From NCBI GenBank assembly GCA_905250025.1, contig CAJNOJ010000159.1, positions 182,826-246,825 of the forward strand: DNA of 64,000 bases, given 5' to 3'. The notes beneath the pieces were generated by a model. The model saw only the letters and a program-made list of their open reading frames with translations. It did no database searches and had not been told where the DNA came from. Source of the stretch: Adineta ricciae (taxonomy: Eukaryota > Rotifera > Eurotatoria > Adinetida > Adinetidae). A program made the position numbers and the translations under genes. Shown in pieces: positions 1-64,000 of this stretch (its first letter is position 1; each line of letters opens with the position of its first letter).

Positions 1-1899
1 TCTAAACTTCAAACTTATGTTAATGAATAAGAAAGAGTGGCATCATATTACATGAACATCACTGACTACTTAAATAACATATTTCCGGTTGTTTGAACGT
101 GAACAGTTCACAGGAATTCCAGTTTTCTTCCTAAATATAATAAACACAAGGTTCACTGACACAATTAGAAAGGCACATCAGCTGTTCTTTCTTCCAACTT
201 GACAAAAAATGCGTCCATGCATATCATGCGTACGATGGACGGAAATGAAAACGATTTTATATGACTTTAATAATAAAAATAGGGAACATAATGTCAACTA
301 AGAGAACGTACATAACGTGCTTTACATCCGTTTCCTGTATTTGCTACACAGACATCTTAGACGGCGGGTTTTCTTCGATGATTTATATTGTAGATCGGTC
401 AGTGCACAAAAGACTTTTGAAATCGATCGTTGTCGATCGATTTTTCTTCTCTCGTCTCAGATGTCTATTTGTTGATTAATGAAGCGAACAAGGAAATTCC
501 AATAGACGATAAAACAACAACATTAAAGCTTACGATTGTGTTTTCAAGAAAAATACAAAAGCGGAATTTACTTTATTGTTTGATGACGGTCGTATTTTTT
601 AGTTCGTCGCTTCGGCTTCTTATATTAATTGAATGTCGGCAAAAGATCGAAAGAAGAGGAATATTCTCGATGGGCTCTGTCAGTCGTACACATTAAAAAA
701 ATGGCGAGCGAGATTTGTTCAGTAAAGTTCAGGAAATGCCAATAGTATCACATACATTTCAATCGACCGTTTCAAGGTCACCCCGAAAAACTATTGTTTA
801 GGCGGGAAAATATCGACGACGTGAGAAATGAGCGTTTTTTGTGAATAGGAGAGTAAAAAAGTTTGTTAAAACGGCACAATGTCGCTTCCTGAATGCATTC
901 CGAACGGGAACTTCGTCGAAAAAAGTGTTTTTTCTGTTATCACAGCGATCGAGCGCGCCTCGAAGATATGAAAATGTTTTTCTCATTGACAAAATGCGTT
1001 GTTTCAGTATATAGATAACGCTTACATGACTGACTGATGATACTAAAGGAAAAGAAGAAGTAAAAGTCAATACTGTTCATCGAAAGACAGCCGGAACAAT
1101 AAGCAGGTTCCTTTGTCGTTTGTTGACTAACCCGAACAGATATGTAAGGTTTGTTTCTTCTTACCAGTTTTCTGTTTTCTATCAATTGCTAATTACGCAT
1201 TCATGATCTTCACAAAGGGTCATTTTATAAATCTGTGAGTTCAAATTAGTGGATAGCTTGCAGAACGGTAAAAAAAGAATTTGGATCGTAAATTCCGAGA
1301 AGTGTCATCGAGTTGTAGTTCTGTTGAGTTTCCAATCTTCGAGTGACTTTCAAGTGTTGTTCAATCAAAAGAGTATGAGTGTCGCTGAGGAAACAGAATA
1401 TAAAGATTTTTTTATATTACTTTCTTAGTAAAACAATGTTTTTTGATCATTTTTAAGTATAAACCGTTTGAAAACGAACCGTAATACGTTCGAAATCGAT
1501 TATGGTAGTTCAATCACACCCTCACCCTAATGAATAATTCAACAGGTGTAATAAATAAACAAACATTTCCGGTTCAAATTTGTATTTTAAATCAATATCT
1601 AATGGTTAATAATGTTGAAAAAGCATAATATTGTTATGAAATAAATTATGACATAGGTAATATAGCTTGTATTACTCCAAGTCATAATGAAAGTAGTTGT
1701 AAATGGGAGTAAATTAAATTGATTTTTTTCTTATTTTTATTAAAAATTCATTTTTATTTCAAAATAGATTCTTTACCTCAAAAAAATAGATTATATATTA
1801 ACATGGTTAATATCCATTTGTTACAAATGTTTTCATATTAATAATAACATTATCTGCAGTTAGTTCTAATCTTGATGAAGAAGTTTGTGAACTTGAATA
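1..1899. other. No gene recognised
   Basis: AT-rich sequence with only short, unconvincing open frames on both strands. I see no splice-linked coding exons, RNA gene or repeat array. From about 1700 the sequence becomes very AT-rich and runs into the decayed gene region that follows. Confidence 0.5.
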
Positions 1900-2313
1900 T
1901 GGACGATCGATTTTAGAAGTAATGCATTTCAATGGTAAATATTATTTGAAATTTTGTTTTATATTTTAAATATTTATATTTAGAAACAATATCTGCTGAT
2001 AAATATATTGATGAAATAAAAAAGTGGAACATTTCCAACAAAAGTTCAATGGTGTTTTGGTTTTGAATTCATTTCCTTTTATTTTGCTCTTCTTTCAATG
2101 ATTCTTTATATAATTCTTTTTTAGTTAAACGAAGACCAAATGTTATTAAAGTTATTAAGTAACAAATGGAAAAGAAAAACTTTTTTAAATAAGAGTTCAT
2201 ATGAAGTGTATTATATATATCATTCGTTTCTAAATATTTAATTTAAAAAACTAAATGAAAAAGTTTTCAAATTTCATACTAATCACAACAGAATATGTAT
2301 CTATAGATATCTG

Positions 2314-2392
2314 CAAAGGGAAAAGTACGGAATCTTGGAATCACTAGAATCGGATAGAATTCAGATTTCAGGATTCCGTAATTTCCCCCTTG
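2314..2392. repeat. Short imperfect inverted repeat (possible small MITE)
   Basis: The left end reads caaaggg-aaaagtacggaatc and the right end is roughly its reverse complement (ggattccgtaatttcccccttg). The core is rich in gaatc/ggattc words. It sits in AT-rich DNA from which it stands out. No clear target duplication is visible, so calling it a transposable element is inference. Confidence 0.4.
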
Positions 2393-2751
2393 TATTATTA
2401 TCTTGTCATCTGTAAAAATCATCCTTTGTATTTTATTCTTATTTATGATTGTTAAAAATAGAATTTATTTAAATAGAAATAATTTTAAATCTAGTTGACA
2501 TCTATCTTTTGATTTTTATTGGTACTTTTCTTCTATTCTATTATACTCATATGATGTGCTATCATTCTATTTCTATTCTATGTATGAACGTTTATAATGA
2601 ATTCTTTTTATCTATGCTGATATATATATATAGTAAATCTGATTGAACATTGTTAATCTATGTATTATGTTGAATAGCAATGGTATGTCAAACATTGATT
2701 TAATTAAATATATGATCTATGATTAATATAGTTGGTGAAACAGTAGTGCTT

Positions 2752-2927
2752 CCCAGGTTATTGTGGCACGGTCAGAAACTGATCGGATATTTCCTGTGCA
2801 ATTCCGACCGGAATCCGGCGGCAAGGAACCTGCTGGAATCGGCGAAAACTGTGCCGCAATCGAGAAGAGCTGTACCGGAACCGACTCAGATTTCAACGGA
2901 TCCAGTCGCCGGAATGATCGACCTGGG
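2752..2927. mobile_element. Small GC-rich element with CCCAGGT...ACCTGGG ends
   Basis: About 176 bp, bounded by cccaggt on the left and acctggg on the right, and clearly more GC-rich than its surroundings. The ends match those of the 374 bp element at 54159-54532, and both have GGAATCC/GATCGG-rich interiors. The flanks are TT on both sides rather than TA, so the target duplication is uncertain. It lies just upstream of the interrupted gene at 2965-4148. It has no coding capacity. Confidence 0.45.
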
Positions 2928-2964
2928 TTCCAGCAATTGGTCAAATTCATTCTCGTCATATTAG

Positions 2965-4148
2965 TGCAGCAAAATTATTTGGTGTAAAAGCTGGTTCTCA
3001 AGCTTCTGCATTATCATCAACATCATCGAAAAGTTCCAGTAACAAAGCAAAACCAAGACCATGTCTGATTTGGCGAACTTCGCCTTTTGTACAGGTTTTA
3101 GTCATGTCTCGATTCGATGGTGTTGATGTTACCGATGTTAATAATCATTTTATGGATCATTTACCACGTGATTATGTTTTAAAACGACTTATAGCTGTGC
3201 ATGATAAAGAACCATTAGGTAATAGAAGGACAATAAAGGCTGCGGGAAAAGAAACTCCATTAATAACCATTAACACATATTTGGTATTAATACCTACTAT
3301 GGATGAAGATACACGTCCATATAAACAATCTAATGAATATTTTCCTACAGAAGAATTACAATACATTTATTCAATTCTTCTTCAAATTCATAATGAAGAA
3401 AATGAAGAACAAATGAGAATGCTGCAACAATCACATCCTTTACCAGCATACAATAGTAATGATGATGTTAACAAAGATGAAGATAGATCTTCTTCAAACT
3501 CATCTTTACCAATACCAAGACGGCAAATACATTTCGTGGAAATCGATGTAAATAAATATAATTATATTAAACAATGGTTAAATGATTGTGAGTAAAAATA
3601 ATATCGACAAAAAAACTTTTTTTTCTATTTTCTCTTTATAGGTACATTTGATACTAATGATGATGATATGATGTCATTAGAAAACCTTCAACAAATAACA
3701 TACAACACTGAAGTAAGGAAGAAGATCGCTAGAAATTATGTTTGTGTATTTTTGTGTCATTTTTTCTATAATGTAGGATGATCTTCAACAAGATATTCAA
3801 GCTTTTCAAGTAATTTTTCTTTTTTGAATAAAACAAAAATATTTTTTCTTTGTAATTTTTTTAAAGTCAACAGGTGCAGGAGAAATAGTGACATATTCAG
3901 TTGGTCTTGATGTATCTGTAGCTGGTTTTGCATCAAATCCAATTGAATATGAAAAATTCACAAGTGGTGCACCTGGTCAAGAAGGACACAAATATGGTCT
4001 TGGACCTGATGTTGGTATTGACGCACCTAATGTTGCAAGAAAAAGTAACTAATATGATCCAGTTGGTGCTATGTTTGATTATGCTGATTTTAATCATGAT
4101 GATAGAATTGATAAAGATGTATTTGGTACTTTTATGAAATCAGTTTAA
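2965..4148 (+). pseudogene. Unidentified multi-exon gene with an in-frame stop
   Basis: Four exons join in phase: 2965-3587, 3642-3712, 3777-3809 and 3867-4148, with introns of 54-64 nt and standard GT/AG ends. The frame is open throughout except for one TAA at 4050-4052. After it, 31 more coding-looking residues follow before the normal stop at 4146-4148. These include an acidic EF-hand-like stretch (DFNHDDRID) that lacks the usual glutamate at position 12. The 5' end is not resolved: the first exon begins after an AG at 2963-2964 and further exons may lie upstream (coding-looking patches at 1865-2060). I do not recognise the family. Codon use is very AT-rich. It may be a recently dead gene, an allele with a nonsense change, or a sequencing error. 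Confidence 0.45.
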
Positions 4149-4330
4149 ACAATTAATCTCATTTAAAATAAACAAAAAAGATTAATTCAGCTTTTTTTGT
4201 TTCATTTCACTAACAGATTTGATTTCATAAATAAAACTTGTGTTTTTCATAAATTATTTTCTTTCTTTGATTTGACTTTAATTAATGGTTCGAATGATAC
4301 TGAAATGGTCTTATCACTTAATGTTCTTTT

Positions 4331-4999
4331 TTAATCGTCCACATAATGAAATTTGGCATTTTGAAATCTTTGCATAATTTCTTCTAAATTTAATGGATCA
4401 GAACCTAAATGTAATCGAACATATGAACATAAGTTTGAATGTAAAAATAAATTTCCACTTAACATAATACCAGTTGCAAAATATAAATCATCAGAAAATT
4501 CTTTCGATATTTCACTTGGATTTTTTTATTTTCACAATAAATTAATAAAACTTCAAATAATAAATATGATGCTGCTGGACCTGTACAAATTGATTTTGAT
4601 GGATAACCAAAATGATTTTCAAGATAATAACGAATATATTAGTTTTTTCGACCTAATTCTAATTTCTAATTCATTATCAATAATAAATTCATTAGCTTCA
4701 TGTTAATGTTTATTTCAATATTTAGTTGACGATGTATTTCTCCTATGACACTGATACTATTGACTAAAAATTAAATATAGAATTATACTCACATCAATGA
4801 AGAAAAACTTGCTTGGATCAATATGACAATATTGTCCTAAAAAATAACGAATTTTTCGATTTATTTTATGTTTAATTGCTTGTTGTTCCTTTTTTGTATT
4901 AATGACTTTCATTTTTGTAGCACGACTAGATGGAACAGGACTGTTATATCCAAGTGATGATGTACTACTATTACTTTCACTAGTTGAATCGGTGATCAA
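4331..4999 (-). pseudogene. Decayed unidentified gene, convergent with the previous one
   Basis: On the minus strand an open stretch covers about 4999-4794 and ends at a plausible GTGAGT donor. Further down come coding-like pieces at 4640-4530 and 4535-4331 that are out of frame with each other by one base at a run of seven A's (near 4530). The last piece ends in a normal stop at 4331-4333. No start codon is visible. The residues do not match a family I know. The frameshift and several stops between 4640 and 4790 argue for a pseudogene. A homopolymer sequencing error would explain the shift but not the other stops. Confidence 0.35.
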
Positions 5000-6499
5000 T
5001 ATATTGTGTCACACCTGATTTGAAATCGATGTGCGTCACTCCAGAAGTAAGACCAGAGTTCAGTATATCAAATAAGAAAGGAACGGCTTTTCGGAAGGAA
5101 TTAGATCGTGCACTACAGATCTGGAATCAAAACACAAGGAGCCAATTAAGTTTTTTTTTACATTCTTCGTGATTTGCTTACTTCCCATAGTGACATAAGC
5201 ATTCGGACGATAAGATGCTTAACTTCATTATCATTCCTCTCAGCATCATTTAACACTTTGAAATCTGCTATTCCTACAGTTAACGGTTATTCCAATACAA
5301 TCCTATTATTACCAATTATAGTATTTAAATAAATGCATTCAGAAGATGATCTTTTCATGACCATTGCGGAGCTGCTCATGAGAAATCAGATATCACGAAA
5401 ATGTCCGTTCCATTGCTGAACATGCTCTTCAAATGAAACTTTCAAGACGATGTACAAACATTCCACCTATATGATAAACATACTTAACATATCCTTTCAT
5501 TCGATTCCCGATAGTATAGATATCATTTCTCCTTGTATCATCGTTACTGCACACATGCATAAGAATGATCAGCTTGCAAGCAAATATTTATGCAAAAACA
5601 GTTATGAGGAAGACTAAATTGTATCTGTCACCACTTAATACAATTATTTAGGTACATTTCCGATTACTTTCGGCAAACACATGAATACTCGGAATGCATC
5701 GCACTGTCAATAACTTCAGTTTGTCGAACGCTTCGTCTCTTGATTCATATCTCAAGCTGCAATCTTGAAAACAACAACATTTGTACGTTCTCTTCTCATA
5801 GATTTCCTGCCGTGAGCACGGAGATTCGATAGAATTGAGAAGTACGCTCACCATTCACAAGACGATTTCGACATATTTTTATTTGCTTAAACACTAATCG
5901 CGAACACGAAGCAACATCAACAAGAAGAGACAAATTCGAATGCAATGAGCACGCTCAAACATCAAAACACACATAAACGCGAAACTTGAGCAAGAACAAA
6001 CGAAAAAGAAAAAGAGAAGAAGATAAGATAAGTAAGGCTGATGTTATGAGTATGTAGAGAGAACGAAGGATATGTACGACTGATTAGAAATTTATGTCCG
6101 GGAATGTGTCGTAACTCGAACGAGAAGAAGAAGTAGAGTTAGATTCTTCTTCAATGACGAAAACTCTCTGAATTTGTCATTGTCAGAGAAGGAGAGAGGC
6201 AGCGAAAAAAAATAAAGAACACAACAGCAAGAAGAAAAAAAGAGAAATACTGTAAAGCTCTTCGAAGATTAAACACATAGACAAAAAAGAACGAGATATT
6301 GAAACTAATCTACATACAGATATGAGAGGGGAGAAGAGGAGAACATCTTTTGTTTTTTAAGTGCCTTAGTACTGTAAGAAATCGGGGAACATATATATTG
6401 CTTAATGATCATTCTTCATACTATTGATGATTTTCCTAGATGCGTGTATTTCTGATTAAGATGTTGAATGGGAAGAGAGAAAAGGAAAAGAGAACTGAA
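5000..6499. other. Intergenic, no gene recognised
   Basis: The interval between the decayed gene and the 3' end of the ammonium transporter. Only short random frames and purine-rich stretches (about 5990-6340). No RNA gene or repeat array is seen. Confidence 0.45.
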
Positions 6500-8912
6500 T
6501 TAAACACGATTGTCTTCGTTTACGGATTTGACTTTGGTGCCATTTGCGCTACCGGTCGATCCATTTCGTTCACTGAAATATTCGATAGGGACGATGGCTA
6601 AAACGAAAGAAGACATGATTGGAATTGTTTGAGCGAGAAAGAAAGTTGCGAAGAGGAAGAAGATCAAATGATTCATTTGTTTTGTTTTTCTCTTTTGGCA
6701 AAGCAAAGAAAAATAAGCGCTCAAGATGTGAAAGAGCATTTGTTGAGAAGTTAATGATCGTCTGTTTTCATTGTGCAATGTGGTGAAATTTGAGTTCTTT
6801 TGCTTTTCTTACCCACGCATATCATCGAGCACATATGCTGAAAATAATCACTTGTAGTTGAACAAATACAATTAGCTTTCTTCGGTTCTTAGTTAGATTC
6901 TCGAAACTTCTTACAAAGATGTTTTCAGTACATACCCCCTTCAGCATCAGTGACGATGGTTGGAAAATTGGTACGAACACCTCCAGCAGTAGCTTCTTGT
7001 TCAATAGTTTTGCCTTGTAATTGTTCTCCGCATGCAGCGCAGTAGATGCGAAGTGCGTATGCCGGTTCGCCATGTTGGAACAAGTCAATACCTGGAAGAA
7101 AGAATACCCGATTATGATTGAAAATTCTTTGCCTGTAGGATTACCTCGTAATTCTTCTTCTTTGGATACTTTTAATAAATTAAGTAGTTTCAGTAGAAGA
7201 AATAGAAGGGCAACGAAGACAGCGGTCCATGCCATGACAACTGCAGCCGTACACAATGAATTAAGTAGACCCTTGAATAAGAAAATTTTTCGATGAGAGA
7301 TCATCAATGAAAAAAACAACTGTTATTCTTTACCCGCCAGCTTTCTCCAGCACTAATTCGATAGATAATCGAATTAAAGACATCCTCAACGAATCCTCCA
7401 TTGATATTTGGTCCAACTGTTCGTCGAAAGATCGGAACTGCAAAGATACCCCATAAACCACCACCAATATGAACTGCAAAGAAGACACATTCACTTCGAA
7501 TTAATACACTTCTCGTGAACCAAGTCGCTCCTACCTGCAGCAGTTTCGACAGGATCATCGACTTGAAGTTTAATTAATAATTTACTCCATAACAAGAAAC
7601 TTAATGCAGCAATAGCTCCGATGATGACAGCCGACCAAGGATTATAAGCCACAGCTCCACCAGCAACAGCAACCATTCCGGCAAGAATTGAATTAACCGT
7701 TGATAAAAAGACACGTCGTTTCAAATGACGAGCTTGTTCTCCCATGCCTAATTTTTAAATGAAATGTTCTATCAAAATCATCTTCTCGACAAACATCTTT
7801 GCGTACTTTCAATGACACGTTGCAAAAGATAATAAGTTGCACCTGATGTAGCTCCTGATAGAAGTGTATTGACGAGTCCATGTCCAACTCGATCGCCATA
7901 AGCTTTTCCTGTAATACGATGATCAGCTCCTGAATTGAGTACAAAGAAACCGAATGCAACGAGAATTGCGCCAACAGATGTAACCTAATACAAACATCGA
8001 TAGCAACTATGCTATTTATTTTCATGTTTTCTTTCGTACCGGAATGCTATGACCAAACAAGGGTAATGTACGCGGTTCGAATCGGCCAAAACGCGGCCCG
8101 AGAAAGATTGTTCCGATTAAAGCAGCAACACCAGCTGTTAAATAAATGATTGCACTACCACCATAGTCCTTAGAGAATAAACTAATAAGAGACATGTTCA
8201 ACATGTTAAACATAACATACGCGTGCGCCCACAACCGCACCAAGCCAACCATTTTGACCCCACATCCAGTGTGCAAGGAATGGATAGACGAACCCTATAT
8301 TCAATACCCAACTAGAACGTTGTTCGATTCACTCGAGTAACCTACCAGACATAACGATCGAGAAAAGTACATAAACAGGTACTCGACAACGCTCGGCAAA
8401 TGCACTAGCTGCTATGTTTGTTACAAGAAATGCCAACATATAATTATAAAAATAATTTATATATGGATCTTGATTATTCAATTTTAGAACATTATTCGAC
8501 GTCGTGTAATTTTCTACTCCGGGATGAAGATAACGAGCGCCAAGACCTTCACTTGCCCAAAACCGTGTACCTAATAAAACGTTTCCGTTTCCACCAAATG
8601 CAAATGCATAACCCGTTATCCAAAAAGCCAATGCCGATGTAACTGAAACATGACAACCCCAAATCAACCCCCAATCAAACTTATTCAGTTGAACTTACTA
8701 AGAATAAGAAGAGTTTTAAATAGACTATGACCTGCATTTTGACTTCGTACACCGCCTGATTCAATGAGCGTATAACCAAAGCTCATTACTACAAAAAGAT
8801 ATTCAATATGGATCAGATCAATGTACAACGACTTACAAAAGATGACCACGCCATTGAACAGAAGAAAGAAACTTTCAACTGCTTGTTGAAGTTGCTCATT
8901 TGTTGCTGCCAT
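6500..8912 (-). CDS. AMT-family ammonium transporter
   Basis: Twelve exons (8912-8837, 8788-8699, 8642-8346, 8294-8221, 8168-8040, 7984-7807, 7747-7535, 7473-7334, 7271-7145, 7091-6936, 6837-6813, 6572-6500) join in phase to 525 residues. The product is a multi-pass plasma-membrane channel of the Amt/Mep/Rh superfamily, closest to the AMT branch. Hallmarks are GYAFAFGGNGN in the third segment, FVYPFLAHWMWG, the DYGGSA block, VHIGGGLWG and a cytosolic GIDLFQHGEPAYA tail motif. The second pore histidine (VHIGG) is present. The position of the first twin-histidine reads tyrosine (SAIIYLTAG). The last joint is the least certain: the acceptor at 6573-6574 keeps phase, whereas one further upstream gives an early stop. 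The tail is short and hydrophilic. Family call is firm; the substrate is inferred. Confidence 0.92.
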
Positions 8913-11900
8913 GATTTCGTTCGAGTCCTAGATCGATTTTTTATTGTCTAGAATAGAAGATAGACAAAGCAAAAGATTCAAGGCTTGTTGTTATTTTTTC
9001 GTGGTTAGATGAAAAAGAAAGCAAAAGTCTTTTTTCGCAACTTTTCTACTCTTCATTGATTGATTTTCGACATGTGACGCTCGTTATCCGCTAACTGGTA
9101 AGACGATATCTTCTCTCACATGGTGCCGCCGACGCCGACTGTGAAACAACAGTACTCATACATACACGCGCACATTGAATGAAATATGTTATCAATTCTT
9201 CTAAGTTTCTCTGTCTCTCTCTTTTTGTTTCGCTAAACAGTGTACTCCAACGTGGAAATATGCGAATGAAAACGAATTGTAACTGATAGAAGTGTTCACA
9301 TTAGTGAAAGCAAAGGCATGGTGTCAAATCAAATCTCGTTAGTCTAACAAATAACTTGACAGGTTTAGTGTTGATTAAAAGAATCAATCGTTTTTCTTCT
9401 TCTTGCATTTGTTCTCTACTTATTACTGATGAGAAATGAAAAGCACGAACGAAATGACGTAATCCGATCGACCAGATTTCTACTCTCATTTTTCTCTCTC
9501 GCATGCACTGGGAATTGTTTGTGAAGTACTAATACACAAGCAGAGAAATGCAAATGTCCATTCATTCTCATACTCGACGCATATTTCAAATACTTTTCAT
9601 ACTTTCCTTGAAAAAAATAACTTACGGTGTTCGATTCCAATGCTATAATTGATTGACTTATCTTTGGAATATAATCATGACGATGATTAAACGCACTTTC
9701 TCTCATTCTGACGAGAGATCTGACTAAACCAATGTGAATCTTCTTCTTGATGATATCATTAAAAGCTATTCTATCAATTCTCACCATCTTGTCATTAGGA
9801 CACGCTTCTATTTACTCATTATAAACGAATCATATCGATCGTTGTTCGAGATTTTGAATAAAATCAAATTTGTTCTTATCGTTGTTCTCACGCTAAATAA
9901 TGATTTGTCAAAACGAAACTTGCTGCATGTCAGTCAGTCTTTCTTTCTGGATAATCGAAAGACGATTTACGAAAACAAACATTTAGAAAGATATGCGATC
10001 GTCCAATTGTAAAATGAGATTTGAAACGGACGGACGCAGGAGGGATCAGAAAAGAGAAATTACTCTTTCTCCCTTTTCCTCTCATCGAATCATCTTGATG
10101 ATGCATTGATTCATATTCAAAACACGAGATGAATGTTGTTTCCTCTATCGACCTAATTTTGTCAACACTATTCATTCTTTTCCGCAACTAGTAGTCTCCG
10201 ATTCAGTCACAGCTCATCGAAGACGAGAATAAATAGATAGAAAGAGAGAGAGAGCAAAAAGACTTTCTCGTTTTTTGACAAATGAGATTTGGTTTCGGGA
10301 TATGCTGGCATACTCTAACCCTTCTCTCCCTCTCTCCATGTTCTTCAATTCAATTCCCTTTAGAGATTTAATTATCATGCAAATGATTCTCCCTCTTGTT
10401 ATTGGAAAACTGCCAATAGTGTCAACATTTTCTATGCTTTGATCTTTGGATGGTACGAGAAGAGAGAGGAAGGAATAGGAAAAATAAATTTTGACTTATT
10501 CAGTTATAACTAAAGAAACGAACGAACGAACGAGTGATTCGCACTATATATAACCAATGATACTATTTAGCAATTCCAATTGAGCTTCTTCATGTTAGTA
10601 GAAAAACAACTCCCAATGGAACAGAATACATGAATATATGTTTTTTTGCTAATAGAAAAAGAAAAATAAACTTACAAGAATATTCTTCACTATGAAAGAA
10701 ATACAAGCATCGCCTTCTCATTACGAATGTTGAGTTTGACTACAGGTGTGCAATGCGCATGTTCATTGAACATATGAAGGGAAAAGAGGAGGAACAAAGA
10801 GAAACAAACTAGGCCATCATAATGAGAGATCAATGAACGAAACAAATCTCGTTCGTACTTGGTCATTAGTAAAGTAGTAATTAAGTAACACTTACCTGAA
10901 TTTTCTTCTTCGACTCAGCCTTCGACTTGAACAAGACGAGTGAAACGAAGAGAAAAATTGACCAAATGACTTAAACAACGAACGTGTTGGGATATGAATA
11001 GTTGAAGCTTAACTCGTTAGTCTGCGAGAGTTGTAATCAATTATATCGATCTTATTTCATTGGTATCATATCGATTACAAGATCTTCTCTCTTCGCTCTT
11101 TCACTTGGGACGAAATCGACAATTATCAGAACACGATGCACGACGTAAAAGAAGAAGGTTGCTACTGTCTTGTCTTGTATTTTTTTTCTTCTTCTTCTTT
11201 TCTTTCAATAATACGAACTCGTTCTCGCACTCGCGCGCGACTAATCCAATGTTTACTAGAAGAAGGCGGAGGAGAAATGAAGAAAAGAGTGCATCAATGT
11301 ACAATAGTAATTCGCTGTCGTGTCCGATCTCGAGAAGAAACAGATGCATCTTCTCTTTCTTTCGATTTTTTTTCTTATTTAGAGAGATAATTGAATGTGC
11401 GAGCTAGTCAGTGTTCGTGGTCATCTGATATATAGACATTCTCGGTGAATATTTTGTACTTCTTCTTCTTCTCCTTTCGATATGACAGATTAAACAAGTG
11501 TTGAAGTCGTCACTTCTACAAGGCGAACTCAGTGGGTACGAATGGAGAAAAACGACTGTCTACTTCGTGATCACAATTTCGAATGAAAACAGAAAAGAAT
11601 TTGCTGAAACTGAACTGTTTATACTGTCATGTTTTTCTCGCGAAATGATTAATGGTTGTTGAAGATAAAAATCGATAAGTTCTTCTCAGAAGAAATTATG
11701 AATTATTCGCCTACTTCATACGCACATATATTTACTGAGCGAAATGATGATCATGATGATTTCCCAATACGTGCCCAAGCATGGAGAATGCTCACAATTT
11801 CGAGTCACTAAAGCTCTTTACACAATATATTACATCAACACATAGAAATATATATATTCAATATCTCCTTCCGTCGGAATCTCTACGGAGTTTTGTGTAA

Positions 11901-14900
11901 TGTCGATACGTATATATTTATGTATCAAGGGAGAAAGAGAGAAAAGTCAACATGGATGTTCATTTTTACATACGACGCTAATCATTTTCGAGGTGCCTGC
12001 TAGAAGTTGATGTATGGTGCTGCTGCTGCTGTCGTTCGAAGAGCGAGAAAAGGAAGAAGGTTGATGCCTACTTGCCGATAACTTTGTCTTTTTACCCTAT
12101 TTCTGTTATATTTTGTCCGGAACAATGGCATTTATTTATGTCCAGCAAAGAGAGTTGAGGGCATCATCTATCTATCCGTACTGTTGTTGCTTCTCTTCTT
12201 CTTCTTCTTTCTCTCTGCCTGTTGATTTGCTGTATTTATAATGATCGTGTTGAACGCAAACACGAAGAGAGAAAGACAGAAGGGGAAAAATAAAGCAGAT
12301 GGGCATTCAGAAATGGACAATGATGATTTACTTCCTTTGCTCATTCCAATCGGTCTTAAGGTTAATCGTCTCCTATTGAATAGATTTAGCCTCTGATACA
12401 CCTCGAAGTTATTCATCTAACTGCAGAACACACATGTGTGATTATCTTGTTCTTGTTATTGTTGTTCGACTTTCTTACTGTTGCATGTAAAAGAACAAAA
12501 GAAATCAATCTATCATCAAGACTAGCAGATGAAGATGATGGATCGCCGTTAGAAAGTATTTCTCATTAAAAACCAGTCTCGTCGAATTTTCGAGAATGAT
12601 CCGAGCAAAAGAAAACTGAAAAATCGCTGATCTCGTCGCAGAATTGCTGCGTACACAAAGAATAACTTCTGATGATTGATTGAGTAAATAGAAGTTTGTG
12701 AAAGCAAGATGCTAATATCATTGCTAATATAATCAGAAGATTATTGTCTGTTAATTGAAGATGAAATTCATGACATCTAATTGAGGACTTTTCAAACGGA
12801 GATTCTTTCTTTTCATTATGATTTATTTGATCAACTTGTATACACGAATCTAATTGTAGATTAATTAACCAAAGAAAAGCAGATAGTTCCTATACTAATT
12901 GATATCAAACTGTTGAGTTCATTTCTACAAGATGAAGAACTCTCCGATGGATTCGAAGACATGATAATCATAGGGACGTAATGACATCGAGCGAAGCATT
13001 CGCGCCATCTTTCCAACTCGAGAATTACGACACTCGGCAAACCGACGCAGACGACATCTACACAAACTCGATCTTAACCGCGCTGAATCCGTTTTGAATG
13101 TTTTGCGGTGTAGATAGAACACATTTGTTCAAATTGAGAATAAATTATCTGGTTATGACATTGTCTTTTGTTCAATGTGTCAAGGTATTTTATCCTTGCA
13201 ATTGAATGAGGTTTTTTAATTATCTGCGAACAATAAAAGTCGAAGATCTAATTTCGCGAGATGTTTCAAACAGAAGTCAGCACTTAGCTGTAATTAGAAG
13301 CGATGTTTTGACTGAATAAACGTATAGATCGTGTTACATGATTGAAAGAAGATTTTCTACCTTCTAATCAACTTACAATTGAATAAACATCCATTTCGTT
13401 ACAGTGTTTACCCAACTAATTCTGGTAATCGGAAAAATTAGTTGTTGGAATGAAAAAGAATGCCGTCATTCTCGTAATTGATGATCTCGATGAGATAGAT
13501 TTTGTAACTGTGTCGACTAAAAAGTGTTTTCCTATGATCGATTCCGTCATATTTGTGAGATTTTTTTGTTCTACTAAATGCCATTATTAGTTATCTCGAA
13601 TGGATACCAATCATCATAAATGTCGAGTTTTGTCTGCGTCGTTTTCTCATTTTTTTAATGGACCCTTTTGTTCTAATAGTCAATTTAGCCGACAGTGTCA
13701 AAAGAAGTTAATATATTCATGTTGTTTCTCGTGAAATGATATGACAGCGAGTTTACGCTGAATATCAATAAAAACTATTTGGAGAATTAATTGAGCAATT
13801 TTATTAGTGACTTTCAATCGATTTGTGTGACATTAAGTGGAATTGCTATTTTTGATGTCGATAAATACGAAGAGTGCGAAGAAGAACTCGTTGATGAGTT
13901 TGTCGGAGACATCGTGTCAAATGAAAACGTTTACAAATGCGTTTTCTATTGCTTTATGATAGAAAGAACCTAAATGCCAGTCAATATTCTAATGCGTCTG
14001 CTCTGTTTTCTGTCTATTCGCGCTGTTATTTTCAATCACTCCCAGATGTTTAGTAGTAACTGTTTTGCTTGCTATTATTGTTGTTGTTAGTGCACTCAGC
14101 TGGATTTAGTCGGTGTGTGTGTGAGTATAGATGACATGTTTGTTTCGATTTGATGAGATCCTTCTTTTTTGCTACATCTTTTCTCTCTTCTTGTCTTTTT
14201 CTTTGCTAGTTCTCCTTTCTTTGCGCCGTTCTTTATGTTATACTGCATTTCGTCGTATTGTCTCTGGTGGTGTAGGAAAATCGTGATCATTGTTATTATA
14301 GATATATAAAAGTTCGATGATAGCTCCGATAATGGCACTAACATGCAAGTAAATTATCGATTAAATATGTGAATCAAAAGAGGAAGCACAAAAGCATTGT
14401 AGTTTCGGCTGGCTTCATTTCGTGACAAAGTGAGAGGAGATCATGACATTTGTAATAAAGAGATGGATTTTCTGTACAAAGTTATTTTTCCTTTTATATC
14501 ATTAGGATTATTTTGTGATCCTTTTTCTTGTTCTATTTTCTCTCTTTCCCGAGCTACATCGGAGAACGATCATTTTCACACCCAATGTACGAGAATGAAG
14601 CGATGACAGTGATAATGATGATAATCTCAAGAGTAAGTCTGGCTAAAAACAAATCGAACATTAAGACATGGTCGTTTGCTCGTAGTCATAATTAGTTTTT
14701 AGTTTGACGATCAAAATGCATGTAGGATTTTCATTTCGAATGGAAATCGACAGAAAGGCGCTAATCTTGCAAATAGATCGGCAAGTAATGAAAGCATTTC
14801 ATGGATAGGAGTGTCAAACAATGCAAAAAGAAAGAGAGATGTAACGCAGGAAAAACTCGACAGAATGAAAGAAAGAGAGAACATAATAATTAATTTCCTT

Positions 14901-17133
14901 TTTTGAATGACTGAACGATAAGGCAACACCATAGTATACGAAGAAAGCATGAGAAATAGAAGGAGATGCCGAACAAGAGAAGATGCCGAGAGAAAATTTA
15001 CGAAAAAAAAGGCGTTAGGCGAAGGTTCTGAAGTAGTTTCAATAAAAGCGGCAGTGTAGTAAGGAAAAAAGAGGTCTATTAGGGGAATACTACCTCGTGT
15101 AGAGAACAGCAAACTATCGTTGTTTTTTTTTTTGTAGACATGACAAATAGGTAAGGTGAGCTCCCACTCTGTTTGCGTTTAGTTGAAAAAAGAAAAAGAA
15201 AAGGAGAAAAAGTGAAGGAGAACATTTGCTATATTATTAAGGAAATTGGCTATTATATCATTGGAGAGAATTCTACTGTTCCACGCTTTCGTTGTCGACA
15301 TGTCAAAAAGCTAATTTTGTTTTAGGAATGAATACGAACTAGTAGTCTTTGTATCTTAAGCTAAAGAAAAGGAAATCCGTCATTTTAATAGGTTTATCGC
15401 ATTACAGTGTATGTTTGCACTTGGAAGATCTGTCGTTCATCGGCGTCGAGCTTTTTTTTTTGTTGATTCTTTAACAGTCTATAAAGAAAACGAGAGAAAT
15501 TTGTTACTCGTGAAAGATATAGAAACGATCAATCGCGTGGGACAATCAACAATAATATTATTGTCATCGTTGTCGTCTTCATCACGCTTTTCAGCAAAAT
15601 AAGATTTGCTCGTCTTCGCATCGATTCTCCCTAATGATTGCTGACAGCAAGTGAATCGGATTCGTTGATCAGATCAGACTCTACGCGTGACTTCTAATTT
15701 TATTAAGTTAGATTTTAATAGCAAGCAATAGAAACATGCCTCGCCATGATGTTATAGATTCCATCATGCAATGCTCCAACCGACAGAAAGTTAAATTCTC
15801 GCGCTAGAACACAACGAAGAAGACGAAGAATGACAAGCATTGGAATATACCGAACCACATAGACTTTGTCAAACGAGAACAAAAACTAATCATAACAGTT
15901 TTGCTCTTTTTTTACATTCTCGCCTACACGGATTACGTAGATGTATGCATTCCGAAATCATGCCAGTTATTTTTTACGAGGCTTGATTCATTTTCTAGCA
16001 TCATCATCATTGTCGGTTGACAACATGATGAAATTAATCATATTCAACCTCGGGCAATGTCATTTTTACTTTGCCTAGTTTTTCTCTCTCTTGAAAATCA
16101 TCTGTTTCCAGGAGACACAACGAAAAAGTCGAGTTTACGTTTCTCTCATCAGGGTCCTCCTAGATACATCAATGTTCTAATTAGTCGTTAAAGAAACTAA
16201 CTCAACGACTATCTAGTCGTATGTTATTTTCTGTTGTTATTGTCGTCGTGTAATTAATCATAACACGAAATTTATCGTGTCGAGATCTTGTCTATCCGGT
16301 TTTTCTTCTTTTGTACTGCCTCAGTTCTGTGTCAATTGTTTGAAATCTCGATGAGACAACTTGTCGGCTGTTCTTCTTCCAGCGCAAAAACAACACCGAA
16401 TAAATCGAGAGTTTTAATCTCCTCTCTGGCTGTATAAGTCATTCTATGTTCGATTTACACACACACACACACACACACAAAGAGAATAAGAGGAACCATA
16501 ACAAATGGAAATGTCTTGCATAGTAGATGCGCTAATTTTTCCAAAAAAAAACAATGTTTCCATTGTATAGACCGAACTATATCATAAAAAAACGAGAATT
16601 TCTCTTTCTTTCTTGTTGTTTCTCGCGTTTTCCATTTTTTCCTTGATCGCTAACGTTCCTATGAGAAGAAAACAGAAATTCTCGTTTTTTTTAAATCCTT
16701 AACTTGCTTGAGAAAACAAACGAGCAAATAGAAAGAAAAAGAAAAATATATATATGTGTGTGTGTTTCTATTTCTATTGTCAGTCGCCATCATTAACAAC
16801 ATATTGGTCTGAGAAAATTGTCAAATTTCCCAGGAGATTCGACTTGGTGAATGTTATGATGTAATCAAAATAAACTAATGAGATATGTCTATTTACCAAA
16901 CGAAACATTTCACACTGTTTTTGTTTTAGATCACGAACGATTGCAATATCTGATATGGATTAATGGACAATTTCATTTCTTAACCGATTAGTTTCCATTA
17001 TCGGTTTGACGTACGTCTGGATCAAAACATTTCTTCTTCCCAGAACATGGAACATCAAACTTAGGTGCGCACTGGTCGGCCGCTGTTGCCATCTATTCTA
17101 TTCAGATCATGCAGCAACAACTCGTGCACGATC
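8913..17133. other. 8.2 kb gene-poor interval between two divergent genes
   Basis: It separates the 5' ends of the ammonium transporter (minus) and the calcium channel (plus). Open frames on both strands are short and low-complexity, and I found no chain of exons in consistent phase. It contains simple repeats: a CA run at about 16457-16479, a TA/TG run at about 16746-16765, and many TTC/GAA-rich stretches. It most likely holds the promoters, 5' untranslated exons or enhancers of the channel gene. A non-coding RNA cannot be excluded. Confidence 0.5.
16457..16479. repeat. CA dinucleotide microsatellite
   Basis: An uninterrupted (ca)n run of about 11 units, 0.65 kb upstream of the calcium-channel start codon. 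Confidence 0.9.
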
Positions 17134-20100
17134 ATGGATAAGAATCATTTGCAAACAACAATTAATCATAATATAAATCAACCGCTGTCACCGACGATCA
17201 TTACCATACCAACTAATGATACACGTCTATACGAAACTGATCGTTTTCGTCAAGAACGTGCATCGACAAATATCCTTTCCGATTTACCACGTTCACGTAA
17301 TCTTGAAGAAACTGATGAGAACGAATTACCATATCCCGGCTTTGTGGAAACAGTTTTCTATTGTCTGAAACAAACCAGTACACCACGATATCAATGCTTA
17401 CGTATCATAACATGGCCATGGTTCGAACGGATCAGTATGTTCGTTATTCTACTCAATTGTATAACGCTTGGAATGTATCAACCATGTGAACATCTTTTGG
17501 GTCTTCAAGGTACAAAGAAATGTGATACAGCACGTTGCATTTGGTTACAAGCAACGGATTATTTTATATTTGCATTTTTTACTATTGAAATGTGTATCAA
17601 AATGACAGCCATGGGCATATTTGGTAAAGGAACGTATTTAGCTGATACATGGAATCGGTTGGACTGTTTTATTGTTGTTACTGGGTAAGTCAGATGTTCT
17701 GATAGAATTGCCTGCTTTGTCAATAAGTTTCCGATGAGGGCATGTTCTTTTTTTTTTCTTGAATAAATTATTCTTCATACTAATAGGATCTTATTATGAA
17801 ATCTTGGTGTCATCGTGACTGAAACCATTGTTTGTTTGAGTAACAATATACATATTGATTTAACTGATAGGAATCGCTTTGAGAAGTGCGTTTGACCACG
17901 ATTAGTCTAGTTTTTCATTTCAAGAATATGTTAGTATCTTGTTTTAGAACAATCTTCTTTTTCAAAGTGAAAAAGAATTAATGAATCTTTGTATTCATCC
18001 GTATGATCTCATCTGAGTTATTCTTTCATGTTTCTCGTTTTAGTCTAATCGAATCAGTTATTCCAGGTGATAATCTAAGTTTATCAGCGATTCGTACGAT
18101 TCGTGTTCTTCGTCCATTACGTGCAATTAATCGTGTCCCATCCATGCGTATACTGGTCATGTTACTACTTGATACGTTGCCAATGCTTGGAAATGTTTTA
18201 CTTCTTTGTTTTTTCGTCTTCTTCATCTTTGGTATTGTTGGTGTACAATTGTGGAAAGGTCTATTACGCAATCGTTGTTTTTTACAACCGAACATAACGA
18301 CTGAATTCGACCATCCATTGTTCAAGTATGTCGTTGCGAGATTTGCTTCGTCTTTATTTGTTTTCTTGTAGAGATTTTCAATATCGACCGTTCTATATGC
18401 CACCGGATCAAGATTCATTCGTTTGTTCGCATCCACAGTCGAACGGAATGACGAAATGCTCCGAAATACCCAAATTACGAAAAGGAAATCTTACGTGTGA
18501 ATTGGATTTCTATGCGGTTAAAAAAGAAATCTCCGAAGATCCAAATAAATCAATCAATGGCTGTATTAATTGGAATCAGTATTACAAGTTCTGTAATGTC
18601 TCTGATAAAAATCCCTATTCCGGTTCGATTAGTTTTGATAATATTGGATTAGCTTGGGTTGTTATTTTTCAAGTGAGCAATTCATTCTTTCATTCATCTT
18701 TAGTTCTCCTTCTTTCGCTAGATAATCAGTCTGGAAAGTTGGGTGAATATAATGTATTATATTCAAGATGCTCATTCATTTTGGGATTGGATTTATTTTG
18801 TTTGTTTGATTGTTATTGGCTCGTTTTTTATGATTAATCTATGTCTTGTGGTTATCGCCACGCAATTCAGCGAAACGAAAAAACGTGAAACGGAAAGAAT
18901 GTTGGCTGAACGACGACGTTTTTCCCGCTCGTCAAGCACGTTACTGAGCGATGAGCCGGGTTCGTGTTGGGAGGAAACAATCAAATATGTCGAACGTCTG
19001 TGGAAACATGGGCAGAAACGGTTGCTTATATATTGGAAGAATTATCGTGAAAAACATCCGAAAGTGCGTATGCGCTTCTCTTTTGGTCTAGCACGATGTA
19101 GAGGTCGAGAGTTCTTCTGACAATTGAGAAATGTTGTTCACATTCCAAGGTGGTGCGGAGGAGAGGAAAAAAAAACCCGGTCGTATAATGATTTTTGACA
19201 TGAAATGTTTAGTTAATACATCCGATGTCAATCAGAATTAGATTCTCGTCAGATAAAAGCTGTACTTCGAGAAAAATGCTCGTCGATTAGGAACTTGACT
19301 TTGAAGTAATGCGATTTTCCCACTAATAGTATTTCGTTTTCCAATAGTAGATTTCTTTTATTTGATGTATGAGTTAGACTCTCCCTCTGGCGATTTCAAT
19401 GCAAATAATCCGCTAACCACCTGCTTTGGAAGCCTAGAAGGCATTGAGAACATTTCATGTAAACAAAAGAATCACTAGTTCCGTTGGAAGACATCATTCA
19501 CATGCGATTAATCTATCAAATTTCTGAACGGTCAATCGAAAAAAGATTTGTTATTGTGTAGGCCAGTAAAAAACGATCAGTTGAAATGAAAAAACGTCGT
19601 CGAAGGGAAAAACTCAACAATAAATCAACACGAGCTGAAGGATGTGTCAATCCAAGTTTATACGAGAACTCATCTATCTTACCAACGGTTCATATCAATC
19701 ATCAACCGAACTGTCGATATCGTCAATTGACTGATTCGATGTCTCTACCCACACCCCCTTCGCTTTGTCCGTCATTTGCTGACGCACCTGCAGCTAGTCC
19801 GGAACAATCTGATATCATCGATCCAATTCACACGTCGAATGCGATAATCGATATCGAAAGTGTTCCACAATTACCGTCGATCACAGCTGAACTTGATAAT
19901 ACATTGATGTTAAATAAACTACCGGTCAAATTCGAAGAGAGTCCATGCAATTGCGTTCATAAAAATGATATTACTGTTCACTCGGATGATCAGGAAGACG
20001 ATGAAGAGTCTGACGAAGAACATCATCACCATCATGTTAAACCAAAATCGAAATTTTCTCTATGTTGTGACCGATACATTTGGTCGCATTTTCACTTCGT

Positions 20101-23100
20101 TCGAAAACATGTTTCAAACTTCGTTGGCAGTAAATACTTTCGTCGCATCGTTCTCTCTGCAATCGTCATCAACACCCTATCCATGGGCATCGAGTATCAC
20201 GGTCAACCGATAGAATTAACCAATGCATTAGAATATAGTAACCTAGTCTTTACTTCTCTATTCGCAATCGAAATGATTTTGAAAATCATCGCCGATGGAT
20301 GTTTGAAATATATCAAAAGTGCTTATAATTTATTCGACGGCGGAATTGTTTTAATGAGTGTGATTGAATTGCAAGGAAACAAGAATAGTGGTTTATCGGT
20401 GTTGCGAACATTTCGACTATTACGAGTATTGAAATTAGTGAGATTTATGCCAACATTACGAAGGCAACTGGTGAGTACCTGTCAAGGTTATCTTTGATCA
20501 GCAAATGATTGATCAAATAAGAATGACTTCTTTGATCTTGACGAGGAATCCCATGCTGATGATTTGATTAAGCGGACGAGAAATTTTGAACTTAAACAAT
20601 GACGTTTTTTTGCTGTAGGTTGTTATGCTTAAGACAATGGATAATGTCGCGACATTCTTCTCCTTATTGTTACTATTTATCTTCATCTTTAGGTAAGTGT
20701 TTACTGGAAGATTTGCCCTTCATTTGTTCTATGTTTAATCGAATTAAAAACTTTCTTCTCCAGTATTTTGGGAATGAATCTTTTCGGCTGTAAATTTTGC
20801 AAATATATCGAAGTAAAACATAGTGGGAAACTGGAATTTGAGTGTTCGAGAAAGAACTTCGATTCACTTCTATGGGCTATTCTAACCGTTTTTCAAGTAA
20901 TCAGATAATCCTTCATATTGTCTCTCACTGTCGCTCGTTTTCGTTCGCTTTGTATATTGTTTTGTTGATGTTCGCCTATTTATCTATAGTATTCTTGGTA
21001 TGCATTTGTTTGGCGGTGAATTCTCGACAATTCAAGCATTGAATTTAACGTCCAGACAAGAAATAAATATGAAATGTCGATGTTGTACATGTAGTGAATA
21101 TGAAATCTTGAAAAAGAGTGCACATCTCAAAGATTTGACTTGTGTGGAACAGAGAAAAAACTTCGATACGCTAACTGGGGCAGTTCTAACTGTCTTTCAG
21201 GTACAGATAATCTGCAAAAAAGACGAATTACCCTTTTCTTGAAAACAAATGTTCGCTATTGTTCTGCATCGGTTTGTCCAAGCCCTGCTTTGAATGTTTG
21301 ATCATCGGAATAATGCGCTATATCATCTAATGTGTTCTTTGATAATCTTAGGTGTTAACTCAAGAAGATTGGAACGAAGTCCTTTATAATGGAATGGAAA
21401 AAACCAGTGCTTGGGCAGCTTTATATTTCATTGCATTGATGACATTTGGAAACTATGTTTTGTTTAATCTATTAGTTGCTATTCTTGTTGAAGGATTCTC
21501 CACCGAAGTAAGTAGTTGTTTGTCTCATCTAGTGGTTATACAAGTCTTTTTCTTTCCATTCAATTCAGAAAGGAAGTGGTGCTTCGGAAGCGGGAAGTAG
21601 TACTGATAGATTAGCCAGAGCGGATCCATTCAAAGTAAGAAGAGACGCAAGGATAGTTTTTCATGTGCAAATGGATATTTTCTTCACTAGACACAAGCAC
21701 TATTTACCGGTGATATTGAAGTGCCAGCGAACCCACACGAACTGATCACGGATGAAACCGCCAGTAATAAAGAAACAAAACTTCCACGAACTCGCGGTAA
21801 GTCATGTTTCAAATTTTGATCGTCACCGATTGTTCTCTTCTTGAATAGAAGTGAAAATTATGAGCATCCCACGAATTGCCATCAGTAACGAGGACGATGC
21901 TAGTTTACGTATTCTCGAAAGTCGACCACGTATCCATACGTTTTCAAATTCAACTGCGTCGCCATATAAATCAATCATTAAAACACGTTCGTCCCAACCT
22001 CAATCGCCGTCATCATCGACGACTAGTCAAAGCTTTCACACATGTTTCGGATCAACACAAAACGAATCGTTTGAACAATCGACAGACTTTTCCATGCCAT
22101 TAAAACGAAGTTATACAATAGCTGTTGTGAAAAATCCTCTTGACAATACCATACGGAAGCGGCCCACGAGTTTTTACAAACCTCGACCATATTCAACTAT
22201 CGAGGGCGATTCCTCTATATGCGAAAACTTTCTAAATCCTGAACGACCATTAAGAAAACGCTCCAGTACTCAGGAAGAGACATTGACCGATTCCCAACGA
22301 TCAGCAATAGATGAATCATCCAATACGATTGCACAGGTCGAAACACCGAGTTTGTACGGCACACCTGAACATCATGAACAACCGCCACTCTCAGATAATT
22401 CCATACGACTTGTCGTTGATACGGACTCTACAATGCAAACAATTATCAATGGTCAAAGCGATATGCAAGTAGATGAAACCGGAAAAGAGAAAGTTCAAAA
22501 GAGAATAGGAGTAAGTTAATCAATGAGATCCGATGGAAAATTTCAGTTCTCTACTTTTAGCTCGGTCGTTTATGTTGTATTCGCATCTGTAATGATCAAT
22601 TCTTCAGATATCTTGAGAAACGAAACGATTACTCACTTTATCTGTTCTCCCCTTCAAATCGGTAATTTAAACAAAGACATCTCTATTGAAAGTTCAGCAA
22701 TCATCTTTTCTAGATTTCGGCAATTCTTAAAACGTTTAATCGTCAGAAAATCTTTCGACTATTCAATTCTCTTCTTCATCGCACTCAACTGTATCACACT
22801 CGCCATGGAACGTCCGTCAATTCCAACACACAGCACCGTATGTCATCCATCGTTTTCACTAATTCAACTAGAAATCGAAGTTTTCCTAGGAACGATATTT
22901 CTTGAACATTACAAATTACATATTCACAGTGATATTTTCCATTGAAATGATGACAAAAGTGATCGCTTGTGGATTGATGTGGGGACCAAACGCTTACCTC
23001 CATACAGGATGGAATGTTATGGATGGTTCACTAGTGATCATATCGATCGTTGATTTGTTAACAATGCATCGGGGACCAATACCCACAACAACAACAACAA

Positions 23101-25735
23101 CACATATGCCGAACGTTGAGTCGGATGCAGCAACACGAATATTTAGCATGTTGAGAGTTTTTCGTCTCTTACGAACATTAAGACCGCTGAGAGGTTAGAC
23201 AATGAAGATTCATTGATTTTATCCGGATTTTTTTCATTTTCTAGTCATCAGTCGTGCACCAGGTCTTAAACTCGTAGTACAAACATTGATGTCATCGCTG
23301 AGACCTATCGGTCATATTGTTGTTATTTGTTGTACATTCTTCATCATCTTTGGTATCTTAGGCGTTCAAGTAAATCTTCATTGTGGAATGAATTAAATTT
23401 TACTTGGTTTTATGTAGCTTTTCAAAGGCAAATTCTACTACTGTGAAGGTCTATTTGCTCGTAATGTTACAACGCGTCAAGAATGCCTTGATATGCCCGA
23501 TCATCGTTGGAAAAACCAGCAATACAATTTCGATAATTTAGGTCAAGTAAGTCATTTTTCAAATGATAGAAACTCCGTTCGACATTTGTGTCACGCATAG
23601 GCATTACTCGCTCTATTCGTTTTATCCTCACGAGACGGTTGGGTACAAATCATGTATAATGGCATCGATGCTGTTGATGTCGATCGGCAACCGATAAGAA
23701 ATTATAATGAAGCTAAATTAGTGTATTTCATTTCATTTCTATTACTTGTTGGCTTCTTTGTTTTGAACATGTTCGTCGGTGTCGTTGTGGAAAACTTTCA
23801 TAAATGCCGTGCTGAGCAAGAACGAGAAGAAAAGGCACGACGAACAGCTAAACGTGCAAAGAAAATCGAACGGAAACGACGACGGATGAGAGAGATACCA
23901 TATTACGCACATTTCTCGCCGTGGAGAAGACGTTTACATGATATATGTAGTAGTAAATATTTTGATTTAATTATCGCAGCTGTTATTGGTTTAAATGTTG
24001 TGACAATGTCATTAGAATTCTATTTAATGCCACAAGTGAGATTCCGTTGGGCTTTTGTTGGATGAAATCTCTCGTTTTGTTTTCTAGGAAATTGATACGG
24101 CGTTAGATTATTGTAATTTCGTGTTTACTAGCGTTTTTATACTGGAATCCATCTCGAAAATCATCGCTTTAGGACCATTGCGTTATTTCAAAGAGAAGTA
24201 AGACGAAAAGAAGTTTCAAGAAGAAATTTTATGAGATTTGATCGTAGATGGAATCAGTTGGACACAGTCATCGTTGTTCTGTCAATAGCGGGTATTGTCA
24301 TGGAGAAAATGAAAAGTGGACAAGTACTTCCAATCAATCCAACACTGATACGTGTGATGAGAGTAATGAGAATTGCGCGAGGTATAGTGAAAAGAAGCGA
24401 AGATGTTCAATTAGATTTGATCATTGATGTTTTAGTGCTTAAATTATTGAAAATGGCGAAAGGCATTCGAGCCTTACTCGATACAGTCATTCAAGCTCTT
24501 CCTCAAGTTGGAAATTTGGTAGGTGCAACATTGTATTGCATCCATTTTGATTTCTATTTATTGAATGTTTAGGGTCTTTTATTTTTCCTTCTTTTCTTCA
24601 TATTCGCCGCACTCGGCGTTGAATTATTTGGTAAATTAGAATGTAGTGATGAACGTCCGTGTAATGGACTTGATAAACATGCACATTTCAAAGACTTCGG
24701 TATGGCATTTTTAACATTGTTTCGTATTGCAACTGGTGATAATTGGAACGGAATTATGAAGGTAGAAATTTTCTCAAAGAAAGTCATTTCCGATGTTCAA
24801 GTTTCTTCTTTGGCGATGTAGGATGCACTTCGTCAGGATGACTCACAACATACTACTAAAAATCACTTTATGACTGCTATAGCTCCAGTTTATTTTGTTA
24901 TTTTTGTTCTTATGGCTCAATTCGTTCTTGTTAATGTCGTCGTTGCTGTCTTGATGAAGAAACTTGATGTAAGTCATGAAAGTTAGTGATTTCATAGGAA
25001 AGTCATATTCTTTTCTAGGAATCGAATCGTATGCTGGCCGATGATGCAGAAATCGACGAAGAAATCGAACGGCAACTAGAAGCGGATGCACAAGATCGAA
25101 ATTATGCCGAACAACCCTTACTCGATGACAAAGAACTTGATGTAAACTACTATGCATTCTGATCTGTTTAGTTATTCACCATTTTTCTTCTAGTTTCTCA
25201 ATGAGAATAACATGCATTACTTTCCATTGACAAAACAATTATCATTACCACCAAATTTCACATTTCATTCGATCGCCGGAGTAACGGACGAAGATGAACA
25301 GCAAGGTTTGTTTTGATTCTTGTCACAACACTTTCTGTTCTTATATATCTGATCGTGTGTTTAGGCAAATCTAGGTCATTAACGAAAACTTCTTCGTTAT
25401 CAACAATCACTATTTCAAAATCGAACGATTTCCTCACAAAAACTAGTCCAGCCAACGATATTTATCCTTCATCAAGCGCCCATACGAGCACACTCACATT
25501 ACATCGCACAAGTCCGACAATTTCTCATCATCGTTCCAATACGGTTCCGACTCGTCTGCGAAGAACGAATGAGAATCAACAGCAGACACATCTCTTCCCA
25601 ACTTACAAACGAAATCATAATCGACAATCCGCTCGTTCATCATTACAACGCTCGCAGCGTTCTATTCACATTGATACCGATGATAATCAACCTCTATCAA
25701 GTAGTATGACCATTAATAAGAACATACATCAATAA
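17134..25735 (+). CDS. T-type voltage-gated calcium channel alpha-1 subunit (Cav3)
   Basis: Encodes a four-domain low-voltage-activated calcium channel of about 2,000 residues. Exons: 17134-17684, 18044-18325, 18372-18672, 18722-19063, 19562-20470, 20619-20692, alternative 20764-20896 or 20990-21200, 21352-21507, 21569-21634, 21691-21796, 21849-about 22510, about 22547-22837, 22890-23193, 23245-23369, 23418-23546, 23601-24035, 24088-24197, 24248-24381, 24436-24518, 24573-24761, 24822-24968, 25019-25141, 25194-25305, 25365-25735. The pore-loop filter residues are E (SLESW), E (TQEDW), D (SRDGW) and D (TGDNW), the EEDD signature specific to T-type channels. The S4 segment of domain I ([20 protein letters not shown]) is nearly identical to vertebrate Cav3. 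The I-II linker has the basic helical region expected of the gating brake and a five-histidine run near 20020. The start is the first ATG in frame, after a region without an upstream match. Joints in the II-III linker are unresolved. Confidence 0.95.
20764..20896 (+). other. Alternative turret exon, short form (Cav3 domain II S5-P)
   Basis: 133 nt. It begins after TTCTCCAG with [13 protein letters not shown] and ends with LTVFQ before GTAATC. It encodes the extracellular turret between S5 and the pore helix of domain II and contains three cysteines. Its [10 protein letters not shown] core closely resembles the only form found in vertebrates. It shares entry phase 2 and exit phase 0 with the exon at 20990-21200, so either can be used but not both: 133 + 211 nt is not a multiple of three. 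Confidence 0.85.
20990..21200 (+). other. Alternative turret exon, long cysteine-rich form
   Basis: 211 nt. It starts after TATCTATAG with [12 protein letters not shown] and ends with [16 protein letters not shown] before GTACAG. It is homologous at both ends to the preceding exon but carries a longer turret with five cysteines, four of them clustered ([10 protein letters not shown]). A 93-nt intron separates the two. In snail LCav3 and other invertebrate Cav3 genes, a paired exon choice at exactly this place is known to change sodium versus calcium permeation; that the same holds here is inference. Confidence 0.85.
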
Positions 25736-26328
25736 CAAGATACTGTTCCGTCCAGCGATCAAACAATGCGACCAATCTTTGACAGACGAATGGTTTCTGT
25801 CAGATAAATTCCTCTCGCGAAAGGAATTCATCGAGTTTCTTTCAATTCAGTCCCATCCGTTTGTGTTCCGAATAATGCTGCACCGGTCGATGCATCTCTC
25901 TTGTGTGTGCGTGTATTTTTCATTGTATTTCAGTTGCATATCAAACACTCTCTTTCTTCATGTTTCAATAGAAAAGAAACTATTTTGCTTATCTCATCAT
26001 CAATGATTAGCTTCGATAAACTATAAAGCGAAATTCTCCTTTCCAATGACATAGAAAATGATTAGTGGTTTTCAATTTGTGCTCGAGCCGATCAAAAGAA
26101 ATCGAATCCGAAAGAGCCGACAACGAGTTTATTCTCTCTGTATTTTTTTTCTCAAAACACGACAAATAATGATTAATTATTACAAATAAGATGTATTATC
26201 TATAGTGGAAGCAGAATACTTAGAACTCTATGAATTAACATGCTACACTTAATAATCTATAGGTATATACAAGAAAAAGATACATTATGTACAACGAAAA
26301 GCAAAAGAGCATGTTGATTCCGAGTTGA
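25736..26328. other. Convergent 3' intergenic region
   Basis: Lies between the stop of the calcium channel and the stop of the HP1 gene on the other strand. It must hold both 3' untranslated regions. No further gene is seen. Confidence 0.6.
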
Positions 26329-27504
26329 TTATGTGAATTCGACGTGACTCTCCCAGAAAGCGATTACAGCTTGCGGATATTTTCGATTGGCAACCTTCGC
26401 CGACATCCATTCTGTCTCGGTTTTTCCGGATAATTTTATACGAAAAGATATTCCATTTTGATCATTTCGGACACCTTCAATCTTCTCCACTGGTTCTTCG
26501 TCGTCATTAATCATTTCGAATGTGTCAAGGTCATGACTATGGTTATTAACTTCATTTTCTACTGTCGACTTGTTGTTCATATTGTTATTATTATCACTAT
26601 CGTTCAATGTGATCGATGGTGACGATGCAGCACTTGGTGTAATGCGAAGACGAAGATTTACTGGTGATTCATTGGCACTATTCTCTTTGACTGGTGAAGA
26701 TTTATTAACTAGTTCGAAGCCATTGTTAGTTGTTTTGACATAGTCGCCATTTGTCGATACCTTGACTTCGTGAACGACTTCCCCATTCGCACTTTCGGCC
26801 TTTGCTAAAAAAAATGACAGTCTGTGTGTGAAGAATGTACTTGATGAGCAGAGATTTACATGCTGATCGAAGACGAGTTCTTTCCAGTGATTCACAATTA
26901 CTCGTCATCAACTCTTCATGGGTTGCAGTAGGCGAAGCACTGCTGACATTGTGATCACGAGTTTTTCCGGACTCGTCGTCATTGGCTTTTGATGATTCTC
27001 CATCTGAATGATCTTCTTCGTCGCTTGCTTCGACTTTAGCTTTCTTCGATTTTGTCGATCGTTTTCTCGTCTTCGATTCGTTTTTTCCATTTGATTTTCT
27101 TTCATTATTATTCTTCTTGTAATTCTCTTCAAATTGTCGAACGAGATCAGGACAGTTCATATTCGTCTCATTTTCCCACTAAAAGGCAAAACTCAACGTG
27201 ATAATCACCTTTCTCGCATCATACAATTAACCTCTCTATCACCTCGTTAACACATGAATTCATCTGTGACAAATCGATTACTTCTATATACGACTCTCTC
27301 GCTGGCCAATCGAGTACTATTGACATTATTACTTACAGTATTATCAGCATCGGAATAGCCCTTCCATTTGAGAAGATATTGCACTTTTTTTCCTTTTGTG
27401 CGCTTGTCAATAATCGCCTCGACTTGATACTCATTTTCAGATTCAGACTCTTCACTACTTGAGCCATGTTCCATAGGGCGTTTTTTTGAAGATGTATTCA
27501 CCAT
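26329..27504 (-). CDS. Heterochromatin protein 1 (chromobox) family protein
   Basis: Three exons (27504-27337, 27178-26860, 26804-26329) give 320 residues. A chromodomain spans about residues 24-78. Y26, W47 and Y50 fill the positions of the aromatic cage that binds methylated lysine 9 of histone H3, and the block LLKWKGYSDADNTWE is typical of HP1. A long, acidic and lysine-rich hinge follows, then a chromo shadow domain at about 265-320 (ending ANRKYPQAVIAFWESHVEF), which in HP1 forms dimers and recruits PxVxL partners. The hinge is longer than in vertebrate CBX1/3/5 (about 185 residues). A nuclear chromatin role in heterochromatin silencing is inferred from the family. The paralogue type cannot be decided by eye. 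Confidence 0.93.
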
Positions 27505-27863
27505 GATCGTCGCGTTCTAGATCTAAAATGAACTAGTACAACTACGTATATTGGCAGAAAGAGAAGCAGTAACGGAAGTTATTGCGGGCAGACGGACGTT
27601 GAAGAAGAGAAGAACGATGTGAATGAATCGGTCAAACAATGATCGATCTGTCTACTGGGTAGAAAAGAAAAATACAACGAATCCAATGAATGAGAGAAGG
27701 AATAAAACACGCAGTAGCATGGACGCATATATCTATTCAGCTTTTTTCTCTCTCTCTCATATCTGAAAGGACGAAAGAGAATAAAAATACAACTGACAGA
27801 GGACGCCAGTAAACGTACAAAGGTCAGCCGTTCAAAGAATAGTTGACGTTAGTTGCGTCTATC
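27505..27863. other. Intergenic
   Basis: Holds the HP1 promoter and 5' untranslated region and the 3' flank of the acyltransferase gene. No gene is seen. Confidence 0.6.
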
Positions 27864-29225
27864 CTATAGGGAGATAGCATCGACTAGAGTCGTCTTCATT
27901 CTGTTCTTCATCAATTTCACTTGGTCAACATCGTTAAACGTGTGCTCTTGAAAGCCCACAATTACTTCTAAAATGTCATTGACGGTCACTGCACTGATGA
28001 CAAATGTGCCACCAACGAGATTTGCGGATTGAGCGAAACCGCCGGAAAGGACTTTCCATGTTGGATCGGTTGTTTCGAATGTCCAACGGAGCAAATTTGA
28101 AATTTCCACGCTACTACGATAACCATTTGGAGAGGTCTTTCGATGTTTAATAAGCATTTCTTTCCAATCGGAGACAAATTTCAATGTGTGAATGAAAGAA
28201 ATAGTTTCATTTTCGATTTCTTGAGTAATTTGTTCTTTGATCTGACCAGCTAATGGCCAAAAGAGATCGGATAGATGCTCACTATAAGGAATGTAATGAT
28301 AACTAGGTGCGGCAGAAACAAAGATACCGATTTGTTCGTTGGAAACCACTGGGTGACAAAAACGTCGCATATTTACTGCAGAACCACACGAGAATTCCAT
28401 ATTTTTCTTGCCAAAGACATCAGTTACGGCTAGAATAAAAGAAGCCAAGAGAGCGGCATGAACTGTCGTTTGTTTCGATCGACATTTTTTATGCAACGAA
28501 TCAAGTATATCACCAGGTATTTGAAACGACACTTGCCGAGTTCGATTCCACTCATCACCAGTTAATTGAATATTACCCGCCCAAAAAGTCTGCGGAAACA
28601 AATGTTGCTTAAGAAAGCCTGGCAGAATCAGATTTTCCACGATTTTCATAATCAATGAAGACAATGGAGGTAATTTGTATGGTATCAATTCATTCATCGG
28701 TTGATCTTTGTCGAGAGTAAAGATGACAGTTGGTTTCTCTGCTAGACACCGAACAAAACTCGTGAAAAGAGCCATTCCTGATATTCCATCGGCTAGTGCA
28801 TGACTGTACGTCCAAATCAAATCTACCGTATCTCCATGAGATGGGACAACCAACACAATGCGCCACAAAGGTGAAGTTGAATTAAGTGGAAAACCGGTAT
28901 TACATTCATCAGTTACAACGTTTTCTAAGAATTCTCTCTCTTCATCGTCATGCGTTCTTTCAAGAATTTTCAGTGGTAACACATCGAAAACATCCATCGG
29001 TAGAACAATATAGAAGGGTTCTTTTCGTGCAACGTCAACTTGAAGACGTAAACGTGGCTGAGAGGTGATTGTCGAACGTATGGCTTGTTCGATGCGAATT
29101 TGCCATTGTGAAAGAGAGAAGGATGGTATATGAAATCGGAGATAACAAAGAACACTCTTATAAAATTCCAATTGATGCCGAGCAACGGAATACATTTCCA
29201 TTGGTGCAACTTTGCGATGATCCAT
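27864..29225 (-). CDS. HxxxDG-type acyltransferase (alcohol acetyltransferase / condensation-fold)
   Basis: A single-exon gene of 453 residues. The motif SHALADG (residues 141-147) corresponds to the HHxxxDG active site of the condensation-domain/BAHD/alcohol-acetyltransferase superfamily. The second histidine is the catalytic base in the family; the first position is serine here. The N-terminal layout (RLRLQVDV, then PLWRIVLVV before the motif) and a C-terminal half with LRWTFETTDPTW fit the AATase/PapA-like group that moves acyl groups from CoA to an alcohol or amine. No signal peptide or membrane segment is evident. It has no introns although its neighbours do, and such genes occur widely in bacteria and fungi, so it is a candidate for horizontal origin. 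The substrate is unknown. Confidence 0.8.
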   Translation of the reverse strand: MDHRKVAPMEMYSVARHQLEFYKSVLCYLRFHIPSFSLSQWQIRIEQAIRSTITSQPRLRLQVDVARKEPFYIVLPMDVFDVLPLKILERTHDDEEREFLENVVTDECNTGFPLNSTSPLWRIVLVVPSHGDTVDLIWTYSHALADGISGMALFTSFVRCLAEKPTVIFTLDKDQPMNELIPYKLPPLSSLIMKIVENLILPGFLKQHLFPQTFWAGNIQLTGDEWNRTRQVSFQIPGDILDSLHKKCRSKQTTVHAALLASFILAVTDVFGKKNMEFSCGSAVNMRRFCHPVVSNEQIGIFVSAAPSYHYIPYSEHLSDLFWPLAGQIKEQITQEIENETISFIHTLKFVSDWKEMLIKHRKTSPNGYRSSVEISNLLRWTFETTDPTWKVLSGGFAQSANLVGGTFVISAVTVNDILEVIVGFQEHTFNDVDQVKLMKNRMKTTLVDAISL

Positions 29226-29344
29226 CTAGAATACGAGATGTGTTGGATGTAAACTATGCACGAGCACACGTATCTTTCTTTTTCGTTTAGTTAAAATATA
29301 CAAGATCAAAATCAGGCGGAAGAAAAGAAAATGGAACGAACTGT

Positions 29345-29755
29345 TTATTGTTTAACGTTAGCGCTTTCCCCATCATCATCATTATCATCATCGTCGTCGC
29401 TTTTTTGCTGTTGTGCTGCGAATAACTTTTGCTGTAAGCTTTCTGCAAAACTATCGACATAAGATTTAGATTCGTTTGTTAGAAGTGCTTGAAGAGATTC
29501 GTAATAAACTTCGGATGGTTGACTTTTATCATCGAATTGATTGCCAACAATACGATAACCTTTCGGTGATAGTTCAATGCAAAATTCTTTGTTCTTATTT
29601 GACTTTATATTGATGTAAGCTGTTGTAATATCGGAAGGATCATTTAAACGCTTTGATAATTCTTTAATAGCGACGATACCGGCGCCAACGTCGTCGATGG
29701 CTAGCTGAGCTTCGGCAATAAAATCACCTTGTTCACCTGATGGTTTTTGACTCAT
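29345..29755 (-). CDS. GSKIP: GSKIP-domain protein (GSK3-beta interaction protein)
   Basis: 136 residues from the ATG at 29755. A longer reading to 29794 is possible, but TTTCTACTTCAG just upstream looks like a splice acceptor, so the upstream part is probably intron. Core blocks AYINIKSNKNKEFCIEL, KGYRIVGNQFD and YYESLQALL...YVDSFAESLQQKL match human GSKIP (139 residues) in order and spacing. In animals GSKIP is a cytosolic A-kinase anchoring protein that binds PKA and GSK3-beta. The C-terminus carries an extra tail of consecutive aspartates. The stop codon TAA is part of an AATAAA hexamer (29348-29343), so the 3' end may be extremely short. Confidence 0.85.
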   Translation of the reverse strand: MSQKPSGEQGDFIAEAQLAIDDVGAGIVAIKELSKRLNDPSDITTAYINIKSNKNKEFCIELSPKGYRIVGNQFDDKSQPSEVYYESLQALLTNESKSYVDSFAESLQQKLFAAQQQKSDDDDDNDDDGESANVKQ

Positions 29756-29794
29756 TGAATCGGATCTGAAGTAGAAAGACAAAAATTCTTTCAT

Positions 29795-30810
29795 AAGAGG
29801 TTAGTTAATCAAACACTCTCTTATCTAATTTTATCAAAAAGAAACAAGTACTTTACGGATCAATATTCAACTCATCTCGTCGATCTTTCAAGAATTTGTC
29901 TAATCAAGTGGATGCAATCTCACAAACGCACTACAGATTGTTAGAGAATAAAAGAGAGAAATATATACTGATTAGAATAAGAATATTACTCATTGCTCAT
30001 GTTCTAAACCTAAAAGCCACACTACACTATGCTCTCGAGCTGACTCTTCTCTCTCTTTCATCACGATTTCTTCCGTGAATACATTCATAGAAATCCAATC
30101 AAAGCAATGTCACTATGATGATCTGTGATAGTGATGTCTTCCGAACAAATATCAACATTTGTGACTTTTTCAAAGGAAAAACCATTTCCTGTCTTTTATT
30201 CTTAGTTTATTCGCGTAGAAATTATAGATGTCACCTCTCTACCGCATTCAATTTCACAAAATATAGGTAGGTATTGCAGGTGCTGTGTTACTTGTTTTCT
30301 AGGATATTTTCAACTTTTGAAGCAAACAACCCTTTAGAGTCAGAAGCGATGAGCACAGCCTTTAAGATTCTCGTACAAGAATATGTTCTTATGTACGACT
30401 GCTTATTCTTGAATGACCTGTAAATAATAGTCACAATAATCTTGATGAACCTATATGACTATTCGAAAATATTCTAATCTTATAGAAGTTTTTAGCAAGC
30501 ACCATTTTCTTGTGACTTGACATCTCTCTCCCAGTCTATGAATTCATTCTGTTACAGAACCGTCAAGTGCACAAAACGAACAACTCTTCTGGTGTGCTTT
30601 CATCGGTGTGTATACCTGCCGGAAATCAGACACAAATTCATAAATGCAGCAGTTGACGATTTCAGCCAATCGCACTCGATGATGCTTAATGACCTCTAAG
30701 AGTAGAGATGTAATGGAAGAGGCTGTTGCTAGAAGACGAAGGGTGTCGATGAACTATATTTTTTTCTCTTCTATAAACATACAAATTTTATTCTGTTGTA
30801 GATCACTGTT
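29795..30810. other. Intergenic, divergent promoters
   Basis: Separates the GSKIP gene (minus) and DRC4 (plus). It holds only short frames and I see no additional exon chain. It should contain both promoters and any 5' untranslated exon of GSKIP. Confidence 0.55.
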
Positions 30811-32764
30811 ATGGTAAGTTTGCCTTCAACTCTAATTACCAGCTGGGGCAACGAGAAAGTTTCGTATTTTACAATCAATTCCTTTTAGGCTCCAAAGAAG
30901 AAAGGTGGCAAGAAGAAAAAGGGAAAGAAGGCATCGAAAGGACCAACCATCATCGATGGCCGTCCCGTCTCTGAGGTAGATCGACGGTTTATTCGTATTT
31001 CTTTCTCACATCGATTTTGTTTTGTGTAAATCTGCAGATGACCAAAGAGGAATTAGAAGACCACTTGGGTCGTATTCGTGAAGAACTTGATCGCGAACGT
31101 GAAGAGCGAAATTATTTTCAATTGGAGCGTGATCGTATCAGTACATTTTGGGAAATCACCAAGCGGCAACTCGAAGAGAAAAAGGCAGAATTGAGAAACA
31201 AAGATCGAGAATTAGAAGATGCGGAAGAACAGCATCAAGCTGAAGTCAAAGTCAGATGACTTTCCCAAAACTTTCCAATACATTATTCTCGTTGTTAGGT
31301 TTACAAACAAAAAGTCAAACATTTGCTCTACGAACAACAGAATAACATTTCAGAGCTGAAAGCTGAAACACTCGCTGAATTGAAAGTCGCACAAGAGACA
31401 CATAATGAAACGGAAAACACAACATGGAAGGAAAAACGTGAACTCAAAGTTCAGATGAAAGATCAAGAACTGGCTCAACAGGAAGTCGTTCGCAATTTGA
31501 AAAAGGTTTGTTTAATCGAGTAGTTTCTTCCGCTTGACACATAACATTCTTATCTTTACTAGACGAATGAAACGTACATATCTAAATTACGCGACGACTT
31601 TCTACGACAAGCTCGCGAAATCGAAGAGAAATACGAGAAGAAACTACGCGATCTCCGCGAGGAAATGGAATTACGTCGTAAAACCGAAATCCACGAAATT
31701 GAAGAACGAAAAAATCAACAGATCAACGATCTCTTACGTAATCATGAAAAAGCCTTCAGTGATATTAAGAATTATTACAATGATATTACATTAAACAATC
31801 TGAATCTTATCAATACATTGAAAGTAAGAATTCCTCTCCAGTTGACTTTTGTTTGGATAAGATTTTCTTGTTTAGAATGAAGTCGAAAACAAGAAGAAAG
31901 AAGAAGAACGTCTGCTGAAACGAATGAATGAATTGGAAAGTGAAAATCGCAAGATGCGTGAGCCATTGGAAGCCGCACGAAAAGAAATGGAAATTCTCAA
32001 ACACAAAGCGGATAATTTCGAGAAAATGAGAAATCTACAAGAGGTACGGGATAGTTTCGATGACTAATCTTCATCGCATAATGAACTTGTTGATGTAGAG
32101 CACGAAGAAATTGTTGAAAAATACCGAAAGCGAATTGAAAAACTCACAATGGGAGTATGAAGTCTTGTTGCAACGATTCGAAATCGTAAGTTTGAGTGTT
32201 GTGAACTGTACTTCCGTTGACAACAAAGGATTTCCTTTCAGATTCAAAAAGAACGCGACGATCTTTACAATAAATTCGTTAAAGCGATCAATGAAGTTCA
32301 ACAGAAGAGCAGCCTGAAGAATTTGTTATTAGAAAAGAAATTAAGCACATTGGCAGATAGTTTGGAAAAGAAAGAAGCACAATTGAACGAAGTCCTCTCG
32401 GCGTCCAATCTTGATCCAGCTTCACTTTCGGTTGTGACAAGAAAACTCGAGGTCAGTTTCATGCTTCCATCGAAGTTTGCTTTCTAATTGAAGTTTGTTT
32501 CTAGGAAGTACTCGACGCCAAGAATACATCGGTAAGAAACTACGGATTTAATCACTTATCTACTTCTTTGTTTAGATTCGTGATCTACAATACGAATTAG
32601 CACGTGTTTGCAAAGCTCATAATGATATTCTTCGAACATATGAAGCCAAACTACGTCAGTTTGGTATCCCTGTTGAAGAAATTGGCTTCAAACCATTGGA
32701 AAGTGCTGTCGCTGGTCAACAACTAGGCCGTGGTGTTGCCGGTCTTGTCACCAGTCCCCCTTAA
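30811..32764 (+). CDS. DRC4: Dynein regulatory complex subunit 4 (GAS8)
   Basis: Ten exons (30811-30813, 30889-30975, 31038-31250, 31299-31505, 31563-31823, 31876-32043, 32099-32185, 32242-32451, 32505-32531, 32576-32764) give 483 residues; human GAS8 has 478. The first exon codes only for the start methionine. A lysine-rich head ([12 protein letters not shown]) is followed by continuous coiled coil, with near-identity to GAS8 in the tail: [20 protein letters not shown], then [14 protein letters not shown] and GLVTSPP. DRC4 is a structural part of the nexin-dynein regulatory complex of motile axonemes, fitting an animal covered in cilia such as a rotifer. A 27-nt exon (32505-32531) is unusually small. 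Confidence 0.95.
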
Positions 32765-32969
32765 ACAACGGACATGCTCTCATTTCGATGTCTTGTGTAA
32801 AGTCTATTTTTTCTTCTTGTCTGAAAGTCCATCGCTTATTCGGCTTACATGAAACTTTGTTTTTTATTTTTTATTCGAATAATAATCTATAGAACTGAAG
32901 CACATTATTTGGGTTAAAGTTCAACAAAAAAAAACGATACAAAATTGACGTACAACAAATGAGGAGTGT

Positions 32970-34655
32970 TCATAGTGAGGTTTTCTCCATCTGACCAGCC
33001 GGTTGTTGATCGTCCGTTTTATTTTCGTCGAGTAATTCTTTAATCAACGCTTTTTCAGGTTTGTCTTCTTTCGCATCATTCTTTTCGGCTTTCCGTTGAG
33101 CTTTCTTCGGTAGAAATTTTCGGCAGAAAGTAAACCGTTTCATCAACGATCGCGTCACAACCAAGACTAAGAATGGTATTGGTGTTGCCATTGAGACAAG
33201 GATTGGGTTAGCCAGAGCGACATCGGCTTCCGGTTGAGGAAATGTCAAGCGAAGGAAAAAGATTGCAACAGCCGTATTTTGAATACCTGTTTCAATACAA
33301 ATTGCAATTGTTTTTTTCTTATCGCGAACTCCAATTAATGATGCAATTGCCCCTCCGATAAAGCCAAGCCAGGGAAGAAAACAACAAGCAACAATTGCTT
33401 TGAAATCGATGATGTAGAATATATACATATTGATATAAACTAAAACGGAAAATGATGGAATAGAGGAACCTGTGCAGAAAATCCAGTGTACCTCCAAATG
33501 TTAGAATGAAGACGAGATAACCTGAAAATAAGAGAGTCATTGGAAGCTTTCCTTTTGATTGGAGAAGGAAGTTCAAACTTACCAACGGCAATCGGATTGA
33601 GGAAACGGGCGATTCGATGTGCTAATACTGGTCGATATCGACGCAGTAACAATCCAGTCATGGCTGGAAGAAACAGGGTTATTATCGACAAAAACATATT
33701 CCACCAGGGAAATTTTGCTTTGGAAAAATCGACATAAGTCTTCCCGAGAGACCAAATCCAAAGAGGAAATGTACCGAATGCTACTGTTGTAGATAGAAAT
33801 GTTAGACACACTGAAAGGTCAACATCTCCGGCGAGCAATGCGGTGTAAATGTTAGATGAGCCACCACCTGGTGTACTCGCTGTTGATAACAATCCTAAAC
33901 TTGTCGGATCATCTAATCGAAAAACTTTCGATATTGCCACGGATAGTAATGGTAAATAAACAAGTTGACAGAAGAGTCCGATAATCAATGGAATCGGCCG
34001 TTTGAAATTATTTTTCAACTGTTCGATATCCAAGCCACAACCGATGCACAATGTGCCCCCGGTAACAAGCAAAACTACCACACCGATGAATAAAGCATCA
34101 ATGATGGACTGATGTCGCTTTATCGCAATATTAATTGTATGATTAAGAACATAAAATCCATCTTTATATTGAAGTTTTGGGCAATTTCGAAGAATTTCTG
34201 TCCGTTGCGGAGAGGAGTGTGCACAACGAATTTGCTCATTGGTGATGTTTTGCGATAAAGAACGATCAGGTCTATTCAAATAATAGTTTGATTCATCAGA
34301 CAAGTAGTCTTTCTTACCTAAATTGATTAGTATTTTCAAAATACAGATGTACTGTCAATGGTGCAAAGCCAATTAGACGGGCCAGTGCAGTGATGTTGAT
34401 TCGATTCGGCTCAATAAAATATGTAACATTGAGAATACTCAATCTTTTCAATAGTGGATTTGTTATTGACACATTCCGTACGCTGAGTGCCGATGGACAA
34501 AATTTCAGTTGCCCTGTAACGTTAAAAATGTCACGTTCGTGCACACGACGAATGACTTCATGATCATCGACATCGTCAAACTGAATGTCGCAAGATTGAG
34601 AGGAAGAAAACTGCACGGCAAACAAAATCAAAGAAAAAATAATGAACTTCGTCAT
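32970..34655 (-). CDS. SLC10-family sodium/bile-acid-cotransporter-like protein, copy 1
   Basis: Four exons (34655-34318, 34271-33583, 33521-33492, 33439-32970) give 508 residues. A signal peptide (MTKFIIFSLILFAVQFSSSQS) leads an N-glycosylatable extracellular region of about 160 residues. The BASS/SLC10 membrane core follows, with GLDIEQLKNNFKRPIP, the substrate/sodium-site block STPGGGSSNIYTALLAGDVD and IETGIQNTAVAIFF. The long extracellular lead resembles the SLC10A3/A5 branch rather than the classical bile-acid carriers NTCP/ASBT. The C-terminus is lysine/glutamate-rich and cytosolic. The third exon is only 30 nt. It lies in tandem with a paralogue 75 bp upstream on the same strand. The substrate cannot be inferred. 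Confidence 0.88.
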
Positions 34656-34730
34656 TTATCCTAAACCATCTAGAAAGAAAAAGCCCGAATAAGTAACAAA
34701 TCTTTTTATTAATTAACAGAAAGAAAGAAA

Positions 34731-36450
34731 CTATTGGTCATTATCACTATTAGGTAATTGTTCATAATCTGCCTGATTGTGTTCTTCATTGATGCTTGTT
34801 ACTAGATCATGTCGTTTTTGATAACGTCGATAAATACTTAAGCATGTATAAATAATCAGAAGTGGAATAGGGATTGCGATAGCAACCTGAAAGAAATGTC
34901 AATGAGAAGGTGGATGAACGAACACGAAATTCTACGTACAAAAATTGGCACAACGATAGCGAGATCACTGTCCGGTTGAGGAAGAGATAGACGAAGAAAA
35001 AAGATGGCAACGCCTGTGTTTTGTAAGCCTAACGAAAGAGAAACGTTATTTAGCTAAAGGCGAGATATGATGACGTACCACTTTCGATAAATATGGCAAT
35101 GAGACGTTCTGTATTTTGTCGAGTGACGAGTGACAAGAGAAATCCAATAAGAAAGCCAGTGTAAGGTAAAATTGCACTGACGATTACAGTTCGAAAATTG
35201 ATCAATTTGAATACGTAGAGATTAGTGTAAATACCGAAGGTTAAGATGTATAAAATAAAGAATAAGGTGATAAATCGAAGAAATCGGGTGAAGCGATCGG
35301 CAATTCCAGGCTTTTGCCAACGAAGCAACAGACCAATACCTTCAAAGTCAATTCAATTAGCTATTTTTGTTCAATTCTCTCTCTTACCAGCTGGCACAAT
35401 TAAGCAAATCAACGTTGCAAACATATTTTCCCATCTAGAACATTCTCAAAAAAACATCTTCTATCCAAATCATTCCACAAAATATTTACGGAAAGTGTAC
35501 ATTATGCGTATCGATAAATTCTCGACCTAATAGAAGAATCCACAATGGAAATGTACCTTCAAAATAACAAAATAGTAACGTTCAAATCGTTCAAAACAAA
35601 CAGATAAACTAACCAAATGCAAGTATTGTACTACTGAATGTCATTGAAGCCGAAAGATCAACATCGCCACCATACATAGCCGTATACATATTCGATGCAC
35701 CACCACCTGGTGCTGAACCAGTTGATAACAATCCAATCGCTGTTGATGAATCAAGTTTCGCTAACTTAGCCAAACCATAAGCCAACTAAAACAGTCACGA
35801 TTCATTGAGGAAAAAACCATATTCGAGACCTTTTTTCAACTTACTAATGGTAAACATATAAATTGACTTGACAAACCAATAAGTATGGGAACAGGCCGAC
35901 GTATATTTGCATACAAATTCTGTGTTATCAGACGGCAACCAATTAGGAACGTTCCGATACAAACCAGGATAATCACAGCAACAGTAAAGATTGTATCAAG
36001 TACTGTACTTTTTCGTTTCACGGCGAAGTCAATACTGAGATTATTTGTATAATTAAATGCATATTTCGATTGATTGAGATACTCGGCATGTAACGATAAA
36101 CGGCTGTAACCGAGAAGAGTACCATGAACAGTTAAATTGAATGTTAAATTTTGAAATATTGGATCGAATGAAAGAAGATTTAATGGAAGAGTATTTTGAA
36201 TTTCAATTGAATGCGTATTATCAATTGATATTGACACATTTGCATACGTTAGATTATCTGTGGTGTTACAATTAATCGCAAAAAAGATGAATACATTTTC
36301 AGTGGTATCATTGATAAAGAACACCGGTGGTTTGGGTGACGTACGTGTTTGATTAAGACAAGTTAAAGAACATGGTAACAATGCTGGAGACGATGTAGCA
36401 GAAAAGATCGAGGCGAAAAATATTGTTAAAATTGTCAGTTGAAGCCACAT
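34731..36450 (-). CDS. SLC10-family sodium/bile-acid-cotransporter-like protein, copy 2
   Basis: Seven exons (36450-35845, 35785-35614, 35556-35490, 35434-35388, 35339-35079, 35028-34940, 34886-34731) give 465 residues. It has the same design as its neighbour: signal peptide (MWLQLTILTIFFASIFSATS), glycosylatable extracellular domain, then the SLC10 core with GSAPGGGASNMYTAMYGGDV and IESGLQNTGVAIFFLRLSLP. The tail is shorter and acidic. The extra introns relative to copy 1 show that the tandem duplication is old or that introns were gained or lost since. An AATAAA signal lies about 22 nt after the stop. Confidence 0.88.
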
Positions 36451-36780
36451 AACAGAATTTTAATATTCAGATGATGAGACAAAAAGAAGTTGTTTAGTTT
36501 ACCGTCGGTCATCCATGTACAATAGAAATATATCTAGTCTCGAAACTTTCTCAAATAACTCCAATCATATATCTAAGGAAACAGATGGCACTAGTTGTTT
36601 ATCTCAAATCAGATGGGAACTTTTCCGACGTCATACTTCACCAGTTATAATATTTCGGTAAATATGAATGCTTTCTACAAACCCACCATGGTACCTTTGA
36701 AAGATATGGAAAATACTGCTTACGATCATGTGTATCTGCAACCTTTTATCAGGATTTCCTTAATTTTTTATTAAATATCA
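36451..36780. other. Intergenic
   Basis: Promoter and 5' flank of SLC10 copy 2 and the 3' flank of the TFIIIC gene. An AATAAA hexamer on the minus strand at 36772-36767 lies 9 nt past the TFIIIC stop. Confidence 0.55.
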
Positions 36781-38844
36781 TCACATACAATAAGTACAAA
36801 TAGATGAAAATAAACATTTCAAATCTTTATCTTTATATTTTGCAAAATGAGCATAATTTTCATCATTGCCATCAATTACTGTTATTGTTCGATCGCATAA
36901 TGAACACGTTTGAGCATTTTCCAGCGCTAATGGTAATAATGTTCGGCAACATCGTGGCCAAACGTGTTTATTTACACAGACACATGATGTCAGATCGTTA
37001 TTCGTCAATGTTAATGTCGAATTACACAAAGGACATAGCAATGAATCTATTGAATCGTCTTTACAACAAAGGTTGTAAATCGATGCTTCAATCGAGGAAA
37101 GTTTCGAAACTGTTTTCGAGAAATGTGAAGTGAAAATCTGCGCTAATTGATGTCGATAATTTTGTAACAATTGATTCTCGAGTATTGGTAACTGTTTGGT
37201 ATTGTTGAGTAGATTATTCAAACGACATAGTCGTTGAAGTGAAAGAAAATTGTCGTTTGCACTCTTTTTCTGTTGATAATGATGCGTCGTGCCACGAATA
37301 ACTTCATTTAAAATCACAGCTAATTCATCTGACGATTTCCATAGAGGTGTATCGACTCTTGCTAAGAAATTCTCAATAATTTCATCGAAGGTTAACGTTG
37401 ATGACCAGCGATGTAATGTACAGATTACAAAGCCAAATTTGACATTCGGCGAAACAATAGGTGAGTAAAAGACTCGCGCAAGGAGTAAATCATTCGATGA
37501 TAGATGAAAATGACGAAGCAGTAATGGTTTACGAGAACAGGATTTGATTTGGCCAGTAGCCATGGGCTTCAAATCACGAATAATTGGAGGTGCTTGAGGA
37601 GAGATAGTCACAGAATGTATCGAACCATCTTCGCAGCCGATTAGTAGAGAAGAATGTTGATGATGAAAACCAACAATTGATGACGGAAGGACACGATGAT
37701 CGATTTGCGTGCATTCATACGACTAAAAATCAATATGAGCGATGAAAAGTGAAGATAATCTCATTACCTGATTAGTTTTGAGGGAGATTTCATAACTGAT
37801 GCAATAATTCATTTTACTTTCAATTAATAATAAGGATTTATCATTTATTTCTTTTAGTTCCGCAAGTTCAGCATTCATATAATCATTCTCTTTAATACTT
37901 ATGTCGAACACCTTCATTTGATCAATTCGAATCAATTTTCGTTGATTCTCTTTGCCAATAACGATCAAAATCTGACGTTGATCATTCCAAGTCATCGCTA
38001 ATGGTTTGCTAATGTTTGTATCAAAAATCGATAGAATTTCTTTTTCCAATCGATCAAATTTCCAAATAATCACATGACCTGAGTATTGCAATTGAAATAA
38101 TAACGTACCATTCTGATTCCAAAGGATGCTTGTCGTCAGATGGAAGTAAAGTAGTCGATAATCTTGTTCTTTATCAGAGTCGTGTAGATATTTGTCGAGT
38201 TGCGTATGTTCACAAAGATATTTTGTTAAGTCGAATTTCAAATTCGATGATTGGGAAAGAAAGAAGCGTTTCGACGAGGAAATGATTTCGTAAATGAACA
38301 CTTCATGGGCACAAGTTATGCACGCTAAGATGCTCTGACCCTGATTGAATGTGATATCACATGGAGAAAACGAACATCGACGAAAGCCTTTGTATTGCAC
38401 TATATCTGAACAGAGTAATCGATCGAACGATGATAATGACGTCGGTCGACGTTTGTAAGCTTCATATAGACGAGATAGGTGTTGAGTTTTGATTTTCTGG
38501 AAGAAAATATACGAAGAAGAATTGGTCGAAATAGAATTAGTTTGATCTGTCGATTGAAATGGATATGCTATCCGAGAGATAAGCATCGAAGACGAAGAAG
38601 ATGATAGATTTTGTGAAGATGATGATCGCCGTTGATACGTTTGAGGTGCACAAACGATTATTCCCTCAGATGTACAATAGGCTACTTCGCAAATGGATGA
38701 AATACTTGAAGAAAGTCTATCGTAGATATGAACTTGTTCATGAGAATACGAACTGAACAGTTCTAAATCGGCTGGAAGAGTACTGGGCAATGTGTTTGAT
38801 GGAATGGATGAAGATATCGATTTGTTTCTATTCGGTTTTTTCAT
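36781..38844 (-). CDS. GTF3C4: TFIIIC 90 kDa subunit-like protein (GTF3C4)
   Basis: Two exons (38844-37768, 37722-36781) give 672 residues; human GTF3C4 has 822. The N-terminal two thirds look like a WD40-type beta-propeller with weak repeats (for example LLFQLQYSGHVIIWKFDRL and LLIGCEDGSIHSVTI). The C-terminus holds the cysteine/histidine zinc module of the family: LCPLCNSTL, then VCVNKHVWPRCCRTLLPL and TCSLCDRTI, matching the CxxGHRWxRCC block of vertebrate GTF3C4. TFIIIC recruits TFIIIB to tRNA genes for RNA polymerase III; the 90 kDa subunit bridges to TFIIIB and polymerase. A serine-rich insert near the N-terminus is low complexity. The family call rests mainly on the zinc module. Confidence 0.8.
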
Positions 38845-39124
38845 TTCTAAAAGAAATCGAATGGAACGCGATTTTAATTAGTTGAAAATAAAGAAGATCT
38901 TTGCGATATTCATTCCATTCATGAAACATCCTACAAATAGCAATAGAGGCGAAAAAATAAAAAAATTCAAAAGATCATGTTTTCTGTTCGAAAGATTCAA
39001 GAAGAGGAGTACATTTCTTGTTATTCTTTAGAAATACTACGGCTAATACGACTGAGCATGTGTTAATCGGTTCAAAAAGGAATATTTGGCAAAGAAACGA
39101 TGATCAAGAGTAAAATAAACATAA

Positions 39125-40300
39125 TCATTGGTTTTCTTTTTTGATATAACCAAAGTGTTTCTTTAATTGCTCGAGGAAGATAAACATTAAAATCGTGTGT
39201 GGACCTATAGAACAAACTCGATGAATTTTTTATTCAAACATAGAAAAGAATGAATTCTTACCTAAACGGATAAATGCCGGAATGAACCCTTTGAATAGTC
39301 CGCTGGGGCCAACTTTCATGATATCTTTTAAGCAATCGAAAACTGAATTATAAGTTCCAGGTGGCGCATTCATCAAACGAGTTTTCATCACATCTAATGG
39401 CATTGTCAATAGTGTGGCACCGGTACCTGAAAAAGCAAACAAGAACATTCTTTTGTGCCTGTAATGGTACGAAACGAATGTACCAGCAAGAAAACTTGAG
39501 CTAAAATGAGTTACGATATCGTCTTTGAAATAACCACTAGCTAATAGAAGTTGTTTTGCTTGTTCATAGAATGCAATTTGACCCACAGTGACAAACGCTC
39601 CACGAATAACAGCCATTGATGCTCCTGAATAAACGAGAAGAACATAGTTTAGGAGAATATTGGAGATTAATTTACCATTGAGCAGTTTTTTAGGCCCTTC
39701 CTCGCGACAGATTCGAACGACACCATCGATAGCGTGTTTGTAATTTCGACGGTTCTCTTTCGGTAATTTGCAATCATTTTGCATACGAACATTGACAAGA
39801 TCAGCCGGTGCACCTAAATAGATTCGACAACGACAAGTGATCTTCTGTCAGTTGAATATGAAACTCTTCAACAAACCAACGAATGCACCAATCGCACCGG
39901 AACCAGCAGCAAGACTAATTTTTTCTATAAAACTCAAATTGGAATCTGTTTTCATCGATTTTACAGCACCATAGATAGCAAAGCGTGTTGTAGTGTATGT
40001 CGCCTGCCGTAAGCATGATGCCGACAAGCCATTATAAAGTGCTAAGAAGCCATCATCGCGTATGACCTTAACTGCCATAGCTAAAAAAAACAGAAACTTT
40101 CAAGATGCTTGAAAGATAGAAAGCTACTCCATACAGATGAGTCCATAATCAGCACGTTGTTGAGTTTGTAGTTGAACTTTGAGTGTATCAAGTGGATGTG
40201 TACAACATGCAGCCAGTACACCAGCTAAACCACCGAAATACCATCGTTCTTGACGAACTGGTTCTTTTTTAATTACTGTTGAAACTTCCTTTTTCTCCAT
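39125..40300 (-). CDS. SLC25A10: Mitochondrial dicarboxylate carrier
   Basis: Six exons (40300-40135, 40080-39877, 39813-39676, 39624-39484, 39426-39262, 39204-39125) give 297 residues, the usual carrier length. Three carrier repeats carry the PxDxxK signature: HPLDTLKVQLQTQQ, APADLVNVRMQNDCKLP and MPLDVMKTRLMNAPPG. WYFGGLAGVLAACCTHPLD and YNGLSASCLRQATYTTTRFA are near-identical to human SLC25A10. It exchanges malate or succinate for phosphate, sulphate or thiosulphate across the inner mitochondrial membrane. The start is the ATG at 40300. As in the human protein, the second repeat has alanine in place of the usual signature proline start. Confidence 0.94.
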
Positions 40301-40900
40301 TCTCAAGGATTCGAATAGTACAAAGTAACATCGGTATACTCAGTACATTTTTTTTCGATTAACCGGGGTCATCATCATGTTATACTTGCATCGATTGTAA
40401 TGCCACTATCGATTATTGATTTAATTGGTTGGTCGATCGAATTAACCTATGGCAATCGTTCTTCAAACATTCATTCCTTTTCCTTCCTTCTTCACGTTCA
40501 TTTCTACAATAATGTTACCAACGACTAACGTGTAAATTACTCAAATGTTTATTTAAACATTCGGATGACTGAGTATTTTTGCACATTACATCATCAAAAG
40601 ACGAAAAACCTATTTCTGTTGATCTTGTTCAATATAAAAATAGCAGCCATGCCGACAGCTGATGAGATCAAGTCTAAAGTTCAAAACGGTTCTCTCTCTC
40701 TCTTTCTCTCTCTATACTGCATCTTATTTTCTAACTCATAAACAATGTGGGATGAAAAAGGAAGTTCATAGAAGATTTTATTATTATTTAAAGACTAATT
40801 AATATCGTCGTTTATTCACACCTTTTTCTCATATTTCACCGGCATTGACTCTTTTTTTTCTTCTAGACGACGTGTCGCATATTCATTGTCCTCTTTGGTA
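40301..40900. other. Divergent promoter region with CT microsatellite
   Basis: About 600 bp between the dicarboxylate carrier (minus) and the RING protein (plus), with a CT-rich run at about 40690-40713. No gene is seen. Confidence 0.55.
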
Positions 40901-42390
40901 ATGTCTATGGAATCTGTCATGATGCCATCTCGAACAATATCCGAGCCAAATGAAGATTCCGTTGAACTAGGAAACAGTGACACAACAAGAACGCGTACGA
41001 ACGAAAGCGGATGGATCAGACTGTTCGTCCATTGTGATCAGGTGTTTGGCGGAGGTTTGCTCCATATATGCTATCGAGTATTTGATGTTATTCTTCTCTT
41101 CATTGGACTCAACCAAGGTGATCAGACGTGTCACATATCAAATAATCTCACATCGACAACATTAACATTATTAGTATTTTATTTAATCGATTTTGGTATT
41201 ATTTTTCTAAACTTCTTTCGTGGTATTCTACCGGGTCATAATCGCTTAACTGAAGAAGAAAAATCCGAACAATCACGGCGTGTCTCATCATTACGCGGAC
41301 TTTTTCTGTTTTTTAAATTAATACCTGTTCTTTTCGGTATCGGACACATCGTTATTTCAAATATTCCACAAGATATCGAATGTCAAACGATGAGATTTTG
41401 TGTAGGAATGGTTTGTTTCAGTACCATTCTACTTATGATTATGCCGCCGACTAAACCAGTTCTACCTCAACGGCGTTCATTTCGTCTTGAATGCTTCATT
41501 ATATCCTTTGTTCTATTTGTCAATGGAATGTATTTTCTTTCCGTAAGTCTAGCAATGAGAAGTGTCGAGCAAAGCACGTGTATTTATGGAAATGCATCGA
41601 GCTTATACACAGGCGCACCGTTGAAAACCTACGGATCATTTGGTTTGATTATATTCAGTTGTACAACAGCTATGCACATCATCAATGGTCTCATTAGTCA
41701 ATTATGTAATCGGTTAACTAATGGACGTCGAATTTATTCGTATTATTATGCTTTTCAATATTTTGTAAATTATTTTGCTTCGTTCGTTATTATTTATTAT
41801 CTTGCGGCAGGAGCTTTGTTTTTATTTCATCCGCGCTCGGGTCAACCTTGTCGCCTTGATGCGCCGGCACTATATCGGGTTCTGTTAATATGGGAATGGA
41901 TACGAGTGCTGACGCCATTGGTAGCTGTACCATTATTTTTAATTCTTTGCTGTGTCGGAGTGTTCTTCGGGTTTGTTTTGAGTTATTGTTTGCCAGCGTC
42001 GGTAACTGTTCCACTTCTTGAAGTCATACGAGTAAGAAATGAATGAAGACATCGAATTTTGAGAGATTCGATTTATTTAGAATTGGTTATCGTCTGCTCC
42101 TGTGCATATTCCTCGAGATCCACCAGCGACTCAAGCAGGTATTGATGCCATTCCCGTGGTGTTATTTGGTAAAGAACCTGATCCGTACAATCAAACTGAA
42201 TGGTATATACGTATTTTGTTTTGCTCAAATTGAATCTTTCATGTTTGTGTTTAGTGCAATATGTCAAACGAGCTTTAAAGTCGATGAACACGTTAAAAAA
42301 CTTCAATGCGGACATTTCTTTCATTCAGAATGTGTTCGCACTTGGTTATCCATTACAGGTATTTGTCCTGTTTGTCGACATCGGACGTGA
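40901..42390 (+). CDS. Multi-pass membrane RING-H2 protein (probable E3 ubiquitin ligase)
   Basis: Three exons (40901-42031, 42081-42202, 42255-42390) give 462 residues. The first exon encodes a serine/threonine-rich cytosolic head and about six to eight hydrophobic segments. The end is a RING-H2 finger split by the last intron: CAICQ, then CGHFFHSEC and CPVCRH. Spacing and the two central histidines fit the zinc-binding pattern C-x2-C, C-x-H-x2-H-x2-C, C-x2-C. RING-H2 fingers recruit an E2 enzyme for ubiquitin transfer, so it is probably a membrane-anchored ligase of the secretory or endosomal system. It ends with the finger. No closer orthologue recognised. Confidence 0.82.
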
Positions 42391-43499
42391 CCAGTACGTT
42401 AGTACAAGATTTTTCTCAATTAAACCTATAGACAGATATTATTTTTGATCTCCAGTCGATAAGAATTCTATCGCGTTTTCCTCTTTATATATTTGCACAG
42501 ATATGAATATTAAATTTTAATCTCTTATACATATATATTTATTTCCAATTTGTATAAAAAAAGCTTTTTTTTTCATAGCATTCTCTGATGTAGAAGATGA
42601 GTGATCAGCAGCGATTGTTTATAAACAGCTTTTTTTGTTTGTCAAAACAGATTTTAATTCAATAAACGTGCACTATTCTTCATTGATATCAACTTGAAAA
42701 TTTATTAAGCGCATTTCTAGTGCTAACCTGATGGAAATTCTATGAGAACTTACAAATATCACTGATCAACTTCAGGGTATGTGTGATGTCCTCAGGACTA
42801 CATGTATTATTTTGAAGACTGGAGCAGATTGAAGAGAAATAAGGCCTTCTCTCGTACTCTTTTATTCGTGCGGAAATTTATTCGCGTACAATATTGATCA
42901 AAATAGAAGTATAAATTAGTTACAAAGTAAACTCTTTTGCCATTGCAAAGGATACAGGAAAATTAAAACTGAATGTTGGCACTAACGGAAGGAAATCCAC
43001 ATTGATTCAGTTTTCATGCCAGAATTTGTCAGAGTTGACCATAGACGATCAAAAATGCGAGAGGCTTATCGGTAATCCAAAATCGCATATTGTTCGATTC
43101 ATAAAAATTCATCGAAAGAAAACTGGTTGAAATGTTTCAGACTCTATCATATGTATGATGCTTGTCCACCAAGTCTTAACCAGCTGATCAGAGTAGTGCG
43201 AGATATTTGACTGCTTGATTTTTTTCGAAGAGAGAAACTTTTAGAACTGAATCAGTGCTTGAAAGCCTAACTGTTAAATTCGTATTAGATCAGTCTATTC
43301 GAAGATTCTGAATAAGAGATATACTGTCAAACGGAGAACTATACTCATCACCAAATTGTTCCCTTATCAGAGAGCCTTCAAGGACTATCTATAAGTTAAA
43401 ATTTTCCTCTCAGTCCTACCCAAACATAAATAAATATTTCTTAAATCTATGGAATCTATCAGAATATCATTTCATCCTATTTCGTATACGCATACGTTA
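42391..43499. other. Intergenic, no gene recognised
   Basis: AT-rich sequence with no open frame of interest on either strand. It precedes a decayed membrane-protein gene. Confidence 0.5.
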
Positions 43500-44773
43500 C
43501 TCAATGACACCCTCACATCCTCAAGATGGTCTTAGTAATGAAAAACCATATCCGCGTCTTCTCGAAATAGCACATTCGAATGTTGTTTCATTATCAGAAA
43601 ATAAATAGATATCAGACTCTCGTGTTAAATATGCGACAACAAATGACCATCCATTGTTCGATACTAGTCTTTTGATGGCTATTCATCATCAAGCGTGTCC
43701 TTATCCCGACTTACCTGACTCAACCGAATTCGATGATGTTATTTTCGAGAATATGTTCAAGCTGTCAACATCGTCTCTCTATTGCCTTTTAATCTCATCA
43801 CTATTTTGGGTTTTTATTAGGTTGACCATTGTCTTTGCTATTTTCCTTATCACGGATATTCTCAACTGCTGTTCCGGACGGAAGAGATCGAGAAGAAAAC
43901 ATTTCAACATTTAGGTTTAATTGGCGAGAGACAATTATGGCTAGGCGGACTCGTATCATTAGCAATTCTCGTTTTCATTATCTTTTCTAGTAAATTTGGT
44001 ATCTTGCTTTCACGTCTGTATTCAATCGAGCTTATGGGTGATGTTCTTCACAAGGATATGTCATGCAATCGAACTTTATTCGATGTATTAACATCGAAGC
44101 ACGAAAATGAACTTCCAATATTCAATATGCTTGATAAATAACCGTTAACATTAATCATTGATTTTATTAGCACAGGCTTTACGTGTGAGAAACTAACAGT
44201 TCAACGTAAGATTGATCGACAAGCATGGAAAACATCGAAATGTTTTACTTGTAACTCTGACAATATCGATTCTACCCTTTTGGTAATTAATAGGCTTTCA
44301 CAGCATCGTATTAGCACACACATTCAGTTGGACGGTTCGTATTTTCTCGGAGGCTTATGTCTATGTCTTCAAGACCCATCAGTTAGACTTCTGTCAGTTT
44401 CTTTATAGTCAAAATCAAACTGGTTATTGACTCGACCGTACATATCGAAATGACGAAAGTAGTGAATCGAATAGCAAATATACACACAGATGATAGTCCT
44501 TCATTTACGGCACTTCGACTGCCAACATTAACAACACATTTGTATTCGGAAGAAGGCGAACCTCATCATTACATGAATCTGCGACGAGCTCTGATTGTAG
44601 ACATATCCAAATGGAAATTTTTCATGAACAATATCCAGGAACATATCGTTCGACCTTACCAAATTACTTTTAATACTATTCTCTTCTCAAGTAGGTTGCC
44701 GCCTTCATGCTGCCGATCTGATAGACGAATTTCGACTACATACTTTACATTTATGTTCTACTGCGTTATTTAG
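43500..44773 (+). pseudogene. Decayed gene for an unidentified membrane protein
   Basis: Coding-like segments occur in shifting frames. 43500-43606 ends in an in-frame TAG. 43620-43914 includes a hydrophobic stretch of about 30 residues (YCLLISSLFWVFIRLTIVFA). About 43890-44141, in another frame, has a second hydrophobic stretch (LGGLVSLAILVFIIF). 44150-44410 is a further coding-like piece broken by stops, and 44450-44773 is the last segment. The segments read like one transmembrane protein with a large extracellular part, but stops and frame changes without matching introns make it a pseudogene. I do not recognise the family. Confidence 0.45.
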
Positions 44774-44970
44774 AATTATTCGACTTGCTTTTTCTTGTGT
44801 CGAAATTAGCAATCGTTATTTTTATTCAAACACTACGAAACCAATTCTGTGATTGTCAACGATATGTCGGAAATCGTGAAAACGCTTCGAACTGACTACT
44901 AAACAAAACCATAAATGAGATATAAATCGACAAGTCCCACAAGAGTGTGGACGACGGTATTGATATTCTT

Positions 44971-46023
44971 TCATCTTGTCAATCCTACCATATCCCATAA
45001 AAGATTTGTATTGTTTGGATTTAACTGTGGAAGTTTTTCTACAATTAATCGATTGAACTTTTCGATTCGTTGATTGTTCTCTCCAAGATTTGTTAAATAT
45101 AAAACAAGAACTTTTCGTTCCGCATCATCAATGCGAAATACCTGATGAGTAAAACCGCATGAATTTCCTGTATGTAAATGAATTTTACCATTAGAATCAG
45201 TCAAAAACCAACCAAGATCGTAATAATATGTTTCCAATGGCGCTTCGTCGATTCGAAATGGTTTCGCTGATAAAATTGGATAGTGGTAGTACCATTGAAG
45301 ATAATCAGTCAACGACATATAAATACCACCATCTCCTCTAGTTGCACTTGTTGTACTTTGATCGCGCAGGTCGTATTTTTCCTTATTTCTTTGTTGAATA
45401 TAACCTAGAGCTCGATTGGTGATCACAGTTCGATCGAAATCATAGAGAATGCTTGCGTTCGTCTGAAATGGTTGGAAGATATTCTCGTCGAAGTATTGAT
45501 TCAACGATTGTTCAGAAACAGTCTCGATGATTAAGCCTAAAAGAATATAGCCGGTGTTGCTGTATCGATAATGCGTACCTGGTGTGAAATATGTTTCATC
45601 GGTGAGGATATTTAACACATCGAAATCAGACCATTGCGAATGATCGTTCGAATCAAATGTTTCATAATCACATATTCCTGACGAGTGCTCTAATAAATGT
45701 TGAACTTTGACTTCTCTACTAAGATACGGACACTTTCGTTGAAATTCCATCGAGAAAAACCGTCCGAGTGTGTCATTTTTTGATAGTCTGTTTTGTTGTT
45801 CGAGTAACATAATGCCATAGGCAGTGAACTGTTTTGTTAATGATGCCAGGCGAAAGTTAGTTTCAGGTGTAATTTGCTCCTCCTTATCAAGATTTGCCAA
45901 ACCCAAACAACGTTGGTAAACTATCTGATCGTTAATTACAATCAATATCGCTACTCCTGGTCCGTTGGAATGATAATCTTCGTTGACTAAATTATCCAAC
46001 GAACGAACACTTTGCTCGTCCAT
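44971..46023 (-). CDS. Beta-lactamase-fold serine hydrolase (class C / DD-peptidase-like)
   Basis: A single-exon gene of 350 residues with the three active-site motifs of the PF00144 family in order: S61-L-T-K64 (SxxK, nucleophile serine and lysine), Y154-S-N (YxN) and H284-T-G (HTG, in place of KTG). A GDGGIYMS block, typical of class C-like esterases, precedes the last motif. In bacteria the family includes AmpC beta-lactamases, DD-peptidases and esterases; in animals it includes LACTB. No signal peptide or mitochondrial presequence is obvious, so a cytosolic place is likely. The lack of introns among intron-bearing neighbours and the bacterial-like domain suggest horizontal acquisition. 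Substrate unknown; esterase or peptidase activity is as likely as lactam hydrolysis. Confidence 0.88.
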   Translation of the reverse strand: MDEQSVRSLDNLVNEDYHSNGPGVAILIVINDQIVYQRCLGLANLDKEEQITPETNFRLASLTKQFTAYGIMLLEQQNRLSKNDTLGRFFSMEFQRKCPYLSREVKVQHLLEHSSGICDYETFDSNDHSQWSDFDVLNILTDETYFTPGTHYRYSNTGYILLGLIIETVSEQSLNQYFDENIFQPFQTNASILYDFDRTVITNRALGYIQQRNKEKYDLRDQSTTSATRGDGGIYMSLTDYLQWYYHYPILSAKPFRIDEAPLETYYYDLGWFLTDSNGKIHLHTGNSCGFTHQVFRIDDAERKVLVLYLTNLGENNQRIEKFNRLIVEKLPQLNPNNTNLLWDMVGLTR

Positions 46024-46185
46024 TGTAATGTATTTTTTTTCTTTTGAAGCGATGTCGATATTATCTATTTTGCGACATGCACATGCGCATACAATCTTTA
46101 TTTTGATAAAGAAGATAAAAGTCTACAATCGAGAAAAATGCGTTGAAACGTTTGCGTGAGACACAGCTTTTATTTGTTGAGGTGA

Positions 46186-47275
46186 TTATCGGTCGAAAAC
46201 GTGTCGATCTGCTGGCGGTAAAACAGCTGGATTGAAAAATCGTCGATAATTGGTTTTCTCTAACTGATCGATTTGATTCATTTCTTCATCTGTTAGTTCG
46301 AAGTCAAAAACTTGACTATTCTCATGCAGACGTTCCGGTGTGACAGTTTTCGGTATAACGGTCAAACCGTGTTGAAGATGCCACCGGAGAATGATTTGTG
46401 CTGCTGTTTTTTCTTTTGTCTGAGCAATTTTTTGGATGGTCGGATTGTACAACGGCGAAACTTCTTCTTCGGGTTCGTTAGGTCGTTTGAGATTTGCTAA
46501 CGGACTGTAACTTGTAACAACGATGTCCTGTTTAGCACAATAATCACGCAAGACTTGCTGATTCAAATATGGATGTAGTTCAATTTGATTAACAACAGGC
46601 TTAATACGGGCAATTTGAAGAATTTCATTGATTTCTGATGGTTTAAAATTTGACAAACCAATCGAGCGAACCAACTTTGCATCAACTAATTTCTCCATAG
46701 CTCTCCATGTATCAGCAAGAGTGACGCCTTCTGCATAGTAACGAACAGTTTTATCTTCATTTTGCGACCATACGTTTTCTTCCATTCGTTTGAACGCAAT
46801 AGGCCAATGAATAAGATAAAGATCGACATAGTCCAGGCGAAGTTTTTGTAGACTATCATGTATCGCCCATTCAACATCTTCCGGTACATGATGCTAGAAA
46901 GAAAATAATGCCAACTCAGTTTGAATTGATGTAAACGACCTTTACTTGGTTCCATAATTTTGTTGTTATAAATAAATCTTCGCGTTTAATTTTTCCTTGA
47001 CTTTGTTCAATAGCTTCATGAATACCATTTCCGACTTCCGTTTCATTCTTATACAACCATGCACCGTCGATATGTCGATAACCGTGATTTAAGATCGCTT
47101 CCTTGACTATATTTTGAACTTTACCCGGTTCGCTTCTCCATGTACCAAGACCTTCAGTAAACGAACATGAATTCGATACCGGTTTATCCAAAATCATAAT
47201 CCTACCTAATCGTGGAATGGTATGATGATCAGAAAGTGTCAAACGTGATTCAATGGTCCAGGATTCTTTAGACAT
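46186..47275 (-). CDS. Aldo-keto reductase
   Basis: Three exons (47275-47206, 47151-46946, 46893-46186) give 327 residues, standard for the family. Without the 54-nt intron at 47205-47152, which has GT/AG ends but no stop, an 18-residue insert would separate PRLG from LGTW. Removing it restores the family's first-strand motif. The catalytic tetrad is D52, Y57, K88 and H121 ([20 protein letters not shown]). The cofactor-binding block [19 protein letters not shown] is present. It reduces carbonyl groups with NADPH in the cytosol; the sequence resembles the AKR1 branch (aldehyde reductase type). An AATAAA signal (46174-46169) follows the stop by about 12 nt. Confidence 0.92.
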
Positions 47276-47674
47276 ATTGACAATGAAAACAAACTTCAAA
47301 CTGAAGTTTTTCTTTTCTTTTCTCTTTGCTTACACGTCACTGTGTATAATTTCACCTTTAATATACGAATGAATGCTTCTCGTTTTTTCTTAACAATGAC
47401 TGGTGGATATGTCAATGAAAAATGCAATCAGTCATCCATTGCATTTTACCAAACAAAAATTTCTTCATCTAATCATTTCTTTTTCTTTGGCCATTGAAAG
47501 TCTATGGCAACATATGCTGATATTCGGTTCTAGCGTCATCTGTCCAACAATGGTGCATCACTAACTTCAATAATGACAAAGCAATCAACATCACTTCCAT
47601 TAAACGTATGAAAGCTAACTGTCTGAACGACTACAGATCATTTAATGATTGATTTTGTAAAAAAAATTATCTAA
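47276..47674. other. Intergenic
   Basis: Promoter and 5' flank of the aldo-keto reductase and the 3' flank of MED4. No gene is seen. Confidence 0.55.
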
Positions 47675-48454
47675 TCACAGCAAATCATCGTCCGAATCGG
47701 TATCACTCGACGAAAAGTTGATGTTTGCTGCTTCATCATACATTCCTGAGAAAATATCCGATGCAAACGATGTTGTATCATGTTTCGGGGGTCGTACAGC
47801 GGTTGTTACAGGTGTGTATGATGATGTCGTCGGTACATTTTGTTGAACGCTTGAATCTACCACCGTCGCTGTATTGATTGCTGGATTTTGTAGATTAGTT
47901 TGCTGTAGCTGTTGTTTTTGTAGTGTTTGTTCACTGATCCGACCGAGTAAACCACGTGTCATATCGAGATTTGTTGGAAAAGGACGGCGAATATCTCCTT
48001 GTTGCCAATTTTCTGGTGCCGTCGTCGAATAACATATTGCTAGTTGATGTGCATAACGAATAATTGTTTCCGATGGAAAACTTTTCGCTCGACGAATATT
48101 ATCCAGTTTCTCACGCGCTTGATAAACAGCTGACGAAAGAACTTGGACGGCTTGTAATAAATACGTTTGTAAACACCGTAAGGCACGCTCGCATTTAAGG
48201 ATTTCTTCACGTTTTAATTGCAATTGTCGTTCTAATTCTTCATGCTGTCGAACAACGGCTATTTGTTCAGTTAGCAGATTTTGTCGTTCGATAAACATAT
48301 CAACTAAAGCTTGGATATCAACATTTGCCGTCCGATTCGTTGTTGAATTGTGCATTTGTACAATCATTTCTCGACATATCGTATCCATTTCTTGTAGAAG
48401 TAATTCTAGTTTACGACGAGTGCCTAACATACGATTTTGTACTATTTCTGTCAT
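47675..48454 (-). CDS. MED4: Mediator complex subunit 4
   Basis: A single exon of 259 residues; human MED4 has 270. The order of features matches: N-terminal helices, a long coiled coil (LQLKREEILKCERALRCLQT), then VLSSAVYQAREKLDNIRRAK, SETIIRYAHQLA and the diagnostic APENWQQGDIRRPFPTNLDM ending in GLLG, and finally an acidic serine/aspartate-rich tail (SSSDTDSDDDLL). MED4 sits in the middle module of Mediator, which links transcription factors to RNA polymerase II in the nucleus. A glutamine-rich stretch lies between the conserved core and the tail. Confidence 0.9.
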   Translation of the reverse strand: MTEIVQNRMLGTRRKLELLLQEMDTICREMIVQMHNSTTNRTANVDIQALVDMFIERQNLLTEQIAVVRQHEELERQLQLKREEILKCERALRCLQTYLLQAVQVLSSAVYQAREKLDNIRRAKSFPSETIIRYAHQLAICYSTTAPENWQQGDIRRPFPTNLDMTRGLLGRISEQTLQKQQLQQTNLQNPAINTATVVDSSVQQNVPTTSSYTPVTTAVRPPKHDTTSFASDIFSGMYDEAANINFSSSDTDSDDDLL

Positions 48455-48645
48455 TGTTGAAACGAAGAATGAATGTTGTCGAATCTAATGACTTGACAGA
48501 TAGAGAACGACAATACTGACCTCTATGTTTTTGGTATTCTATGGATTAGTTTGTCATTCTACAAATGATTTATTGAATGAACACGTTTTATATACAAGAA
48601 AAGAGAGAGAGAAGGCGTTCGAACAAGATAAGTAAGTTTCTTGCG

Positions 48646-49368
48646 TTAGTAGAACATTTCGGAATATTTTCGGAACGTGGTGGGTTTTATCGAAGAATTT
48701 GATTTGGGATGATCATTTGAATGTTTGGCGAATGATTGAAGAAAACGAGTGAAGGACGAAAATTTCAAACGTCGATACGGTGAGATTTTCTTTGATGATT
48801 TTTGCTGTTGCTGTTGCTCATTAATTACTGGAACTGATGTCGATCGGTTAATCGAAGAAACTTCAATTGGATGACGAACCTTTTTCGGCCGATGGAAATT
48901 CAAAAATTTCTTTTTAGGTTCATGACAGTCGATGATATTCGTTGATGAATTCGATTTGATCAAACAATCGAAAGGAATCTCTGACCGGAATGGATATGGT
49001 TCAATGTTGGTATTATTTTCCTTCGTCACGTATTTGTTTGGAACCACGAGAATCAGATCCTCATTGGTTTCAGGTTCTTTTGTTGGAATGTCCATTTCAT
49101 CGAAGACTAATGCAAATGTAACTGATTTATTCGAAATTGATCTCGAGAGTGCAGATGGCGGATGAAGAAATATTTGTTGCTTTGTTGATTGTGCATTTGT
49201 ATTGAGTTTAGTGGAAGAATCGGCTTGTTGAGAACGAGAGATTAAGTTTAATATCGACGTATTCAATCGTTTGAGTTTCCCCTGTTGATTTGTTTGATTC
49301 AATTGATTGCTAACTGAAGAACATCGAAATGATTTCGGTGAAGTTGTTAACATGTCACTAAAGGTCAT
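48646..49368 (-). CDS. Uncharacterised basic, serine/asparagine-rich protein
   Basis: A single open frame of 240 residues from an ATG close to the MED4 5' end. Composition is biased to S, N, K and Q, with a polyglutamine run of five near residue 190 and basic clusters (PYRRLKFSSFTRF). No signal peptide or membrane segment is visible, and it is probably largely disordered. I recognise no domain. Its length and isolation from other coding signal on the opposite strand favour a real gene. Confidence 0.6.
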   Translation of the reverse strand: MTFSDMLTTSPKSFRCSSVSNQLNQTNQQGKLKRLNTSILNLISRSQQADSSTKLNTNAQSTKQQIFLHPPSALSRSISNKSVTFALVFDEMDIPTKEPETNEDLILVVPNKYVTKENNTNIEPYPFRSEIPFDCLIKSNSSTNIIDCHEPKKKFLNFHRPKKVRHPIEVSSINRSTSVPVINEQQQQQKSSKKISPYRRLKFSSFTRFLQSFAKHSNDHPKSNSSIKPTTFRKYSEMFY

Positions 49369-49869
49369 TGCTTGTTACTTGTTTGACGTAAGCGAACTTG
49401 AAACATTGGATTGACATATCTATAGATGTGTATATATAAGAGATATGCACTAATCTCTAACCTTTGCTAATCTTAATTTTCTGATCAATTAATATTCATA
49501 AGAAGAGAGGTAGTTTGTTTAGGGCGTGAGTTCGATAAGTGCGTTTCCGAAGAAGTACGAAGCAAATTAGACGGTGAACGTGTTTAGTTTGAAATAGTCG
49601 TACGAGAACTGACGAATTGAGATTAATATCTTTCGTTCTTTGCTTATTATTTATCTAGCGATTAAACACAGTAACAACAGACACGTTTGCGATCGAGCCG
49701 TACACCAAGAGAAAATGTACCCGAGGTTCGTACTGTAATCTCAATTACAGGACTTAACGTTGTTGTCACAGTATTGATGATCTAATCGTAGAATTTGTTA
49801 TTCCGTATGAGTTTTTTTCCTGACCTTTCGACATTTTTCTTTTTTGTAGATATTGAATCAAATTTCATT
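49369..49869. other. Divergent intergenic region
   Basis: About 500 bp between two divergent small genes. No coding signal beyond possible 5' untranslated exons. Confidence 0.5.
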
Positions 49870-50426
49870 ATGTGTCGAGAACGAAAAGTACGTTCTCTAT
49901 GGAGAAAAAGATTCTCTCTCAAGTAAAAACACCTTTTTCATGTTTAGACTGATAATAAACAAGTTGATAATACAGCCAATGAACAATACAATCAATTACT
50001 TGCTCAACTTCGTAAGTTGATTTTAGTATTCTATCGAATCTCATGCTCTTCTTCTGCTCGTTAGACGACGAACTCAACGAATTATTGTTGACCACTGCAC
50101 ATCTCCAAGCTGAGAGTGCTCGATTGGAGGATGAAGCTCGAAAATTAATCAACGAAAACATTCAGATTCAGCTCGAAGCTCGTTTATTGAAAGATAAATC
50201 TCATTTTCGCAAGCGATATTCTGTATTAATACGAAAGAATCGATTCAATTTTCGACAATTAAAACAACAAATAAAATTACAACGGAAAAATTTTTTCAAA
50301 TTCGAACGACGTTTACGTGCTAAATATGAACAACCATTACATCGCATTGTCTCAACTCCACCTCGGATGAGAAACCAACGAACCTATCGACGTATACGAT
50401 CAATGCCGTCTGAATCGAATGACTAA
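49870..50426 (+). CDS. Small basic coiled-coil protein, uncharacterised
   Basis: Three exons (49870-49887, 49948-50011, 50065-50426) join in phase to 147 residues. The first encodes only MCRERK. Residues about 15-60 form an acidic-hydrophobic heptad pattern (LLLTTAHLQAESARLEDEA) typical of a coiled coil. The second half is strongly basic (RKRYSVLIRKNRFNFRQLKQ). It could bind nucleic acid or a filament, but I recognise no family. Consistent phase at both joints supports the model. Confidence 0.6.
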
Positions 50427-50888
50427 CTAATATGTGTAAATATTGTGTATGAAAGCATTTAGTAAATGTTGTATTTAGTTTATGAAAGAAATGAGAAGAT
50501 AAAATATCTCATGAGAATGTATTGGCAAATAAAGAAAACAGGAACAGATATGGACATGACTTGACCATCTTGAGAGTGTGGGTGGAATTCACCCAGATAT
50601 CTTTTCATCAATCAGTATATACAAAATTTCTGCAAGATACTTCCATCTGAAATTCGGAGTGGGAATAGGAAAGGATCCTGGAAAAGTCTACCGGTATATT
50701 AGGAAAATATATTTATGATTTTTCGTGAAAAATTATTTTAGTTTAATTAATTTGTCTTACTTTTTCTACACAAGAACACTTCACATATTGATATTCGTTT
50801 TTTGTTTATTGAACTTCATAGTATTGATTTCTTATGATTTGAATTTAAAATTTGACAAGACAAAACCAACGAGAGAATTTGAAAAAAT
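50427..50888. other. Convergent 3' intergenic region
   Basis: Holds the 3' ends of the coiled-coil gene (plus) and the LRR gene (minus). No gene is seen. Confidence 0.55.
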
Positions 50889-52742
50889 TTATTTCTTAGA
50901 TAATACGTTCACAATTCCCCCTTTCATTTCAACATTTCCTTTTGAATCGTTATTTCGTCGTCTTTTTACAAGAAAAACTACAATTAAAAATAAAAGAATA
51001 AGAATAATTGATAGAGGAATCGTAATTGCTACGATTATTTTCCAATTTTCATTATCATCTTTTCGTTTTACTGTTGTTGTCATTATGTTTGTTGTTGTTG
51101 ATAGAGATGAACAATATGAATCAATATTCGCACATTCTCGTGATAAATCATCAATAATCGATTGATTTGATAAACAAATTGGATAATTTTGTGTAGAAAT
51201 TCTATTTCTCAAGAGAAATAAAAAGCAATTGCACGAATGATTTGGATCAAGAAATAAAATTGTATTATTAAACATTTGAAAGATTAATTTCGATAAACAA
51301 TAATCTTTATTCGTAAATTGAATATTATTCAAAAGAATTTTGAAAGGATATTCACGATTCCAATGGAAAGACGAATTATCATTTGAGTCGAATAACCACA
51401 TCTTATCTGTTTTATTTAGACCTGAAAGATCTAATTTTCTTAATTGATCAAACTTAGTAAAAACAAACCAGTTAATTTCAAATAAATTTCGAGAATCCTT
51501 TAATAATAATGTCTCAAGTGTTGATGAAAGACTGGAAAGAAATGAATTTGTTTGTAATGAAGGTAGTAAATTTGACGATAAATCTAATTCTCTAATGCTT
51601 GTATGATCGAAAACTGATGAATGAATTGATTGAATTTGATTGTAACTTAAATCAAGATATTGAAGATGATGTAAATTTCTAAATGAACTTTCATTTAATT
51701 CTTTGATTTCATTTCCATATAATTCTAAGACTTCTAAATGAGAAAGATTTGCTATTTGATTCATATCATGAAGAAAATTATGTGCTAAATCCAAAGCACG
51801 TAATTTTCCATTTAATGGGAATAAAAATGATTGATTTTCACTTCCTAATGTTCTTAATTGATTATTATTTAAATTTAAAACGGATAAAAAATCTAGTTGA
51901 ATAAATGCATTCGGATCAATTCGTTTTATTGCATTAGATGATAAATCAATTGAAGAAACTAAATTATTATTTGAAAAGAGATTTGAATGAATTTCATGAA
52001 TTAAATTATCATGAAGATCAATTATCATTAATTTTGACAAGTTAACAAAAGAAGGAAAATGAACTATACTACTTGAAGAGAAATCTAATTTGACCAAATA
52101 ATCAGATGATAAACTTTCGATAAGAGGATTAAGATTGATTATTGAACCGTTATTTATTGAAATTTCGTCCCAATTTAGTATTAATGGTTTACTTGAAAGG
52201 AACTGAACTTGTTCAGTATTAAGAACACTTAATTTAAATACAGTTGTATTATGAAATGCATTTAAATTGAATTCATATGGAGAATTTTGAATATTATCGA
52301 TGGTTATTTCGAAATATTTCATTGGAGTAAATGAATTATCGGCAAGCTGAAAACTTCTCGGCGAATTGAATCGAACATTAATTTGTGGATTGGAAGTATA
52401 ATCTAATAGTCCGAAGATATTTTCTCGAATTTCATCAATTCCATTCAGAAAATTCAATTCAATGATGTTAAGATGGGGAAATTTCGATGAAAAATTTGTA
52501 AATGTTGAAGATGTTAAACGTGTAAAGTTTATAAAATTAAAGCTATAATGATCTCGTAATTCAAATGTAAATGTTGACCAATCAATGAACATGTCATCTG
52601 TTGGATGACTTTCGATGCAGTTTATTAAAAAATTTTCATTTGGACAATAACAAGTCACTGTTAAAGTAACAAGACATTTTGTTTGACATTGAGTTAGATT
52701 TAAAATTGAAATTATTTGAATAAGAATCAAAAAGAATTTCAT
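50889..52742 (-). CDS. Leucine-rich repeat type I membrane protein
   Basis: A single exon of 617 residues. It has a signal peptide (MKFFLILIQIISILNLTQCQ), a cysteine-containing N-cap (CLVTLTVTCYCP), about eight to nine leucine-rich repeats between residues 215 and 450 (for example LQYLDLSYNQIQSIHSSVF), a cysteine-rich C-cap (CNCFLFLLRNR and two later cysteines), a threonine-rich stalk, a transmembrane helix (IIVAITIPLSIILILLFLIV) and a short cytosolic tail of about 30 residues. The layout fits adhesion or ligand-binding LRR receptors; no TIR or kinase domain is present. The gene is AT-rich. The stop codon overlaps an AATAAA hexamer. Confidence 0.85.
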   Translation of the reverse strand: MKFFLILIQIISILNLTQCQTKCLVTLTVTCYCPNENFLINCIESHPTDDMFIDWSTFTFELRDHYSFNFINFTRLTSSTFTNFSSKFPHLNIIELNFLNGIDEIRENIFGLLDYTSNPQINVRFNSPRSFQLADNSFTPMKYFEITIDNIQNSPYEFNLNAFHNTTVFKLSVLNTEQVQFLSSKPLILNWDEISINNGSIINLNPLIESLSSDYLVKLDFSSSSIVHFPSFVNLSKLMIIDLHDNLIHEIHSNLFSNNNLVSSIDLSSNAIKRIDPNAFIQLDFLSVLNLNNNQLRTLGSENQSFLFPLNGKLRALDLAHNFLHDMNQIANLSHLEVLELYGNEIKELNESSFRNLHHLQYLDLSYNQIQSIHSSVFDHTSIRELDLSSNLLPSLQTNSFLSSLSSTLETLLLKDSRNLFEINWFVFTKFDQLRKLDLSGLNKTDKMWLFDSNDNSSFHWNREYPFKILLNNIQFTNKDYCLSKLIFQMFNNTILFLDPNHSCNCFLFLLRNRISTQNYPICLSNQSIIDDLSRECANIDSYCSSLSTTTNIMTTTVKRKDDNENWKIIVAITIPLSIILILLFLIVVFLVKRRRNNDSKGNVEMKGGIVNVLSKK

Positions 52743-52940
52743 CTTAACTATTAAATAAATTCAGAAAACTAAAAAGCTTTTATATCAGAATCTTCTCCTT
52801 CTTGTTATCTATTCACGACGCTTCTTATTTTTCTTATCAAAAACATAAATTTGTCTGCTCACCATGACATGTATTTTAAGTACTATGACGAATATTTGGT
52901 AGAGATTCTTGAAAATAAAGTCATTTTTTATTCTGTTTTC

Positions 52941-54905
52941 CCCTTTTCTGAAAGAAAGGGTTATAGCGTTCTAAAATCGGTGGCTCAAAACCTAAAAGAT
53001 TGTGAGTTTGTCCAATCCAATCAGGTTGCAACTTTTTATAAACCAATGAAACCATAGAGATAACCATACGGAAATGATCCACCTGAGGTAATCAAGGTCG
53101 AGGATCACGAATCCGATATTAGTTTTTCCGTAAAAACTAGCTGTCCTGTTTTTTGCGACAACGGTTCACTTTTTTGCAAAAAGATATTTTTTTATAGTGG
53201 TTGACCGGAGGGTTTCGAGGTCGAGGATCACGAATCCGAGGTTAGTGTTGCTTAATTAATTATTAATTTTTCATTAACTAGCCACGACTTATTAACACCC
53301 ATTTTCGGAGTAGACCGAAGGATTTCTGACGTCGGGATATTCGAATTTGAGGGTAAATTTCGTCTTATTCAATGAGCCTGGGCTTGTTCCTGCCTCTTTA
53401 CAAAAGAGATATTTTTTCTTTATCTGTTCTGAAATCTTTTGTAGAAGCTGGGTGAGCTGAACGCTATTCACGGACGTCATGCGTACAAAGATAGTAGCTC
53501 AAGAACTTACACGAAAAGATCTAATGCATTGTATATAATGATGTTTCTAATTGAAGAAATCCAAGAAAGGGATATGAGCTTAGTATCATCTTTGCTTTGT
53601 AGGCTACTTACATCATGTCCTTTCATGGGAATTTAGTAGAAGTAGTTCGCAAAGTCATATATCCGTCGGCGGAATTCCATCTTAGTAACTACAGACGGGT
53701 GGACTGTAGAAACAGTATATTCTGAACTCATGCAGCACTATGAAAGATGTTCCTTTCGAAGCAAGTCATATAATAAGACTTTCTTATCTAGCTTCTTTTG
53801 GTAGTCGAATGAATAGAAGATCATGACTGTCGAAGCGACAATAAAAGAAAACCCAATCGTTCAGTTTGGAAGTTGATCAAAGGCGAAAGGAATAACAGAG
53901 ACAGCATGGTAACGGCTAGCCGTGAGTGACCGACCGGAGAGAGGTCGACGAACGACTAGGCGTTTAAATGCTAAATTAAACCTAAAGTGTACGTTTAGAA
54001 TAATCCTGCCAGGCTTCAGATAATTTTGAAAGGGATTTGACGAATGGATATTCCTCAATGAAAATATTCGACAAAGTATCATTTTGTTGACAGGAGAGAA
54101 AAGAATCGGTTTATCGCTGGAAGACACAAGCGAATGTTCAAAATTTTCAAGTAGTCTACCCAGGTCTAACAATCCCATACTCGGATCCCACCGGATCCCA
54201 TCGGATCCGATACTGAATTTTATCGAATCCTACAGGAATTCGACGGATCCGATGAAATCCTGGTGACGGAATCGCATTGGATTCCGACGGTCTCGGATCC
54301 GATCGGAACCCACGTCGGATCTCGTCGGATTCGAAACATGGATTTCCTGGATTTTCTAAGGGTCATCATAGAAAATAGCTAGAAAGATCGCTCATAAAAT
54401 TTGCAACAACCGACGGGATTTTTCTAGTCGGATTCCAATGCAATTCCGTTTCCAGGAATCCGATCGGATTTTGTCGGATGGTCGGATTCGGTAAGATCCG
54501 ATCGGATCCAGCATCGGATTTGTTGACCTGGGTACTGTGTATCGTCCGTCTATGAGTGACTTAGTAAAGCATTTATGAAAATTTCCATGCGCGTGATATG
54601 AAAATAGAAAAACAGACGACAAAGGTCAATGGTTGGCCGTCTGACTAGTCGTTGAGCGATGAATTTTCCAGTCAACATAGTTAGTGCTGGAGAATTATTC
54701 ACTAACAAATGGCTAATCGATCTGATTCCTAAAAAGACTTTTGCATCCTATTCATTCTAGTGTGTGACATAGTGCGATGATTCAGTTGAGCACTAGAAGC
54801 AATGGCAGTGCGTTTTTTCTCTTTCAAAGTCTCTGAATGTGTTCAGCATTCGGAAAAGTCTTTCAGGAAAAGGTCAACGAATCCAGCGGATGAGCGTTAC
54901 TTGTA
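52941..54905. repeat. 1.6 kb dispersed repeat, left copy (split by an insertion)
   Basis: Aligns almost base for base with 61336-62925 in direct orientation; outside these limits the two loci share nothing. Both copies begin with the hairpin-like cccttttctgaaagaaaggg and end with gagcgttacttgta. This copy is longer because a 374 bp element sits inside it. It holds three diverged modules around gaccggagg/gaccgaagg plus tcgaatccgagg that recur at 63473-63765. No transposase or reverse transcriptase frame is visible, so it is probably a non-autonomous element. The sharp shared ends favour a transposable element over a segmental duplication. Confidence 0.85.
54159..54532. mobile_element. 374 bp TA-flanked inverted-repeat element (MITE)
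   Basis: Bounded by cccaggtctaacaatcc and its near reverse complement ending gttgacctggg. It is flanked by TA at 54157-54158 and 54533-54534. The second copy of the host repeat has a single TA at 62552-62553 at the same place, so the empty site is known and the insertion limits are exact. The interior consists of degenerate GGATCCGATCGGAATCC-like words in both orientations and codes for nothing. TA duplication and terminal inverted repeats fit the Tc1/mariner or related DD34 group of non-autonomous elements. Confidence 0.85.
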
Positions 54906-56448
54906 GATTTTGTAAAAGAATAAAATCACGTACTCAAAAGAGTATTAAAATCAAAGAAAAGGATAACAAAGGGAAGAAGAAAAAGAGGAGAGAACTAGTG
55001 GAGAAGAAGCGAGAAGGAAAAAAATACTACAAAATACTCACACACAAGAGATATTGCTTAGATTGCTTATCAGGATCAGCCACTCGTCCTTTCGAAGCGC
55101 AAAAAATAAATACAAGTATCATGGAGTGGCGTATGTATTTCATAGTCTACAGCCTCGGCTGCACATGGAAGTCATGTTGGGCGATCTTTGGCAGTAATCA
55201 AAATTGCAATGTACAGATTGAGAACCACCAAGCTGAAGTGATGGCAATGCTAAGAAGCAAAATAAGTTTAATCTGAACAACTGATCAAACGTAGCAAAAT
55301 TAGTTATCATTGGGATCCTTAGCATCTTTATGATCATAGGCTGCTACTACATCCGCATACAGCTCTGGAAAACTTAAAAAAATACGCATACACAGAAGCA
55401 GTTGAAAAAAGGGCAGAACGAAACAAAAGACCAACCATTTATCATATACACGAGAGATAGAAATAACCAGCTAGTTAAGGAGGAACTACAAGAAGTATAG
55501 ACTCTTTAAGCCCTTTCCCCTTCTTTCTTTATCTGATAGCATAATGGAATGGAGACAGCTTAACTTTGCATGCAAAAACTAAATTACGTAACTACATGTT
55601 CTGTTTTCTCTCATCAGTTTTATATGCATAACTCTCTCTCAAGCAAAGCATTTTCTATGTGCATTCCCTTTCTCGCCTTTTATCTACTTTCTATTTTAAA
55701 TTTTAACTTTCTTCTCTCTTTTGTTCCCTTTGTCTCTTCTAAACAAGTCCATCGCTATAACGTATAGAATTGTCTTACTCTCGCTCAATGTTTGTTTTTT
55801 ATGCCAAGTAACTATGCTTGATTTTTTGTACGCGTTCATCTCAATATTACAAAAAGTCGTGAGCGCTTCCGAGCGAAACGACGTAAGGAAATAAATCTGA
55901 GCATAAACTAAAAAAAAGTAACCTTGACAATGATATTGGGTCGCAGCGTGTGATGCTAGATTCTTTGATTTATCGAGGTACAGATCTCGGTCAAACCAAG
56001 ATGAACAACTCAATTCGCATACTAGACGTTCAATTGAAATCAACTATTCATGAGCTCCAATATCCAATGCAGTTAGCAGGGGCATCTATCGAAACTCATT
56101 TCTCTGCACCGCACATACAAACCAAACCAAACGAAATACATAGATAAACCATGGACTGAAATCATTTGAAGTATTCTGGTAAGATTCAATCAGTCTTATA
56201 GCATATCTCTTGTAGACATATGTAATGGCGTTTCGCCTCAGACAGAATATCAAACTGTTCCATATCTAAAATCGATCTAAATAGAGGTGTATTACTTAAC
56301 AATCAATTCGAACAAAGAAGAAAAGCTGTTTCAATTCATGCTCTCCGTTCACTGATGAACATTCAAATTCTCTTCTTCTTCTTTAACAGCAATTCAGCAC
56401 AAATCATTTTCTGATTCTCACTTTTCTAGATTGAATTCAGCTTGTACG
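54906..56448. other. Intergenic, no gene recognised
   Basis: Between the left repeat and the PPR gene. Some short frames occur but no linked exons. It must contain the PPR promoter near its right end. Confidence 0.5.
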
Positions 56449-59400
56449 ATGTTTTGTGGTAAATGCTCACTGACAATTCGGTGTCCCTTTCTACCGTTAA
56501 ATGAAATCTCATCCTTCGTCACTACTCGTCATTTCTCAACTACGTTAAATGTACAAATGAAGAAACTCATTGATTCCAAACGATATCGACATGCTCTCGA
56601 CATTTTTGATAAGCAATCACACGCTGCTGATGATTTCGCTCTGAACATGGCACTCAAAGCGTGCAGTAATTTGCCAGACTATCGACGTGGACTTGAAATC
56701 GTTCGACAACTCTCACCCAAATCTCTCAACAATCCTTTCATTCAAACATCACTTGTTCATTTCTACAGTGAGTGAAAACAAACGACAGGATGTGAAGGAG
56801 AGACGTGCTGACTCGTGGCAAAGATCAGAATGAAACAGTTTTCTCATCTCTTGTGACTGTTTCATGATCCATTTCCCATACTTTTCGAAGAGAACATTCT
56901 AAAATATTAGCGTTTGTGTGACACTCTCATATGACCGCAAGACAATGAAAATAAGAAGTTGTTTCTATTTGAAGTGAAATCCGGTGACTTGAAGTGTGCA
57001 ATCGGCTTGTTTAACTCAATTCCGGTGAAGACGAATCCACTTTATAAAACTTTGTTCGGAGGTAGATTTTTATTTAACTGCTTGAAAAATAAATATGTTC
57101 TGATGTTTAGGGCTGATATCGATGAAAAAGTCGAAAGAAGTGTTGAATTTGTATGAACAGAACAAAATGAAGTTAGACGAAGGTGTTTTTGTGATGGTAT
57201 CAAAGGCATGTTCTGAAATATGTGATGATCGAGCGAAGAGGATAGGAAAATTATTAATTGACGATTTACCTGAAGATTTGAAAGGTTCTGAAAAAGTGAT
57301 GAACTCGACGATCTTTATGCTGATGAAATTTGGAAACGTCGATGAGGCTGAGAAACTGTTTCACCAAATGAAACACAAATCAATTTACACTTATGGTGCT
57401 ATGATGAAAGGTGAGTAAAACTTTTCGATTGATAAACAACACCGATTCGATTCAACTTTATCAAATTTGTTAAGGTTATAACGATAATAAACTGTTAGAG
57501 AAAACATTGGATCTGTTTGAGACATTACCATTCGTTGCAGACGAAGCGATCTACGCGATGGTTTTAAGCTCTTGCTCGCAGGTTAGAGATGGTCGTGCGA
57601 GAAGAATTGGAAAACGGTTAATCGATAATTTACCTGAAGATTTGAAAGATTCTGAAAACGTGATGAATTCGACGATCTTTATGCTGATGAATTTTGGAAA
57701 CGTCGATGAGGCTGAGAAGCTCTTTCGCCAGATGAAACACAAGTCAATTTACACTTATGGTGCTATGATGAAAGGTGAGTAAAAGTTTTGGATTGATGAA
57801 AAACGCCCAATCGTTTCAACTTTATCAAATTTGTTAAGGTTATAACGATAATAAAAAGTTCGAGAAAACATTGGATCTATTTGAGACATTACCATTCGTT
57901 GCGAACCAAGCGATCTACGCGATGGTTTTAAGCTCTTGCTCTCAGCTTACGAATGATCGTGCGAGAAGAATTGGAAAGCAGTTAATCGACAATTTACCTG
58001 AAGATTTGAAAGGTTCTGAAAAAGTGATGAACTCGACGATCTTTATGCTGATGAAATTTGGAAACGTCGATGAGGCTGAGAAACTGTTTCACCAAATGAA
58101 ATACAAATCAATTTACACTTATGGTGCTATGATGAAAGGTGAGTAAAACTTTTCGATTGATAAACAACACCGATTCGATTCAACTTTATCAAATTTGTTA
58201 AGGTTATCACGATAATGAAATGTTTGAAAAAGTGTTGGATTTGCATGTTAATATGCCCAGGGCTGTGGATGAAGTTATGCATACAATTCTGTTCAGCACA
58301 TGCACACGTCTATCCAATGATCGAGCATTACAAACAGGAAAAGAACTTCTGCGCAAGATGAACAAGTCCTATTATAACAATAATATCGTCATCACATCAG
58401 CCATTCACATGTTGATGAAATTCGATCTGGTCAATGATGCTGAACGTTTGTTTCGTCAAGTCAAAACAAAAAGTGCTCTCACTTATCATGCAATGATCAA
58501 TGGATACAGTCAATTGGACGAGTTGGACAAGTGTTTTCAGCTGTTTGATCAAATGAAAAGTGATCAAATTGTTCCAAATGAAGTTGTATTTCTTTCAATG
58601 ATCGGTGTTTGTGCAAAAATTGCCATACGCTCGGTATCTCAGTCGGTTGCTAATCAGTTACCTAGTCATATGAAAAGTAGTCGAAATATTCAAACTGCAC
58701 TGATTTCGATGTGGGTAAGTGTTGTTGATCCAGTAGAAAACATCGTTCTAGTGACAACTGATGAAAGTATGTTTGTTTTGATTTTGTTCAGGGCAAAAGT
58801 AGTTCAATAGAAAAAAGTAGGGAAGTATTTGAATCACTGGATGATCCAGATATGGTGACATATAGTTCAATGAGTATGTTTAGCTGAACATATATGTTTC
58901 ATGAACGAATAATTGTATATTTGATCTTTTTAGTAAATGCCTATGGATTGAACGGGATGGGTGTTGAGGCTGTCGAACTGTATAGAAGAATTCCTTCTGA
59001 TTTGTGTAACGAAGTAGTAAACGTGTGTGCGTTGAATGCGTGTTCTCATGCCGGTTTGTTAAATGAATGTCGTCACATATTCGATCAGATACCTCACAAA
59101 ACAACAAAGATTGTCACCACAATGGTTTGTTTCTTTGTTTGACCTCATCTCAATGAGACCATATATGTTGATGTGTTAGGTTGATTGTTTGAGTCGTTTG
59201 GCAATGTTTGATGAAGCAGAATCAATCATCGAAGACTATGAAAAGACAAATCCACCTTCGTCCGCTATGTACAGTGAGCATTACGAATATAGAGAAAACT
59301 CTTGATCAATCTCTTCATTCACATTTCATTTTAGCGGCATTATTATCTGGAGCACGGAATGTTCGTGACTCGAATCTGTCTAATCGAATCTACAAGAAAA

Positions 59401-60080
59401 TGCAACAACTGTTTCCTGATGAGAAAAACACACTCATAGCTGGTTCCGTTCTCTTGTCAAACATTTATTCGTCGATTGGTGATCATCATCGTGCAGAAGA
59501 TATCCGAACCAATAGAATCAAACAGTTTGGATACAATGTGAAAGTTGGCTTATCTTGGACTTCGGTGAACAACCAATTGGTGGTAGGATTTGTTTGAAAA
59601 CGTTACGGAGCTGAGAGGTGAAGTTGATTTTCGTTGCGCTATTCTTCTTTTTAGCGATTCAAAGCTCATGATCATTCTCATCCTCAATCAAAAGAGATCT
59701 ATGAAGAACTGCAACGTTTATCGTGTGAGCTCCGTGAACATGGTCACATATTCGACAGCAGTTGGATCACTCGTCCAGTGAAAGAGGATGAAACAGTGGA
59801 AAGTGTGTTGTGTGGTCATAGTGAAAAGTTGGCGATTGCATTCAACTTCATTCAACAACCACCTCCTTCCATCATACAAATCAGTAAAAATCTTCGTGTT
59901 TGTGGTGATTGTCGTAAGTGAACAAAATATTGGCACTGAAATTCAGTCATAGTTGTGTTTTTCTTAGATGCGGCTACGAAACTCATAACGAAAATGCGTC
60001 GGTGTGAAATCATCATTCGGGACGCAAATCGAATTCATCATTTTTCCAATGGAGAGTGTTCATGTCAAGATCATTTCTGA
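56449..60080 (+). CDS. PLS-class pentatricopeptide repeat protein with C-terminal DYW cytidine deaminase domain
   Basis: Twelve exons (56449-56767, 56975-57061, 57111-57410, 57475-57774, 57839-58138, 58203-58714, 58792-58873, 58934-59124, 59180-59273, 59335-59582, 59655-59913, 59968-60080) join in phase to 934 residues without a stop. The N-terminus is basic and hydroxylated with RHFSTT, like a mitochondrial presequence. A PPR array in P-L-S order follows (motifs such as GNVDEAEKLFRQMKHKSIYT), then an E-type region (LLSNIYSSIGDHHRAEDIR, GLSWTSVNNQLV) and a DYW domain. The domain has SHPQSKEIYEEL, the deaminase core GHSEKLAIAFNFI (HxE), KNLRVCGDCHAATKLITKM (CxxC) and RDANRIHHFSNGECSCQDHF at the end. 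In plants such proteins bind organelle RNA and deaminate C to U. They are not typical animal proteins but have been reported from rotifers. The terminal triplet is DHF instead of DYW. It is flanked by direct repeats. Confidence 0.93.
57111..58202 (+). repeat. Three tandem 364-bp exon-intron units inside the PPR gene
   Basis: Exons start at 57111, 57475 and 57839, exactly 364 bp apart, and each is 300 nt (100 codons, phase 1 at both ends) plus a 64-nt intron. A fourth, diverged exon starts at 58203, again 364 bp on. Each unit encodes about one P-L-S triplet. Units one and three are nearly identical, including the whole 64-nt intron, while the middle unit differs in exon and intron. Because phases are symmetric, units can be gained or lost without breaking the frame. 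Confidence 0.92.
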
Positions 60081-60418
60081 ATCGTCGTTTCTTCTCTCAG
60101 TCAGATAGTGTATGTTTCATGAAATAAATTAAATGAAAAGTTGTTTTTGTCGTCAAAAGATAGCTGTAGATAACTTATGTTCCAGAAAAGAATTTAACAT
60201 TTCAAGGCTTTTCACACTGTGGATAGCATGGGCTGTAGATATATTGTGCACAGTTATGATTGGCGACAGAAGCGTAAGATCGTTCTGATGATTTGTTTTA
60301 AGAAAATATTGTTTTCCTACCATACACACCGATTGATGTTAACATGGCGTTGCATGGCTTTTTTCATCCACAATTGTGTCATCTCTTTTTTGGGCGCCTA
60401 CCAATAGACAAAGCAAAC
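60081..60418. other. Intergenic, 3' flank of the PPR gene
   Basis: An AATAAA hexamer at about 60123-60128 follows the PPR stop by some 43 nt. No gene is seen beyond it. Confidence 0.5.
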
Positions 60419-60853
60419 CTTTGCTAGAATTAATGCAATTTTTAATGAATCTGTGAAGGGTAAACTAAGCGCATACCAATCACAAGATTATTTCATTGAA
60501 TTTGGATTGACTGGAGATGGTGAGTGGACTTTCATGATTGTTTTAAGATCCTTGTCCAGCCTTCTATCGAAGTAGCAGGTGATAAGGTTCATTCGATGAA
60601 AGTGTGGATGATTGAACTGAATCCATTAATGGAAATAACTGATGAAGCGCCTTTCAGTTGGCAACACAAGAATCATCTAATACAAGGTGAATGTTGTGAG
60701 AACGTAGCAAGAACACTATTTCGTGTAACAGTAGAGACCCTCTCGGGCTCATGGACTATATTACACCGACTCCATTTGACAGTGGATAAAAACAATGAAG
60801 TGTCTGAACAAGAAAATCTTGTTCTATTCGTAGTCAATTATCTCCCGTTATGA
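60419..60853 (+). pseudogene. Gene fragment, possibly ATP-grasp / CDC123-like
   Basis: A coding-like stretch (GKLSAYQSQDYFIEFGLTGD) continues after a frame change near 60520 into an open frame of about 108 residues ending at 60853. The block KVWMIELNPLMEITDEAPFS followed by W recalls the VxxxNPF...FSW end of ATP-grasp (R2K/D123-type) domains. No start or upstream catalytic part is visible, so it is probably a remnant. The frame change might instead be an unrecognised short intron. The family call is weak. Confidence 0.3.
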
Positions 60854-61335
60854 ATAAAGAGGTGGTCAGAAGAATTGCTGGAAGTAGAACGTTAACCGAA
60901 ATAGATTGGAGTCTCACACGTCTCCGAAAATTTGATTGAGAATTGTGAATTGTTATTCACCAAATAGCAGAAAATGTAATTCAGGATATATTTCATTGCA
61001 GCGATAAGGCAAACACAGAAAAGTTGCAAGCATATCATTGATTCGAAAGAAGTTAAGAGAAGAGCTCTGTTGAACACAAAACATATTTCACTCGAACATT
61101 GCAAACAGAAGTAACCTCACTCCTTGATTTAGGTCTGTAAGATTATACACGCATTCCTTTCATATTTTACCCTCTCCCCGCTTTCCTATCTTCTCGCCAG
61201 CTACATCATCTCTGTTCACTAATTATTTCAAGTTCTTTTATCTATTCTCAATTAAGCAATTAAGCCCATTAGTGCTCGCGAGTATTGTATTTCTTTGCAA
61301 TTATAATCGTTATCTTTTCAACTACTCTCCTAGTT
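60854..61335. other. Intergenic, no gene recognised
   Basis: Between the gene fragment and the right repeat copy. Nothing is recognised on either strand. Confidence 0.5.
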
Positions 61336-62925
61336 CCCTTTTCTGAAAGAAAGGGTTATAGCGTTCTAAAATCGGTGGCTCAAAACCTAAAAGTTTGTGA
61401 GTTTGTCCAATCCAATCAGGTTGCAACTTTTTATAAACCAATGAAACCATAGAGATAACCATACGGAAATGATCCACCTGAGGTAATCAAGGTCGAGGAT
61501 CACGAATCCGATATTAGTTTTTCCGTAAAAACTAGCTGTCCTGTTTTTTGCGACAACGGTTCACTTTTTTGCAAAAAGATATTTTTTTATAGTGGTTGAC
61601 CGGAGGGTTTCGAGGTCGAGGATCACGAATCCGAGGTTAGTGTTGCTTAATTAATTATTAATTTTTCATTAACTAGCCACGACTTATTAACACCCATTTT
61701 CGGAGTAGACCGAAGGATTTCTGACGTCGGGATATTCGAATTTGAGGGTAAATTTCGTCTTATTCAATGAGCCTGGGCTTGTTCCTGCCTCTTTACAAAA
61801 GAGATATTTTTTCTTTATCTGTTCTGAAATCTTTTGTAGAAGCTGGGTGAGCTGAACGCTATTCACGGACGTCATGCGTACAAAGATAGTAGCTCAAGAA
61901 CTTACACGAAAAGATCTAATGCATTGTATATAATGATGTTTCTAATTGAAGAAATCCAAGAAAGGGATATGAGCTTAGTATCATCTTTGCTTTGTAGGCT
62001 ACTTACATCATGTCCTTTCATGGGAATTTAGTAGAAGTAGTTCGCAAAGTCATATATCCGTCGGCGGAATTCCATCTTAGTAACTACAGACGGGTGGACT
62101 GTAGAAACAGTATATTCTGAACTCATGCAGCACTATGAAAGATGTTCCTTTCGAAGCAAGTCATATAATAAGACTTTCTTATCTAGCTTCTTTTGGTAGT
62201 CGAATGAATAGAAGATCATGACTGTCGAAGCGACAATAAAAGAAAACCCAATCGTTCAGTTTGGAAGTTGATCAAAGGCGAAAGGAATAACAGAGACAGC
62301 ATGGTAACGGCTAGCCGTGAGTGACCGACCGGAGAGAGGTCGACGAACGACTAGGCGTTTAAATGCTAAATTAAACCTAAAGTGTACGTTTAGAATAACC
62401 CTGCCAGGCTTCAGATAATTTTGAAAGGGATTTGACGAATGGATATTCCTCAATGAAAATATTCGACAAAGTATCATTTTGTTGACAGGAGAGAAAAGAA
62501 TCGGTTTATCGCTGGAAGACACAAGCGAATGTTCAAAATTTTCAAGTAGTCTACTGTGTATCGTCCGTCGATGAGTGACTTAGTAAAGCATTTATGAAAA
62601 TTTCCATGCGCGTGATGTGAAAACAGATGACAAAGATCAATGGCTGGTCGTGAGTGGCCGTCTGACTAGTCGTTGAGCGATGAATTTTCCAGTCAACATA
62701 GTTAGTGCTGGAGAATTATTCACTAACAAATGGCTAGTCGATCTGATTCCTAAAAAGACTTTTGCATCCTATTCATTCTAGTGTGTGACATAGTGCGATG
62801 ATTCAGTTGAACACTAGTAGCAATCACAGTGCGTTTTTCCTCTTTCGAAGTCTCTGAATGTGTTCAGCATTCGGAAAAGTCTTTCAGAAAAGGTCAGCAA
62901 ATCCAGTGGATGAGCGTTACTTGTA
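61336..62925. repeat. 1.6 kb dispersed repeat, right copy (uninterrupted)
   Basis: About 1590 bp, a direct copy of 52941-54905 without the 374 bp insertion, with only scattered substitutions and a few short indels between copies (more near the right end, about 62615-62660). It carries the empty TA target at 62552-62553. It encloses, with its partner, the PPR-DYW gene and the gene fragment at 60419. No coding capacity is evident. Confidence 0.85.
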
Positions 62926-63262
62926 TAAATAGATATTTCATAACCAAAGATTTTAATAACTAATTTCAATTTATATGATTAAAACAATTCCTAACGAATT
63001 TTATTATTTTTTTGGTTGATTTTACCTTCAATATTAATCCGAATGAACGATGAGAATGAGATAAGATATTAATTAAAATGATATTTATAGAAAAATATTT
63101 TAGTTTTTCTTATCGAAATACTTTCAAAATGTCTCTTAAGTACAAATGAATTCAAATTCAGATATTGAGAGAAATAAATAACGCTTGTCGAGATCGATTC
63201 GCATTACCCTCGACTGAAAAGATTCATATGTAATAATTAATTTGATATTGCTTTTTCATTTT
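62926..63262. other. AT-rich spacer, no gene recognised
   Basis: Very AT-rich sequence between the right repeat copy and the minisatellite region. Nothing is recognised. Confidence 0.5.
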
Positions 63263-63266
63263 ATAT

Positions 63267-63290
63267 TCCCTCTACTGAAAGGAGGGTATA
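63267..63290. repeat. Hairpin-like repeat start related to the 1.6 kb repeat
   Basis: The string ccctctactgaaaggagggt can fold into a short stem and resembles the first 21 bases of both 1.6 kb copies (cccttttctgaaagaaagggt). It probably marks the left end of another, diverged member of the family that runs to the window's end. Confidence 0.45.
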
Positions 63291-63310
63291 CACAGAATTT
63301 GAGCTAAAGT

Positions 63311-63424
63311 TCGTTCGTTTGTCCGTACGTTCGTCCGTACGTTTGTCCGTACGTTCGTCCGTACGTTTGTCCGTACGTTCGTCCGTACGTTTGTCCGTAC
63401 GTTCGTCCGTACGTTTGTCCGTTC
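63311..63424. repeat. 12-bp minisatellite
   Basis: About nine tandem copies alternating cgttcgtccgta and cgtttgtccgta, so the higher-order unit is 24 bp. Read on the minus strand it gives a repeated NVRT peptide, which I regard as an artefact of the 12-bp period. Confidence 0.9.
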
Positions 63425-63472
63425 ACGTACTTTACACTTACGAAAAAGCAATCTATATCTCTGGCTAGGAAG

Positions 63473-63765
63473 GGTTGACCGAAGGGTAATCGGGGTCGAG
63501 GAACTCGAATCCGTGGTTAGTTTCTCGAAAAAACTTTTTGTTCGTTTTTTGCGACAACGGTTCACTTTTTTCCAAAAAGATATTTTTTTATAAGGGTTGA
63601 CCGAAGGGCAATCGGGGTCGGGGAATCCGAATCCGAGGTTAGCTTCTCGAAATTCCAATTAGCTAATTAGGTAATTAACTAATTAAGTAATGAATTTTTT
63701 TTTGTTGTCGAGTAAGGATTGACCGAAGGGTAATCGAGGTCGAGGAACTCGAATCCGAGGTTCGT
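63473..63765. repeat. Three 122-bp tandem modules
   Basis: Units begin at about 63473, 63595 and 63716 with ggttgaccgaagggtaatcg or a variant, followed by gaactcgaatccgagg. The spacer of the first unit contains ttttttgcgacaacggttca, which also occurs in both 1.6 kb repeats. The array is thus a relative of that family. Confidence 0.8.
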
Positions 63766-64000
63766 TTTTTAATGAACACTTTCTGACCCGTTTTTTACGA
63801 CAAAGAATCAATTTTTTAGACGATAATGTTTTAAGCGGCAATATATAGAGGAAAAAATGTAATAGCTGACTGACGTCCCATCGCTAGGTCTCCATAGCCA
63901 TCAGCATATTAATGAGATCACACACTTTTATAAACAGCTATACTATATGACTATCATCTGAGGCCAGTCGTTCAAAATAGTGTTTCGCTTGTCAAGTGTT
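63766..64000. other. Window end, no gene recognised
   Basis: Repeat-derived sequence at first (a further cccgttttttacgacaa-like spacer at about 63787) and then unremarkable sequence to the end of the window. Confidence 0.4.

What the first reader, a model, noticed from the sequence alone, without database searches (positions are those of the whole stretch)
56449..60080. Intact plant-type RNA-editing factor (PPR-DYW) gene in an animal genome
The sequence shows a 12-exon gene whose 934-residue product carries a P-L-S repeat array, an E-type region and a full DYW domain with HSE and CGDC zinc/catalytic motifs. DYW proteins carry out C-to-U editing in plant organelles and are absent from nearly all animals; a few have been reported from rotifers and protists, so the class is known but its function in animals is not. 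The spliced, host-like gene structure with short introns suggests it has been domesticated rather than being contamination. A presequence-like N-terminus suggests mitochondria, which would imply mitochondrial RNA editing in this animal.
Basis: partly seen in the sequence, partly recalled or inferred. Interest (0 to 1): 0.92.

Follow-up and report, generated by a model that had tools for sequence, protein, structure and literature searches.

The report
Plant-type RNA-editing gene in an animal
This animal chromosome carries a complete, intron-containing gene for a plant-style RNA-editing protein; genes of this kind were already reported from rotifers, but I found no test of whether any animal really edits its mitochondrial RNA this way.

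Summary
At 56449-60080 (+) a 12-exon model with 11 GT-AG introns gives 934 aa without a stop: P-L-S PPR motifs, an E/E+ region and a DYW deaminase domain. Against the OTP86 structure all seven zinc ligands, the catalytic Glu and the gate Lys are kept; the terminal Trp is Phe, so it ends DHF. The host is almost certainly an animal: a T-type calcium channel exon lies on the contig, a neighbour has 51-63 bp introns, codon usage fits neighbours. Direct repeats of 1.2 kb flank the locus, so reads should confirm linkage.

Extra: exons 3-5 are tandem 364-bp exon+intron cassettes, each adding one PPR triplet in frame; units 1 and 3 share a converted-looking tract; dN/dS is about 0.3. By my by-eye register, 17 of 21 motifs lack a canonical PPR-code pair.

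Rotifer DYW proteins were in print by 2014 (PMC4202320), so the class is known. Best reading: a mitochondrial C-to-U editing factor; import, target and activity are untested.

The parts
56428..56429 (+). AG of a pyrimidine-rich acceptor-like site 19 nt upstream of the ATG; possible 5' UTR intron end or trans-splice acceptor
   Evidence: read by eye; not tested
56449..56767 (+). exon 1: start codon, N-terminus with RHFS at residues 27-30, first PPR motifs
56975..57061 (+). exon 2
57111..57410 (+). exon 3: 300 nt, phase 1-1, one PPR triplet worth (cassette unit 1 with intron 57411-57474)
57475..57774 (+). exon 4: 300 nt, phase 1-1 (cassette unit 2 with intron 57775-57838)
57839..58138 (+). exon 5: 300 nt, phase 1-1 (cassette unit 3 with intron 58139-58202)
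57264..57474 (+). 211-nt tract of unit 1 with one mismatch to unit 3, intron included; looks converted
   Evidence: 0 of 5000 permutations as long
58203..58714 (+). exon 6
58792..58873 (+). exon 7
58934..59124 (+). exon 8
59180..59273 (+). exon 9
59335..59582 (+). exon 10: E1/E2 region and start of PG box
59655..59913 (+). exon 11: E+/gating region, HSE and CGDC of the DYW deaminase
59968..60080 (+). exon 12: end of the DYW domain (HH...CSC...DHF) and stop
60123..60128 (+). AATAAA, candidate polyadenylation signal

Best explanation
A nuclear gene of an animal, most likely a bdelloid rotifer (inferred, not tested), encodes a PLS-class PPR-DYW protein. Shown here: the gene model, the domain order and the retained catalytic and zinc-binding residues. 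Inferred: it is made in the cytosol, imported into mitochondria through its N-terminus, binds a stretch of mitochondrial RNA with its PPR array and lets the DYW domain deaminate a cytidine just downstream to uridine. Also inferred: after arrival in the animal line it gained short introns, and the array then grew by tandem duplication of an exon+intron cassette worth one P-L-S triplet, under purifying selection and with exchange between copies, so its RNA target length or identity has been changing inside the animal.
For: Open 934-aa model with 11 GT-AG introns. Pfam PPR, DYW_deaminase and E+ above cut-off; 9kfx, OTP86 and DYW1 as best solved relatives. Seven zinc ligands, catalytic Glu868, gate Lys889, Asp932 kept (roles from PMC7611903 sections 4 and 7). 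dN/dS 0.29, 0.34 and 0.30 among the three cassette exons. Introns 2-5 all in codon 10 of a P motif, phase 1. RSCU correlation with five neighbours 0.59-0.67, neighbours among themselves 0.51-0.79 in 10 pairs, antisense control 0.20 and 0.24. In other organisms a DYW gene in the nucleus led to discovery of mitochondrial C-to-U editing (Naegleria, as told in PMC4758236, passage; Acrasis, PMC4202320 section 21).
Against: Terminal Trp is Phe; Trp960 of OTP86 and its counterpart in other factors matter for editing. The Lys before the PG box (OTP86 K823, whose mutant is much weaker) aligns with Val, with a Lys next to it; Arg912 is Gln. E motif below its cut-off. Only 4 of 21 motifs, and 2 of the 14 P and S motifs, have a canonical fifth/last pair in my by-eye register (code recalled). 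GC3 of 0.384 is above that of all six neighbours compared, 0.154-0.342. Weak N-terminal amphipathicity. No transcript, target or editing data.
Confidence: 0.55

Rival explanations
1. The protein is expressed and conserved but no longer edits; it acts as an RNA-binding PPR factor (stability, processing or translation of mitochondrial RNA), the DYW domain being kept for structure or another activity.
For: Terminal Trp lost, K823 and R912 counterparts changed; most code pairs non-canonical.
Against: Seven zinc ligands, catalytic Glu and gate Lys all kept, which drift would not favour.
Confidence: 0.25
2. It edits RNA, but outside mitochondria or on a nuclear transcript.
For: N-terminal targeting is only weakly supported; plant factors can edit nuclear transcripts in human cells (PMC9508816, search listing only).
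Against: RHFS motif at 27-30 and net charge +4 over residues 1-40; known DYW factors act in organelles (established knowledge).
Confidence: 0.08
3. Contamination or misassembly: the segment between the direct repeats does not belong on this animal contig.
For: 1219-bp direct repeats at 99.84% on both sides, and no reads to inspect.
Against: Introns of 49-77 bp (ten of 11) match a neighbour's five of 51-63 bp; codon usage within the neighbours' range; both repeat copies lie on the contig. A misjoin within the same genome would leave the gene animal.
Confidence: 0.07
4. A recent pseudogene with an accidentally open frame.
For: No expression data.
Against: 934 codons open across 12 exons and dN/dS about 0.3 among cassette exons, although three pairs of repeats within one gene are few data and one pair is affected by conversion.
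Confidence: 0.05

Closest known systems
Rotifer DYW-type PPR proteins (Adineta ricciae, Philodina roseola), cited to Iyer 2011 and Schallenberg-Ruedinger 2013
   Same: Same class, same kind of host; the gene here may even be one of them or an orthologue (no sequences available to compare)
   Different: I saw no account of their gene structure; cassette exons and DHF end could not be compared. The 2013 paper is not held; known through PMC4202320 and PMC5295000 passages
OTP86 (At3g63370) DYW domain, PDB 7o4e/7o4f
   Same: 46% identity over the aligned part; seven zinc ligands, catalytic Glu, gate Lys
   Different: Trp960 is Phe, Arg912 is Gln, Lys823 aligns with Val
Synthetic PPR-DYW protein, PDB 9kfx/9kfy
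   Same: PPR, E and DYW align in order over residues 467-933, E 5.6e-107; 51% identity in E2-DYW
   Different: Designed consensus array; the animal array has P motifs of 30-35 and L motifs of 32-38 residues with odd code pairs
Naegleria and Acrasis DYW proteins with mitochondrial C-to-U editing
   Same: Non-plant hosts of the same class; the Naegleria ones group with the rotifer clade at 0.93 posterior in PMC4202320 (section 21)
   Different: Acrasis has two confirmed editing sites there; none is known to me for rotifers. No tree was built here

Membership tests
PLS-class PPR-DYW RNA-editing factor | Tandem PPR motifs | tested here: met
   Pfam PPR E 4.2e-48, 9 stretches
PLS-class PPR-DYW RNA-editing factor | P-L-S alternation | tested here: met
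   21 motifs in seven P-L-S triplets, by-eye register against 9kfx; PLS designs 5iww and 5iwb among hits
PLS-class PPR-DYW RNA-editing factor | E1/E2 motifs | tested here: inconclusive
   E motif 14.5 bits, cut-off 27.3; region aligns with 9kfx
PLS-class PPR-DYW RNA-editing factor | PG box / E+ | tested here: met
   E+ 27.1 bits, cut-off 24; but the Pro of PG is Val and the K823 counterpart is Val
PLS-class PPR-DYW RNA-editing factor | HxE(x)nCxxC catalytic zinc site | tested here: met
   His866, Glu868, Cys894, Cys897
PLS-class PPR-DYW RNA-editing factor | Second, structural zinc site | tested here: met
   His898, His921, Cys928, Cys930
PLS-class PPR-DYW RNA-editing factor | C-terminal D-Y-W | tested here: not met
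   Ends DHF. Letter for letter not a fixed requirement, since OTP86 ends DSW (PMC7611903 section 4), but its Trp is conserved and here is Phe; so filed as a member of the domain family by Pfam, with activity left open
PLS-class PPR-DYW RNA-editing factor | Canonical fifth/last code in P and S motifs | tested here: inconclusive
   2 of 14 P and S motifs; register by eye, code recalled
PLS-class PPR-DYW RNA-editing factor | Organelle import | tested here: inconclusive
   RHFS at 27-30, net charge +4, largest moment 0.38 in 30 windows
PLS-class PPR-DYW RNA-editing factor | C-to-U editing of a target RNA | not testable with these tools
   No transcriptome or mitochondrial DNA of the host; no whole genome held

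The most novel reading that the evidence does not exclude
An animal runs a live plant-type C-to-U editing system in its mitochondria, and its specificity factor evolves by adding intron-flanked, phase-symmetric exon cassettes worth one PPR triplet each, kept alike by exchange between copies, with an RNA-recognition code that departs from the plant one.
Probability: 0.3. Interest if true: 0.85.

Novelty: new member of a known kind. Interest (0 to 1): 0.55.

Why it matters
Plant-type organelle editing by DYW deaminases has been shown in plants and a few protists. An animal gene with the whole catalytic apparatus makes a sharp test possible: are mitochondrial transcripts of this animal edited? 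A yes would give animals a second kind of base-conversion RNA editing, gained by horizontal transfer. The cassette exons would also show how a foreign modular RNA-binding protein is re-tuned once it has host introns.

Tried and rejected
Relatives: the E2-DYW part as a single query, and alignment A1 (this protein plus three PDB chains), gave no confirmed relative in genome contigs (112 and 65 pattern stretches) or viral contigs (5 and 22 stretches); these scans start from short peptide patterns and can miss. tblastn found none in plasmids or phages. No eukaryote collection was on hand, so no DYW tree was made and the donor is untested. The window's whole genome is not held.

Structure: AlphaFold on exon 11 alone (86 aa, no alignment) gave mean pLDDT 41.8 and was discarded.

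Target prediction from the PPR code was dropped: too few decodable motifs.

Rfam (gathering) and ARAGORN gave nothing in the window.

Literature: ten searches. In what I looked at I saw no test of mitochondrial editing in rotifers. I did not open PMC3260318 or PMC6600014, PMC2837639 or PMC4784904, nor most of the 17 papers. The library lacks most subscription papers, so this is no proof of absence.

Full report
What is there. The chain of 12 exons from 56449 to 60080 has 11 GT-AG introns, ten of 49-77 bp and one of 207 bp, and gives 934 residues without a stop. Splice sites were chosen by eye; each of the 11 introns, if retained, brings a stop (9) or shifts the frame (7), several both. The ATG is the first in its open frame, and AATAAA starts 43 nt past the stop codon.

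Domains. Pfam finds PPR repeats (E 4.2e-48), the DYW deaminase (E 3.4e-33, residues 841-933) and the E+ motif above its cut-off; the E motif is below its own. Best solved relatives are the synthetic PPR-DYW 9kfx (E 5.6e-107) and the OTP86 DYW domain 7o4e (E 1.3e-35), with DYW1 7w86 third for the DYW part. By eye against 9kfx the array has 21 motifs in seven P-L-S triplets.

Catalysis. Residue roles come from PMC7611903 (sections 4 and 7 and passages). Mapped: the zinc-1 ligands His866, Cys894, Cys897; the zinc-2 ligands His898, His921, Cys928, Cys930; catalytic Glu868; gate Lys889; Arg892, Asp896, Lys902, Arg919 and Asp932 are kept. Differences: Arg895 is Lys (as in 9kfx), Arg912 is Gln, Thr914 is Ser, Ser959 is His, and the terminal Trp960 is Phe. 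In the alignment the Lys823 counterpart is Val with Lys next to it. Trp960 and Lys823 mutants are weaker in that paper, so activity is likely but not assured.

Recognition. With the fifth and last residue of each motif (the definition in PMC13041630, passages; the base assignments are recalled), 4 of 21 motifs have a canonical pair: N/N and T/N in two L motifs, T/D in an S motif, S/N in P2. Three P motifs have Gly at position five and four S motifs have S/S. The register was set by eye, so this is a lead only.

Cassettes. Exons 3, 4 and 5 are each 300 nt with phase-1 ends and each is followed by a 64-bp intron, a 364-bp unit repeated three times. Exon identities are 218, 224 and 274 of 300 for pairs 1-2, 1-3 and 2-3; the introns of units 1 and 3 are identical (64 of 64), the other pairs 56 of 64. 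Between units 1 and 3 the last 211 nt hold one mismatch while the rest holds 75; no permutation of 5000 gave such a stretch. The same test gave 1 of 5000 for pair 1-2 (53 nt) and 3429 of 5000 for pair 2-3. This fits gene conversion or unequal exchange. NG86 dN/dS is 0.29, 0.34 and 0.30. Introns 2-5 fall in codon 10 of a P motif, phase 1; introns 1 and 6 fall in codon 12 of an S motif but in phases 1 and 0. The natural reading is that introns came first and the array then grew by duplicating intron-bearing units in the host.

Host. One exon at 23601-24062 matches T-type calcium channels best (E 6.4e-69 to alpha-1I); such channels are an animal trait, known also from close unicellular relatives (recalled). 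Other ORFs include a chromo shadow domain, GSKIP, bile-acid symporter, Med4 and a mitochondrial carrier. The carrier, joined by eye, has five introns of 51-63 bp. Codon usage of the PPR gene correlates at 0.59-0.67 with five neighbours, within their own range of 0.51-0.79, antisense control 0.20 and 0.24; its GC3 (0.384) is higher than in the six neighbours compared (0.154-0.342). That the animal is a bdelloid rotifer is inferred from the known occurrence of the class and was not tested.

Surroundings. The gene lies between direct repeats: 52941-54159 and 61336-62554 (1219 bp, 2 mismatches), continued by 54533-54905 and 62552-62925 at 91%, with an insert of 373 bp only in the left copy. They look like a mobile or satellite family, with a third diverged piece at 63485-63642 (83%). 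They are a place where an assembly could misjoin.

What is known. PMC4202320 (passages and section 21) lists DYW proteins of Adineta ricciae and Philodina roseola and finds Naegleria proteins grouping with the rotifer clade; PMC5295000 (passage) also names rotifers. The 2013 survey they cite is not held. So this is a member of a known class in a known kind of host; what could be new is the cassette structure and the DHF end, which I could not compare with the published rotifer genes.

Verdict. An intact animal PPR-DYW gene, most likely a mitochondrial C-to-U editing factor (0.55), with the editing itself unshown.

Noticed in passing
52941-54905 and 61336-62925: Direct repeats flanking the PPR gene, 99.84% alike over 1219 bp then 91% over the rest; a 373-bp insert sits only in the left copy; a third diverged piece lies at 63485-63642.
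   Followed up: partly
60524-60850: ORF weakly like CDC123 (best PDB E 0.063; no Pfam hit at 0.01), between the PPR gene and the right repeat; perhaps a gene remnant.
   Followed up: partly
44974-46122 (-): Single-exon 383-aa open frame with a Beta-lactamase family domain (E 6.4e-42); bacterial-type gene in an animal contig, origin untested.
   Followed up: no
27867-29225 (-): Single open frame of 453 aa matching alcohol acetyltransferase and condensation domains; another candidate foreign gene, untested.
   Followed up: no
63312-63422: Tandem array of a 12/24-bp unit, 98% matches at period 24.
   Followed up: no
33443-34354 (-) and 35839-36459 (-): Bile-acid symporter ORF (E 1.3e-30) with a second, similar-looking ORF beside it (by eye; its scan failed).
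   Followed up: no
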